Shown: positions 1-64,000 of the stretch, one piece after another | Numbering within the stretch: the stretch's first letter is position 1 | Layout: every line of letters begins with the position of its first letter | DNA from: Rhodocyclaceae bacterium | GTDB lineage: Bacteria; Pseudomonadota; Gammaproteobacteria; Burkholderiales; Rhodocyclaceae | Reading direction: 5' to 3' | Assembly: GCA_024709955.1 (NCBI GenBank) | Contig: JANJVS010000033.1 | Span: forward strand, 1 to 64,000 | DNA: 64,000 nucleotides | Position numbers and translations under genes: made by a program | The notes under the pieces: generated by a model | What the model saw: only the letters and a program-made list of their open reading frames with translations | Database searches by the model: none | What the model was told of the DNA's origin: nothing

Positions 1-326
1 GGTTCCAGACCGTCTCGAATTCCTCCTGGGCCAACCAGGGCTATCTGGTGGCGGCCGAGGTGGAAGGGGCGGACACGATGAAGGAGCTGCGCCTCTTGGC
101 GGCGGCCCACGGCATCGGCTTGATCGTGCTGGACGTGGAAGACCCGACCGAGGGCAGCGAGATTCGCATTCCCGCCCGCGAACGCAGCGAGGTGGATTGG
201 GACGCCTGCAACCGCCTGGCCGAGGAAAACCCGGATTTCCGCGCCTTCGTCCGCAGCGTGCGCCAGTTCCACCAGACCGACGACATCAAGCGCGGCGATT
301 GGGACCTGCCGGCAAACGAAGGCTGA
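1..326 (+). CDS. C-terminal part of conserved hypothetical protein (COG2958/HrgA-like), truncated at window edge
   Basis: Open frame from base 3 (FQTVSNSSWANQGYLVAAEVEGADTMKELRLL...) to TGA at 324-326. Confidence 0.55.
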   Translation, partial: FQTVSNSSWANQGYLVAAEVEGADTMKELRLLAAAHGIGLIVLDVEDPTEGSEIRIPARERSEVDWDACNRLAEENPDFRAFVRSVRQFHQTDDIKRGDWDLPANEG

Positions 327-446
327 AAAGTCGGCGCTGGTGGCACGGCGATTCAGACAGTCCGCATCCCGACTTTCGTGGAGGCTAACCGGCATCGCCG
401 GTTAAGCGCAGCGGCCGGAACAAAAGTCGGCGCTGGCAGGACGGTA
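326..446 (-). repeat. Composite repeat element A (two 25-bp units flanking a hairpin core)
   Basis: Units aaaagtcggcgctggtggcacggc (326-349) and aaaagtcggcgctggcaggacggta (422-446); core has ctaaccggc-atc-gccggttaag hairpin; reverse complement aligns with elements at 33727 and 47901. Confidence 0.85.
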
Positions 447-447
447 C

Positions 448-2220
448 CTACGCCCCCACCCCGCACAACACCAGCTCCTGGGTCGCCCGCGTCATCGCCA
501 CGTATAGCAGCTTGGCCTCTTGGGCATCCAGTTCGTCGCCGCCATCGATGCGCTCGGTGCCGGGAATCACCACCAGGGGAAACTCCAGGCCCTTGCAGGA
601 ATGCATGGTGATGAGGGTGACTTTGTCTTCCTGGCGGCTATGGGTGGCGTCGCGGAAGCTGACGGCTGGGATGCCCAACTTTTCTAGCACGCTGCCCCGA
701 CTTTCTAGGTCTTTGTTGTAGCGGCAGATCAGGGCCATGTCCTGCCATGCCAGCCCCTGGCGATGGGCTTCTTTCAGGCGCTTCGCGATAAAGCCGTTTT
801 CGTCAAAGCGATTGGGCAATTTGACGATCTCGGGCGCTTTCCCCGGCCGGCCGGCGGATTGCGGCGCCAGCAGGGGCACGCCGTCGTCGTCGGCTTCGCT
901 GGGTTTCAGGATGCTTTGCGCGATGTCGCGGGCGAAGCGCAGGATGGCGTCGGTGTTGCGGTAGTTGATCTTCAGGATCGTCGTGCGGCCGGCGGCCTGG
1001 ATGCCGACGCTCCTGAAGCTGAATTTCTTCCGTTTTTCATCGCCGTAGATGGACTGGGCGTCGTCGTAGAGCACCAAGAGGCTGTTGGTCTTCGGGTCCA
1101 CCATCTGCACGACGAGCTTGAGCCATTCGGGCCGGAAGTCGTGGCCTTCGTCGATGAGGATGGCATCGTATTGTGCAGCGGGTATCTGCCCGCGCTCGAC
1201 GGCACGGATGACGCGATCGACCATGTCGGCGAAAAAGGCATCCAGGTCCTCGCCTCGTTCCGGCAGGCCGACGTTATAGGCGACCAGTTGCGCCCGGCAC
1301 CATTGATGGAAATGGTGGGTCTGTACCTTGTGCTCCAGCCCCTTGGCGCGCAGGGTGGCGTCGATGCGGCGGGCGAGGGATTCGTTGTAGCAGAGGACGA
1401 GGATCGGCTTGGTGGCGGCCTGCGCGAGCCGTTCGGCGCGGTAGCCGAGGATCAGCGTCTTGCCCGAACCGGCCACGCCGTGGATCACGCGATGCCCCTC
1501 GCCCAGGCTGCGGGCAAGCTGTTCCTGCTGCAGGTCCATGACCTGGACCAGGTCGGGCGGCGGTTCGTCCGCCGCGAACAAGTCGCCCTGGCGCGGCTGG
1601 ATGCGCACCTCGGGGAAGAGATGCCAGCGCACGCGGTCGATCTGCGGCAGCGACAGCGCGCCCTTGAACGGCAGCGGAAACATTTCCCACAGGCGCTGCT
1701 GAAAGGCTTCGGGTTCGACGCTTTCCCGCATTTCGTCCTGGCAGATGACGCGCTGCGGCGGGATGACTTCGCCGAGGCCGCCCTCGTCGAACTGCTTGCG
1801 CGTGAGGTTCGGCAGGACGACGCCGCAGCTCCACGGGAACATCAGCTTGCCCGCCTCGCGCCCGCCGGAAAACACCAGTTGCGGGTCGCGCTGCAGGAGA
1901 TCGACGGCGGCATGGGCGTAGTGGCGCGCCTGTTCGAGCGGATTCTCCACCGCCAGCGGACCGCGCTCCGCATGGATGGTGAAATGCGTGCGGTCCGCCG
2001 CGACGATGGTGCGCGCCCGCCAGTCCTTCACTTCGAGGATCAGCAGCCCGCGCCGGGGATGGAAGACGATGAAGTCCGGATGCAGCGCGGCGGGGCCGAG
2101 GGCGACGTTGTACCAGCAGAAATAATCGTCTTCGAGCTTGGCTTCGAGGCGCTCGGCGAGACGGCGCTCGCCGCCGCTGTCGAAGGTGCAAGTACCGATG
2201 GCGGGAATGAGTACGGCCAT
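448..2220 (-). CDS. NERD domain / UvrD-like DNA helicase
   Basis: 590 aa; N-terminal NERD-like nuclease region (LEVKDWRARTI), Walker A GVAGSGKT, DEGHD, C-terminal TMHSCKGLEF / YVAMTRA helicase motifs. Confidence 0.85.
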   Translation of the reverse strand: MAVLIPAIGTCTFDSGGERRLAERLEAKLEDDYFCWYNVALGPAALHPDFIVFHPRRGLLILEVKDWRARTIVAADRTHFTIHAERGPLAVENPLEQARHYAHAAVDLLQRDPQLVFSGGREAGKLMFPWSCGVVLPNLTRKQFDEGGLGEVIPPQRVICQDEMRESVEPEAFQQRLWEMFPLPFKGALSLPQIDRVRWHLFPEVRIQPRQGDLFAADEPPPDLVQVMDLQQEQLARSLGEGHRVIHGVAGSGKTLILGYRAERLAQAATKPILVLCYNESLARRIDATLRAKGLEHKVQTHHFHQWCRAQLVAYNVGLPERGEDLDAFFADMVDRVIRAVERGQIPAAQYDAILIDEGHDFRPEWLKLVVQMVDPKTNSLLVLYDDAQSIYGDEKRKKFSFRSVGIQAAGRTTILKINYRNTDAILRFARDIAQSILKPSEADDDGVPLLAPQSAGRPGKAPEIVKLPNRFDENGFIAKRLKEAHRQGLAWQDMALICRYNKDLESRGSVLEKLGIPAVSFRDATHSRQEDKVTLITMHSCKGLEFPLVVIPGTERIDGGDELDAQEAKLLYVAMTRATQELVLCGVGA

Positions 2221-2306
2221 GTATCGACTCCGGAATCGAATCCGACAGAAATAACAGACGGAAATCTACCACGACATCATATCTTCGATGCCGCCGCGCC
2301 GATGTG

Positions 2307-2331
2307 GAAACTCGGCGCCGGCGGCACGGTG
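2307..2331 (+). repeat. Dispersed 25-bp repeat unit (class B, GAAACTCGGCGCCGGCGGCACGGTG)
   Basis: Sequence match to other copies at 38552 and 57492. Confidence 0.8.
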
Positions 2332-2371
2332 CCGGGCTTATCATCGCGGCAGTTCGCTTTCGGAGTCGTCC

Positions 2372-2722
2372 ATGCTTGCCGCCGTCACCCTCCTTCTGCT
2401 GTTCCAGCTCGCCGGCGAGGCGATCGTGCTGTTCTTCGCCCTGCCCGTGCCCGGCCCGGTGATCGGCATGGGCCTGCTGTTCGCCGCGCTGGCCTTGCGC
2501 GGCGGGCCGTCGGTCGAGCTGCGCGGCACGGCGCAGAACCTGCTGCAGCATCTGTCGCTGTTGTTCGTGCCGGCGGGCGTCGGGGTGATGCTGCACATCG
2601 AGCGCATCGCCGACGAATGGCTGCCCATCGTCGTCGCGCTGGTCGCCAGCACCTTCGCCGCCATCGTCGTCACCGCGCTGGTGCTGCGCTGGCTGCATGT
2701 GCATGAGGAGGAGCAATCATGA
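2372..2722 (+). CDS. CidA/LrgA family membrane protein
   Basis: Hydrophobic ~116 aa ORF followed by overlapping LrgB-like ORF. Confidence 0.8.
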   Translation: MLAAVTLLLLFQLAGEAIVLFFALPVPGPVIGMGLLFAALALRGGPSVELRGTAQNLLQHLSLLFVPAGVGVMLHIERIADEWLPIVVALVASTFAAIVVTALVLRWLHVHEEEQS

Positions 2723-3462
2723 CGCCCGCCCACGGCCAGAGCCTCGGCGAGATCTGGGTCTATCTCGCCGCCTCGCCGCTGCTCGGGCTGACGCTGACGC
2801 TGCTCGCCTACCAGGGCGCGGTATGGGTCAACAAGCGCTGCGGCGGCCATCCGCTCGCCAATCCGGTGCTGATCGCCGTGGTCGCCCTCGTCGCCCTGCT
2901 TTCGGCCACCGGCACGCCCTACCGTACCTATTTCGACGGCGCGCAATTCGTGCATTTCCTGCTCGGCCCGGCCACGGTGGCGCTGGCGATTCCGCTCCAC
3001 GCCCAGTTCGGCCGGCTCAAGCGCATGGCCGGTCCGCTGCTGGTCGCGCTATTCGCGGGCTCCGTCACCGCGGCCTTCTCGGCCGTGCTGATCGGCAAGC
3101 TGCTCGGCGCCAGCGACGCGACGCTGTTCTCGCTGGCGCCGAAGTCCGTGACCACGCCGATCGCCATGGGCATCGCCGAACGCCTCGGCGGCCTGCCTTC
3201 GCTCACGGCCGTGCTGGTGATCCTCACCGGCATCCTCGGCGCCGTCGGCGCCCAGGGGCTCTACCGGCTGATGCGCTGCCGCGACGCGGCGGTGCAGGGC
3301 TTCGCCATGGGGGTGGCCTCCCATGGCATCGGCACCGCGCGCGCCTTCCAGCTCGGCGAGCAGGCCGGCGCGTTTTCCGCGCTGGCGATGGGCCTGAACG
3401 GCCTGCTCACCGCCGCCCTGCTGCCCGTGCTGCTGCCGCCGCTGATGCGCTGGCTGGGCTGA
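2719..3462 (+). CDS. LrgB family protein
   Basis: LrgB-like sequence (SVTTPIAMGIAERLGG); ATGA overlap with upstream gene. Confidence 0.85.
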   Translation: MTPAHGQSLGEIWVYLAASPLLGLTLTLLAYQGAVWVNKRCGGHPLANPVLIAVVALVALLSATGTPYRTYFDGAQFVHFLLGPATVALAIPLHAQFGRLKRMAGPLLVALFAGSVTAAFSAVLIGKLLGASDATLFSLAPKSVTTPIAMGIAERLGGLPSLTAVLVILTGILGAVGAQGLYRLMRCRDAAVQGFAMGVASHGIGTARAFQLGEQAGAFSALAMGLNGLLTAALLPVLLPPLMRWLG

Positions 3463-3476
3463 ACCGCCGCCGCGGT

Positions 3477-3980
3477 TCAGCGCAGGATGTCCTCGACGGC
3501 ATCGACCACCATGCTGGTGCCGACGGCGATCATCAGGATGTCGCCGGCGATCTGCACGTAGCGGTGCCGGGGCGGCGGCGGCGGCAGGCGGCGCAGCAGC
3601 TCGGGCGGCAGGCTGCCGTAGCGCAGGTCGGGCGGCAGCGGCTGGCCGAGTTTCCATTTCTTCGCCTGCCCGGGCGGCTGGCAGCCGTTCTGCTTCTTGG
3701 CCAGACCGGGCGGGCACTTGCCGGCGCGCGCCTGGGCGCCGTAATACTCGAAGATGGCATTGCGCGCGCCGTCGTCGAACCGGGAACCCGGCGCCGCGGC
3801 GTGGCGGTCGTCGTGGCGGTCGTCGTGGCGCGCCTCCTTGTCCTTCTTTGCGGGTTTGCCGCCGCGTGCGTCCTGGCGTTCTTCCCGGTCGTTCTTGTCG
3901 GGCTTGTCCGCCAGCGCGCTGCCACTGGCGGCGAGAATGCCGGCGACCAGAACCGCGGTGATACCGATCTTGCCCTTCAT
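3477..3980 (-). CDS. Periplasmic RcnB/CigR-like protein
   Basis: Signal peptide, charged D/H/R/K-rich region, CPPGLAKKQNGCQPPGQAKKWKLGQPLP motif. Confidence 0.6.
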   Translation of the reverse strand: MKGKIGITAVLVAGILAASGSALADKPDKNDREERQDARGGKPAKKDKEARHDDRHDDRHAAAPGSRFDDGARNAIFEYYGAQARAGKCPPGLAKKQNGCQPPGQAKKWKLGQPLPPDLRYGSLPPELLRRLPPPPPRHRYVQIAGDILMIAVGTSMVVDAVEDILR

Positions 3981-4026
3981 GGCGATCTCCTTGGGATGGG
4001 TTGGATGAGAACCGGCATCGCGCCGG

Positions 4027-4926
4027 TCAGCGGAAGAATTCCATGTTGCGCCCGATGGCGGCGCGGATCGGGTCGAATTCCGCGTCCTCGGCCGGGCCGA
4101 AGCCGTTGGCGCCGTCCGAGGCCAGCTCGGCGAAGGCGTGTTCGTTGTCGAGATTCAGCAGGGTTTCGCGCAGGGCGAGGCGCTGCTCCTCGGGCAGGTC
4201 GGGATGGACGATCCAGGGCTTGGTGATGTTGCGGAAGACCAGCAGCGGCCGCAGCTTCAGGCGGCGGGCGACCAGCGCCTTGAGGGTGCCCTGCTTGAGC
4301 GCGCCGGCGTCGTACTCGCCCCTGGCCACGGCCTCGCCGACGGCGTCGTGGCGCCCCAGGTAGGCATGGCGGCCGAGGTCGCGCGCGGTGATGCCGTTCT
4401 TTTGCAGCAGGTGTTGGGCCAGGTAGCGGCCGATGGTGGAATGCTCGTCGCCGAAGGCGAAGGACTTGCCCTTGAGATCCGCGATCTTGCGGATCGGGCT
4501 GTTGCCCGCGACGACGATGGCGCCGAAGAAATGCTTGTCGCCGTGATTGGTTTCCATGGCCAGCAGGCGCAGCTCCGGCAACGCCTCCTTGGCGGCGACG
4601 TAGGAGGCCGGCCCGAAGCGGGCGAAGAGGACCTTGCCGGCCCGCAGGGCGGCGATGCCCTGGTCGTAGGATTCCGCCACCAGGAGCGGCATGCGCACCG
4701 GCTGGCCGAGCCGGCGGCTCATGGCGACCTCGATGGCGTCGAGCAGCGGCCGGAACTGCCGCGCCACGGTCTCCGGCTTGTCGGCCGCGTAAACGCCGAA
4801 GGGGATGCGGATCTCGGCGTGGGCGGCGCAGGCGGCCAGGGCGAGCAGCAGCGCGGCGGCCGCGCCAATGGCGCGCCGCAGCGGCGCGCGCATGTTTGCG
4901 GCTGTCCCGGCGAACGCGATGCCCAC
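4027..4926 (-). CDS. Phosphate/phosphonate-type ABC transporter substrate-binding protein (PhnD-like)
   Basis: Signal peptide and PhnD-like sequence (LLVAESYDQGIAALRAGKVLFARFGPASYV). Confidence 0.8.
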   Translation of the reverse strand: MGIAFAGTAANMRAPLRRAIGAAAALLLALAACAAHAEIRIPFGVYAADKPETVARQFRPLLDAIEVAMSRRLGQPVRMPLLVAESYDQGIAALRAGKVLFARFGPASYVAAKEALPELRLLAMETNHGDKHFFGAIVVAGNSPIRKIADLKGKSFAFGDEHSTIGRYLAQHLLQKNGITARDLGRHAYLGRHDAVGEAVARGEYDAGALKQGTLKALVARRLKLRPLLVFRNITKPWIVHPDLPEEQRLALRETLLNLDNEHAFAELASDGANGFGPAEDAEFDPIRAAIGRNMEFFR

Positions 4927-5069
4927 TTATCCTCCCTCCAGGCCGAGCAGATTCGAAGCCGGGCATCATGCCGCAAACGCGCGGCCCGGACTTGCCCGCG
5001 GCGCGCCCGGATGTCGACTGCGTCACGCCGGCACGGCAATGACAAATGCAAACAAGGGCCGCCGCCGTG

Positions 5070-5094
5070 AAAAGTCGGCGCTGGCGTCACGGTG
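5070..5094 (+). repeat. Dispersed 25-bp repeat unit (AAAAGTCGGCGCTGGCGTCACGGTG)
   Basis: Match to family consensus; lies 27 bp before leader ORF. Confidence 0.8.
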
Positions 5095-5121
5095 GCGCGC
5101 GCTTCGTGGCATACTCGCGCC

Positions 5122-5211
5122 ATGAACGCAACCACGCTCACGCTGCGACGCCGACGCGCCCCCTCCCCCGCCGGGATGCGTCGTGCCGCCCCGGGCGAAA
5201 CCGTCATCTAG
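5122..5211 (+). CDS. Putative Arg-rich leader peptide [29 protein letters not shown]
   Basis: 29-codon ORF with four consecutive Arg codons, ending 28 nt before a terminator-like hairpin upstream of an argD-like gene. Confidence 0.4.
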
Positions 5212-5239
5212 CGTTCGCGTTCGCCCTTTATCGTTACCA

Positions 5240-5271
5240 GGCCACGGCTCGTCCCCGTGGCCTTTTTATTT
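5240..5271 (+). terminator. Intrinsic terminator/attenuator in leader of aminotransferase gene
   Basis: ggccacgg-N7-ccgtggcc stem followed by TTTTTATTTTT, ~20 nt before ATG. Confidence 0.7.
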
Positions 5272-5288
5272 TTACCTTCCCAAGGAGC

Positions 5289-6467
5289 ATGCCCATGATC
5301 GCCACCGACGCCCTGATGTGGATTACCCCGCGCCCCGAAATCGCTTTCGTCGCGGGGCGCGGTTCCTGGCTGACGGACGCGCGCGACAAGCGCTATCTCG
5401 ACTTCGTCCAGGGCTGGGCGGTGAATTGCCTCGGCCACTGTCCGGACGAAATCCGCGATGCGCTGGCAAGCCAGGCGGCCAGGCTGATCAACCCGAGCCC
5501 GGCCTTCTTCAACGAGCCGGCGGCGCGGCTGGCGCAAGCGCTGGTCGCGAACTCCGGCTTCGACCGCGTGTTCTTCGCCAACACCGGCGCCGAGGCCAAC
5601 GAGGGCGCGATCAAGCTGGCGCGCAAATGGGGCCGCAAGCGGCGCGGCGGCGCCTACGAGATCGTCACCTTCGAAAACGGCTTCCACGGCCGCACCCTGG
5701 CGACCATGTCGGCCTCGGGCAAGCCGGGCTGGGACACGCTGTTCGCGCCGCAGGTGCCGGGCTTTCCCAAGGCCAGGCTCAACGACCTCGCCTCGGTCGA
5801 GGCCCTGCTCGGGCCGAACACCGTCGCAGTGATGCTCGAACCCGTGCAGGGCGAGGCGGGGGTAATCCCGGCGACGCCCGAGTTCCTGCGCGCCCTGCGC
5901 GCGCTGACGGCCGCGCGCGGCCTGCTGCTGATCGTGGACGAGGTGCAGACCGGCATGGGCCGCACCGGCAAGCTGTTCGCCCACGAACACGCGGGCATCG
6001 AACCGGACATCATGACCCTCGGCAAGGGCATCGGCGGCGGCGTGCCGCTCGCCGCCCTGCTGGCGCGCGAGGCGGTGTGCTGCTTCGAGGCCGGCGACCA
6101 GGGCGGCACCTACAACGGCAATCCGCTGATGACCGCCGTCGGCTGCGCGGTGCTCGAAACCCTGCTGGCGCCGGGCTTCCTCGCCGAGGTGGCGGCCAAG
6201 GGCGATTACCTCGCCGCCGGGCTGAACGGATTGAGCGCGGAATTCGGTCTCGCCGGCGAGCGCGGCGCGGGCCTCTTGCGCGCGCTGGTGCTGACGGACG
6301 AACGCGCGCCGGCGCTGGTGGAGGCGGCCCGCGATCTCGCGCCGGAGGGCCTGCTGCTCAACGCGCCGCGCCCCAACCTGCTGCGCTTCATGCCGGCGCT
6401 GACGGTGAGCCGCGACGAGATCGATCAAATGCTGGCGATGCTGCGCGGCCTGCTGGCGCGCCGCTGA
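5289..6467 (+). CDS. argD: Acetylornithine/aspartate aminotransferase family protein (ArgD-like)
   Basis: PLP aminotransferase class III motifs ([51 protein letters not shown]). Confidence 0.75.
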
Positions 6468-6475
6468 AATGAAAA

Positions 6476-6542
6476 CGCCAGCGCCGACGATGGGTCGGCG
6501 CTGGCGGGACGACGCCAGCAAAGTCGGCGCTGGCGCGACGGT
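6476..6542. repeat. Head-to-head repeat units forming a 13-bp perfect stem, plus an adjacent unit
   Basis: cgccagcgccgac (6476-6488) / gatgg loop / gtcggcgctggcg (6494-6506); second unit aaagtcggcgctggcgcgacggtg ending 6542. Confidence 0.85.
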
Positions 6543-6558
6543 GGCAAACGCCCCCTCG

Positions 6559-7890
6559 TTACGAAGTCATCTCGTCGAGGATGGCGGTGATCCAGCCCGT
6601 GCCGTACTTGGCCTCCAGCTTGGTGATGTAGGGATCGATGTTGGCCGTGGTCTTGGTGGTCTTGTTGTCGGTGAGCTTGCCATCGGGACCGATCTTGTAG
6701 ACGGACGAGATGGTGACGGCCTGCTCGGGATTGATGTAGCTGTAGCAGACATTCACCATGGTCGGCAGCATCGGTTCCTTGCCGTTCATCAGCTGCACCA
6801 CGTTGTAGGCGCACATCTTGCCCTGCGAGTTCGCCGCGTTGCCCGACTTGGGCATGGGCGCGATGGAGGCGGCGTCGCCGATGACGTGGATGCGCGGCAC
6901 CTTGGCCGATTCGTAGGTGATCGGATCGACCGGGCACCAGCGCTTGTCGTCGCCGAGCACGCCGGCGGCGGCGGCGATCAGGCCGGCCTTCTGCGACGGG
7001 ATCAGGTTGATGACCTGGCCCTTGATCGCCTCGACGCCGGTATCCACCAGCATCGCCTGGGCGTCGGCCTTCGCCACCTTGTGGGCGGGACGGTAGTCGA
7101 TGATGCCCTTGTAGAAGGTCTCCCAGGCGGCGGAGAACAGCTTGCCCTTGGAGGCGATCTGGTCGTTGCCGTCGAGCACGATCAGCTTGGACTTCGGCTT
7201 CTGCGTCTTCAGGTAGTGGGCGATCATGCAGGCGCGCTCGTAGGGGCCGGGCGGGCAGCGATAGGGGGCGGGCGGGATCGCCATCACCACCGTGCCGCCG
7301 TTTTCCATCGCGTCGAGCTGCTTCTTGAGCAGGCGCGTCTGCTCACCGGCCTTCCAGGCGTGCGGCATGGCGAGCGGCGTGCGCTTCGCGTCGTAGCCCT
7401 CGATCTCGTCGAAGCGGAAATCTATGCCGGGCGAGAGGATCAGGCGGTCGTAGGTGATGAAGCCCTCGTCGAGGATCACCTTGCGCGCGGCGCCGTCGAT
7501 GGCGCTCACCTCGCCGAACACGGTCTTGACACCCCAAGTGGAAGCCATCTTCGAGTAGCCGAACTCGTTCTCGCCGATGTCGCGCTTGCCGATGAAATGC
7601 AGGTTGCTGAACGGACAGGAGAAGTGGCTGCGGTCGCGGTCGATCAGCACGACCTCGATGCTCGGGTCGGCCATGCGGGCGTACTTGGCGGCGATGGTGC
7701 CGCCGAAGCCGCCGCCGACAACGACGATGCGGCGCGCGCGCTGCGGCAGCAGATCGCCGGCGGCGCCGGAATGCACGGCAGGCGCGCCGGCGCAGCCGGC
7801 CAGTCCGGTGGCGGCGGCGGCGCCGAGGATGCGGATGAAATCTCTGCGATTGACGGTCATGGTGGCTCCCTCAGTGCTTCTGCGCGGCAT
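6559..7890 (-). CDS. Flavocytochrome c sulfide dehydrogenase-like flavoprotein, Tat signal
   Basis: RRDFIRILG Tat motif, VVGGGFGGTIAAKY FAD site, DRDRSHFSCPFSN. Confidence 0.8.
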   Translation of the reverse strand: MPRRSTEGATMTVNRRDFIRILGAAAATGLAGCAGAPAVHSGAAGDLLPQRARRIVVVGGGFGGTIAAKYARMADPSIEVVLIDRDRSHFSCPFSNLHFIGKRDIGENEFGYSKMASTWGVKTVFGEVSAIDGAARKVILDEGFITYDRLILSPGIDFRFDEIEGYDAKRTPLAMPHAWKAGEQTRLLKKQLDAMENGGTVVMAIPPAPYRCPPGPYERACMIAHYLKTQKPKSKLIVLDGNDQIASKGKLFSAAWETFYKGIIDYRPAHKVAKADAQAMLVDTGVEAIKGQVINLIPSQKAGLIAAAAGVLGDDKRWCPVDPITYESAKVPRIHVIGDAASIAPMPKSGNAANSQGKMCAYNVVQLMNGKEPMLPTMVNVCYSYINPEQAVTISSVYKIGPDGKLTDNKTTKTTANIDPYITKLEAKYGTGWITAILDEMTS

Positions 7891-8476
7891 AGAAATGGGC
7901 GAGGTTGTCGCAGTCCGCGTCGCTCACCTTGCCGATGCGCTCCTGCATTTCCTTCGGCATCGAGCGCTTGCCGGCCTTGTATTCCTCGAACACCACCTTG
8001 AGGAAGCCCAGCCACTGGCCACCGAGGATGCCGGCGCCCTCGGCGAAATCGCGGCCGTTGTCCTGGTGGCACTTCTTGCAGTGCTGGTCGTGCAGCGCCT
8101 TGCCCAACTCGGCCTTGGCCGGATCGACGCCCTTCTGGTGCGTGGCGGCGACGAAGGGATATTTTGCCAACTGCTCGGCGATGGCCTTGATCTCGGGATC
8201 GCTGTAACCGGCCATGATGCGGCCCATCACCGTCGAGGGCCGCTCGCCGCTCTGGTAGCGCTTCAGCGTGTCGAACATGTATTTCGCGTTCTGTCCGCCG
8301 ATCGACGGCTGCAGCGGCCCGGCGCTCGCGCCGCGCGTGCCGTGGCAGGCGTAGCAGGTCAGCGTGAGCATTTCCGGCGTCGCCGGCTGGGCGGCCTGGG
8401 CCGGCGCGATACCGGCCACGGCCGCGAACCCGGCGCCGGCCAGCCATAGTTTCATCCGTGTTGAAGCTAACTTCAT
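7871..8476 (-). CDS. Diheme c-type cytochrome (FccA/cytochrome c4-like)
   Basis: Signal peptide, CYACH and CKKCH motifs; adjacent to flavoprotein gene. Confidence 0.8.
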   Translation of the reverse strand: MKLASTRMKLWLAGAGFAAVAGIAPAQAAQPATPEMLTLTCYACHGTRGASAGPLQPSIGGQNAKYMFDTLKRYQSGERPSTVMGRIMAGYSDPEIKAIAEQLAKYPFVAATHQKGVDPAKAELGKALHDQHCKKCHQDNGRDFAEGAGILGGQWLGFLKVVFEEYKAGKRSMPKEMQERIGKVSDADCDNLAHFYAAQKH

Positions 8477-8595
8477 TAACTCCCCCTCCTCCGGTTGTGA
8501 GATTCCGAAACGATCGACAAAAACGACGGAATCCTCCCTCAAGGCCGCCCGTTTTTGTTCGGGGGGAGACTAGCAATCAGGGCCGCGGGTGCTGA

Positions 8596-8609
8596 TTGAT
8601 CGAAGTCAA
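8596..8609 (-). promoter_or_regulatory. FNR/DNR-type box TTGATCGAAGTCAA
   Basis: Match to TTGAYNNNNRTCAA; ~33 bp from -10-like TAGTCT upstream of the cytochrome gene. Confidence 0.55.
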
Positions 8610-8972
8610 GCGCGCCGAGCCATGGCACTTTCGCATAAGACGGCATCGCCCGCGCAAACAGCTGAATTCACGCAACACATTGTTTTTAAAATATATAAGT
8701 GAACAGTGAAATAAACATATTGATTGCACAATCACAATGATTTGCCTTGTTCCAATCGAAATCGCCTGCAATAATGCGCGAAACAAAAACCGCGCCACGC
8801 GCAGGGAATAAACAGCCTGGAGGAGGCTCACGAGTAATGCCACCGACATTGAGGAACCACCCGTCCCTGTCGGCAGTGATGCGACCTTCTTGCGGTATTC
8901 CTTTTCTGTTATCCGTGACCGCGCCATCCGGCGCGCCTACGCTTAATTTTGTCGATGAGGGAAACAAGAACG

Positions 8973-9632
8973 ATGGCTGATCCGCAGAACCAGAACAATA
9001 CCGACACCCCAAAAGGCCAGGCCGATGCCCAGACCGGCATCCTCGGCCGCCTCAAGCAACCGCCGAAATGCTCGATGCTGCGCATGATCGTCGTCGGCGT
9101 GTTCGGCGGCATCTTCATCTGGGGCGGACTCAACATCGGCATGGAATACACCAACCGTTCCGAGTTCTGCATCTCCTGCCACGAGATGACCATTCCCTAC
9201 GAGGAACTCAAGAAGACCGTCCACTACAAGAACCGTAGCGGCGCCGCCGCGCAGTGCGCCGACTGCCACGTCGCCAGCAGCAAGACGCCCACCGACTACA
9301 TGTTCAAGTCCTTCCAGAAGCTGATGGCGGCGCGCGACGTCATCGGCCACATCAAGGGCACCGTCGACACGCCGGAGAAATTCGAGGCCTACCGGCTGAC
9401 CATGGCGCAGCGCGTCTGGGACCGCATGAAGGAGCGCGACTCGAAGGAGTGCCGCAACTGCCACGACTTCAAGTACATGGACCCCGACAAGCAGAAGGAC
9501 CGCTCCGTGGTCAAGCACGAGGGCGCCGTCGAGGACGGCAAGACCTGCATCGAATGCCACAAGGGCATCGCCCACAAGCCGGTGCATCACCTGCTTGAGG
9601 AGAACCAGTCCGCCGCGAAGACCGAAGGCTGA
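8973..9632 (+). CDS. NapC/NirT-type membrane-anchored tetraheme cytochrome c
   Basis: N-terminal TM helix; four CXXCH motifs (CISCH, CADCH, CRNCH, CIECH). Confidence 0.85.
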   Translation: MADPQNQNNTDTPKGQADAQTGILGRLKQPPKCSMLRMIVVGVFGGIFIWGGLNIGMEYTNRSEFCISCHEMTIPYEELKKTVHYKNRSGAAAQCADCHVASSKTPTDYMFKSFQKLMAARDVIGHIKGTVDTPEKFEAYRLTMAQRVWDRMKERDSKECRNCHDFKYMDPDKQKDRSVVKHEGAVEDGKTCIECHKGIAHKPVHHLLEENQSAAKTEG

Positions 9633-9700
9633 GCGGGCCTGCCCGCCGCCATGGAACATCAACGCGTTTCATTTTTCCGCCGCAAATCAGGAGTTGATCG

Positions 9701-10606
9701 ATGAAGAAGATTGCTTTGGCTGTGATGGGTGTGTTCGTCGCTGGTGGCGCCTACGCCGGTGCTCCCGACTGGAGCAAGGTGACCGAACGCAAGGTCAAGC
9801 TGTTCTATCCGGGCCAGGCCGGCCTGGAATGGGTCATGAACAAGGCCGACCACTCGGCCGTGCCCGACATCGTCGAGAAGAAGCGCGCCTGCTCGAAGTG
9901 CCACGAGGGCGACGCCAACGAGATCGGCGACAAGATCGTCGCCGGCAAGCCGGTCGGCAGCTCGAAGAGCGTGCTGGAGCCGAAGCCGCCCGCGGGCAAG
10001 GTCGGCTGGATTCCCGCCACCTTCAAGGCCGCCCATGACGGTGAGAAGATCTACTTCCGCTTCGAATGGGTGCCGCCGAAGAACGGCGACGTCAAGATGG
10101 ACAAGAAGAACGAGGTCAAGCTGACCATGATGTTCGACGGCGGCGGCACGGTCGAGCAGGCCGATCTCAACGGCTGCTGGGGTACCTGCCACAACGACCT
10201 GCGCTCGATGAAGGACGGCAAGGACGACAAGAAGACCAAGTACATCAAGGGCGCCAGCCTCGACGGCGGCAAGTTCATGGACCTGATGCAGTTCCGCAGC
10301 GGCAAGGGCGAGAAGCCGGTGGACGGCTACATCACCGACAAGCGCTACATGGAAGGCGGCAAGGGCCTGGTCAAGGCCGAGGGCGTCAAGGAAGGCAACA
10401 AGTGGGTCGTCACCTTCGAGCGCACGCTGGCCGGCGGCGGCAAGGGCGACCACGCGATCACGCCCGACAAGGTCTACAGCTTCGGCTTCGCCATCCACGA
10501 GGACTACACCGAGGCGCGCTACCACTACGTGTCGCTCAACTACCAGTTCGGTCTCGATAAGACGGTCGAGGGCGTGAAGTACTACTACAACGTCACCAAG
10601 CAGTAA
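9701..10606 (+). CDS. Periplasmic heme-binding protein of ethylbenzene dehydrogenase-related type
   Basis: Signal peptide, CSKCH plus CWGTCH, EBDH-like C-terminal domain. Confidence 0.65.
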   Translation: MKKIALAVMGVFVAGGAYAGAPDWSKVTERKVKLFYPGQAGLEWVMNKADHSAVPDIVEKKRACSKCHEGDANEIGDKIVAGKPVGSSKSVLEPKPPAGKVGWIPATFKAAHDGEKIYFRFEWVPPKNGDVKMDKKNEVKLTMMFDGGGTVEQADLNGCWGTCHNDLRSMKDGKDDKKTKYIKGASLDGGKFMDLMQFRSGKGEKPVDGYITDKRYMEGGKGLVKAEGVKEGNKWVVTFERTLAGGGKGDHAITPDKVYSFGFAIHEDYTEARYHYVSLNYQFGLDKTVEGVKYYYNVTKQ

Positions 10607-10654
10607 TCAGGGGATGCAGCACCGGCTTTTGTTCAACAACAGGAGGAGACAACG

Positions 10655-11233
10655 ATGAAGCACAGATGGAGTGGATGGGCCCTGGTCGCAGGCACCCTGG
10701 CATTCTCGGCCACGGCGTCCGCCGCGCCGCCGACGGCCGAAATGCTTTCCAACGCCTGCGCCGGCTGTCACGGCACCAACGGCGGCAGCGCCGGCCCGAG
10801 CATGCCCAGCCTGGCCAGCCAGTCGAAGACGGCGATCGTCGACGCCATGAAGAAGTTCAAGAGCGGCGAGCGTCCCTCGACCATCATGGGCCGCCTCGCC
10901 AAGGGCTACAGCGACGCCGACTTCGAGGCGATGGGCAACTTCTTCTCCAAGCAGAAGTTCCACGCCACCAGCCAGGTCGTCGACAAGACCAAGGCCGCCA
11001 AGGGCGCCGAACTGCAGGAAGCCAACTGCTCGCGCTGCCACCTGGACGACGGCAAGGACGGCAAGGACGACACGCCGGTGATGGCCAGCCAGTGGCTGCC
11101 CTATCTGCAGATGCAGATGGAGCTCTACCAGTCCGGCAAGCGCAAGATGCCCGAGAAGATGGCCGAGAAGGTCAAGCCGCTGTCCAGGGAAGACCTGGAA
11201 GCGCTGCTCCATTTCTACGCCAGCGTCAAATAA
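10655..11233 (+). CDS. Diheme c-type cytochrome (FccA-like)
   Basis: CAGCH and CSRCH motifs; next to flavoprotein gene. Confidence 0.8.
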   Translation: MKHRWSGWALVAGTLAFSATASAAPPTAEMLSNACAGCHGTNGGSAGPSMPSLASQSKTAIVDAMKKFKSGERPSTIMGRLAKGYSDADFEAMGNFFSKQKFHATSQVVDKTKAAKGAELQEANCSRCHLDDGKDGKDDTPVMASQWLPYLQMQMELYQSGKRKMPEKMAEKVKPLSREDLEALLHFYASVK

Positions 11234-11248
11234 GGGGGGAACGAAAAC

Positions 11249-12547
11249 ATGACATTGGATCGCAGAAACTTCATCAAGCTGTTGGGCGGCGCATCGAGCC
11301 TGGCCCTCGCCGGTTGCGCCAGCCAGGGCGGCCCGGCGGTGAGCGCCGGCTCCGCCAACGAGATCATGGCCAAGACCGGCCGTCGCGTCGTGGTGATCGG
11401 CGGCGGCTACGGCGGCACCATCGCCGCCAAGTACATCCGCATGATGGACAAGAGCATCGAGGTGGTGCTGATCGAGCGTAACGATCATTTCGTTTCCTGC
11501 CCGTTCTCCAACCTCTACCTGGGCGGCATCCTCAAGGACCTGTCGCCGCTGACCATCAAGTACGACAAGCTGGCCGCCAACCACGGCATCAAGGTGCTGC
11601 AGGCCGAGGTCACCGCCATCGACGCCGCCGCGCACACCGTGGTGACCTCGAAGGGCACGCTCAAGTACGACCGCCTGGTGGTCTCCCCCGGCGTCGACTT
11701 CCGCCGCGAGGAAGTCAAGGGCTACGACAAGGCCGCCGAGGAAATCATGCCGCACGCCTGGAAGGCCGGTCCGCAGACCGTGCTGCTGCGCAAGCAGCTC
11801 GAGGCGATGAAGGATGGCGGCACCGTCGTGATGTCCGCGCCGCTCGCGCCCTTCCGCTGCCCGCCCGGCCCCTACGAGCGCGCCAGCATGATCGCCTACT
11901 ACCTCAAGCAGCACAAGCCGAAGTCCAAGCTGATCCTGCTCGACGCCAACCCCTCGATCGTCTCCAAGGGTCCGTTGTTCACCAAGGGCTGGAAAAAGCA
12001 CTACGACGGCATGATCGAATATCGCGGCGCCAAGAAGGTCACCGAGGTGGACGTCAAGAACAAGACCGTCATCATCGAGGGCATCGAGGACGTCAAGGGC
12101 GACGTGGTCAACCTGATCCCGCCCCAGCGCGCCGGCGACATCGCCGTCGCCGCCGGCCTGGTGGGCGACGACAAGCGCTGGTGCCCGGTGAATGCCGACA
12201 CCTTCGAGTCCACCAAGCACAAGGACATCCATGTCATCGGCGACGCCTCGATCGCCGGCGCCATGCCGAAGTCCGGCTACTCGGCCAACTCGGAAGCCAA
12301 AGTCTGCGCCACCAACATCGTCAATGCGCTGAACGGCAAGGAGATCGTCGGCCTTTCCGGCATCAACACCTGCTACAGCTACATCACCGACAAGGAAGCG
12401 ATCAGCGTGGCGGCGGTGTATGCGGTCAAGGACGGCAAGATCATCGCCGTGCCGAACTCGGGCGGCGTCTCGCCGGACCTGAACGAGGCCGAGGCGATCT
12501 ACGCCAAGAGCTGGCTCAACAACATCCTCACCGAGATGTCGAGCTGA
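11249..12547 (+). CDS. Flavocytochrome c sulfide dehydrogenase-like flavoprotein, Tat/lipobox signal
   Basis: DRRNFIKLLGGASSLALAGC, VVIGGGYGGTIAAKY, HFVSCPFSN; close paralog of 6559-7890. Confidence 0.85.
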   Translation: MTLDRRNFIKLLGGASSLALAGCASQGGPAVSAGSANEIMAKTGRRVVVIGGGYGGTIAAKYIRMMDKSIEVVLIERNDHFVSCPFSNLYLGGILKDLSPLTIKYDKLAANHGIKVLQAEVTAIDAAAHTVVTSKGTLKYDRLVVSPGVDFRREEVKGYDKAAEEIMPHAWKAGPQTVLLRKQLEAMKDGGTVVMSAPLAPFRCPPGPYERASMIAYYLKQHKPKSKLILLDANPSIVSKGPLFTKGWKKHYDGMIEYRGAKKVTEVDVKNKTVIIEGIEDVKGDVVNLIPPQRAGDIAVAAGLVGDDKRWCPVNADTFESTKHKDIHVIGDASIAGAMPKSGYSANSEAKVCATNIVNALNGKEIVGLSGINTCYSYITDKEAISVAAVYAVKDGKIIAVPNSGGVSPDLNEAEAIYAKSWLNNILTEMSS

Positions 12548-12563
12548 GCGGCAACGCGACAGC

Positions 12564-12597
12564 AAAAACAAACCCCGCCGCGGCGGGGTTTGTTTTT
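12564..12597. terminator. Bidirectional intrinsic terminator
   Basis: aaaaacaaaccccgccg/cggcggggtttgttttt perfect dyad between convergent genes. Confidence 0.85.
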
Positions 12598-12611
12598 TTG
12601 GATGCCCGCGA

Positions 12612-12636
12612 AAAAGTCGGCGCTGGCGGGACGGTG
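12612..12636 (+). repeat. Dispersed 25-bp repeat unit (AAAAGTCGGCGCTGGCGGGACGGTG)
   Basis: Consensus-like copy. Confidence 0.85.
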
Positions 12637-12643
12637 CGCCCGG

Positions 12644-13264
12644 CTATTGCAGACCGCCGATATAGACCGACACCGCCCTGGTCTCCAGCTCGGTGAGCTT
12701 GGAGGCGATCGAGTGCATGATCGCGTTGTCGTTGGTGCGCTCGCGCTTGTTGAATTCCTTCAGCTGGGTCTCGACGTAGGCGGGATGCTGGCCGGCCAGG
12801 CGCGGCAGCTGTTCCGTGCCATAGCCCTTGGGGCCGTGGCAGGAAGCGCAGGCCGCCACGCCGGAATAGCTGTTGCCGCGATGGAAGATGAACTTGCCGA
12901 CCGCCGCGAGATCGGCGTCCCCCGGCTGGCGCGCGCCCGCCTTCTTGCTGGCGAAGAATGCGGCGAGGGCCGCGATGTCGTCGTCCTGCAGATCCTTGGC
13001 CATGTCGCTCATGGTGTCGCTCTTGCGGCGGCCATCGCGGAAATCCTTGAGCTGCTTCTGCAGGTAGTCCGGATGCTGGGCCGCCAGGCGCGGATAGACG
13101 GCGCTGGCGCTTTCGCCTTCCGGACCATGGCATAGCGCGCAGCGGCCGGTGATGATCTCCTGCACGTGCTTGGGCAGCGGCGCCGGCTTGGCGGATTGGG
13201 CCATCGCCGCGGCGGACACGCCGGCCAGCAACACGGCCAGGGAAAGCTTGAACATTCTGCGCAT
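12644..13264 (-). CDS. Cytochrome c4-like diheme cytochrome
   Basis: CALCH and CASCH motifs, signal peptide. Confidence 0.85.
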   Translation of the reverse strand: MRRMFKLSLAVLLAGVSAAAMAQSAKPAPLPKHVQEIITGRCALCHGPEGESASAVYPRLAAQHPDYLQKQLKDFRDGRRKSDTMSDMAKDLQDDDIAALAAFFASKKAGARQPGDADLAAVGKFIFHRGNSYSGVAACASCHGPKGYGTEQLPRLAGQHPAYVETQLKEFNKRERTNDNAIMHSIASKLTELETRAVSVYIGGLQ

Positions 13265-13285
13265 GATGATTCTCCTTCGAAAAAT

Positions 13286-13747
13286 TCAGCCCTTGCCGGT
13301 GCTGCCGAAGCCGCCGTCGCCGCGCTGGCTTTCCGCGAATTGCTCGACCACGTTGAAGGCGACCTGCAGCACGGGCACCACGACGAGCTGGGCGATGCGG
13401 TCGAGCGGATTGAGCAGGAACACCTCGTGGCCGCGGTTCCACAGCGAGACGAAGATCTCGCCCTGATAGTCGGAATCGATCAGCCCGACCAGGTTGCCGA
13501 GCACGATGCCGTGCTTGTGGCCGAGACCGGAGCGCGGCAGGATCATCGCCGCCATGCCCGGGTCGGCCAGGTGCAGGGCGATGCCGGCCGGCACCAGCAT
13601 GGTTTCGCCGGGATGCAGGCGCACCGGCGCCTCGATGCAGGCGCGCAGGTCCATGCCGGCGGCGCCGGGGGTGGCATAGTGGGGAGCGCACTCGCCGTCG
13701 CCGTTCCTCAGGCGCGGATCAAGGATGCGCACGTCGATCTTGTACAT
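13286..13747 (-). CDS. dut: dUTP diphosphatase
   Basis: [47 protein letters not shown] motifs. Confidence 0.95.
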
Positions 13748-13750
13748 GGC

Positions 13751-14947
13751 TTAACTCCGGTTCATGTCCGCGATGTGGCGCACGATGGCGCGCGCCAGCG
13801 TCAGCTTGTCGCCCGGCGGCAGCGGATGCGCGCCGGCGGCGTCGAACAGCGTCACGCGGTTGGTGTCGCCGCCCATGCCGTCTTGCACCAGATTGCCCAC
13901 CACCAGCGGCAGCTTCTTCGCGCGGCGCTTGTCTTCGGCGTAGGCCGCGAGGTCGCGGCTCTCGGCGGCGAAGCCGACACAGAACGGCGCGTCGGGCCGC
14001 GCCGCCACTTCGGCGAGGATGTCCGGATTGGGCACGAGCTCCAGCGTCAGCCGGCCGTCGGGCAACTCGCTCTTCTTGATCTTGTGCGCCGCCGGCGCGG
14101 CGGGGCGGAAGTCGGCCACCGCCGCGACGGCGATGAAGATGTCGGTGCGCGGCAAGGCGGCGAGCACTGCCGCGCGCATGTCCAGCGCCCCCTCGACGTC
14201 GATGCGCGCGACACCGTTCGGCGTTGCCAGGGCAACGGGACCGGCGACCAGGGTCACATCCGCGCCCGCTTCGGCGCAGGCGCGCGCGAGGGCGAAGCCC
14301 ATCTTGCCCGAACTGATATTGGTCAGCCCGCGCACCGGGTCGAGGGCTTCGTAGGTCGGCCCCGCAGTCAGCAGCACCCGCTTGCCCGCGAGCAGCCTGG
14401 GCGCGAAGAAGGCAGCGAGCGAGGCGAAGATTTCTCCGGCCTCCAGCATGCGCCCTTCCCCCACCTCGCCGCAGGCCTGCGCGCCGCTGGCCGGACCGAG
14501 GATTTCCACGCCGTCGTCGCGCAGCTGGACGACATTGCGCCGCGTCGCCGCGTTCTCCCACATCTGGCGGTTCATCGCCGGGGCGACCAGCAGCGGGCAA
14601 GCACGGGCCAGGCAGAGGGTGGCCAGCAGGTCGTCGGCGAGGCCATGGGCGAGCTTGGCGATGAAATCCGCCGTCGCCGGCGCCACCACCACCGCGTCGG
14701 CGCCGCGCGTGAGATCGATGTGCGCCATGCCGTTGGCCTGGGAGGCATCCCACAGCGAGGCATGCACCGGCCGGCCGGTGAGCGCCTGGAATGTCACCGG
14801 GGCGACGAAGCGCGCGCCCGCCTCGGTCAGCACGACATCGACGCAGGCGCCCGCCTTGACCAGCAGGCGCGCGAGCTCGCAGGCCTTGTAGGCCGCGACG
14901 CCGCCGCTGACGCCCAGCACGATGCGCTTGTCCTGCAGTTCGCTCAT
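13751..14947 (-). CDS. coaBC: Bifunctional phosphopantothenoylcysteine decarboxylase/synthetase
   Basis: ALGVSGGVAAYKA-like start, PAMNRQMW, TAGPTYEALDPVRGLTNISSGKMG. Confidence 0.95.
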   Translation of the reverse strand: MSELQDKRIVLGVSGGVAAYKACELARLLVKAGACVDVVLTEAGARFVAPVTFQALTGRPVHASLWDASQANGMAHIDLTRGADAVVVAPATADFIAKLAHGLADDLLATLCLARACPLLVAPAMNRQMWENAATRRNVVQLRDDGVEILGPASGAQACGEVGEGRMLEAGEIFASLAAFFAPRLLAGKRVLLTAGPTYEALDPVRGLTNISSGKMGFALARACAEAGADVTLVAGPVALATPNGVARIDVEGALDMRAAVLAALPRTDIFIAVAAVADFRPAAPAAHKIKKSELPDGRLTLELVPNPDILAEVAARPDAPFCVGFAAESRDLAAYAEDKRRAKKLPLVVGNLVQDGMGGDTNRVTLFDAAGAHPLPPGDKLTLARAIVRHIADMNRS

Positions 14948-14996
14948 GACATATAGAATAGGGCCGTCCCTGTGGAATTGGCGGAGATTCTAACCC

Positions 14997-15677
14997 ATGG
15001 CCATCACCGACTGGCCCGACGACCAGCGCCCGCGCGAGCGGCTTCTCGCCCTCGGCCCGGCGGCGCTCGCCGACGCCGAACTGCTGGCGATCTTCCTGCG
15101 CGTCGGCGTCAAGGGCCAAAGCGCGGTGGATTTGGCGCGCGCCCTGCTGGCCCATTTCGACCACAGTATCGCGCGCCTCGCGGCGGCGACGCCCCAGGAG
15201 CTGACGCGGGTCAATGGCATCGGCCCGGCCAAGGCCGCCCAGCTCGCCGCCACGCTGGAACTCGCCCGGCGCGGTCTGCGCGAGGGGCTGCGCGAGCGTG
15301 CGAGCTTCGGCACTCCCGGCGCGGTGCGCGACTGGCTGCGCCTCAGGCTCGCCGGCCTGCCCCATGAAGTCTTCATCGCTCTCTGGCTCGACGCCCAGAA
15401 TCGCCTGATCGCCGAGGAGGAGCTGTTCCGCGGCACCCTGACCCAGACCAGCGTATACCCGCGCGAAGTGGTCAAGCATGCCCTCGCCCACAACGCCGCC
15501 GCCGTGATCCTCGCCCACAACCACCCATCCGGCCTGGCCGAGCCCTCGCATGCCGACACCCTCCTGACCCAGGCCCTCAAGCAGGCGCTGGCGCTCGTCG
15601 AAGTACGCCTGCTCGACCACTTCATCGTCGCCGGCAATGCCCCGCCGCTGTCCTTCGCCGAGCGGGGCATCCTCTGA
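14997..15677 (+). CDS. radC: RadC/JAB-domain DNA repair protein
   Basis: [23 protein letters not shown] and AHNHPSG motifs. Confidence 0.95.
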
Positions 15678-15729
15678 GCGGAGCGGGGCGCCGGTTATAA
15701 TCGCGCCCCTTTCAATCCTGCCTTCCACC

Positions 15730-16107
15730 ATGAACCGGCGTTCAGAAGACCAGCGCAAATTCACGCGCTACCCCATGCAGTGGAAGATCGCCATCGTCTT
15801 CGACGGAGAGGAACACCGCCCGACCTTCCACGGCGTCACCAATGAAATCAGCCAGGAAGGCCTCTCGCTGCTGACCGACTACAATCTGTTCACCGAGGAT
15901 CCGGTCACCCTGCTGCTGGCCATCCCCCCGAAGAACTCCGCCCAGCGCAACAAAATCGTGGAGATTCGCGCCCGCATGATTTACACGGTGCATTCGGCCG
16001 GGCACGACCGCTTCCGCATCGGGGTACACTTCGAGCGCTTCAAGGGCAGCGGGCGCAAGTTGCTCGAAACCAACCTCAAGGAGCGCGCCATCGTGGTGAC
16101 CTCCTGA
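15730..16107 (+). CDS. PilZ domain protein
   Basis: RRSEDQRKFTRYPMQW and PilZ-like fold sequence. Confidence 0.7.
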   Translation: MNRRSEDQRKFTRYPMQWKIAIVFDGEEHRPTFHGVTNEISQEGLSLLTDYNLFTEDPVTLLLAIPPKNSAQRNKIVEIRARMIYTVHSAGHDRFRIGVHFERFKGSGRKLLETNLKERAIVVTS

Positions 16108-16136
16108 CGGCGCCCCGAAAAAACCAGTAAAAACGC

Positions 16137-16166
16137 TTGCTTGCAGCCCATTTACTCGGGTAGAAT
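16137..16166 (+). promoter_or_regulatory. Sigma70-like promoter of rpmB-rpmG
   Basis: TTGCTT-N18-TAGAAT upstream of rpmB. Confidence 0.55.
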
Positions 16167-16259
16167 GCGCGGCTTTTAGTTCCGGCCAAAGCCAGCTTCC
16201 GCAGGCATTAGCCCTTCTCAGACATAACGTTTTCCGTAACGGATCAACTGGAGTTCACC

Positions 16260-16496
16260 ATGTCCCGCGTCTGCCAAGTGACGGGCAAGGCCCCGATGGT
16301 CGGGAACCACGTTTCCCACGCCAACAACAAGACCAAGCGTCGCTATCTGCCCAACCTGCATTCCCGCAAGTTCTGGGTCGAAACCGAAAACCGCTGGGTG
16401 CGCCTGCGCGTTTCCAACGCCGGCCTGCGCACCATCGACAAGAAAGGCATCGACGTCGTTCTCGCCGAATTGCGCGAACGCGGCGAAGCCGTTTAA
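16260..16496 (+). CDS. rpmB: 50S ribosomal protein L28
   Basis: [33 protein letters not shown]. Confidence 0.97.
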
Positions 16497-16513
16497 CCTG
16501 GAGATAAGCAATC

Positions 16514-16684
16514 ATGGCAGCCAAAGGCGGACGTGAAAAGATCAAGCTCGAATCCACCGCGGGTACCGGGCACTTCTACACCACCAGCAAAAACAAGCGC
16601 ACCACGCCCGAGAAGCTGGAATTCATGAAGTACGACCCGAAGGCACGCAAGCACGTGCTGTACAAGGAAATCAAGCTCAAGTAA
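16514..16684 (+). CDS. rpmG: 50S ribosomal protein L33
   Basis: [56 protein letters not shown]; too short for the supplied ORF track. Confidence 0.96.
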
Positions 16685-16721
16685 CCCCGTTTCTTCTCGG
16701 ACCGCGACGAGGAAACGCAAG

Positions 16722-16756
16722 ATGCCAGCACGCCAACGCCTGCTGGCATTTTTTTT
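16722..16756 (+). terminator. Intrinsic terminator of rpmBG
   Basis: atgccagca-N10-tgctggcat followed by T8. Confidence 0.85.
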
Positions 16757-16775
16757 CGGGACGCCAAACGAGTCG

Positions 16776-18233
16776 GTGGCGCGGCGCTTCTTCGTCCGCG
16801 CCTTCTCCCTCTTCATCATCTTCGCCGCCCTGCTCACCCTCGTGCTGGTGGGCGAAACCCTCTGGCTGGCGCGCAACAACCTGCAGAAGGAACTGGCGAT
16901 CTACCAGCGCACCTTCGAGAAATCCCTGGCCACCGCCCTCTGGGCCATGGACCGGGAAAAGCTCGACTCCATCGTGCGCGGCATCGTCGAAATCCCCGAC
17001 ATCAAGGGCGTGCGGATTCTCGACCCGAGCAGCGGCATCCCGATCATCGAGTCGGGCAGCTTCCTCGACAAGCTCGGCGGCAACCATCTCGACCTGGTGC
17101 ACCGCTTCTCGGTGATCCACGACGAGGGCTTCGGCAAGGAGCATGTCGCCACCGCCGAATTCCACTCCTCGATCAACCAGATACTCCTGCGCACCCAAGG
17201 GCAGATCCTGCTGATCGTCATCCTCGCCAGCCTGAAAACGGTCGCCTTCTGGATCATTTTCATGTATGTCGGCAGGCGCCTGCTGGACAAGCCGCTCAGC
17301 GAAATGACCGCCGCCATCGCCGCCACCAGCCAGCCACACCGGCTCGATCTCAGCCCCGCGACCGAACAGGCGATTGCCGGCACGGAGCTGGCGGCGCTGC
17401 GCAAGGCCCACGACAAGCTGGCGGACCAGATCGTCGACGCCCAGGCCGCGCTGGTGCGCATCAACGCGGAACTGGAACAGCGTGTCGCCGACCGCACCGC
17501 CGCGCTCGACGCCAAGCGCCAGGAGGCGGAGCAACTCGCCCAGGCCAAGACCCGCTTTCTCGCCGCGGCAAGCCACGACCTGCGCCAGCCGCTCTATGCG
17601 ATGCTGCTATTCGCCGACGACCTGCGCCGCAGCCACCTCGATCCCGATCAGGAAAGAACCCTTGAGCGCCTGAGCAAGCTGATTCAGTCCATGACCATCC
17701 AGCTGCAGCAACTGCTCGAACTGTCGCGCCTCGACATGCTGGAAACCCAGCCGCAACTCGCCGACCTCGGCACCGCCGACCTGTTCATGGAGCTAGCCAG
17801 CATCCACGGCCCCAAGGCGCGACACAACGGCACTCGTTTGGTCTTCCATCCCGGTCCATGGACGATCCGCAGCGATGCCCAACTTGCCATGCGCCTGCTG
17901 GGCAACCTCATCGACAACGCCCTCAAATTCACGCCGGGCGGCACGGTACTTGTCTGCGCCCGCCACCGGCGCGACGGCGTCCTCATCCAGGTGCGCGACA
18001 ACGGCCCGGGCATCCCCGCCAAGGACCGGCTGGCGGTATTCCAGGAGTTCTATCAGGTCAAGAACGAGAACCGCAATCCGGATGCCGGATTGGGACTGGG
18101 CCTCGCCATCGTGCAACGCATCGCCCGCTCCCTCGGCAGCGCGGTCACGCTCAGGACCGCGGAGGGGAAGGGAACGGTCTTTTCCCTGCGCCTCCCGATC
18201 CCGCGGGAACCCAGCACACCCGGCGACGCCTGA
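16776..18233 (+). CDS. Sensor histidine kinase
   Basis: HisKA (AAASHDLRQPLYAMLLF) and HATPase motifs; GTG start at 16776 preferred because the upstream ATG at 16722 lies in a terminator. Confidence 0.8.
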   Translation: MARRFFVRAFSLFIIFAALLTLVLVGETLWLARNNLQKELAIYQRTFEKSLATALWAMDREKLDSIVRGIVEIPDIKGVRILDPSSGIPIIESGSFLDKLGGNHLDLVHRFSVIHDEGFGKEHVATAEFHSSINQILLRTQGQILLIVILASLKTVAFWIIFMYVGRRLLDKPLSEMTAAIAATSQPHRLDLSPATEQAIAGTELAALRKAHDKLADQIVDAQAALVRINAELEQRVADRTAALDAKRQEAEQLAQAKTRFLAAASHDLRQPLYAMLLFADDLRRSHLDPDQERTLERLSKLIQSMTIQLQQLLELSRLDMLETQPQLADLGTADLFMELASIHGPKARHNGTRLVFHPGPWTIRSDAQLAMRLLGNLIDNALKFTPGGTVLVCARHRRDGVLIQVRDNGPGIPAKDRLAVFQEFYQVKNENRNPDAGLGLGLAIVQRIARSLGSAVTLRTAEGKGTVFSLRLPIPREPSTPGDA

Positions 18234-18259
18234 GGCAAGGCCCGGCTGCGTCCGCGCCC

Positions 18260-19285
18260 TCAATCGATGCCGCGCTCCGGATTGGTGTCGCAGGCACGCT
18301 TGTGCCACATCCCGCCCTCAAGCAAGCAGGTGGCGATCGCGTCGTCAAGCAGCTGGTCGCTCTTCGTGGTTTCCGCAGGGCGAATAGGCTGCTTGAAGGC
18401 GTTCAGGTGGAAACCGGCATGCATCTTGAGGTTGCCCTCCGGCAGCCATTCGCGGTAGGCACTGGCGAAGAACCCGTCGCGCTCCCGGGCGACGATGGCA
18501 TTCGCCTCCCCGACCACCTGCTTGCCGAGGGAGGACTTGGAACAGGCCAGGTAGTTCAGCGTGTAGCTGCCATTGCCGGCGACCGGCAGGAACTCGTACA
18601 GGTTCTGCTGGCCGGTATGACGCAAGGTGAGCTCCAGCTCGATCGGATAAAGGAAGGCGGCATCGACCCGCCCTTTTTCCAGCAGGCCCAGCTTGGCCTC
18701 CACCGGCCGCGTCGAAGACAGGACGACGAGGTGATTGCTTTTTCTCGCCTTCTCGGCGAGACCATCGAGTTCGGTGCCATAGGAGCGCCCACTTTGCACC
18801 GCGAGATGGCTACCGGCATCGATCATCGCATCGACCCGCAGCTCGCCGTCGGAATTGATATGCCGCTCCAGAGCACCCAGGCGCTGCCTGAGCACCACCG
18901 CGCCGTTCGAATACTGCGCATGCAGCGGATCGGCGAATTCCATGAACTGCTCGCGCTCGGGCGTGCGCAGGAAGGCGGGATTGCAGATGTTCGGCTTGGT
19001 CTTGATGTCCGCCACGATGCGCTGGACATTGGCCAGCTTCAGGCGATGACGGTAATTCGAAAGTCCCGCGATCAAACGCCAGCGAATCCTGTCGGTATAC
19101 CCCTTGCCGCGCAGGCTGCCGGTGGCGATCTGAACTGGAGGAAGATCGATCAGATACCACTCGATAATGGGCGCCGGCGAAGACGCTTCCGCGCCGTGCG
19201 CCACCCCCGCCATGGCGGAAACCAGCGCGCCCCAAACGCACGCGGCCGCGACACGTCCTCTCGGACTCTTCAGACGCCTTGCCAT
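18260..19285 (-). CDS. Periplasmic substrate-binding-like protein (TIGR02285-type)
   Basis: Signal peptide; solute-binding-like sequence. Confidence 0.6.
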   Translation of the reverse strand: MARRLKSPRGRVAAACVWGALVSAMAGVAHGAEASSPAPIIEWYLIDLPPVQIATGSLRGKGYTDRIRWRLIAGLSNYRHRLKLANVQRIVADIKTKPNICNPAFLRTPEREQFMEFADPLHAQYSNGAVVLRQRLGALERHINSDGELRVDAMIDAGSHLAVQSGRSYGTELDGLAEKARKSNHLVVLSSTRPVEAKLGLLEKGRVDAAFLYPIELELTLRHTGQQNLYEFLPVAGNGSYTLNYLACSKSSLGKQVVGEANAIVARERDGFFASAYREWLPEGNLKMHAGFHLNAFKQPIRPAETTKSDQLLDDAIATCLLEGGMWHKRACDTNPERGID

Positions 19286-19734
19286 GCCTCCTCCTTTATT
19301 CGTCTTGTTCTGCCGCCGGCTACTATGCCATAAACCACCCGCAAAAACATAGCCGAAAGCCATAGGCGCAAACCGGCACGGTAGTGCTAGCCAGTGCGCA
19401 GCAGGAAGAGAAAGGAAAAAAAAGAAGCGGTGCGGATTGCCATTAAAAGCCCGGCCATTTGAGCCTGAGGGAAGGAATCCCAACTGGCGCGGACACTGGA
19501 GGAGGTCATCAAGAAAATACCAAGATCAGGGGGGACAAGGTACTCTTGCTGTGGCAACCCTTTGCGATGCACCGCTTCTTGCCTTCTATATATCAAGAGC
19601 CGTGCCAGGCCAGCAGCTTCCAACATATTCCTTTGGTAACAACAAACTAGCGAACAGGCATGCCATCCAACCACCTGACAAATGCCACACATCAATGACA
19701 AATTGTCATCATCGCCATATTTAACGCCAAAATG

Positions 19735-21129
<1,395 letters not shown>

Positions 21130-21130
21130 T

Positions 21131-21151
21131 TCTGTCAGAAAGACTGACAGA
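21131..21151. promoter_or_regulatory. Putative enhancer site for adjacent sigma54 activator
   Basis: Perfect inverted repeat TCTGTCAG-AAAGA-CTGACAGA. Confidence 0.55.
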
Positions 21152-21199
21152 GAAGTGTCACATCAGTCAGTAAACAATGCAAGCGAGCCCGCCAACGCA

Positions 21200-21216
21200 T
21201 TGGAGCGGATATTGCT
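21200..21216 (+). promoter_or_regulatory. Sigma54 -24/-12 promoter
   Basis: TTGGAGCGGATATTGCT; GG and GC 12 bp apart, ~47 bp before ATG. Confidence 0.6.
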
Positions 21217-21262
21217 TTAGAGTATTCTAATATTCCCCTCCCCCAGCCCCAGAGAGAACGAC

Positions 21263-22243
21263 ATGAATGCACCCGCCCCCCAGGCCGCCGAGCCGCGGCA
21301 ACGCCTGGAACACTTCCCCGTCTCCTTCTTCGCCACGGTGATGGGCACCGCCGGCCTCGCCATCGCCTGGAAGAAGGCCCACCACGTCCTCGGCCTGCCG
21401 GCCGGAGTCGGCCTCGCGCTGCAATGGTGGGCACTCGGTCTGTTCGCCCTGCTGGCGCTTGCCTACCTCTTCAAGCTGGCGAAACATGGAGAAGCCGTCA
21501 AACATGAGTTCGCCCACCCGATCCGCCTCAACTTCTTTCCCGCCGTCTCGATCTCGCTGCTGCTCCTCGCCGTGGCCTTCACCGAAACACTGCCGGACTT
21601 CGCCTTCGGCATGTGGTCGCTCGGCGCCGCGCTGCACCTCGGCTTCACCCTGACGGTGATGAGCAGTTGGATCCACCATACGCGCTACGAGATCAAGCAC
21701 GCCAATCCGGCCTGGTTCATCCCGGTGGTCGGCAACATCATCGTGCCGGTGGGCGGCGTCGCCTTCGCCCCGGCCGAGATTTCCTGGTTCTTCTTCAGCA
21801 TTGGCCTGGTGTTCTGGCTGGTGCTGCTGACCATCGTCATGTACCGGCTGTTCTTCCATGAACCGCTGCCCGAGCGGCTCACGCCCACCCTATTCATCCT
21901 CATCGCCCCGCCTGCCGTCGGCTTCCTCGCCTGGACCCGGCTCAACCACGGCGAGATCGACGCCTTCGCGCGCATCCTCTACCATGCCGCGCTGTTCCTC
22001 ACCCTGCTGCTCGCCAGCAACGCGATGCGTTTCTTCCGCCTGCGCTTCTTTCTGTCCACCTGGGCCTATTCCTTCCCCCTCGCCGCCATGACCATCGCCA
22101 CCCTGATAATGGCCGAACATGCCGGCGGTCCGTTCACGGCGCTGGGCTGGATTCTGCTGATCGTGCTGACCGGCGTGCTCGCGCTGCTCACCGGGCGCAC
22201 CATCCTTGGGGTCATGCGCGGCGAGATCTGCGTGCCGGAATGA
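21263..22243 (+). CDS. SLAC1/TehA family anion transporter
   Basis: Ten-TM-like ORF; HFPVSFFATVMGTAGLAIAWKKA, FFPAVSISLLLL. Confidence 0.8.
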   Translation: MNAPAPQAAEPRQRLEHFPVSFFATVMGTAGLAIAWKKAHHVLGLPAGVGLALQWWALGLFALLALAYLFKLAKHGEAVKHEFAHPIRLNFFPAVSISLLLLAVAFTETLPDFAFGMWSLGAALHLGFTLTVMSSWIHHTRYEIKHANPAWFIPVVGNIIVPVGGVAFAPAEISWFFFSIGLVFWLVLLTIVMYRLFFHEPLPERLTPTLFILIAPPAVGFLAWTRLNHGEIDAFARILYHAALFLTLLLASNAMRFFRLRFFLSTWAYSFPLAAMTIATLIMAEHAGGPFTALGWILLIVLTGVLALLTGRTILGVMRGEICVPE

Positions 22244-22392
22244 TCTGATCGGGATCTGAAGCGGCGTCCGCGCGCCGACGGCAGCACGCATGCGGCATTC
22301 GCGCCGGCGCTCTTCTTCGTCGCGACCGAGGCGACGTCGCGATATCATCGGGCGATGATTTCACCAAACGATCGTCCGCAAGAAGAAATCCG

Positions 22393-23718
22393 ATGAACCT
22401 GGCATTGCTCGCCGAACTGGAACCCTGGACCCAGGCATCGCTCGGCCTGGCCGTGCTGGGCGGCATCGCATTCAGCACGCGCTGGCTGGCCCGCTGGCTG
22501 ATGGAGCGGGGATGCGGCCCCTTGCGCGGCACATTGCAGGGGCGCTGGGCGCAGGTCCTGCTGAGTCCCCGCGTGCTGCAGCGCCTGGCGCAGATGACTC
22601 CCTCGCTGGTGGTGCAGATCGGCATTCACGCCGTGCCGCATCTGCCCGCCGCCGCCGGCACGGTGATTCGCAATGTCGCCGTCGCCCTCACCGTGCTGCA
22701 TGGCATCCGCGCCCTGATTGCCATGCTCGATGCGCTGCACATCTCGTACCAGGGCACCGAGGATGCCGAAGGCAGCCAGCTGCGCTCGATCAAGAGCTAC
22801 GTGCAACTGGGCAAGTTGCTGGCGAGCTTCTTCGGCGCCATCATCATCGTCGCGGCACTGGTCGATCGATCGCCGCTGATCCTGCTGTCCGGCCTCGGCG
22901 CGATGTCGGCGGTACTCATGCTGGTGTTCAAGGACACCATTCTCTCCTTCACCGCCGGCGTGCAGCTGGCCACGAACGACATGCTGCGCGTCGGCGACTG
23001 GATCGAGATGCCGCAGGTCGGCGCCGATGGCGATGTGATCGACATCGCCCTGCATACCGTCAAGGTGCAGAACTGGGACAAGACCATCACCACCATCCCG
23101 ACCTGGCGCCTGATGTCGGAAAGCTATCGCAACTGGCGCGGCATGTCGCTCGCCGGCGGGCGGCGCATCAAGCGCGCCCTGCGCCTGGACGCTTCCTCGA
23201 TCCGTTTTCTCGACGCGCCGGAACTGGCGCGGCTGGCGCACATCGAACTGCTGCGCCCCTACCTGCAGGCCAAGCTGCAGGACGTGTCGCAGACCAATGC
23301 CGCCCTGCGCGCCCAACTCGGCCCAGCGGCCAATCTGCCGGCCAATCAGCGGCGGCTGACCAACATCGGCACCTTTCGCGCCTATATCGACGCCTACCTG
23401 CGTGCCCATCCGCGGATTCGCCAGGACATGACGCTGATGGTGCGCGCCCTCGAACCCACCTCCGAAGGCGCGCCGCTGGAAATCTATTGCTTCACCGCCA
23501 CCACCGCCTGGGTGAGCTACGAAGAAATTCAGGCCGACATCTTCGACCATCTGCTGGCGATCCTGCCTGAATTTAGCCTGCGTCTCTACCAGAAGCCGAC
23601 GGGCAACGACATCCGGCTCGGCCTGCGCGGCGACGCCGCCGCGCCGGTCCCGCACGAATTCCCTCCGGTCGCGCCGGCCGTTGCCGGCGGACCGTCGCCG
23701 CCGCGCGCTAGCGATTGA
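22393..23718 (+). CDS. MscS-family mechanosensitive channel
   Basis: DTILSFTAGVQLATNDMLRVGDWIEMP motif. Confidence 0.85.
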   Translation: MNLALLAELEPWTQASLGLAVLGGIAFSTRWLARWLMERGCGPLRGTLQGRWAQVLLSPRVLQRLAQMTPSLVVQIGIHAVPHLPAAAGTVIRNVAVALTVLHGIRALIAMLDALHISYQGTEDAEGSQLRSIKSYVQLGKLLASFFGAIIIVAALVDRSPLILLSGLGAMSAVLMLVFKDTILSFTAGVQLATNDMLRVGDWIEMPQVGADGDVIDIALHTVKVQNWDKTITTIPTWRLMSESYRNWRGMSLAGGRRIKRALRLDASSIRFLDAPELARLAHIELLRPYLQAKLQDVSQTNAALRAQLGPAANLPANQRRLTNIGTFRAYIDAYLRAHPRIRQDMTLMVRALEPTSEGAPLEIYCFTATTAWVSYEEIQADIFDHLLAILPEFSLRLYQKPTGNDIRLGLRGDAAAPVPHEFPPVAPAVAGGPSPPRASD

Positions 23719-24976
23719 GCACGCGCACTTCGCGCTGCGGGAAGGGGATCTCGATTTTCTCCGCCTGGAACGCCCGCCAGATCGCCAGATGGATCTCCGA
23801 CCTGATCTGGCCGGTGCCGGCCTCGGGATCGGCGATCCAGAACCGCAGCTCCAGATCGATGCCGGAATCGGCGAATGCCGTCACGTTGGCCCGCGGCGGC
23901 GGATCGCGCAACACTCGCGGCTGGGTCAGCGCCGCCTCGATCAGCAGCGCCTGCACCCGCTCCAGATCGGAGCCGTAGGCAACCTGGACGCGAATCGGAA
24001 TCCGCACCTTGCTGTCGGTGTGGGTTTCGTTGGCGATCACCGACCCCACCAGCATCTCGTTCGGCACGATCATCTCCAGGCCGCTGCGCGCCAGCAGCAC
24101 CGTGTAGCGCGTGGTGATGCGCGTCACCTCGCCGCGCTCGTTGCCGACGGCGATGACGTCGCCGATGCGGATCGAGCGGTCGAGCAGGATGATGAAGCCG
24201 GAAACGTAGTTGGCGGCGATTTTCTGCAGGCCGAAGCCGAGACCGACACCGAACGCGCCACCGAACACCGAGAGCATGGTCAGGTCGATACCGACCAGCG
24301 GCAGGCCGATCAGCACGGCCAGCACCAGCAGCAGCGCGCGCGCCAGCCGGGCAAACACCGCGCGCAGGTTGCTGTCGAGCGTCGCGGCGGCGCTCAGCTT
24401 GGCTTCGACGAGACCACCCAGCCAGATCGCCAGCAACAGCCCGCCGAGCACAGTGCCAACCCCCTGCAACAGGCGCCACAACGAGAGCTGCTGCGCGCCG
24501 AGGCCGAAACGGATGCCGTCCAGCAAGGCGATCAGCCCCGGCAGGAGGCCGCTGAGATGCAGCGCGACGACGCACCAGGCAAAGGCGGCGAAGATTTTTT
24601 CGAAGCTGGACAGCCACTGCGCCGTCGGCACGCCCAGGCGCAGGGCGAAGAACACCATGCGGATCACCGCCAGCGAAGTCAGCAGCGGGATCGCCAACGA
24701 CAGCAAATTGACGCTGTGCCAATGCGCGAGCAGCGGACGCGCCAGCAGCACCAGCACCAGGGCGGCCAACGGGAATGTCAGCCGTTGCAGGCTGCGCTGG
24801 CCAAGCTGACGGACACGGCTTTCCGGCGTGCCGCTGAGTAGCCGATATGCGCGCACGCGGGCGTCGGCCAGCCAGGCCAGCCCCAGACACAGCAGCAGCA
24901 CCGCCGCCTGCCAGAGCACCTGCGGCTGTTGCAGGTCGCCCCAAAGATCGAGCAACAAGCTGCCGGGCGCTGTCAT
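23708..24976 (-). CDS. MscS-family mechanosensitive channel
   Basis: GGAFGVGLGFGLQKIAANYVSGFIILLDRSIRIGD motif. Confidence 0.9.
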   Translation of the reverse strand: MTAPGSLLLDLWGDLQQPQVLWQAAVLLLCLGLAWLADARVRAYRLLSGTPESRVRQLGQRSLQRLTFPLAALVLVLLARPLLAHWHSVNLLSLAIPLLTSLAVIRMVFFALRLGVPTAQWLSSFEKIFAAFAWCVVALHLSGLLPGLIALLDGIRFGLGAQQLSLWRLLQGVGTVLGGLLLAIWLGGLVEAKLSAAATLDSNLRAVFARLARALLLVLAVLIGLPLVGIDLTMLSVFGGAFGVGLGFGLQKIAANYVSGFIILLDRSIRIGDVIAVGNERGEVTRITTRYTVLLARSGLEMIVPNEMLVGSVIANETHTDSKVRIPIRVQVAYGSDLERVQALLIEAALTQPRVLRDPPPRANVTAFADSGIDLELRFWIADPEAGTGQIRSEIHLAIWRAFQAEKIEIPFPQREVRVLNR

Positions 24977-25524
24977 GGCAGGAGCGCCGCGTCGAACGGC
25001 AGCGCATCGTCGCGATGGCGCCGCCAGTTGTCCAGGTAGGCGCGCGCCAGCGGGCGGTTGCCGCGCAGGATCAGCAGGTTTTCCGCGTTGCGCGCCTGCG
25101 CCGAATAAGTGAAGTTGTAGCTGCCGGTGATCACCACGGGCCTGTCCCTTTCCGCGTCGATGAGCAGGATTTTATTGTGCGCGGCGGCATAGCGGGTTTC
25201 CAGGCGCACCTCGATGCCGGCGGCCCGCAGCTGCGGTACCAGGGACTTCTCGCCCTTCGCCACCAGCTCGCGGTCGGCCAGCAGCGCCACGCGCACGCCG
25301 CGTTCGTGCGCCTCCGTCAGCGCGCGCGCGATATTGCGGCTGGTGACGAGATAGGCTTGGGCGTGGATGGTCTGCTTCGCCGCGCCGATCTCGCGCAGCA
25401 ACGCGCCCTCGGCGTCGTCCCAGGGAGTAAACAACACCTCGACCGTGCCGGTCGCCGGCAGTTCCGTCGCCGGCGCCGCGGGCGCCAGCAGCGCCAGCGC
25501 GGCGGCCAGCAGGAAACGCATCAT
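24973..25524 (-). CDS. Phospholipase D-family endonuclease-like protein
   Basis: Signal peptide, single HxK motif AAHNKILLIDAE, TGSYNFTYSAQARNAENLL. Confidence 0.85.
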   Translation of the reverse strand: MMRFLLAAALALLAPAAPATELPATGTVEVLFTPWDDAEGALLREIGAAKQTIHAQAYLVTSRNIARALTEAHERGVRVALLADRELVAKGEKSLVPQLRAAGIEVRLETRYAAAHNKILLIDAERDRPVVITGSYNFTYSAQARNAENLLILRGNRPLARAYLDNWRRHRDDALPFDAALLP

Positions 25525-26783
25525 TTGCCGAGTTCCAGCACCGCCGCGTAGAAGCCGTCGGTGCCGTGCGTATGCGGCGCCAGCTGCAGGTCTGGGCCGG
25601 CCAGCGCGATGGCGATGCCCTGGGCGGCGAGCACCTCGCCCGCCGGCCGGCGCGCGAACCCGGGATGGGCGGCGAGGAAGGCATCGACGATCCGCGCGTT
25701 CTCCTCGGGCAGCAGGCTGCACGTGGCATAGACCAGACGGCCGCCCGGTTTCAGCAACTTGGCGGCGGCGGCGAGGATGGACGCCTGCTTGACCACCAGT
25801 TCCGCCACGCTTTCCGGGCTCTGGCGCCACTTGAGGTCGGGATTGCGCCGTAGCGTGCCGAGGCCCGAGCAGGGTGCGTCCACCAGCACGCGGTCGCACT
25901 TGCCGGCCAGGCGCTTGACGCGCTGGTCATTCTCGTGGGCGATGGCGACCGGATGCACGTTGGACAGGCCCGAACGCGCGAGGCGCGGCTTGAGCTTCGC
26001 CAGCCGCTTTTCGGACACGTCGAAGGCGTAGAGCCGCCCGGTGGAGCGCATCAGCGCGCCGAGCAGCAGGGTCTTGCCGCCGGCGCCGGCGCAGAAGTCC
26101 ACGACCATCTCGCCGCGCTTCGGCGCCAGCAGGTGACCGAGCAGCTGGCTGCCCTCGTCCTGCACCTCGATGGCGCCGGAAAGGAACAGCGGCGTGCGCG
26201 ACAGCGCGGGCTTGCCGGCGAGGCGGATGCCCTCCGGCGCATAGGGACAGGCGCCGCCGGGAATACCCTCGCGCTCCAGCTGGGCGAGCACCTCGGCGCG
26301 GTTGGCCTTGAGCGCGTTCACGCGCAGGTCGAGGGGCGCCGGCTGGTTGAGCGCGCGCGCCAGGGCGAGCAGTTCGTCCTCGGGCATCAGCGCGGCGAGA
26401 CGCGTCGCGAGCCAGTCGGGCAGGTCGGTTTTTTCGGCGAGCGGCAGCTCGGGTTCGGACGTTGCCTTGAGCCGGGCGAGCCACTCGGCGTCGCGTGGCG
26501 AGATCGCCTCTTCCAGCGCGCGCTGGCTGACGCCGCAATGGCGGATCAGCGCGGCGAGCACCAGCTGCTTCGGGTTGGCGTCGGGACCGATCCAGGCGCC
26601 CAGCGTGCGGCGGCGGCGCAGCACGGCATAGGCCGCCTCGGCGATGAAGGCGCGTTCGCGCGGTCCGGCGTGGTGATCGCGGAAGAAGGCCGAGAGCGCC
26701 GCGTCGGCGGGCTGGCGCAGGGCCAGCAGGTCCACGGTGGCCTTGATGGTCTGTTCGATGAGGCTGCGGGTAATGCGGTTCAT
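25521..26783 (-). CDS. rsmB: 16S rRNA (cytosine967-C5)-methyltransferase family (RsmB-like)
   Basis: NusB-like N-terminus, DAPCSGLGTLRRNPDLKWR, YATCSLLPEEN. Confidence 0.85.
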   Translation of the reverse strand: MNRITRSLIEQTIKATVDLLALRQPADAALSAFFRDHHAGPRERAFIAEAAYAVLRRRRTLGAWIGPDANPKQLVLAALIRHCGVSQRALEEAISPRDAEWLARLKATSEPELPLAEKTDLPDWLATRLAALMPEDELLALARALNQPAPLDLRVNALKANRAEVLAQLEREGIPGGACPYAPEGIRLAGKPALSRTPLFLSGAIEVQDEGSQLLGHLLAPKRGEMVVDFCAGAGGKTLLLGALMRSTGRLYAFDVSEKRLAKLKPRLARSGLSNVHPVAIAHENDQRVKRLAGKCDRVLVDAPCSGLGTLRRNPDLKWRQSPESVAELVVKQASILAAAAKLLKPGGRLVYATCSLLPEENARIVDAFLAAHPGFARRPAGEVLAAQGIAIALAGPDLQLAPHTHGTDGFYAAVLELGK

Positions 26784-26793
26784 GCTTCGCTTT

Positions 26794-27927
26794 CTATTCG
26801 TCGCCGGCCAATTCGATCGCGGTGACGGTCTGGTCATAAACATCGCCCTTGCGATCGCGGTGGCGGATCTTCAGGGGCAGGCGGGTGACGGTGTCGAGCC
26901 AGACCTCGGTGGATGCGCCGGCATCGGCGTTTTCGCCGTCGCGGGTGTCCGGCAGCCGCAGGTGGCGCACGCTGCGCGGACCGAAGGGCGTCTCCAGGGT
27001 CAGGGTTTCCAGCGCGATGATCGCATAGCTTTCCACCTTGCGCCCCGTCGCCACCGTCAGCGCGGCCTCGGACGCCTCGGGCGGCAGGGCGCCGAGCTGG
27101 TAGAAGATGGAAAGCAGGTCCTGCGCCCCTTCCGCCAGCGCGGCGCTGCCGCCGTTGCCGAGGAAGATGCGGCGCTGGCCGACGTCGAAGCGCACGCTGT
27201 CCTTGAGCTTGCCGTCGCGCCGGGCGTTGAATTCCACCGGGCGCAGCCCGCCCGCGTCGAAGCTGCCGCGGCTTTCCTGGCGCACCGTGGCGGGGCGGAA
27301 CAGGGCGGCGAGGCCGATGGTTTCGGTGAGCGCCCGCAGTTCGTAGTTCCTGCCGTCGTGGCTCCAGCGGTGCTCGCTCTGGCCGACGAGCAGCCCGCCC
27401 TCCCCGCGCGTGATCTCGAAGCGGATCAGGCCGCGCTTCGGCCAGGTGTCGGCAAACGTCGGCGTGACCGCGGGAAATCCCTGTGGGGCTGGCGGGGCGG
27501 CGAGCGTATCCGTGCCCTCCCCGGCTTCCGGCGCAGGCGCGGCAGCGCCGCCGGAACCAAAAGTCGGCGCTGATGGGACGGTGACAGGAGGCGCCTCCTC
27601 GGGCACCGGCGCCGCCTCCGGCGTTGCCTGCTCGACCGGGGGCGGCGGCAAGGGTCGTTCCGGTTCGCGCGGTGCCACCGAGCGCGACGCCTCGGGCAAC
27701 GCCGGCACGGCCGGCTTCGGCTTGAGCGGCCGCGACTGGGCCAGGGGCGGGGCCGGCGGCGCTGGCGGCGCGGCCAGCGTCGCCGCCAGGGGCGGGGCCC
27801 GGCGCTCGTCCTCCGGCCAGGGCAGGCGCCAGCCAGGTGCGCTCAGCGCGAGCAGATGCAGCAGCAGCGATGCCGCCAGCGCCAGCAGGAAAGGCCGGCG
27901 CACGGGCTCGCGCCAACCGACATTCAT
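26794..27927 (-). CDS. DUF3108 domain protein with Pro-rich linker
   Basis: TonB-like Pro-rich N-terminus, conserved C-terminal domain (FEITRGEGGLLVGQSEHRW). Confidence 0.7.
   Translation of the reverse strand: MNVGWREPVRRPFLLALAASLLLHLLALSAPGWRLPWPEDERRAPPLAATLAAPPAPPAPPLAQSRPLKPKPAVPALPEASRSVAPREPERPLPPPPVEQATPEAAPVPEEAPPVTVPSAPTFGSGGAAAPAPEAGEGTDTLAAPPAPQGFPAVTPTFADTWPKRGLIRFEITRGEGGLLVGQSEHRWSHDGRNYELRALTETIGLAALFRPATVRQESRGSFDAGGLRPVEFNARRDGKLKDSVRFDVGQRRIFLGNGGSAALAEGAQDLLSIFYQLGALPPEASEAALTVATGRKVESYAIIALETLTLETPFGPRSVRHLRLPDTRDGENADAGASTEVWLDTVTRLPLKIRHRDRKGDVYDQTVTAIELAGDE
27559..27583 (+). repeat. Dispersed repeat unit inside CDS, encodes TVPSAPTF on minus strand
   Basis: aaaagtcggcgctgatgggacggtg; in frame with 26794-27927. 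Confidence 0.85.
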
Positions 27928-28562
27928 CCGCCCGCCGGCACGCGCAGGGCGCTTTCGGGCGGGGTGGCGTCGTCGGACCAGACCACGCGGTCCGCCTCCA
28001 GCCGACAGCGGCCTGCGAGGATGCCGCGTGCGGCCTGGGGATAGACGAGGTGCTCCTGCCTGAGCACGCGCGCCGCGAGTCCATCGGCGTCGTCGCCGGG
28101 CAGCACGGGCACGGCGGCCTGGACGATGATCGGCCCGCAATCGAGGCTGGGGGTGACGAAATGCACCGTGCAGCCATGCACGCGCACGCCGGTCTGCAGC
28201 GCGGCCTCGTGGGTGTGCAGGCCGGGGAAGGAGGGCAGCAGCGAGGGATGGATGTTCACCAGCCGCCCCTCGAAGCGGCGCACGAAGGGCTCGGTGAGCA
28301 CGCGCATGAAGCCGGCGAGCAGCACCAGCTCGGCGCCGCGCGCCTCGATCTCGGCGGCCAGCGCGGCGTCGAAGGCGTCGCGGGAGGGAAAGGCCTTGTG
28401 GTCGATGACGGCGGTCGGCACGCCGCGTTCGGCGGCCCAGGCGAGGCCGGCGGCGTCGGGCCGGTTGCTGATGACGCCGACGCAGGCGCCGGGCAGGCGC
28501 GCGTCGATAAGCGCCTGCATGTTGCTGCCGCGGCCGGAAATCAGGATGACGTAGTTCTTCAT
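27924..28562 (-). CDS. purN: Phosphoribosylglycinamide formyltransferase
   Basis: VILISGRGSNMQALIDA, HPSLLPSFPGLHTHEAAL, GCTVHFV. Confidence 0.95.
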   Translation of the reverse strand: MKNYVILISGRGSNMQALIDARLPGACVGVISNRPDAAGLAWAAERGVPTAVIDHKAFPSRDAFDAALAAEIEARGAELVLLAGFMRVLTEPFVRRFEGRLVNIHPSLLPSFPGLHTHEAALQTGVRVHGCTVHFVTPSLDCGPIIVQAAVPVLPGDDADGLAARVLRQEHLVYPQAARGILAGRCRLEADRVVWSDDATPPESALRVPAGG

Positions 28563-29257
28563 TTGATCGGTAGGAAGATGGCGGTGGCGAGGTTCTGCAC
28601 CACCTTGACGACGGTGCGCTGGTGCTTGTCGGCGGCGATGCGCGAGAGCAGGTCGAGATTGCCGATCAGGCGGCCGAACTCGCGCTCGAAGCTCAGGTTC
28701 TGCAGCGGCGCCATCTCGTTGGAAAACAGCAGCGGCGCGCCGGCGGGAATGTCGTCCTCGGCCTGGCCGCGGCGCGCGTTGGCGAGCTTCCAGGCGGCGA
28801 TCTCGGCGTTGCGGGCCGCATTGTAGAGCTTCTGGGCGTCGAGTTCGTCGAGGGCGTAGAACTCGGGCTTGCCGTCGAAGGCGTCGTGCAGCATGTTCGC
28901 CAGCCCGCCGACGAAGGCGGCGACGCGGTCGTGGGGATAATCCTCGCGCAGCCCGGCGAGCAGGATCGCCGCGCCGCGCCGGCCGTCGCGCGCCACCGGC
29001 TCGGGGGAGAGGCCGGCCCGGGCGACGGCGCCTAGGTGGGTCAGCGCGGCGTCAAGGCTGGCGTGGCCGCCTTTCCTCCATTCGCGCGGATTGCGCTTGT
29101 AGAGTTTCTCGGCCAGGCGCATCAGGCTGGCGTCCGCCTCGCGCCGGTGCAGGTCGGCGATGCGGTCGATGTCGGTCTTGACGAATTGCGCCGGGCTCGA
29201 CACGCAGGCCGCCAGCAAGGGGGCGGCCAGCATGAGGAGCCAGGCGCGCCGCTTCAC
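28559..29257 (-). CDS. Lipoprotein, conserved hypothetical (GTG start)
   Basis: Lipobox LLAAC; reads through to TGA at 28559. Confidence 0.65.
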   Translation of the reverse strand: MKRRAWLLMLAAPLLAACVSSPAQFVKTDIDRIADLHRREADASLMRLAEKLYKRNPREWRKGGHASLDAALTHLGAVARAGLSPEPVARDGRRGAAILLAGLREDYPHDRVAAFVGGLANMLHDAFDGKPEFYALDELDAQKLYNAARNAEIAAWKLANARRGQAEDDIPAGAPLLFSNEMAPLQNLSFEREFGRLIGNLDLLSRIAADKHQRTVVKVVQNLATAIFLPIK

Positions 29258-29916
29258 GCACGCGCCCCGCGGCGGCGCTGCCGCAGCCAGCCCACCGCCA
29301 TCGGCAACACCGAGAGGACGACGATGCCGACGATGACCAGGGAGAGATTGTTCTTCACCGCCGGCAGGTTGCCGAACCAATAGCCGGCCAGGGTCAACGA
29401 GAAGACCCAGAGCACCGCGCCGAGCAGGTCGAAGGCGAAGTAGCGCGGGTAGTGCATGCGCGCGACGCCGGCGACGAAAGGGGCGAAGGTGCGCACCAGC
29501 GGCACGAAGCGCGCCATGGTCATGGTCAGCGGACCGTAGCGCTCGTAGAAGGCGTGGGTCTTGTCGTAGGCGGCGCGGTTGAAGAAGCGCGAGCCCTCGC
29601 CCCAGCGCAGCACATGGCCGCCGACCCAGCGGCCGATCCAGTAATTGACGTTGTCGCCGAGCACCGCCGCGCTCATCAGCACGGCGATCAGCACCTGGAT
29701 GTCCATGCCACCGGTGGCCGCCAGCGCGCCGGCGACGAACAGCAGCGAATCGCCGGGCAGGAAGGGCGTCACCACCAGGCCGGTCTCGCAGAAGACGATG
29801 GCGAAGAGGATCGCGTAGATCCAGACGCCGTATTCCGCGACCAGCAGGGCGAGATGACGGTCCAGGTGCAGGACGATGTCGATGAACTGCGCGACGAATT
29901 GAGGCAGGAATTCCAT
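29254..29916 (-). CDS. DedA family membrane protein
   Basis: FCETGLVVTPFLPGDSLLF, GDNVNYWIGR, RFVPLVRTFAPFVAG. Confidence 0.93.
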   Translation of the reverse strand: MEFLPQFVAQFIDIVLHLDRHLALLVAEYGVWIYAILFAIVFCETGLVVTPFLPGDSLLFVAGALAATGGMDIQVLIAVLMSAAVLGDNVNYWIGRWVGGHVLRWGEGSRFFNRAAYDKTHAFYERYGPLTMTMARFVPLVRTFAPFVAGVARMHYPRYFAFDLLGAVLWVFSLTLAGYWFGNLPAVKNNLSLVIVGIVVLSVLPMAVGWLRQRRRGARA

Positions 29917-30004
29917 GGCGGCGCAGTTTACCCCAGCCCCCAAGAGCCCCTAGACGGCGAACAGCGGGGGGTTCCCGGACGTCGCCACCTATAATGCGCG
30001 ACCC

Positions 30005-31777
30005 ATGCCGCGCATCCATCCCCTTCCCGACCTCCTCATCAGCCAGATCGCCGCCGGCGAGGTGGTCGAGCGTCCCGCCTCGGTGCTCAAGGAGCTGGTC
30101 GAGAACAGCCTCGACGCCGGCGCGACCAGGATCGACGCGCAGATCGAGGAAGGCGGCGTCAAGCTGATCCGCGTCGCCGACGACGGCGGCGGCATCCCGC
30201 GCGAGGACCTGCCGCTCGCCTTCGCGCGCCACGCCACGAGCAAGATCGCCACACTTGACGATCTCGAACGCGTCGCCAGCTACGGCTTCCGCGGCGAGGC
30301 GCTGGCCTCGATCGCCGCCGTGGCGCGGGTATCGATCACCAGCCGCACCGCCGACGCCGGCCACGCCTGGAAGCTCGACGCCGGCGCGCCGGACTGCGCG
30401 CCCGCCGCCCTTGCCGCCGGCACGGTGATCGTCGTCGCGGATCTCTACTTCAACACGCCGGCGCGGCGCAAGTTCCTCAAGAGCGCCGCCACCGAATTCG
30501 CCCACTGCGACGACGTGCTGGTGCGCATGGCCCAGGCGCGCCCCGACGTCGCCTTCAGCCTGAGCCACAACGGCCAGGTCAAGCGCCGCCTGCCCGCCAC
30601 CGACTTCCGCGGCCGCGCGCGCGACCTGATGGGCGAGCCCTTCCTCGCCCACGCCCGCGCCGTGGATACGGAGGCCGGCCCGCTGCGGCTTTCCGGCTTC
30701 GCCGCCCTGCCCGCCTACGCCAAGCCCTCGCGCGCCGAGCAGTACTTCTTCGTCAATGGCCGCTTCGTGCGTGACAAGCTGCTGATCCACGCGGCGCGCG
30801 AGGCCTACGCCGACATCCTGCACGGCGCCCACCATCCGGCCTACGTGCTGTTCCTCGAACTCGACCCCGCCGCCGTGGACGTCAACGTCCATCCGGCCAA
30901 GACCGAGGTGCGCTTCCGCGACGCGCGCGGCGTGCATCAGTTCGTCTTCCACGCCCTGCAGCGCGCGCTGGCCGAGCCGCTCGCCGCCGCGCGGACGGAG
31001 GTAATGCCAGCCACCGTCCCATCGCCCGCGATCACGCCGACTCTTCAAGTACCGAGCCAGTCCGCCCTGTCGCTGCGCGAGCCCGATGCCCGCGCCTATC
31101 TCGACTTCGCGCGCCAGGCGTTCGCGGATGCGGCCAGCACCCCGCCCACCGCCGCCACCGTCCCGCCAGCGCCGACTTTTCAGGCCGAAGCCCAGGACAG
31201 CCCGCTCGGCTTCGCCCTCGGCCAGCTGCAGGGCATCTACATCCTCGCGCAGAACGCCCAGGGTCTCGTGCTCGTGGACATGCACGCCGCCCACGAGCGC
31301 GTGCTCTACGAAAAGCTCAAGGCCGCCGCCGACGCCGCGCCGACGACGCAGGCGCTGCTCGTGCCCGTGCTGTTCGCCGCCAGCGCCCGCGAGCTCGCCT
31401 GCGCCGAGGAGCAGGCCGAGGCCCTCGCCACCCTCGGCTTCGCGATCGCCCCGGCCGGCCCGCAACAGCTCGCCGTGCGCGGCGTGCCGGCGTTGCTGGC
31501 GGGGGGCAACGTCGAGAACCTCGCCCGCGCCCTGCTCGCCGAACTGGCCGAGCAGCCCGCCAGCCGCGTGCTGGCGACGCGCCGCAACGAACTGCTCGCC
31601 ACCATGGCCTGCCACGGCGCCGTGCGCGCGCGCCGCAGCCTGACGCTGCCCGAGATGAACGCCCTGCTGCGCCAGATGGAAGCCACCGAACGCGCCGACC
31701 AGTGCAACCACGGCCGGCCGACCTGGGTGCAGCTTTCCCTGGCCGACCTCGACAAGCTGTTCATGCGGGGAAAATGA
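30005..31777 (+). CDS. mutL: DNA mismatch repair protein MutL
   Basis: [40 protein letters not shown]. Confidence 0.97.
31156..31180 (+). repeat. Dispersed repeat unit inside mutL linker, encodes TVPPAPTF
   Basis: caccgtcccgccagcgccgactttt, in frame. Confidence 0.9.
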
Positions 31778-32745
31778 GCCGCCCCCTGCCCCCGGCCATC
31801 GCCCTGATCGGCCCGACCGCGAGCGGCAAGACCGAGCTCGCCTTCGCCATTGCCGACCGCTTTCCCGTCGAGATCGTCAGCCTCGATTCGGCCCAGGTGT
31901 TCATCGACATGGACATCGGCACTGCCAAGCCGGACCAGGCGACGCTCGCGCGCTACCCGCACCACCTGATCGACCTCATCACGCCCGAGGAGCGCTACTC
32001 GGCCGCCCAGTTCCGCGCCGACGCCCTCCGCGTCATGGACGAAATCACGGCGCGCGGCAAGGTGCCGCTGCTGGTCGGCGGCACGATGCTCTACTACAAG
32101 GCCCTGCGCGAGGGCCTCGCCGACCTGCCCGAGGCCGATCCCGCGCTGCGCGCCGCCATCGACGCCGAGGCGGCGGCGCGCGGCTGGCCGGCGCTGCACG
32201 CCGAGCTGGCCCAGGGCGACCCGGCGACCGCCGCCCGCCTCGCGCCCAACGATTCCCAGCGCATCCAGCGCGCCCTCGAAGTGCTGCGCCTCACCGGCAA
32301 GCCCCTCGGCGACTTCTGGGCCGACCAGAAGGCCGCGCCGCTGCCCTACCGCCTGTTCACCGTCGCGCTGGCCGCGCCGGAGCGCGGAATCCTGCACGAG
32401 CGCATCGAGCGACGGTTTCACGCCATGCTGGCCGCCGGGCTGGTCGGCGAGGTCGAGATGCTGCGCGCGAAATACCGGCTGACCGCCGGGCTGCCCTCGA
32501 TGCGCTGCGTCGGCTACCGCCAGGTCTGGGAAATGCTGGCAGGCCACCTGCCGCGCGCCGAACTGGCCGACCGCGGCACCTTCGCCACGCGCCAGTTCGC
32601 CAAGCGCCAGCTCACCTGGCTGCGCTCCCTGGACGCGGCCGGCGCCATCGATCTCGCGGCGGACTTGGCGGATTCGGCATCTGCTGCGAAAATACTGGCC
32701 GAAACGGATAAATTCCTCGCCCGCGCGCCGGGCCGAAACGCATGA
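31774..32745 (+). CDS. miaA: tRNA dimethylallyltransferase
   Basis: [33 protein letters not shown]. Confidence 0.96.
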
Positions 32746-33479
32746 GCGACCAGACCATCAACGCCGAAGAACTCGAGAAGTTCACCACCCACAACCGCCG
32801 GGAGATCCTGTTCTATCTGAACCAGCTGATCAACGACGGCGAGCGGGTCAGCGTGATTTTCGGCGGCGGCGACGAGACCGTGCTGACGGTGTTGCTCAAC
32901 CTCAACGACGAGGCGAACCAGCTGATCTTCGACTGGGGTGGCAGCGAGGAGTCCAACCGCAAGCTGCTGCAGAGCGACCGCAACTTCTTCGCCTGCGCCC
33001 CGCATGGGGTGAAGAACCACTTCGTCACCGGCGCCGTGCGCGAAACCACCTTCCAGAAGCGCCGCGCCTTCGTCACCAACCTGCCCGACCACTACACGCG
33101 CCTGCAGCGCCGCGAGTTCTTCCGCCTGGTGCTGCCGATGACGCGCCGCCCGCCCTGTACCGTCGCCCTGCCGGACGGCAAGGCGATGCAGCTCTCGGTG
33201 GTGGATATCAGCATCGGCGGCATCGGCGCCGAGTTCCCCGCCGGCCCCAGCCCCTTCGCGCTCGGCCAGAAGCTGGCGCGCGCGCGCATCGAGCTGAAGG
33301 GCATCGGCGTGCTGGAGGTGGACCTGGAAGTCTGCAACATGAACCAGGTGCAGCGCGGCGACCGCCACTACAACCGCATCGGCTGCAACTTCGCCAAGAT
33401 CAGCCATGCGGTGGAAAACCAGCTGCAGCGCTTCATCACCGACGTGCAGCGCGAAGAGCGGGCGCGTTTAGGCGGCTAG
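32742..33479 (+). CDS. YcgR/PilZ flagellar brake-like protein
   Basis: YcgR-like N-domain, [10 protein letters not shown] PilZ motif, [11 protein letters not shown]. Confidence 0.8.
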
Positions 33480-33726
33480 GGTACGCCCGACCTCCCCCAG
33501 CCCCGCCCACGGCCGGCTTTGCACAGCCAGCCGGCTACGGCGGCGCGGAGCAGTGCTCCACGCAACCCCGCCTACGCCCTTCGCAGGAGGGGAGACTTGG
33601 TGCTCGCTGCGCTCGATTATTATGGGGAGCGCTTATCGGAGGTACGGAGCGGGTTGCGGCTTCGCCGCGTGCCGCCTTTCCTTGCGGCGGCGCGGCGGAA
33701 AGGCTGCGTGGAGTTGGCTCCGCATC

Positions 33727-33856
33727 GCCGTCTTGCCAGCGCCGACTTTTGGCTGTGGCCGCGCCTGCGGCGCTTAACCGGCTGATGCCGGTTAGCCTGC
33801 ACCGAAAGTCGGTGCGAGCAGTGCGGCACTCACCGTCCCGCGAGCGCCGACTTTTT
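33727..33856 (+). repeat. Composite repeat element B
   Basis: Units 33727-33750 and 33831-33856; core taaccggc-tgat-gccggtta hairpin (33775-33794) and inverted half unit gaaagtcgg. Confidence 0.88.
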
Positions 33857-33857
33857 C

Positions 33858-34901
<1,044 letters not shown>

Positions 34902-35004
34902 CGTTTAAACCCGGCCGGTAAGGTGGAAATGCGGCGATAATTCGCGCTGCCGCGCAAGAAGACGCGGATTTTACCGGAATTGACCTGCCCGACCGCCCCC
35001 CGAA

Positions 35005-35703
35005 TTGACCCAACTGCTGCTCGACCTCCAACCCGCCCAGCCGCCCAGCTTCGAAAACTTCATCGCCGGCGCGAACCAGGAACTGCTGGCGCGGCTGCGC
35101 GCCCTCGCCGAACCCGGCTGCTTCGACGCCATCTACCTCTGGGGTCCCGAAGGCAGCGGCAAGAGCCACCTGCTCTCCGCCGTCGCGGCCCTGGCGATGC
35201 GCCGGCGCCCGGCGCTGCTGCTCGCCGACCGGCCGGCAGCCGCCTGCTTCAACGCCGCCCCCGGCGGTCTCCTGATCGTCGACGACATCGACGCGCTCGA
35301 CGACGCGGCGCAGATCGCCCTGTTCCGCATCTACAACACCGCGCGCGTCATCGGCCTCGGCCTGCTGCTGGCCGGCGGCGCGCCGCCGCTGCAGCTCGGC
35401 CTGCGCGAGGATCTGCGCACCCGCGTCGGCCAGACGCTGATCTACGAAGTGAAGACCCTCGACGACGAGCAGAAGGCCGCCGCCCTGCACCGCCACGCCG
35501 AGGAGCGCGGCTTCAAGGTGGACGACGCCCTGGTGCGCTACCTGCTCGCCCACGGCCGGCGCGACCTGCCCTCGCTGATGGCCGTGCTCGACCACCTCGA
35601 CCGCACCACCCTCGAACGCCAGCGCCCCGCCACGCTGCCGCTGCTCAAGGAAGCCCTGCAACTCCAACATGTTTCCAAACAAAATGAACCTAGCCCTGTT
35701 TGA
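35005..35703 (+). CDS. hda: DnaA regulatory inactivator Hda (TTG start)
   Basis: DnaA-like AAA+ (LWGPEGSGKSHLLSA, LLIVDDIDALDD), ~230 aa. Confidence 0.9.
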   Translation: MTQLLLDLQPAQPPSFENFIAGANQELLARLRALAEPGCFDAIYLWGPEGSGKSHLLSAVAALAMRRRPALLLADRPAAACFNAAPGGLLIVDDIDALDDAAQIALFRIYNTARVIGLGLLLAGGAPPLQLGLREDLRTRVGQTLIYEVKTLDDEQKAAALHRHAEERGFKVDDALVRYLLAHGRRDLPSLMAVLDHLDRTTLERQRPATLPLLKEALQLQHVSKQNEPSPV

Positions 35704-36346
35704 TCTCGACAACACCCTGCTCAGCGGCGATTCCGACTTCGAGTGGGCCCAGTTCCTCATTTCCAAGGGCGTGCTCGACCGCGAGGTGCACGAGGCGAAG
35801 AACCAGGCCTTCTACGACGACTACAAAGCCGGCACCCTCGACATCCACGCCTTCCTCGCCTTCCAGCTCGCGCCGCTCTCGCGCCACGACCGCGCCGAAC
35901 TCGACGCCTGGCACCGCGAATTCATGGAAACGCGCATCAAGCCGATCATCGGCGCGCCGGCGCGCGCGCTGGTGCAAAGCCACCTCGATGCCGGCGACCT
36001 GTGCGCCATCGTCACCGCCACCAACAGCTTCGTCACCGGCCCGATCTGCCGCGAGTTCGGCATCCCGCACCTCGTGGCCACCGTGCCGGCCCACGAAGGC
36101 GGCCGCTTCACCGGCGCGCCGCGCGGCCTGCCCGCCTTCCGCGAGGGCAAGATCGCCCGCGTCGAAACCTGGCTCGAAGAACTCGGCCTGTGGTGGGGCG
36201 CCTTCGGCGAGACGGTGTTCTACAGCGACTCCCTCAATGACCTGCCCCTGCTCGCCATGGTGAGCCACCCCGTCGCCGTCGATCCCGACGACACCCTGCG
36301 CGCCCACGCCGCCGCCCAGGGCTGGCCGATCCTCAGCCTGCGCTGA
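35684..36346 (+). CDS. HAD-IB family hydrolase (SerB-like)
   Basis: LALFDLDNTLLSGDSDFEW, YSDSLNDLPLL. Confidence 0.9.
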   Translation: MNLALFDLDNTLLSGDSDFEWAQFLISKGVLDREVHEAKNQAFYDDYKAGTLDIHAFLAFQLAPLSRHDRAELDAWHREFMETRIKPIIGAPARALVQSHLDAGDLCAIVTATNSFVTGPICREFGIPHLVATVPAHEGGRFTGAPRGLPAFREGKIARVETWLEELGLWWGAFGETVFYSDSLNDLPLLAMVSHPVAVDPDDTLRAHAAAQGWPILSLR

Positions 36347-36387
36347 GCTTCGGGTATGATGCTGCCCCATTCGAAGAAGATAAAAGC

Positions 36388-37740
36388 ATGATCCGCAAGC
36401 TGCTGCGCCGCGTCTTCAAGCGCGGCGAACCCTCGCCCCATCCCGTCGAAATCATTCCGGCCAAGGAACACGGCATCCGCCCCGAGGGCGTGTCGCCGGG
36501 CGCGCGCCGCACCTGCGAGACGCTGCAGCAGGCCGGCCACCGCGCCTACGTGGTCGGCGGCGCGGTGCGCGACCTGATCGCCGGCATCGAACCCAAGGAC
36601 TACGACGTCGCCACCGACGCCACCCCCGACCAGGTGCGCGCCCTGTTCCGCCGCTCGCGCATCATCGGCCGGCGCTTCCAGATCGTGCATGTGCTGTTCG
36701 GCCAGGAAACCATCGAGGTCTCCACCTTCCGCGCCGCGCACGACGAGAACACCGAGAAGGACGAACACGGCCGCGTGCTGCGCGACAACGTCTGGGGCAG
36801 CATGGAAGACGACGCCGCGCGCCGCGACTTCACCGTCAATGCGCTCTACTACGACCCCTCCAGCGGCGAGGTGTTCGACTACCACCACGGCGTGCGCGAC
36901 CTGCAGCGCAAGACCCTGCGCATGATCGGCGACCCGCGCGCGCGCTACCGCGAGGACCCGGTGCGCATGCTGCGGGCCATCCGCCTCTCCGCCAAGCTCG
37001 ACCTGCGCCTCGACCCGCAGGTGCAGGCGCCGATCCGCGAAATGGCCGAACTCATCGAGAACGTGCCCGCCGCGCGCCTGTTCGACGAGATGCTCAAGCT
37101 GCTGTTCTCCGGCCACGCCGTCGAGTCGCTGCACCGCCTGCGCGGCGAGGGCCTGCACCACGGCCTGCTGCCGCTGCTCGACGTCATCCTCGAACAGCCC
37201 CTCGGCGAGAAGTTCGTCATGCTCTCGCTGGCCGACACCGACCAGCGCGTGCGCGCCGGCAAGCGTACCTCTCCCGGTTTCCTGTTCGCCACCCTGCTCT
37301 GGCACGAGGTGCTGGCCAACTGGGAAGCGCGCAAGAAGCGCGATGAACTGCCCGTGCCGGCGCTGCACGCCGCCATGGACGAGGTGCTCGACACCCAGGG
37401 CGAAAAACTCGCCATCACGCGTCGCACCGCCGGCTACATCACGGAAATCTGGGTGCTGCAGCCGCGCTTCGAGAAGCGCGGCGGCCGCGCCCCCTTCCGT
37501 CTCGTCGAGCAGCCGCGCTTCCGCGCCGCCTGGGACTTCCTGCACCTGCGCGCCGCCAGCGGCGAGGCGCCCCAGGAACTCGCCGACTGGTGGCGCGACT
37601 TCCAGCTCGCCGACAACGACGCGCGCGAAGCCATGCTGCGCCCCGACACCGGCCCGAAGAAACGCCGCCGCCGCAAGAGCCGCAAACCCGGCGACGCCGG
37701 CACCGTCTCGCCGGCGCCGAGTTTCGACGGCGAGGGCTGA
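36388..37740 (+). CDS. pcnB: Poly(A) polymerase I
   Basis: AYVVGGAVRDLIAGIEPKDYDVATDATPDQV, RRDFTVNALYYD, basic C-terminus. Confidence 0.95.
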   Translation: MIRKLLRRVFKRGEPSPHPVEIIPAKEHGIRPEGVSPGARRTCETLQQAGHRAYVVGGAVRDLIAGIEPKDYDVATDATPDQVRALFRRSRIIGRRFQIVHVLFGQETIEVSTFRAAHDENTEKDEHGRVLRDNVWGSMEDDAARRDFTVNALYYDPSSGEVFDYHHGVRDLQRKTLRMIGDPRARYREDPVRMLRAIRLSAKLDLRLDPQVQAPIREMAELIENVPAARLFDEMLKLLFSGHAVESLHRLRGEGLHHGLLPLLDVILEQPLGEKFVMLSLADTDQRVRAGKRTSPGFLFATLLWHEVLANWEARKKRDELPVPALHAAMDEVLDTQGEKLAITRRTAGYITEIWVLQPRFEKRGGRAPFRLVEQPRFRAAWDFLHLRAASGEAPQELADWWRDFQLADNDAREAMLRPDTGPKKRRRRKSRKPGDAGTVSPAPSFDGEG

Positions 37741-37807
37741 AACCCGCTAGCCGGCCATCCCTTGGCCGGCGCATGACTGACGCACCGTCCCGCCGGCGCC
37801 GACTTTT
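37701..37807 (+). repeat. Composite repeat element E (first unit inside pcnB C-terminus)
   Basis: Units 37701-37725 (in frame, TVSPAPSF) and 37783-37807; intervening gccggcca-tccct-tggccggc hairpin (37750-37770). Confidence 0.85.
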
Positions 37808-37814
37808 CCGCCGG

Positions 37815-38522
37815 CTACGCCAGCCACTCCCGACACGCGATCCGCATATCTGCCGAGAACCGATAGACCAGCGGCATGCCGGAGGGAATCTCGACGTGTT
37901 CCATGTCCGCGGCCGAGATGCCGTCGAGGTGCATGACGAGGCCGCGCAGGGTGTTGCCATGGCTGACGACCAATAGCCGCCGGCCGGCGGCGATGCCCGG
38001 CAGCAAGACTTCGTTCCAGTAGGGCAGCGCGCGGCGCTGGCAGTCGCGCAGGCTCTCGGTGGCGGGCAGCAGGGCGGGATCGAGGTCGCGGTAGCGCGGG
38101 TCGTGGCGCGGGTGGCGCGGATCTTCGTCGGCCAGCGCGGGCGGCGGCTCGTGGTAGCCGCGCCACCAGCGGCGCGATTTTTCCTCGCCCCAGGCGGCGA
38201 AGATCTCCTGCTTGACCATGCCCTGCAGGGCGCCGTAGTGGCGTTCGTTGAGGCGCCAGGATGCGTGGATCGGCACGCCCGCCCAGCCGCCGGCGGCGAG
38301 CAGGGTCTCGGCGGTGTGGCGCGTGCGCCCGAGCACCGAGACGTGGACTTCGTCGAAGGCGAAGCCGGCCGCCGCGAGGCGCCGGCCGGCCGCGGCGGCT
38401 TCCTCGACGCCGGCGGGATTGAGGTCGATGTCCGTCCAGCCGGTGAAGCGGTCGGTGCGGTTCCATTCGCTTTGGCCGTGGCGGATGAACACGGCCACGG
38501 GTCGGGTGCCGGCGGTTTGCAT
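37815..38522 (-). CDS. gpmA: 2,3-bisphosphoglycerate-dependent phosphoglycerate mutase
   Basis: FIRHGQSEWNRTDRFTGWTDIDL, ERHYGALQGMVK. Confidence 0.95.
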   Translation of the reverse strand: MQTAGTRPVAVFIRHGQSEWNRTDRFTGWTDIDLNPAGVEEAAAAGRRLAAAGFAFDEVHVSVLGRTRHTAETLLAAGGWAGVPIHASWRLNERHYGALQGMVKQEIFAAWGEEKSRRWWRGYHEPPPALADEDPRHPRHDPRYRDLDPALLPATESLRDCQRRALPYWNEVLLPGIAAGRRLLVVSHGNTLRGLVMHLDGISAADMEHVEIPSGMPLVYRFSADMRIACREWLA

Positions 38523-38551
38523 GGCGCGATTTTACGGGCATGTCCCGGCGG

Positions 38552-38576
38552 CACCGTGGCGCCGGCGCCGAGTTTC
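38552..38576 (+). repeat. Dispersed repeat unit (class B) overlapping a stop codon
   Basis: caccgtggcgccggcgccgagtttc; stop TGA of the 38575-39006 gene starts inside it. Confidence 0.85.
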
Positions 38577-39006
38577 AGCGATTGCGGTGGGTGCCGGTGC
38601 TGACGCCGAGGTAGATCTCGCGCAGGAACAGCGCGAGGCCGGCGATCATGGCGAGCATGGAGAGAATGAAGGTGGCGGCGACGACGCGCGCGAGGTCGAC
38701 GGCGACCAGGGCGCCGACGAAGGCGCTGGCGACGACGAGGCAGACCAGCAGGCCGCTCAGCACGATGCAGAAGATGGCGAAGTAGACGAGGCGGCTGCGG
38801 CGCGCCAGCAGCGCGAGCTCGGCCGCGACGGCCGGGTCCGCCGGCTTGCCGGCCTCGACGCGACCGAGGATGACGCGGCGGCGGTCGACGACCCGGCCGA
38901 GGCGCGTGTTGAGGGCGTTGATGAGCGTGGCGATGGCGGTGAGCAGGAACACCGGCGCGACGGCGAGCTGGATGACGCGCGCGATGTCGCCGAGATGGTT
39001 TTCCAT
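38575..39006 (-). CDS. DUF2721 family membrane protein
   Basis: IARVIQLAVAPVFLLTAIATLINALNTRLGRVVDR. Confidence 0.8.
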   Translation of the reverse strand: MENHLGDIARVIQLAVAPVFLLTAIATLINALNTRLGRVVDRRRVILGRVEAGKPADPAVAAELALLARRSRLVYFAIFCIVLSGLLVCLVVASAFVGALVAVDLARVVAATFILSMLAMIAGLALFLREIYLGVSTGTHRNR

Positions 39007-41822
39007 CAGCGCGCCCCGGCGGGCGCCGTCTCCCGCTCCAGCGGCTCCAGCGCGGCGAGCACGCGGCGCAGCTCGGCGGCGCAGGCGGCGATCTCCCCGG
39101 CCGCCATCTCGCCGTCGGCGCAGCGCTCTTCGAGGGCGCCGGCCCGCTCGGCGAGCGTCGCGGCGCCGATGGTGGCGGCGACCGACTTGAGGGAGTGGGC
39201 GAGGCGGCGCGCCTGGGCGTGGTCGCGGCCGGCGCTGGCGGCGGCGATGGCCTCGGCGCTGCCGCCGCATTCGCGCCGGAAGCCGCGCAGGCTGCGCAGG
39301 TAGAGGGCGGGGCAGGCGAGGTGGTTGGCGAGGCCGCTTTCCCGGTCGATGCCGTCGAGCTCGGGAATCTCGACCGGCGTGTCGTCCGCCAGCAGGGCGT
39401 CGATCTCGGCCGCCGAATCGTCGGCGGCCCCGGCCGGCGCGGCGGGACGCGGCTTGATCCAGCGCAGCAGCACGGCGTAGAGCGCCTCGGGGTCGATCGG
39501 CTTGGTCAGGTGGTCGTTCATGCCGGCCGCCAGGCTGCGCTCGCGGTCGCCGCTCATGGCGTGGGCGGTCATGGCGACGACCGGCAGGTCGCGGTGGCGC
39601 GGATCCTTGCGCAGCTCGCGCGTGGCGGTCAGGCCGTCCATGCCCGGCATCTGGATGTCCATCAGCACCAGCGCGTAGTCGCGCGCGGCGATCTTGGCCA
39701 GGGCCTCGCAGCCGTTGGTCGCGGTGTCCACGCGCACGCCGGCCTGGCGCAGGAAGGCGAGCGCGACGACGCGGTTGAGATCGACATCGTCGACGAGCAG
39801 CACGGGGGCGTCCTGGATCGCGCCGAAGTCGTGCCGCGCCTCGCGTCCGGCGGCGCGGTGGCGGCGCTGGGCGCTGGCGACCACGTCGCCGAGCAGCACT
39901 TCGAGCAGGGTGTCGTAGAGCGAGGATTCGCTGACCGGCTTGGCGAGGACATGGTGGATGCCGGCGGCGGCGAGCCGGTCGGCGACCTTCTCGTGGGCGC
40001 CGGCGGTGACCATCAGCACGGCCGGCACGCCGCCGAGGGCGGCGGCGGCGCCATGGATGCGCCGCGCGGTCTCGATGCCGTCCATCTCCGGCATCAGCCA
40101 GTCGAGCAGCACGAGCTGGAAGGCGTCGCCGGCGGCGGCGGCCTCGCGCAGCCGCGCCAGCCCCTCGGCGCCGCCGCCGCAGGTCTCGGCGCGCATGCCG
40201 AATTGGCGCAGCATGGCGGCGAGGATCTCGCGCGCGCTCGGGTTGTCGTCGATCACCAGCGCGTGCCTGCCGTCCAGCTGGCCGGCGTGAACCAGCTCCG
40301 GCTGCTCCGAGGCGATGCCGAAGCAGGCGGAGAAGCGGAACAGGCTGCCGGTTCCCGGCGTGCTTTCGACCGCGATGCCGCCACCCATCAGCTCGCTGAG
40401 CTGCTTGCAGATGGCCAGGCCGAGGCCGCTGCCGCCGAAACGGCGCGTGATCGAGTCATCCACCTGGGTGAAGGGCGAGAACAGCTCGGCCAGGCGCTCG
40501 GACGGGATGCCCATGCCGGTGTCGCGCACGGAAAATTCGAGGGCGATGCTGCCGGCCGGCTGGTTGCGCGCCAGGGCGACGCTGACGACGACCTCGCCCC
40601 GGTCGGTGAATTTGACGGCGTTGTTGGCGAGGTTGACCAGCACCTGGCCAAGACGCAGCGGATCGCCGACCAGGCGGCGCGGCACCCCGGAATCGACGTG
40701 GAACAGCAGCTCCAGCCCTTTTTCCTGGGCGCGCAGCGCCACCTGGCTGGAAACGTTGTTGAGCACCTGGTTGAGATCGAAGGGAATCGACTCCAGGGCC
40801 AGCTTGCCGGCCTCGATGCGCGAATAGTCGAGCACGTCGTTGATGACGCCGAGCAGCGCGTCGGAGGAGGCGAGCACCTTTTCCTGGTAGTCGCGCTGCT
40901 GCGGATCGAGCTTGGTCTTCAGCAGCAGCTTGCCGAGGCCGATGATGGCGTTCATCGGCGTGCGGATCTCGTGGCTCATGCGCGCCAGGAAGTCGGACTT
41001 GGCGCGGTTGGCGCGGTGGGCCTCCTCGGTGGCGAGACTGAGCTCGTGGGTGCGCTGCTCGACCAGGCGCTCCAGGCCGGCGCGGTAGAGCTGCAGCTCG
41101 TGGTCGCGCGCCTGCAGGGTGTCGATCATGCGGTTGAAGCCGTGGCCGAGCTGGGCGATCTCGTCGTCGCCCTGCACCCTGACGCGGTCGGACAGCGTGG
41201 CGTTGGCGGAGATGCGCGCCATCAGCTCGCTGAGTTCTTCCACCGGCTTGGCGAGCCGGCGCACCACGCGGCTGGAAAGCCAGAGCGAGAAGCTCAGGGC
41301 GAGCAGCAGGGCGAGGCCGGTTTCGGCGGCGGTGCGCAACATGGCCTGGCGCATGATGTCGAGGGAAGCGGTGAGCTCCACCACCGAGGCCTCGTCGCCG
41401 GGGATCGGCGCCCAGACCGTGAGCAGGCCGGCGCCGAAATGCGCGCCGCGTCCCGCCGCGGGCACCTCGACCGCTGGCAGGCCGGAGGTCTGGGGCCGGG
41501 CGAACTCGGCGAACACGAGGCGCTCCGGTCCGATCAGGAGGCGCGCGCGCCGCACCGAGGGATTGCTTTCCACCGCGCCGAGCAGGCGCGCGGCTTCGAG
41601 GCGGTCCATGAAGGCGAGCGCCGCCTGGCTGTTGGTGGCGACCAGGCGCGCCTGGGCGGTCAGCGAATCGGCCCATTCGTTGCGGATCAGGCGCTGCTGC
41701 TGGTAGAGGATCAGGGCGAAGACCAGCAGCACGGCGAGCAGCAGGGAGCCGGAAGACAGCAACGCCAGCCGGCCGCGGATGGTGCGCGGCCGCGGCAGCA
41801 GGCGCAGGCCGGCGCGCCTCAT
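39006..41822 (-). CDS. Hybrid sensor histidine kinase/response regulator with Hpt-like C-terminus
   Basis: HAMP, His[25 protein letters not shown], HATPase, two REC domains, Hpt-like tail. Confidence 0.92.
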
Positions 41823-42388
41823 GGCTCGACCACCCGCGCCAGGCGCAACAGCTGGGCGTTGAACTCGATGTTCTGCTTCTGCGCCGCCTTGCGGTTGATG
41901 AGGATGCCCACCGCGGAGCCGTCGGCGGCAAGGGAGAATTCCACCATGCCGCCGGCGCGCGCGAAGCCGGCGATGTCGGAAACCGTGACCACCGGCGTGC
42001 GCGCGAGCACGCGCAGGATGGCGTCGAGGTTGCCGGCCTCGCTGCGGCTGATGAAGATGAAGTCGCAGGCGTTCGCCTCCGCCATGCTGGAAAGCTTGCG
42101 GTACCAGATCCTCTGGCCGTCGATGGGGGTCTGCGCCAGTTTCTCCAGCGCGCCGCCGAAGGGGTTGCTGCCGAGCAGGCAGATGGTCATCAGCGGGTCG
42201 GCGGCGTTGTCGGGCCGATAGACGAACTGCGGCAGGCGGAACAGCAGCGCCGACTTGACGGCGTATTCCGATACCCCCGCGCCCTGGGCCAGCGTCGGCA
42301 GCGCCGGCATGCTCGCCAGCAGCAGCAGGAGCAGCGCGGCGCGGCGGAGCGCTCGCTCGATGGCCTGGAATGCGCGCGGGAAGCTCAC
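41819..42388 (-). CDS. YfiR family protein (GTG start)
   Basis: [18 protein letters not shown]; overlaps kinase start (ATGA). Confidence 0.75.
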
Positions 42389-42401
42389 TGGATGGCCGGC
42401 C

Positions 42402-44624
42402 TCAGAAGCGGTATTCGAGGAAAGCCATCCAGCTGCGCGGCTGCTGGGGCATGTCGTAGAAGGTGCGGCTGGCCGAGCCGTGGGCGGCGTAGTGGCGCTT
42501 GTCGAACAGGTTGTAGATGTCGAGCCAGAGGCTGGCGCGGCCGTCGAACAGCTTGTGCCAACCGACGTGCAGGTTCGCGAGGGTGTAGCCGGGAGTTTCG
42601 AGACGGTCGGGCGGATCGTTGCGGTTCTGCTTGCGGCCGTTGGCGGTTTTGCCGATGAGCAGCACCTGCGGCGTGATGCTGAAGCGGTCGCCATGGCGGA
42701 AGGTCGCGCCGAGCTTGTATTTCCGGTTGGCGACGTAGGGGATGTCCCAGTCGACGCCGTCGCCCTCGTCGATCTTGCCCCGCACCCAGCTCGCGCTGCC
42801 CCAGACGTCGCCGGTCCAGGCGCCGCCGAGCTTGAAGCGCCACTGCGCCATCAGGTCGAGGCCGCTCTGCTCCTGGCCGCCGGCGTTGCCCTTGGTCTCG
42901 GGGTTGATGAGGATCGCCCCGGGGATCGCGTGGATGTCGGTGGCGGGCCGGGTGACGATCAGGTTCTTGATGCGGCTGCGGTAGAGGTTGGCCACCGCGT
43001 TGACGTCCTGGCGCGGGCGCCAGTCCCAGGTCAGGCTCAGGGTCTTGGCCTCTTCCGGTTCCAGGTTGAAGTTCGGCACGCGGAAGCTGGTGCCGCGATA
43101 CAGGCCGCCGGCGTCGCGCGTGCCGTCGAAAATGCCGAAGGAGCTCAGGCTCTCCTCCGGCGAGGGCGCGCGGAAGGCCGTGCCGTAGAGCGCCTTGAAC
43201 AGATGCCGCTCGCCGGCGCGCCAGACCGCGCCGAGGCGCGGATTGAGCGACTGGCCGTACTCGGAATGGTGGTCGAGGCGCAGGCCGGCCATGGTCGAGA
43301 AGCGGCCGGTCCACTCGGACTGGATCTGCGCGTAGGCCGAAAGGTTGTCGAAGGAGGCGTCGTAGATCGCCAGCGGGATATCGGTGTTGGGATAGTAGTA
43401 GCCTTGGGAATCCGGCCCGTGGTCGGTGTCGTAGGGCGCCGGCAGCGAGGCGGTCTCGATGGCGTAGAACTTCTGGTAGCCGAGGCCGGCCTGCGCGCGG
43501 TGGCGCTCGTCGAGCCGCCAGTCGAGGTTCTGCTCGATGGAGAAGCGCTCGCCGCGCACGTAGGAATAGCCGTCGATGTAGTTGTTGTAGATGTTGTTGT
43601 ACTTGGCCTCGGGGTCGACTTCCATGTGCGAGTAATCGACCACCAGTTCGCCCGACAGGCTGGCGGAGACGGCGAAGCGGTACTTGCCATGGAGCGTGTC
43701 GGTCTGGGTGATCCAGCGCGAATCGTCGAGGTAGCGCGCCGTCGCCGGGGGATCGCCGGTGCTGGTCAGGCTGCGGAAGACGTTGCGGTAGAAACCGAAC
43801 GTCAGGTCGTTCCCGAGGTCCATCCGCGCGTAGAGGCTGCCGCTGCCGATGTCGCCGACGTAATCCTCGCGCCGCGCCGCCGGGACGACGACGTTGCCGT
43901 TGAAGGTCTTGGCGTCCACCTTGGCGAACGCGGCCGGATAGTAGTCCTGCAGCGGCGCCCGGTCGGAGCGCTGCCAATGGCCGCCGACGTTGAGCGCCAG
44001 CCCGCTGTCGTTCTTCATGCCGGCCATGAAGGAGGCCTCGCGGCTGTCGAAGCGGCCGACGCCGATCTCGGCCCAGGCCCCTTGGCGGTCGGCGGCGCGG
44101 TCGGTGATGATGTTCACCACGCCGGCCACGGCGTCGGCGCCGTAGAGCGCGGCGGCCGGGCCGTAGAGGAACTCCACCTGCTTGGCGTGGTAGAGGGCGA
44201 AGTTCTCGGCGAGCGGGAAGTTGCCGCCGGCCGGATGGCCGATGCGCACCCCGTCCAACATGACCACGAGCTTGTTCGGCCCCGTGTAGCCCTGCACCGA
44301 GAACTGGTTGTACTGGGAGGACTTGGTGCCGCGCATGAAGTCCACGCCCGGCATGTCCTCCAGCAGGTCGGCGAGGTTCCGGTAGCGCCGCTCGCGGATC
44401 TGCTCGCGCGTGACGACGACGATGTGCGCCGGGGTGCGGTCGCGCGTCTCGTGGCGGCGCGAGGCCGTCACCACGGGGATGTTGATCAGCTCCGCGAGGG
44501 AGAGCGGCATGAGCCGGTCGAGTTCGGCCTCGATCGAGACCGGCTGATTCGCCCAGGCGGAAGCCCCCCCCAAGGCCAGGATGACCGTCAGGGCCACCCG
44601 GCAACGACGGATTCGCTTGGGCAT
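42402..44624 (-). CDS. TonB-dependent receptor
   Basis: Plug motifs (NLADLLEDMPGVDFMRG, QVEFLYGPAAALYGADAVAGVVNIIT), C-terminal aromatic beta-barrel end FLEYRF. Confidence 0.93.
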   Translation of the reverse strand: MPKRIRRCRVALTVILALGGASAWANQPVSIEAELDRLMPLSLAELINIPVVTASRRHETRDRTPAHIVVVTREQIRERRYRNLADLLEDMPGVDFMRGTKSSQYNQFSVQGYTGPNKLVVMLDGVRIGHPAGGNFPLAENFALYHAKQVEFLYGPAAALYGADAVAGVVNIITDRAADRQGAWAEIGVGRFDSREASFMAGMKNDSGLALNVGGHWQRSDRAPLQDYYPAAFAKVDAKTFNGNVVVPAARREDYVGDIGSGSLYARMDLGNDLTFGFYRNVFRSLTSTGDPPATARYLDDSRWITQTDTLHGKYRFAVSASLSGELVVDYSHMEVDPEAKYNNIYNNYIDGYSYVRGERFSIEQNLDWRLDERHRAQAGLGYQKFYAIETASLPAPYDTDHGPDSQGYYYPNTDIPLAIYDASFDNLSAYAQIQSEWTGRFSTMAGLRLDHHSEYGQSLNPRLGAVWRAGERHLFKALYGTAFRAPSPEESLSSFGIFDGTRDAGGLYRGTSFRVPNFNLEPEEAKTLSLTWDWRPRQDVNAVANLYRSRIKNLIVTRPATDIHAIPGAILINPETKGNAGGQEQSGLDLMAQWRFKLGGAWTGDVWGSASWVRGKIDEGDGVDWDIPYVANRKYKLGATFRHGDRFSITPQVLLIGKTANGRKQNRNDPPDRLETPGYTLANLHVGWHKLFDGRASLWLDIYNLFDKRHYAAHGSASRTFYDMPQQPRSWMAFLEYRF

Positions 44625-44727
44625 GACCGAGTATTGCTCCGCTTGGATAGGAAATGCGGATGTTATCAGCGGCAAAACCGGAAAACCAGATTGGCCATAG
44701 GGCATAATGCGGGCGATTTTTCTCCCT

Positions 44728-45246
44728 ATGCACCCATTCAGCCCCCCGATTTCGGCGCCCGCGCGCGCCTATGTCGCCCTCGGCGCCAACCTCGGCGACC
44801 CGGTCGCGACGGTGCGCGCCGCCAGCGCCGCGCTGGCGCGCATCGCGGGCGCGCGCCTGCTCGCCGTCTCCTCGCTCTACCGCACCGCGCCGGTGGGCCT
44901 GCGCGACCAGCCCGACTTCATCAACGCCGTGGCGGCCATGGACGTGGACGCCACCGTGCTGCCGGCGCCGACTTTTCTCGCCGCCCTGTTCGCCATCGAG
45001 GCCGAGTTCGGCCGCGTGCGCAGCGTCCGGAACGCGCCGCGCACCCTCGACCTCGACCTGCTGCTCTACGGCGACGCGCGCCGCGACGACCCGGCGCTGA
45101 CCCTGCCCCACCCGCGGCTGGCCGAGCGCGCCTTCGTCCTCGCGCCGCTGGCGGAGATCGCCCCGCGACTGGAGATCGTCGGCCTCGGCCGCGTCGCCGA
45201 CCTGCTGGCGGGCGTCGCCGACCAGCGCATCGAGCGCCTCGGCTGA
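44728..45246 (+). CDS. folK: 2-amino-4-hydroxy-6-hydroxymethyldihydropteridine diphosphokinase
   Basis: VALGANLGDPVATV, TAPVGLRDQPDFINAVA, RTLDLDLLLYG, LPHPRLAERAFVLAPL. Confidence 0.95.
   Translation: MHPFSPPISAPARAYVALGANLGDPVATVRAASAALARIAGARLLAVSSLYRTAPVGLRDQPDFINAVAAMDVDATVLPAPTFLAALFAIEAEFGRVRSVRNAPRTLDLDLLLYGDARRDDPALTLPHPRLAERAFVLAPLAEIAPRLEIVGLGRVADLLAGVADQRIERLG
44952..44976 (+). repeat. Dispersed repeat unit inside folK, encodes TVLPAPTF
   Basis: caccgtgctgccggcgccgactttt, in frame. Confidence 0.85.
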
Positions 45247-45261
45247 AGCTGGCGCGCCGCC

Positions 45262-45621
45262 ATGAACCTGCCGCACATCCCCGTCGTCTGGCAGACCGCC
45301 CTGCTGCTGACCGCGTCGAACGTCTTCATGACCTTCGCCTGGTACGCCCACCTCAAGAACCTCAACGACCGGCCCTGGTGGATCGCGGCGCTGGCATCCT
45401 GGGGCATCGCCCTGTTCGAATACCTGCTGCAGGTGCCCGCCAACCGCATCGGCCACCACGAGATGTCGCTGGCGCAGCTCAAGATCCTGCAGGAAGTCAT
45501 CAGCCTGACGGTGTTCGTGCCCTTCGTCGTGTTCTACATGCGCCAGCCGCTGAAACTCGATTATCTGTGGGCCGGTTTGTGTATCCTTGGCGCCGTCTAT
45601 TTCATTTTCCGCAGCCCGTAG
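45262..45621 (+). CDS. DUF486/DMT-like membrane protein
   Basis: FMTFAWYAHLKNLNDRPWWIAALASWGIALFEYLLQVPANRIGH. Confidence 0.9.
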   Translation: MNLPHIPVVWQTALLLTASNVFMTFAWYAHLKNLNDRPWWIAALASWGIALFEYLLQVPANRIGHHEMSLAQLKILQEVISLTVFVPFVVFYMRQPLKLDYLWAGLCILGAVYFIFRSP

Positions 45622-46437
45622 ATGACCTATCTCGCCTCGAACAAGCCGATCACCCTGCCGGAACTCGCGCGCATGAAGCACGCCGGCGAGAAGATCGCCA
45701 TGCTGACCTGCTACGACGCCAGCTTCGCCGCGCTGGAGGACCGCTGCGGCGTGGATGTGATGCTGGTCGGCGATTCGCTCGGCAACGTGATCCAGGGCAA
45801 GACCTCGACGCTGCCGGTGACCATGGAGCACATGATCTATCACACCGCCTGCGTCGCCAGCCTGCCGTCGCGGCCGATGATCGTCGCCGACATGCCCTTC
45901 GGCGCCTATCACGAGTCGAAGGAGCAGGCGATCAGGAACGCCGGCGCCCTGCTCGCCGCCGGCGCCGAGATGGTCAAGCTCGAGGGCGGCGCGGTGATGG
46001 CCGAGACCGTGCATTTCATGGTCGAGCGCGGCGTGCCGGTCTGCGCCCACATCGGCCTGACGCCGCAATCCGTGCATGCCCTCGGCGGCTACCGCGTGCA
46101 GGGCCGCGACGAGGCCTCGGCGGCGCGCATGAAGGCCGACGCCCGCGCCCTCGAAGACGCCGGCGCGGCGCTGATGGTGCTGGAGATGGTGCCGGCCGGC
46201 CTGGCCGGCGAGATCACGCGCGAGCTCAAGGTCTGCGCCACCATCGGCATCGGCGCCGGCCCCGACTGCGACGGCCAGGTGCTGGTGCTGCACGACATGC
46301 TGGGTCTCTATCCGGGCAGAAAGGGGCGCTTCGTGCGCGACTTCATGGCCACGGCGCAGAGCATCGAAGGCGCCGTCCAGGCCTATGTCGCCGCCGTCAA
46401 GGACGGCAGCTACCCCGCCCCCGAACACTGTTACTGA
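45622..46437 (+). CDS. panB: 3-methyl-2-oxobutanoate hydroxymethyltransferase
   Basis: [30 protein letters not shown]. Confidence 0.96.
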
Positions 46438-46447
46438 GCTTTTCCCG

Positions 46448-47275
46448 ATGCAAATCCACGAGACCATCGCCGGCGTGCGCGCCGCGCTGCAATCGGCCGG
46501 CCGTATCGTCTTCGTGCCGACCATGGGCAACCTGCACGACGGCCACATCGCGCTGATGCGCCAGGCGCGCGCCCATGGCGACTGCGTGGTCGCCTCGATC
46601 TTCGTGAACCGCCTGCAGTTCCGCCCCGGCGAGGATTTTGACAAGTACCCGCGCACCTTCGCGGCCGACTGCGAGCGCCTGATCGCCGCCGGCGTGGATC
46701 ACCTGTTCGCGCCGAGCGAGACGGAGCTCTATCCCGAGCCGCAGCGCTATGTCGTCGAGCCGCCGGCCGAGCATGCGACCATTCTCGAAGGCGAGTTCCG
46801 CCCCGGCCACTTCCGCGGCGTCGCCACGGTGGTGATGAAGCTGTTCGCCATCGTCCGGCCCCAGGCCGCGCTGTTCGGCAAGAAGGATTTCCAGCAGTTC
46901 ATGGTGCTCTCGGCGATGGTCCGGGAATTCGCGCTGCCGATCGAGGTGATCCCCGGCGCGACGGTGCGCGCCGCCGACGGCCTGGCGCTCTCCTCGCGCA
47001 ACGGCTACCTGTCGGCTGCGGAGCGCGCCGAGGCGCCGCGCCTGCACCGCGTGCTGAACCAGGTGGTGACGGCGATCCGCGCCGGCAGCCGCGATTTCGC
47101 CGCCCTCGAGGCGGCCGGCCTGGCCGAATTGCGCGCCCACGGCTGGGAACCCGACTATCTTGCGGTACGCCGAAAGTTTGATCTACAATCGCCGTCCGCT
47201 CACGATTCCGGGTTGGTGGTGCTGGCCGCGGCGCGCTTGGGTAGCACGCGCCTCATCGACAACCTGGAAGTTTAG
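46448..47275 (+). CDS. panC: Pantoate--beta-alanine ligase
   Basis: [30 protein letters not shown]. Confidence 0.96.
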
Positions 47276-47393
47276 GTCACCGCGATGCGCTCATGCCGGC
47301 GGTGCGCCAGAAGCGCACGAGAGAGGACCTTGGCCGGGACGATTGCGTGCCGGGTCTTTACTTATGCCGCCTAAGCATGACAGGAGAGCGACC

Positions 47394-47777
47394 ATGCAAC
47401 GCACCATGCTGAAATCCAAGCTGCACCGCGTCACCGTGACCCAGGCCGAGCTGCACTACGAGGGTTCCTGCGCCATCGACGAGCACCTCATGGATGCCGC
47501 CGACATCAAGGAATACCAGCAGATCGACATCTACAACGTCACCAACGGCGAGCGCTTCTCCACCTACGCGATCCGCGCCGAGCGCGGTTCCGGCACCATC
47601 TCGGTGAACGGCGCCGCCGCCCGCCTCGCCGCTCCCGGCGACCTGCTGATCATCTGCACCTACGCCGCCTACAGCGAGGTCGAGCTGGCCAAGCACGAGC
47701 CCGACCTGGTCTACGTCGATGCGAAGAACCGCATCACCCATCGCAGCCAGAAGATCCCGATCCAGGCCGCCGCCTGA
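47394..47777 (+). CDS. panD: Aspartate 1-decarboxylase
   Basis: [47 protein letters not shown]. Confidence 0.96.
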
Positions 47778-47797
47778 GGCCACCCGGTAGCGCAAGC

Positions 47798-47824
47798 AAG
47801 ACCCGCCTCGGCGGGTCTTTTTTT
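47798..47824 (+). terminator. Intrinsic terminator after panD
   Basis: aagacccgcc-tc-ggcgggtctt followed by T-tract. Confidence 0.85.
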
Positions 47825-47900
47825 ATCCGCTCCCCTGCCCCGCCAGGCGGACGATCGGCGCAGATGCATCACCAAAGCAATACAAATGAAAAGCCGAAAT

Positions 47901-48023
47901 CACCGTCCCGCGAGCGCCGACTTTTGGCTGCGGCCGTGCTACTTAACCGGCTGCGCCGGTTAGCCTGCGCCCAAAGTCGTGGCCGATTTGGGAGCGCTCA
48001 CCGTACCGCGAGCGCCGACTTTT
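47901..48023 (+). repeat. Composite repeat element C
   Basis: Units 47901-47925 and 47999-48023; core taaccggc-tgc-gccggtta hairpin (47944-47962). Confidence 0.9.
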
Positions 48024-48096
48024 GCAATCGCCATAGACCCCCGCGCAAGCGGCATTGATAATCCTGATGCGGCCTCGCGCCGCACCGTCAGGGCAC

Positions 48097-48110
48097 TTGA
48101 CCGCCATCAA
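48097..48110 (+). promoter_or_regulatory. FNR/DNR-type box upstream of norC
   Basis: TTGACCGCCATCAA; centre 32 bp from TAGAGT -10-like hexamer (48133-48138). Confidence 0.75.
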
Positions 48111-48182
48111 GGAATAGCGCTACCCCCTTCCGTAGAGTCCCGCCACGCCGCATTCCGTGGCTATCGACAACAAGGGGGCCTT

Positions 48183-48617
48183 ATGAGCGAAGCATTTACC
48201 ACCTCGACCGCCCGAAACATCTTCTATGGCGGGACGATGTTCTTCCTGCTGGTGTTTCTGGCACTGACATACCAGACCGAACAGGTCATCCCGAAACGCG
48301 ACAAGCGCGAAATGCTGGCCGATCCGAATGTGGTCGCCGGCAAGAAGCTTTGGGAAGTCAACAACTGCATCGGCTGCCATTCGCTGCTGGGCGAGGGCGC
48401 CTATTTCGCGCCGGAGCTGGGCAACGTCGTCGCCCGCCTCGGCAGCCAGGAAGCCGTCATGGCCTTCATCCAGTCGCGTCCGAAGGAAGGCGTGCCCGGC
48501 CGCCGCAGCATGCCCCAGTTCAACTTCACGGACCAGCAACTCAAGGAAATCGCCGCGTTCCTGAATTACGTGGGCCAGATCGACACCGCCAAGTGGCCGC
48601 CCAACATCCAGGGCTGA
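48183..48617 (+). CDS. norC: Nitric oxide reductase subunit C
   Basis: N-terminal TM, GKKLWEVNNCIGCHSLLGEGAYFAPELGNV. Confidence 0.96.
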   Translation: MSEAFTTSTARNIFYGGTMFFLLVFLALTYQTEQVIPKRDKREMLADPNVVAGKKLWEVNNCIGCHSLLGEGAYFAPELGNVVARLGSQEAVMAFIQSRPKEGVPGRRSMPQFNFTDQQLKEIAAFLNYVGQIDTAKWPPNIQG

Positions 48618-48632
48618 TACGGACCGACCTAG

Positions 48633-50018
<1,386 letters not shown>

Positions 50019-50040
50019 TCGAGTTCCCGCACAGGGAAAG

Positions 50041-50070
50041 AACGGCGCCCTCCGGGGCGCCGTTTTTTTT
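50041..50070 (+). terminator. Intrinsic terminator after norB
   Basis: aacggcgccc-tccg-gggcgccgtt followed by T-tract. Confidence 0.88.
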
Positions 50071-50170
50071 GCCGAACGCGCCCGGGCGCGCGGGGCGCGG
50101 GGTATATCATGCGCGCAGCGACCGACCGGCCGGGCAATGGCATCCGGCTGGCATTTCCAGGAGAACACAC

Positions 50171-50476
50171 ATGGTCATCGACATGACGCACGCCGGGGAG
50201 CAACTGCTGGTTCGCCTCGTGGGCCGCTTCGACTTCACCACGCGCGGCCAGTTCATACCCGAGGTCGAAGAGGCGCTCCCCACGGTCCCCGGCGGCGAAA
50301 TCAGGATCGACATGAGCGGGGTGGAGTACATCGACAGCTCCGCCCTCGGCATGCTGCTGATGCTGCGCGACAAGGCCAAGCGGCACGCCAAGACGGTCAC
50401 CCTGGCCGGCGCCCAGGGCATGGTCAGGGACATCATCACGACCGCCCAGTTCGACAAGCTGTTCAGCATCCGCTGA
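50171..50476 (+). CDS. STAS domain anti-sigma factor antagonist
   Basis: IRIDMSGVEYIDSSALGMLLMLRDKAK. Confidence 0.88.
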   Translation: MVIDMTHAGEQLLVRLVGRFDFTTRGQFIPEVEEALPTVPGGEIRIDMSGVEYIDSSALGMLLMLRDKAKRHAKTVTLAGAQGMVRDIITTAQFDKLFSIR

Positions 50477-50495
50477 CCCGGCGGCGGCGCCCGGC

Positions 50496-50590
50496 CACCG
50501 TCCCGCCGGCGCCGACTTTTGTTCCGGCCGCCGCGCTTCAGCCTCCACGAAAGCCGGGGCGCGCTCATCGCCTCGTCAGCGCCGACTGTT
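50496..50590 (+). repeat. Composite repeat element D (hairpin core lost)
   Basis: Unit 50496-50520, inverted half unit cacgaaagccgg, degenerate unit 50566-50590. Confidence 0.75.
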
Positions 50591-50614
50591 CCCTGGCCGC
50601 CCCTGGCGGCACGC

Positions 50615-50628
50615 TTGTTTCATGTCAA
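50615..50628 (+). promoter_or_regulatory. Weak FNR/DNR-type box upstream of norE
   Basis: TTGTTTCATGTCAA; ~33 bp from TAATAT (50652-50657). Confidence 0.45.
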
Positions 50629-50682
50629 GGCGGTCATATATCGCTTCTGGCTAATATGGCCAAAACAACAGAAAGCCATGCC

Positions 50683-51279
50683 ATGACAAGTCCCCCAACA
50701 CTTGACGCCGGCGGCCACAAACCGCACGTCTACCCGCCCGGCGACCTCGCCATCTGGGTGTTCATCCTCGCCGAGCTCTCGGCCTTCTTCGTGCTGTTCG
50801 CCGCCTACGCCTTCACGCGGCTCAAGCACCTCGAACTGTTCGACGAGATGCAGCGCACCCTCGACAGCGACGCCGGCATGATCAACACCCTGCTGCTGAT
50901 CACCGGCAGCTGGTGCGTGGCGCGCGCCATCGCCGCGATCAAGCGCAACCGCTGCCGCGAAAGCAGCCACTGGCTGCTGGCGGCGATGCTCACCGGCGTC
51001 GGCTTCCTGGTCGTCAAGTACTTCGAATACGGCGCCAAGTTCGCCGCCGGCATCGACCTCGACACCAACCTCTTCTACACCTTCTACATCTCCCTGACGA
51101 TGTTCCACGCCATGCACGTCGTGCTCGGCATGGCGATCCTGTTCTTCGTCTGGAAGAAGGCCCTGGCCGGCGGCTATTCGGCCCACGACCACCACGGCAT
51201 GGAGACCGGCGCGAGCTACTGGCACATGGTCGACCTGGTGTGGATCATCCTGTTCCCCCTCGTCTACATCATGCGCTGA
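50683..51279 (+). CDS. norE: NorE-like cytochrome c oxidase subunit III family protein
   Basis: PPGDLAIWVFILAELSAFFVLFAAYA, FHAMHVVLGMAILFF. Confidence 0.88.
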   Translation: MTSPPTLDAGGHKPHVYPPGDLAIWVFILAELSAFFVLFAAYAFTRLKHLELFDEMQRTLDSDAGMINTLLLITGSWCVARAIAAIKRNRCRESSHWLLAAMLTGVGFLVVKYFEYGAKFAAGIDLDTNLFYTFYISLTMFHAMHVVLGMAILFFVWKKALAGGYSAHDHHGMETGASYWHMVDLVWIILFPLVYIMR

Positions 51280-51286
51280 GGCCATC

Positions 51287-51547
51287 ATGAGCATCCATTT
51301 CCTCAACGTCATCTGGGTCGCGCTGATGGTCGCGACGGTACTGACCTGGTTCATCGGCAAGAGCGTGCAGATGAGCGCGCCCCTGGTGGTGATGGTGCTG
51401 GTGATTTCCGCCGTCAAGGGCTGGCTGATCATCTACGACTTCATGGCCTTGCGGCGCGTCAAGTTCCTGTGGCGCGCGCTCGTGCTAGGCTGGCTGCTCC
51501 TGACGCTCGCCGTCATCCTGCTCGCCTATTGGCTCGGACTCAAATGA
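51287..51547 (+). CDS. norF: NorF-like / cytochrome oxidase subunit IV family protein
   Basis: Small TM protein between norE and norQ. Confidence 0.75.
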   Translation: MSIHFLNVIWVALMVATVLTWFIGKSVQMSAPLVVMVLVISAVKGWLIIYDFMALRRVKFLWRALVLGWLLLTLAVILLAYWLGLK

Positions 51548-52329
51548 CCGCTGAACTCCCGTTCTACGAACCCGCCGGCAACGAGATCGACCTGTTCGAG
51601 CACGCGCACAAGAACCACCTGCCCGTGCTCATCAAGGGACCCACCGGCGTCGGCAAGACGCGCTTCGTCGCCTACATGGCGGCGAAGCTGAACCTGCCGC
51701 TCTACACCGTCGCCTGCCACGACGACCTCACCGCCGCCGACCTGGTCGGCCGTCACCTGATCGGCGACGGCGCCACCTACTGGTCCGACGGCCCGCTGAC
51801 GCGCGCCGTGCGCGAGGGCGGCATCTGCTATCTCGACGAGGTGGTCGAGGCGCGCAAGGACACCACGGTGGTGATCCACCCGCTCGCCGACCATCGCCGC
51901 GTGCTGCCGATCGACCGCACCGGCGAGGTGCTGCACGCGCCGGACAACTTCATGCTGGTGGTGTCCTACAACCCCGGCTACCAGAACTTCCTCAAGGGCA
52001 TGAAGCCGTCGACGCGCCAGCGCTTCCTCGCCCTGCGCTTCGACTTCCCCGACGCCGCGCGCGAGGAGGCGGTGCTGATCGGCGAGACCGGCTGCGACGC
52101 GATGACGGCGAAGCGCCTCGTCTCCATCGGCCGCAGCCTGCGCGCCCTCAAGGACGTGGACCTGGAGGAAGTCGCCAGCACGCGCCTGCTCGTCTATGCG
52201 GCGATCCTGATCCGCGACGGCATGGACCCGGTGGCGGCCTGCCGCGCCGCCCTGGTCGAGGCGCTGACGGACGACCTCGAGGTCGCCGCCGCCCTCGACG
52301 AAGTCGTGCTCGCCACCTTCGGCCGATGA
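51544..52329 (+). CDS. norQ: NorQ/CbbQ AAA+ ATPase
   Basis: IKGPTGVGKTRFVAYMAAKL, YNPGYQNFLKGMKPSTRQRF; ATGA overlap with norF. Confidence 0.94.
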   Translation: MTAELPFYEPAGNEIDLFEHAHKNHLPVLIKGPTGVGKTRFVAYMAAKLNLPLYTVACHDDLTAADLVGRHLIGDGATYWSDGPLTRAVREGGICYLDEVVEARKDTTVVIHPLADHRRVLPIDRTGEVLHAPDNFMLVVSYNPGYQNFLKGMKPSTRQRFLALRFDFPDAAREEAVLIGETGCDAMTAKRLVSIGRSLRALKDVDLEEVASTRLLVYAAILIRDGMDPVAACRAALVEALTDDLEVAAALDEVVLATFGR

Positions 52330-52763
52330 AACTGCTGCCGGACGACGACGAGATCGAGGATATCGATGACCGGGACGCCGACGCCGGCGAGACGGTGCCC
52401 GGCCAGGAACTCGCCGTGCTCGCCGAATCGCTCTACCTGATCAACCTGATGCTCGCCCCCGGCCTGGCCTTCCTCGCCATCGTCTGGCTCTGGCTGAAGC
52501 GCAGGAAGGACGCGCCGCCGCTGGCGCGCTGCCACCTCGACCAGACCTTCCAAGTCAGCCTCTGGGGCGGCGTGCTGCTCGTCGTCGCGAACGCCGCTCT
52601 GTTCCTCGCGTTCGGCTGGGACTGGGAATGGACCTGGGTGTTCGTCGTCATCTATTTCACCTGCGTGCATTCGACGCTGATCCTGCTCGGCATGCTCGGG
52701 CTGGCGAAGGCGCTGGCCGGCAAACCCTATGTCTATCCGTACATCGGCCCTCGCTGCGACTGA
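52326..52763 (+). CDS. Conserved membrane protein within nor operon
   Basis: Several TM helices; ATGA overlap with norQ. Confidence 0.7.
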   Translation: MKLLPDDDEIEDIDDRDADAGETVPGQELAVLAESLYLINLMLAPGLAFLAIVWLWLKRRKDAPPLARCHLDQTFQVSLWGGVLLVVANAALFLAFGWDWEWTWVFVVIYFTCVHSTLILLGMLGLAKALAGKPYVYPYIGPRCD

Positions 52764-52764
52764 A

Positions 52765-53763
52765 ATGCCGCGCGCCTACCCGGTCTGGTCGATCCAGCAG
52801 GCGCCGGGCCAGTCCGGCCGCCTGCAGCGCCTGCGCCTGTGGGCGCAGATCGGCTTCTTCGTGCTTTTCGTGATGGCGCCGGTGTTCGACCTGCTGCGCT
52901 ACGACCTGACACGCGGCCATGCGTACCTGCTCGGCTTCGAATGGCGGCTCGGCCTCGACGACTACTTCGCCGGCCGCATCTCGGGCACCGAGGCCGGCAT
53001 CAACATCCTGCTGCGCCTGTTCCTGCCCATCCTCGGCGGCGCCGCGCTGTTCCTCGCCGTCGCCTGGCGCTGGGGGCGCGTCTATTGCGGCTGGCTCTGC
53101 CCGCACTTCTCCGTCGTCGAGACCATCAACGCCCTGATGCGGCGCGCCAGCGGCAAGCAGAGCCTGTGGGACAGGAAGGCCCTGCCGGGCAAGAATCCCG
53201 ACGGCAGCCCCTTCCGCGTCGACGCGCGCTGGTGGCTCGCCACGCTGCCGCTCACCGTCGCCTTCGCGCTGCTCTGGGCCGTCGTGCTGCTGACCTACCT
53301 GCTGCCGCCCGCCGAGGTCTATGCCAACCTGTTCGCCCTCGCGCCGACGCGCAACCAGGCCACCTTCATCGGCGCCGCCACCGTCGTGCTGACACTGGAA
53401 TTCCTCTTCGCGCGCCACCTGTTCTGCCGCTTCGGCTGCGCCGTCGGCCTGTTCCAGAGCCTCGCCTGGATGTCCAACCGCGACGCCATGGTGGTGGGCT
53501 TCCAGCGCCCGCGCGCCGCCGACTGCGCCACTTGCTACGCCGCCAGCGGCCCCGGCTATGCCGCCTGCGAGGGCGTCTGCCCGATGCGCCTGCGCCCGCG
53601 CGTGCCCAAGCACCAGATGTTCACCTGCACCCAGTGCGCCCAGTGCGTCGCCGCCTGCGCCACGGTGCAGGACGGCCAGCCCGGCGGCACCCTGCTCGCC
53701 TGGGTCGAGCGGGAAGAGGCGCGCACCAACGAAACACGCATGAGCCTGACGGGTAAAAGGTAA
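52765..53763 (+). CDS. 4Fe-4S polyferredoxin, NapH/CcoG-like
   Basis: YCGWLCPHFSVVE, CRFGCAVGLFQS, CTQCAQCVAAC. Confidence 0.85.
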   Translation: MPRAYPVWSIQQAPGQSGRLQRLRLWAQIGFFVLFVMAPVFDLLRYDLTRGHAYLLGFEWRLGLDDYFAGRISGTEAGINILLRLFLPILGGAALFLAVAWRWGRVYCGWLCPHFSVVETINALMRRASGKQSLWDRKALPGKNPDGSPFRVDARWWLATLPLTVAFALLWAVVLLTYLLPPAEVYANLFALAPTRNQATFIGAATVVLTLEFLFARHLFCRFGCAVGLFQSLAWMSNRDAMVVGFQRPRAADCATCYAASGPGYAACEGVCPMRLRPRVPKHQMFTCTQCAQCVAACATVQDGQPGGTLLAWVEREEARTNETRMSLTGKR

Positions 53764-53764
53764 T

Positions 53765-53857
53765 GGCCCCCCACGCTCGTCCCACAGGGATTTCCTGCGG
53801 TCACAAACCCGGCTCGCTGCCCCCCACAGGGGGGCGGATGCCTCCTTGGGGCGGCCC
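53765..53857 (+). repeat. Second repeat family (G/C-run hairpin repeat), copy 1
   Basis: ggccccccacgctcg...ctcgctgccccccacaggggggcggatgcctccttggggcggccc; matches reverse complement of 60930-60997. Confidence 0.75.
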
Positions 53858-53871
53858 GGCGGAGGCATAGC

Positions 53872-55737
53872 ATGGAAGAATGGATCGGCGGCATCTGGGA
53901 TCGCTGGATCACGCAGACCGCGCGGCGCGACCATCCGGCGGCGGCGGTGCATCTCAAGGACATCGAGAAGACCCTCGGCGTGATCTTCCGCGCGCTCGGC
54001 GGCGACGCCGGCCTGCGCGTCGCGGCGGCGGCCGACGCGACGCACGGCGGCCGCCGCCGGCTGCTCGAACGCATCGCCGGCGTGCATGAGCGCGCCGCGC
54101 ACGCCGCGCTGGACGCGGAAACCCTGTGCCTGCCGCCGAAGATCGCCGTCTTCCCGGCGCCGGCCTTCAATCGCGATCTCTACGTCTGGCTCGCCGCGAT
54201 GGCCGGCAGCGCCGGCCCGGCGCTGCTCGGCGCCTACGCCAGCGAGTGGATCGTGCGCAACCAGTTCGCCGCCTGGGCGACGCTGCAGCGCTATCCCGGT
54301 CTCGCCCCGCGCTACCGCCGGCTGGTCGAGGCGCTGCTCGCCGAACGCATCGCCCCGGAAAAAATGCCCGCCGACGAGGCGGCGCAGGAGCGCGCCGTGC
54401 GCATGGCGCTCGTCGATCCCGGCAGCGTCGCGGAACTGCCGCCGCTGACGCGCGCGAAGGCCAAGTCGCTCCAGCCGGTGCCGCTCTGGCTGTATCCGGC
54501 GCCGCCGGCGGAAACCCGGGCGCGGCGCGATCCCCCGGCGAACGAAAGCGAAGGCGCCGACGCGCCCAAGGAACAGCAGGTCGAGAACAAGCGCTATCAG
54601 GTCGAGCGCACCGAGATGCCGGAGAACGAGTCGCCGATGATCCTGCTGTTCCGTGCCGAGAGCCTGCTGTCCTGGGCCGAGTACCTCAAGGTGAACCGCG
54701 CGCTCGACGAGGACGAGAATCCCGATGCCGGCCGCGCCGCCGAATCGCTGGACAAGCTGACGCTCGCCGACAGCGACCAGCGCGTCGCCTCGAAGGTGCG
54801 TTTCGATCTCGATCTGCCCGCCGCCGCCGAGGACGACGCCGTGCTCGGCCCCGGCATCCCGCTGCCCGAGTGGGACTGGAAGCGCCAAGTCATGAAGCCC
54901 GACTTTTGCCGCCTGCAGACGATGGTGGCGCGCGAATCCGAGCCACAGCCGCTACCCGAGCGCCTGCGCCGCCACGCCCGCAAGCTGAAGAACCAGTTCG
55001 CCGCGCTCGCGCCGGTGCGGCGCTGGCAGAAGGCGCAGCCGGACGGCACCGAGCTCGACATCGACGCCTGCGTGCGCATCGCCGCCGACCGCCTGGCCGG
55101 CTGGCACTTCGCCGGCGCCGGCGCCTACCTCAACCATCGCCCCACCGAGCGCGATCTCGCCTGCCTCGTGCTCGCCGATCTTTCCCTGTCCACCGACGCC
55201 TACGCGAACGACGAGCAGAAGGTCATCGACGTCATCCGCGACAGCCTGATGCTGTTCGGCGAGGCCTTGTCGTCCACCGGCGACAAGTTCGCCTTCTACG
55301 GCTTTTCCTCGCTCAAGCGCAACTTCGTGCGCTTCCACGAGATCAAGCCCTTCGAGCGCCCGCTCGACGCCGTGGCGCGCGGACGCATCGCCGCGCTCAA
55401 GCCCGGCTACTACACGCGCATCGGCGCGGCCGTGCGGCGCTCCGTCCAGCTGCTGGAAAAGCAGCCGGCCAACCGCCGCCTGCTGCTGATCCTTTCCGAC
55501 GGCAAGCCGCACGACATCGACCTCTACGAGGGCCGCTACGGCATCGAGGACACGCGCATGGCGCTGATCGAGGCGCGCGAAGCCGGCATCAAGCCCTTCT
55601 GCGTCACCATCGACCGCGAGGGCGCGGGCTACCTGCCCCACCTGTTCGGGCCGGCCGGCTACACCATCGTCAGGAAGCCCGAAGACCTGCCCGACCGCCT
55701 GCCGCTGCTCTACGCCCAGCTCACCGGAAACGCCTGA
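53872..55737 (+). CDS. norD: NorD, von Willebrand factor A domain protein
   Basis: [17 protein letters not shown]-like region, [31 protein letters not shown]. Confidence 0.94.
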
Positions 55738-55826
55738 AATGGCAGGGTAAAGACGCCGTGCCGCGCCTTTCGGCGCCGCCGCCGTCGCCTAGAATTTCCC
55801 GTCTAAAAACAATACGGGAGCACGGC

Positions 55827-57473
55827 ATGAACGACATTTCCATCGGCAAGCGCATCTTCGCCCTGATGACCGTGGGCGGCCTCCTGCTGCTCATGATCGC
55901 GGGCATCGGCTGGAAGAACGAGAACAACGCGGTCGGCGCGCTGCAAAGCGTCTACGAGGACCGCACCGTCCCGCTGGTAGACCTCTCGAAGATCGGCGAG
56001 CTGCTCGGCGAAAACACCATGGAACTGGTCCTCGCGCTGCAGCACGATCCCGCCTCGCCGCTGGCCGCCACCCACGAGCACACCGTGGACATCCATCTGG
56101 AGGAATTCCTCAAGCGGCGCGCCGAGATCAACCGGCTGTGGGACAAGTACATGGCCACCTACCTGACCGCGGAGGAAAAGCGCCTCGCGGCGGACTTCGC
56201 GGCGAAGCGCAAGGCCTGGGTGGACAAGGCCCTCGCGCTGCTGGAGCGCATCAAGGGCGGCGACTTTTCGCCGGAACTCATGAAAGAGGTGTCCGCCGCC
56301 CTGAACGCGGAGGCGCACGCCGCCGGCGAGGCCCACGACGCCCTGATGACCTACCAGGCCACGGTGGCGAAAGAACTCTTCGAAAACGAGCAGGACGCCC
56401 ACCGCACCGGCACCCTGCTGTTCGCCCTCATCGTGCTCGGCGGCCTGGCCGGCGGCGGCGGCTTCGCCTGGTATCTGGGGCGCTCGATCACCGCGCCGAT
56501 CGAGGTTTCGGTGGCCATCGCCGAGGCCATCGCCGACGGCGACCTGACCCGCCCGGTGCCGCGCGGCGGCCGCGACGAGGCCGGCCGCCTGCTCACCGCC
56601 TTCGCGCGCATGCAGGACGGCCTGCGCGCCATGGTGGGCAACTCGCAGCGCAGCGCGCAGGAACTCAGCAGCGCCGCGCAGCAGCTCAAGGCGGCGGCCC
56701 TGCAGACGGCCGGCGCCAGCGAGGCGCAGAGCGAGGCGGCCTCCGGCATGGCCGCCGCCGTCGAGGAAATGTCGGTCTCGATCGACCAGGTGCGCGACCA
56801 TGCCCGCGACGCGCGCGGCGTCGCCGCCGAGGCCGGCGCGGAATCGCGCAACGGCGGCCACGTGGTGCACTCCAGCGCCGAGGAAATGCGGCATGTGGCG
56901 ACGGCCGTCAACGAGGCCGCCGGCACCATCCGCGAGCTGGAAAACTACTCCAACGAAATCTCCGCGATCATCAACGTCATCCGCGAGGTGGCCGACCAGA
57001 CCAACCTGCTGGCGCTCAACGCCGCCATCGAGGCGGCGCGCGCCGGCGAGCAGGGGCGCGGCTTCGCCGTGGTCGCCGACGAGGTGCGCAAGCTCGCCGA
57101 GCGCACCTCGGAATCCACCCACACCATCGCCGGCGTGATCGACAAGGTGCAGGCCGGCGCGCGCCGCGCCGCCCAGGAAATGGAAAACGGCGTCGCGCGC
57201 GTCAATGGCGGCGTCGAGCTCGCGCACCGGGCCGGCGACTCGATCACCGGCATCCAGGCCGGCGCCGAGCGCGTCGCCGCCGCGGTGGACGACATCGGCA
57301 CCGCCCTCGACGAGCAGGCCACCGCCGCGCAGGAGATCGCCCGCGGCGTCGAGCGCATCGCCGGCATGGCCGAGGAAAACAGCGCCAGCGTGCGCCAGAC
57401 CTCGGCCGCCGCCGAGCGCCTGCACGAGCTGGCCAGCGAACTCGAACGCTCGGTCGCGCGCTTCCGCGTGTGA
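55827..57473 (+). CDS. Methyl-accepting chemotaxis protein
   Basis: HAMP plus [51 protein letters not shown]. Confidence 0.96.
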
Positions 57474-57491
57474 CGTCCGCCGGCCCCGGCC

Positions 57492-57517
57492 GAAAACTCG
57501 GCGCCGGCGGCACGGTG
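57492..57517 (+). repeat. Dispersed repeat unit (class B) bracketed by 8-bp inverted repeat
   Basis: gaaaactcggcgccggcggcacggtg; ccccggcc (57484-57491) and ggccgggg (57517-57524) flank it. Confidence 0.85.
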
Positions 57518-57534
57518 GCCGGGGTTTCCGCCGG

Positions 57535-57548
57535 CTGACCCCGGTCAA
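57535..57548 (+). promoter_or_regulatory. FNR/DNR-type box upstream of nnrS
   Basis: CTGACCCCGGTCAA; centre 32 bp from TAGGAT (57571-57576). Confidence 0.6.
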
Positions 57549-57611
57549 GGACAACGCCGCCGCCGGGGGGTAGGATGCGCGCAAAAAACCATTCGCGCAT
57601 CCAACCCCATC

Positions 57612-58769
57612 ATGTTCAAGCAAACCCTCTGGCTGATCGGCTTCCGTCCCTTCTTCATCCTCGCCTGCCTCGCCGGCGCGAGCCTGCCGCTCTGGTGGGC
57701 GCTGGTCTTCACCGGCGCTGTCCCGCCGGCGCCGACCCATGTCGCCAGCGGCCTGCAGTGGCACGCCCACGAGATGTTCTACGGCTTCGGCTGGGCGCTG
57801 CTCGGCGGCTTCCTGCTCACCGCCACGAAGAACTGGGTCGGCGTGCGCGGCTGGCACGGCGCGCCGCTGGCCCTGCTCGCCGCCGCCTGGCTGCTCGACC
57901 GCGTCGCCATGAGCTTCGGCGCCGGCTGGCCGCCGGCGCTGTTCTGGATCGCCGCCTCCGCCTTCCAGCTCGCCATCGTCGGCATGCTCATGCACACGCT
58001 GCTGCGGCAGAAGGTGCGCGGCGGCGCGAGCGACAACTACTTCCTGTGGATCGCCCTGCCGCTGTTCCTGCCGGCGAAGTTCCTCATCCTGCAGGGCGAC
58101 TTCTACGCCCTCGGCGTCGGCATGTCGCTGGCGCTGTTCCGCTTCGCCTTCCTGCTGATGCTGGAGCGCACCCAGGTGCAGTTCATGCGCCACGGCTTCG
58201 GCGTCGAGATCCTGCGCAACCCGCGCATCGACTTCCCGATCAAGTGGCTGGCCATCGCGCTGGTGTTCGCCGACCTGCTGCCCGCCCCCCTCGCCGGCCT
58301 GCTCGAATTCGCCATGGCCGCCCTGCTGCTGTGGCGCTTCGCCTTCTGGCATCCGGCCAAGGCGCTCTCGCGGCTCGACATCGGCATCATGTACATCGGC
58401 TACCTGATGATCGTCGCGCAGCTGCTCATCGCCGGCGCCGGCCGTTTCGCCGAGATCGCCTGGGTGGGCACGGTGGCGGTGCATGTCTTCACCGTCGGCG
58501 TCATGGGCCTGATCGGCCCGGCCATGATCGTGCGCATTTCCAAGGGACACACCGGCCGCGACGTCGTGTTCGGGCGCGTCGACCTGGCCGCGTTGTGGAT
58601 CATGCTCGCCGGCTTCCTCGCCCGCGTCGTCGCGCCGCAGCTCTACCCGGCCGGTTACATGATGTTCCTGCACCTGGCCGCCGCCTGCTGGCTGGCCGCC
58701 TTCGGCATCCTGCTATGGCGCTATGTCCCCATGCTCCTCGCCCCGCGCGTGGACGGCCGGGAGCACTGA
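57612..58769 (+). CDS. nnrS: NnrS family protein
   Basis: IGFRPFFILACLAGASLPLWW, WHAHEMFYGFGWALLGGFLLTATKNW. Confidence 0.93.
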   Translation: MFKQTLWLIGFRPFFILACLAGASLPLWWALVFTGAVPPAPTHVASGLQWHAHEMFYGFGWALLGGFLLTATKNWVGVRGWHGAPLALLAAAWLLDRVAMSFGAGWPPALFWIAASAFQLAIVGMLMHTLLRQKVRGGASDNYFLWIALPLFLPAKFLILQGDFYALGVGMSLALFRFAFLLMLERTQVQFMRHGFGVEILRNPRIDFPIKWLAIALVFADLLPAPLAGLLEFAMAALLLWRFAFWHPAKALSRLDIGIMYIGYLMIVAQLLIAGAGRFAEIAWVGTVAVHVFTVGVMGLIGPAMIVRISKGHTGRDVVFGRVDLAALWIMLAGFLARVVAPQLYPAGYMMFLHLAAACWLAAFGILLWRYVPMLLAPRVDGREH

Positions 58770-58812
58770 GCCGGGGCAGAAATCCGCGCCACCGCGGCGG
58801 GGCGCAACGCCG

Positions 58813-59424
58813 TCAGCCGGGGAACACGCGGATGGTCGCGGCATCGTCCGCATGCTCCAGCAGCAGACGGCGCACGCGCTCCTGCCAGAGCGCCTGAAAC
58901 TCGCGCCGCTGCGCCGCCGTCGCCACGTCGCCCAGGCACAGGGACATCAGCTCCCCCATGCGCGGATCGCCCGGCACGCGCGACAGATCGGCGGCCGCCT
59001 CCACCGCCGCGCCGGTATCGAGGCGGGTGAAGCGCAAGGCTCCCTGCCGCAGCGCCGCGCCGAAAAACAGCTTGTCGCGGCGGTTGAACCGGCCCGCCAG
59101 GCCGCGGAACCCGCTGTCGGCGGTGGCGCCGGTCAGCAGCGTGGCGACGCTGGCGATCACGCCGGCGACGCCGGCGTCGCGCGCCTCGGCGAGATCCACG
59201 CGGATCTCGCCGCGCGGCGGCAGCTCGCCGCCGTAAAGCGCGGCGAGGGCACGCCGCGTCATGAGGAAGGCGGAGGCCACCGTCGGGCAACTGTGGCCGG
59301 CCAGGCGCACCGCGTCCTCGTAACGGTAGTCGATGACGCCGTCGGCGGCGGCGCCGAGGAATTCGGCGAGCGGATCGCGCAGGCGGATCGTCGGCGCGGC
59401 GGCGAAGAAATCGGGAAAGGTCAT
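58813..59424 (-). CDS. FmdE-like conserved protein
   Basis: AGHSCPTVASAFLMTRRALAALYGG motif. Confidence 0.65.
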   Translation of the reverse strand: MTFPDFFAAAPTIRLRDPLAEFLGAAADGVIDYRYEDAVRLAGHSCPTVASAFLMTRRALAALYGGELPPRGEIRVDLAEARDAGVAGVIASVATLLTGATADSGFRGLAGRFNRRDKLFFGAALRQGALRFTRLDTGAAVEAAADLSRVPGDPRMGELMSLCLGDVATAAQRREFQALWQERVRRLLLEHADDAATIRVFPG

Positions 59425-59483
59425 GGGCGGCGTCCCGCTGGCGTGGAAAGGCGCCAGTCTAGGGACGCGCCGCCGCCGCGGCC

Positions 59484-59497
59484 ATGAGGCGGATCAA
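59484..59497 (-). promoter_or_regulatory. FNR/DNR-type box upstream of FmdE-like gene
   Basis: Minus strand TTGATCCGCCTCAT; centre 32 bp from TAGACT (59456-59461). Confidence 0.5.
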
Positions 59498-59509
59498 GCT
59501 CCAGAGCTC

Positions 59510-59848
59510 TCAGCCCGTGCTCCAGGCGCGCGGCCGCTTCATGCCGGCGATCTTGCAGGCCTGGGCGACATAGCCGTAGGGAAACAGGCCGAACAGGTGG
59601 TTGCGGCCGTCGCCCACCCCGCGCCGTTCGAGGTGCTTGATGACATGGCGCGCGTCGGCGGCGACCTGGTGGTCCTCGTAGTAGTCGCGCATGAAGCGCA
59701 GCACTTCCCAGTGCTCGTCGTTCAGGTCGATGCCGATGCGCCGCGCCAGTTCGCGGGCGATGTCATCGTTCCACTCGCCCGGCTCCACCAGATAGCCTTC
59801 CGCATCGAGTTCCGGCATCGCGTCGATCGCTTCCAGGGTCGCTTCCAT
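59510..59848 (-). CDS. DsrC/TusE family protein with variant C-terminus
   Basis: EGYLVEPGEWNDDIARELARRIGIDLNDEHWEVLRFMRDYY...ACKIAGMKRPRAWSTG. Confidence 0.88.
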   Translation of the reverse strand: MEATLEAIDAMPELDAEGYLVEPGEWNDDIARELARRIGIDLNDEHWEVLRFMRDYYEDHQVAADARHVIKHLERRGVGDGRNHLFGLFPYGYVAQACKIAGMKRPRAWSTG

Positions 59849-59954
59849 GATCTCCTCCGTTCAGGTGTTGGGCATATTACATCATGCCGTGATATGTTCG
59901 CCCGATGTTATAGTCCTGTCAACTCCCCCGCATGGCTAAGCATCCCCTACCCGC

Positions 59955-60380
59955 ATGAGCGATCCCGCCTTCCGCAAGCAGGACTTCGAGACCCTCTCCA
60001 ATTTCCGCCACCAGCTGCGCCGTTTCCAGCGCTGGAGCGAGCAGCTGACGCGCCGCGCCGGCGTGACCAACCTGCAGTACCTGCTGATGCTGCACATCAA
60101 GGGCTTCGCCGGGCGCGAGTGGGCGACGATCACGGAACTGGCGGAACGCCTGCTGTCGAGCCACCACGGCGCCGTGGCGCTGGTGACGCGCTGCGAGAAG
60201 CTCGGCCTGGTGGAGCGCCGCCCGGGGCGCATGGACGGCCGCGCGGTGGAGGTGCACCTGACCGCCAAGGGGGAAAGGCTCGTCGCCCGGCTGGCGCGTC
60301 AGCACCGCGACGAGCTGATGCGCCTCGAAGGCATCTTCGCCGTGCCGGGCCGCGAGGCGCTGGCCGGCGACGAATCCTAG
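59955..60380 (+). CDS. MarR family transcriptional regulator
   Basis: wHTH LAERLLSSHHGAVALVTRCEKLGLVERRPGRMDGRAVEVHLTAKGERL. Confidence 0.9.
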   Translation: MSDPAFRKQDFETLSNFRHQLRRFQRWSEQLTRRAGVTNLQYLLMLHIKGFAGREWATITELAERLLSSHHGAVALVTRCEKLGLVERRPGRMDGRAVEVHLTAKGERLVARLARQHRDELMRLEGIFAVPGREALAGDES

Positions 60381-60647
60381 AGCCTGTTCTCATTCAGGCG
60401 ACGACTGCGAAGGGGGCTGCCGGGTTGCAGGGCAAGGCGGGAGGAGCGCGGTTTGGCCAGTGCCAAATAAGCGACGACCAACGTAGCCATGCGGCCTGGC
60501 AGCCCCCTTCCCGCAGGGTTGCGCGAGCAGTCGCGTCCGCTGCGTTGCACCACTTGCCCGCGGATCACTGCGGGCGGCGCAGTGCGCCTTGCGGCCATCA
60601 CCTGCGCGCACAACGCAGCTCGCCGACTGAATGAGAACAGGCCCTAG
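60377..60647. mobile_element. MITE-like non-autonomous element with TIRs and CTAG duplication
   Basis: CTAG (60377-60380); TIR agcctgttctcattcag (60381-60397) vs reverse complement of ctgaatgagaacaggcc (60627-60643); CTAG (60644-60647); no ORF. Confidence 0.8.
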
Positions 60648-61009
60648 ATCGTCGTCAGCCGCCGCAGCAGGTCGCCCCAGCCGTGGCTGAACAGCACCAG
60701 CAGCGGCACGACGACGACGAACAGGTGCAGCGCGCGGCGGATGCGCGTGTTGGCGCCGGTCATTTCCATGTAGTGGTCGATCACCATGCGCCCCTTGAAG
60801 GCGATCAGCCCGGCGACCACGAAGGCCAGCGGCCAGCCCGCCTCGCCGGTCTCGGCGAGCCAGGCCCCCGCCAGCGTGAGGCCGACCAGCAGCAGCCAGA
60901 TTCGTTCGGCGTGGCCGAGAATGCGCGCAGGGCCGCCCCGAGCGCATTCAGCCCCCCCGTGGGGGGCGGCGAGCAGCTCTTGCGAGCGTGGGGGGCCGAT
61001 ATTGTTCAT
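60644..61009 (-). CDS. NorF-like / cytochrome oxidase subunit IV family protein, second copy
   Basis: MNNIGPPRSQELL...IWLLLVGLTLAGAWLAETGEAGWPLAFVVAGLIAFKGRMVIDHYMEM; ATGA overlap with norE-like gene. Confidence 0.8.
   Translation of the reverse strand: MNNIGPPRSQELLAAPHGGAECARGGPARILGHAERIWLLLVGLTLAGAWLAETGEAGWPLAFVVAGLIAFKGRMVIDHYMEMTGANTRIRRALHLFVVVVPLLVLFSHGWGDLLRRLTTI
60930..60997 (-). repeat. Second repeat family, copy 2, inside norF-like N-terminus
   Basis: Reverse complement ggccccccacgctcgcaagagctgctcgccgccccccacggggggctgaatgcgctcggggcggccc matches 53765-53857 apart from an internal length difference. Confidence 0.75.
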
Positions 61010-61671
61010 CTCAGCACGTAGAAGAAGGGGAAGATCACCAGCCAGATGACGTCGGTGGTGTGCCAATACACCGCCGCCGCCTCCAGCCCGCTGTAGTCGC
61101 GCGACGAATAGACGCCGAGCCCCGTGCGCACGGCCACCCAGGCGAGCCCGAGCAGGCCCCAGCTGACATGCACGAGGTGGTTGAGCGTCAGGTAGTAATA
61201 CACCGTGTAGAAGATGCCCGCCTCGCCGTCGATGCCGCGGGCGACGTTCCACTGGATCTCGAAATACTTGACCAGCGGATAGCCCAGGCCCAGCAGGATC
61301 GCCAGCGCCACCCAGCGCAGGGTGGCCCGGCGCGCGTCGCGGCGGATCGCCTCCACCGCCTTGACCATGCAGTAGCCGCTGGTCAGCAGCAGCAGCGTGA
61401 TGGCGACGCCCGCCACGGTCGCCAGCTTGTCCGGGCCGGTGAGGAAGGCCTCGGGATGGTGGGCCTTGGCGATGAAATAGACGCCGAACAGCAGCAGGAA
61501 CTCCACCAGCACGCAGAAAATGCCGACCCAGATGCCGGTGTTGCCCGGCACGCGGCCATGCTTGTAAACGCGCTCCGGCGGCACGACGCCGGAAGCAGGA
61601 ACCGGCGGGACGGCGCCGGAAGTCGGCGCTGGCGGGACGGTGGCGGCGCTGGGGATTTCCACGATGTTCAT
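61006..61671 (-). CDS. NorE-like cytochrome c oxidase subunit III family protein, second copy
   Basis: GRVPGNTGIWVGIFCVLVEFLLLFGVYFIAKA, LNHLVHVSWGLLGLAWVAV. Confidence 0.88.
   Translation of the reverse strand: MNIVEIPSAATVPPAPTSGAVPPVPASGVVPPERVYKHGRVPGNTGIWVGIFCVLVEFLLLFGVYFIAKAHHPEAFLTGPDKLATVAGVAITLLLLTSGYCMVKAVEAIRRDARRATLRWVALAILLGLGYPLVKYFEIQWNVARGIDGEAGIFYTVYYYLTLNHLVHVSWGLLGLAWVAVRTGLGVYSSRDYSGLEAAAVYWHTTDVIWLVIFPFFYVLR
61570..61642 (+). repeat. Tandem 27-bp array of the dispersed repeat in norE-like N-terminus
   Basis: gaagtcggcgctggcgggacggtg (61619-61642), gaagcaggaaccggcgggacggcg (61592-61615), degenerate third; encodes TVPPAPTSG-AVPPVPASG-VVPPERV. Confidence 0.8.
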
Positions 61672-61706
61672 CGCCGTCAGTGTAAGAGAAGCGTCGGCCC
61701 GGGCGC

Positions 61707-61720
61707 ATGAGCAGGATCAA
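61707..61720. promoter_or_regulatory. FNR/DNR-type box shared by divergent promoters
   Basis: Minus strand TTGATCCTGCTCAT; TACACT (minus, 61679-61684) and TAGACT (plus, 61743-61748) both centred exactly 32 bp away. Confidence 0.6.
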
Positions 61721-61756
61721 GCCGCGTTCGCGCGGGCCGGGCTAGACTGCGCGCCC

Positions 61757-62524
61757 ATGCGCATCCCTGTTCCCCTCCTGCTGCTCGCGGCGGCCACGCT
61801 GGCCGCGCCGGTCCGCGCCGAGACCTGGCGCGAGCCGACCACCGGCATCGAGTTCGTGCGCGTGCCCGGCGGCTGCTATGCGATGGGCGATACCTTCGGC
61901 GGCGGCGACCACAACGAACTGCCGGTGCACGAGGTCTGCGTGAGCAGCTTCTGGATCGGCAGGTTCGAGGTCACGCAGGGGGCATGGGAGAAGCTGATGG
62001 GCGGCAATCCCTCGGCTTATGCGCGCGGCGAAAGCCATCCGGTGGACAGCGTCAACCAGGCCGACATCGAGCAATTCGCGCGGCGGCTCGAAATCATCCA
62101 CGAGACGCGCCGCTTCCGCCTGCCCACCGAGGCCGAGTGGGAATACGCCTGCCGCGGCGGCGGCCGGCAGGTCAAGTTCGGCGGCGAACCGCCGCCCGCC
62201 GGCGCCAACACCGCCGAGTACGCCAACCGGCACGGCGAGGGCAGCACCCCGGTGGGCAGTTTCCCGCCCAACGCGCTCGGCCTGCACGACATGAGCGGCA
62301 ACCTCTGGTAATGGGTCGGCGACGTCTATACGGCGGACGCCTACGCGCGCCATGCGCGCACCGACCCGCGCCACGGCGGCGCCGGCCCGGCGCGCCTGCT
62401 GCGCGGCGGCGCCTGGAGCCACGACGCCTTCTTCGCGCGCTGCAGCAAGCGCCACATGCACTGCCGCCCGACGGCGCGCTTCGACTTCGTCGGCTTCCGG
62501 CTGGTGATGGAGGCGGCGGACTAG
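61757..62524 (+). pseudogene. SUMF1/formylglycine-generating-enzyme-like gene with internal TAA
   Basis: GLHDMSGNLW-TAA(62309-62311)-WVGDVYTADAY...RGGAWSHDAFFARCSKRHMHCRPTARFDFVGFRLVME; same frame on both sides. Confidence 0.75.
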
Positions 62525-62543
62525 GAAAATCCGCCCGCGCCCG

Positions 62544-64000
62544 TCAGTGCGAAGTCCCCTCGGACTTGGTGATCTTGTTGAAGAGGTTGTACTTGCCCAC
62601 CGGCTTGTCCATCGGGATGCGCTTCACTTCCTTGAAGGTCCTGGCGTCGAGCACGATCAGCGCGCCGCCGTCGGCCTTGCGCTCCCACAGGCTCGCCAGC
62701 GCGTACTTGCCGTAGCGGTCGAACTCGATGTGGGCCAGCGTCTTGCCCGGGTCGGTCTTCACCTCGGCCACCTTCTCCAGCGTGCGCTTGTCGATCACCT
62801 GCAGGGTGTCCTTGCCCTTCCGGTCCATCATCGAATCGGTCCAGGCGTAGGGCGTCTCCTCGTGGCTGCGCATGAAGAAGCCGGGACCGAGGGTGGGAAT
62901 GGTCTTGATGGTCTGCCAGTCCTTCATGTCGATCACCGAGATCAGGCCCTCCTTGAGGTTGGGCGAGGCCATCACGCGCTTGCCGTTCCAGTCCCAGGTG
63001 ATGCCCGAGCCGAGGTGGGGCATGCCGGGCATCCGCAGGTCGGCGATCCGCTTGCGCACGTCGAGATTGACCACCTGGCCCTTGCCGGCCTCGCGGCTGG
63101 CGCCCATGAGTTCCGAATAGTCCTGGGTGAAGAAGAAGTCGTCGAGCGGCTCGGAAAGGAAGCTGCGGCGCGGGTTGAGGAAGCCGGGGATGAAGGCGCC
63201 TTCCTTGTACTTGAAGTCGTGCACCATGCCGATCGGGATGTCCTCGGCCCCCGGGTCGTAGCTGACTTCCCAGACCTCGGGCACGTCCTTGAGCGCGGCG
63301 ACGAAGCTCTTGCGCGGCGAGGCGTCGTAGACCGCCGAGACGCGCGAGCTTTCCTTGCCGTTCTTGTCCTTCACCTCATGCACCTTGAGCACGTTGAGCT
63401 CGGCGTCGAGCAGCACCAGGGTATGCGGCAGGTAGTTGGCCACCGCGACGTACTTGCCGTCGCCCGACACCGCGACGTTGCGCGTGTTGATGCCGGCGCG
63501 GATCTCGGCGACGGTCTTGAGGTTCCACAGGTCGAACTTGCTGATCCAGCCGTCGCGCGAGGCGAAGAAGACGTAGCGGCCGTCGGGCGTGAACTTCGGC
63601 CCGCCGTGCAGCGCGTAGCGCGTCGGCACGCGCGCGATGGCTTCGAGCCGGTCGCCGTCCAGCACCGTCACGTGATGGTCGCCGGTCTCGACGACGAGGA
63701 ACAGGTTCATCATGTCCGCGCCCTTGAAGGCGTCGGCGGGTTTATCGGGCAGGCCGGCGAAATGCACCACGCGCGAGGCCTTCATCTGCGCCTCGCTCCA
63801 GGCCGGCGCCGGCACCACCGGCGTGTAGACCCAGTCCACGACGGCCTGGATCTCGGCCTTGGAAAGCTTCTCGGCGAAGGGCAGCATCTGCGTCGCCGCG
63901 CGGCCCTCCGTCACCGTCTGGATCGCCGCCGGCTTGCGCAGCCGCGCCAGGCTCTCGGGCAGCAGCGCCGGCCCGGTGATGCCGAGGCGGTCGGCGCCGT
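62544..64000 (-). CDS. nirN: NirN/cytochrome cd1-type beta-propeller with cytochrome c domain, truncated at window edge
   Basis: Upstream frame reads ADRLGITGPALLPESLARLRKP; propeller motifs FTPDGRYVFFASRDGWISKFDLWNL, GPGFFMRSHEETPYAWTD. Confidence 0.85.
   Translation of the reverse strand, partial: GADRLGITGPALLPESLARLRKPAAIQTVTEGRAATQMLPFAEKLSKAEIQAVVDWVYTPVVPAPAWSEAQMKASRVVHFAGLPDKPADAFKGADMMNLFLVVETGDHHVTVLDGDRLEAIARVPTRYALHGGPKFTPDGRYVFFASRDGWISKFDLWNLKTVAEIRAGINTRNVAVSGDGKYVAVANYLPHTLVLLDAELNVLKVHEVKDKNGKESSRVSAVYDASPRKSFVAALKDVPEVWEVSYDPGAEDIPIGMVHDFKYKEGAFIPGFLNPRRSFLSEPLDDFFFTQDYSELMGASREAGKGQVVNLDVRKRIADLRMPGMPHLGSGITWDWNGKRVMASPNLKEGLISVIDMKDWQTIKTIPTLGPGFFMRSHEETPYAWTDSMMDRKGKDTLQVIDKRTLEKVAEVKTDPGKTLAHIEFDRYGKYALASLWERKADGGALIVLDARTFKEVKRIPMDKPVGKYNLFNKITKSEGTSH

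Follow-up and report, generated by a model that had tools for sequence, protein, structure and literature searches.

The window, by which we mean the whole 64,000-nucleotide stretch of Rhodocyclaceae DNA analysed here, carries two copies of norE, and the second copy (norE2), which is 39% identical to the first, is oriented divergently to a SUMF1-like gene. A norF-like gene overlaps the end of norE2 and presumably belongs to the same operon. The genes and the predicted promoter elements between them are as follows.

61006..61671, minus strand: norE copy 2, COX3-like, 221 aa (Pfam COX3)
60644..61009, minus strand: norF-like gene with a COX4_pro domain (Pfam PF03626)
61757..62311, plus strand: SUMF1/FGE-like gene with an FGE-sulfatase domain (Pfam PF03781), which reads as having a signal peptide
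61707-61720, unstranded, centre 61713.5: Crp/Fnr-type box ATGAGCAGGATCAA (minus-strand reading TTGATCCTGCTCAT), common to both putative promoters
61684..61679, minus strand, centre 61681.5: -10 hexamer TACACT of norE2, 7 nt before the ATG
61743-61748, plus strand, centre 61745.5: -10 hexamer TAGACT of the SUMF1-like gene, 8 nt before the ATG

In the window, the SUMF1-like frame is closed by an in-frame TAA (62309-62311) after 184 codons, following the residues NLW, and past this codon it stays open and ortholog-like up to a TAG at 62522-62524. The orthologs in four congeners (G004, G012, G016, and G017) have Glu (GAG) at the position of the TAA; because TAA and GAG differ at two bases, a single read error is less likely in this draft assembly. 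The gene may yield a shortened protein, or it may be undergoing decay. A literature search found no paper supporting the name NirV for the SUMF1-like protein, which is therefore left as a member of the PF03781 family. This gene is convergent with a gene at 62544-63998 that runs out at the end of the window and encodes a NirN- or NirS-like protein in which a c-type-like N-terminal part is joined to a cytochrome d1 domain. On the opposite side, norF is adjoined by a MITE-like element of 266 bp (60381-60646) with terminal inverted repeats (GCCTGTTCTCATTCAG), of which near-complete copies (93-98%) and fragments are found on many contigs of the draft genome.

One box between two predicted divergent promoters

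The start codons of norE2 (ATG at 61671, minus strand) and of the SUMF1-like gene (ATG at 61757, plus strand) are separated by 85 bp, and the box at 61707-61720 is the sole Crp/Fnr-type box between them, lying at a class II distance to both. The order across the 85 bp is ATG, 7 nt, -10, 22 nt, box, 22 nt, -10, 8 nt, ATG. The original prediction placed this box exactly 32 bp from a minus-strand TACACT and from a plus-strand TAGACT, and the coordinates confirm it: by direct reading of the sequence, 32 bp separate the box centre from the centre of each hexamer, with a spacer of 22 nt on both sides. Compared with TTGAT-N4-ATCAA, the box matches 8 of the 10 specified bases (two mismatches), one half-site (ATCAA) being perfect and the other (ATGAG) off consensus. 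No -35 hexamer was found on either side, where at most two of six bases match at 16-18 nt. Promoters of the activator-dependent class II type often have no -35, so its absence on both sides is what would be expected of them. The locus combines a 14-bp box resembling TTGAT-N4-ATCAA, a distance of 32 bp to each -10 (corresponding to about -41.5), no -35, and a genome that encodes regulators with the E..SR motif.

Boxes with two or fewer mismatches are common in the window (17 against ~6.4 expected), so that a box alone proves little. A box followed by TANANT at 21-23 nt was found three times in the window, whereas a shuffle gave 0.02 on average. The window's four box/-10 pairs (at norC, at an FmdE-like gene, and two at the shared box) all have a spacer of exactly 22 nt. 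The two-sided layout occurs in the window at 61707-61720 only, and it did not appear once when the window was shuffled 60 times or the local 170 bp 20,000 times. Genome-wide tests were pattern searches, and the genomes compared were mostly MAGs, the window's own genome (G000) being a draft of 237 contigs. In a looser form, the symmetric two-sided pattern was found at this locus only among 121 genomes of the family, a sample that left out the congener G016, which also fits it. The strict form (TTGAY-N4-RTCAA with TANANT on both sides) was found in 0 of 299 family genomes, indicating that perfect symmetry of this kind is not widespread in the family.

From these data and the comparisons below, we propose, with a probability of about 0.78, that a single Crp/Fnr-family dimer at 61707-61720 works as a class II activator both of norE2-norF, to the left, and of the SUMF1-like gene, to the right. 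Under low oxygen or denitrifying conditions, the box would be occupied by Fnr or by an NO-responsive relative of the Dnr-like type; with its centre 32 bp from each -10 and a predicted position of -41.5 to each start, the box would permit class II activation both ways of the two promoters without -35. Each transcript would begin at its ATG or no more than ~2 nt away, giving leaderless mRNAs, and the one dimer might serve the two polymerases either together or in turn.

The asymmetric box and its candidate regulators

A close norE2 is present in the genome of the window and in nine congeners. In four of these (G012, G001, G011, and G016), the norE2 promoter reads TTGAT-N4-CTCAT, 22 nt, TACACT or TAAACT, 6-7 nt, and ATG, while no such module precedes norE2 in the other five (G017, G002, G004, G005, and G006), in most of which norE2 begins inside the tail of a preceding reading frame or directly abuts it. 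Outside the genus, the module was found before norE2, always with 22 nt, in Sulfurisoma sediminicola, G141, Candidatus Nitricoxidireducens bremensis, and two MAGs titled Gammaproteobacteria. On the side facing the norE2 -10, the box carries CTCAT and not ATCAA, except in the two most distant cases, the MAGs titled Gammaproteobacteria, which have CTCAA.

A search of 19 congeners for TTGAT-N4-CTCAT-N21-23-TANANT gave 10 matches, compared with none for the reversed-pattern control, and all 10 are located at norE2, menE-like, or FmdE-like genes. The window itself has such an asymmetric box at its FmdE-like gene, with ~31 nt from the -10 to the ATG, and a near-consensus box at norCB, a gene that appears to have an ordinary leader:

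59484-59497, minus strand: asymmetric box TTGATCCGCCTCAT of the FmdE-like gene (58813-59424), 22 nt before TAGACT at 59461..59456
48097-48110, plus strand: near-consensus box TTGACCGCCATCAA of norCB, exactly 22 nt before TAGAGT at 48133-48138

A menE-like AMP ligase gene is preceded by the same asymmetric box, with the same spacing and a short distance from the -10 to the ATG, in G002, G004, G016, and G017 and in members of other genera (G070, G141, and G154). Its promoter reads TTGATYNNNCTCATG, 22-23 nt, TANAAT, 6-8 nt, and ATG (L051, L054, L057, L058, L209, L210, and L214; box near position 1501 in each). The gene heads a cluster resembling menE-menF-menD, an assignment made by reading the translated sequences, and menaquinone synthesis may belong to the same anaerobic regulon. 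In the wider family, the few pattern matches before other genes (G067, G126, and G128) may be unrelated. The asymmetric box TTGATY-N3-CTCAT, common to norE2 and the menE-like gene across several genera, is possibly new.

Which protein would read this box is a matter of several candidates. Among the proteins encoded in the genome is an Fnr that has the Fe-S sensor cysteines expected of it and the recognition motif LETVSR, and that passes the NCBIfam cut-off for Fnr. There are also several proteins of the Dnr-like type, whose E..SR recognition helices read PETLSR, PESLSR, or PEALSR. Assigning the regulator by presence and absence was tried and abandoned, as Fnr and several Dnr-like groups are encoded both by genomes that have the box and by genomes that lack it. 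One of the Dnr-like groups (G000 C58) appeared only in box-bearing genomes (G000, G001, G002, G004, and G017), and it was not found in G011, G012, and G016 among the proteins fetched.

One alternative keeps the same two-way geometry and has TTGATY-N3-CTCAT read not by Fnr or a standard Dnr but by a distinct Crp/Fnr-family regulator, or with the help of another factor that contacts the CTCAT half. Promoters of norE2 and of menE-like genes retain the proximal CTCA from genus to genus, whereas ATCAA, GTCAA, and others stand there in further boxes of the same geometry, and G000 has several Crp/Fnr proteins; the left half TTGAT, the N4 spacing, and the E..SR helices are nevertheless those of ordinary Fnr/Dnr, and the presence/absence comparison gave no candidate tracking the box, which makes a distinct regulator unlikely in our judgment. 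Somewhat less doubtful, and still tentative, is the broader idea that TTGATY-N3-CTCA(T/A)-N22-TANNNT-N6-8-ATG could be a distinct module for leaderless norE2 and menE-like mRNAs in several Rhodocyclaceae-related genera and some MAGs titled Gammaproteobacteria, in which the conserved off-consensus half-site would be the signature of a Crp/Fnr regulator, or pair of regulators, dedicated to it, and which would have become a two-way switch in two species.

Both directions and the predicted leaderless starts

On the SUMF1-like side, conservation is narrower. The divergent pair is kept in G016, which has TAAACT exactly 22 nt from the box on this side as well. In G012, the SUMF1-like gene lies ~8 kb from norE2 and has a box of its own (TTGATCGGGATCAT, 22 nt, TACACT, 8 nt, ATG), and in G017 and G004 it sits closely behind another gene. 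The divergent arrangement of norE2 and the SUMF1-like gene was thus found in two species only, G000 and G016; since these are not sisters in the norE2 tree, it either is ancestral and has been lost many times or has two separate origins. Absence of the box from relatives was one of two outcomes that the original prediction named as refuting it, and this outcome did not occur: the box, the 22 nt, and the -10 are kept before norE2 in G012, G001, G011, and G016, with both sides retained in G016 and one side each in the other relatives. The further claim that one dimer could serve both directions is also supported, at the level of sequence and analogy, by the two-sided arrangement of G016, the separate box of the SUMF1-like gene in G012, the lack of a -35, and a precedent in Dinoroseobacter shibae.

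If the box served norE2-norF only, the plus-strand TAGACT would be a chance hexamer and the SUMF1-like gene would be transcribed otherwise or not at all, as might be suspected from the wide conservation of the norE2 side alone and from the stop within the rightward frame. We regard this as quite improbable, because the SUMF1 side of G016 retains TAAACT at a distance of exactly 22 nt despite a drifted spacer, because the separated gene of G012 has its own box at 22 nt, and because the hexamers found at the mirror position of norE2 promoters without a divergent partner (CATTGA, CAGCGG, and CAAAGT in L053, L055, and L056) do not resemble a -10.

Because the -10 hexamers lie only 7 and 8 nt before the ATGs, the norE2 and SUMF1-like mRNAs predicted for this two-way site are probably leaderless. 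The lack of a Shine-Dalgarno sequence agrees with this type of start. Leaderless genes have been demonstrated by transcript mapping in Burkholderia cenocepacia (PMC4603805) and in Cupriavidus metallidurans (PMC7563307), in the latter of which they account for 4.67% of primary starts (PMC7563307). The present promoters resemble those genes in having a predicted start at or just before the start codon and a TA-rich motif directly upstream, and differ from them in that the evidence here is the sequence itself and that each of the two promoters also has a class II box.

It is very unlikely, we think, that the true translation starts lie downstream and that the mRNAs have ordinary leaders, even though the NorE2 N-terminus is poorly conserved and alignments often begin at residues 10-38. 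The signal peptide of the SUMF1-like protein starts at this very ATG in both the window and G016, and a distance of 6-8 nt from the -10 to the ATG was seen at all norE2 and menE-like boxes examined. Moreover, in 400 kb of G017 the occurrence of TANANT before ATG peaks at 6 nt, with seven of seven cases being without an SD-like sequence, which suggests that a minor class of leaderless-type genes exists in the genus. Two further explanations were rejected: a chance box, which is ruled out by the shuffles and the relatives, and ordinary sigma-70 promoters with -35 and -10, none of which was found in the region.

Precedents and significance

The study of bidirectional sites in D. shibae is reportedly that of Ebert and co-workers from 2017. 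In the nirS-nosR2 region of this species, one Fnr/Dnr box lies 39.5 and 41.5 bp from two starts, and reporters for both directions were dependent on DnrD and partly on FnrL, while mutation of the box was reported for the nirS direction only (PMC5398030). A similar bidirectional site was described for hemA3-dnrE (PMC5398030). The present locus shares with nirS-nosR2 the arrangement of one Fnr/Dnr box between two divergent denitrification genes or operons. It differs in its genes and in the bacterial class, in an asymmetric box (TTAAC-N4-GTCAA in D. shibae), in the equal 32/32 spacing to the -10s, in the 85 bp between the start codons, and in its probably leaderless mRNAs. In Rhodobacter sphaeroides, site-directed mutagenesis demonstrated that a single CtrA site activates the divergent promoters fliL2p and fliF2p (PMC6180460); this is likewise a single activator site for two divergent promoters, except that CtrA is unrelated and the function is flagellar. 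A bidirectional single Fnr/Dnr site is therefore already known, by reporters in D. shibae, and the present locus is a further case.

With 85 bp, one box, equal spacing, and no -35, the locus offers a small, well-defined setting in which to test how two polymerases can be served by a single activator dimer, and relatives carrying each half alone provide natural controls. The proposed site would place the second norEF copy and the SUMF1-like gene in the anaerobic regulon. The asymmetric box shared with the menE-like gene could help to find members of the regulon in uncultured denitrifiers, and a dedicated regulator or pair behind a distinct module, if true, would link NO respiration to menaquinone synthesis.
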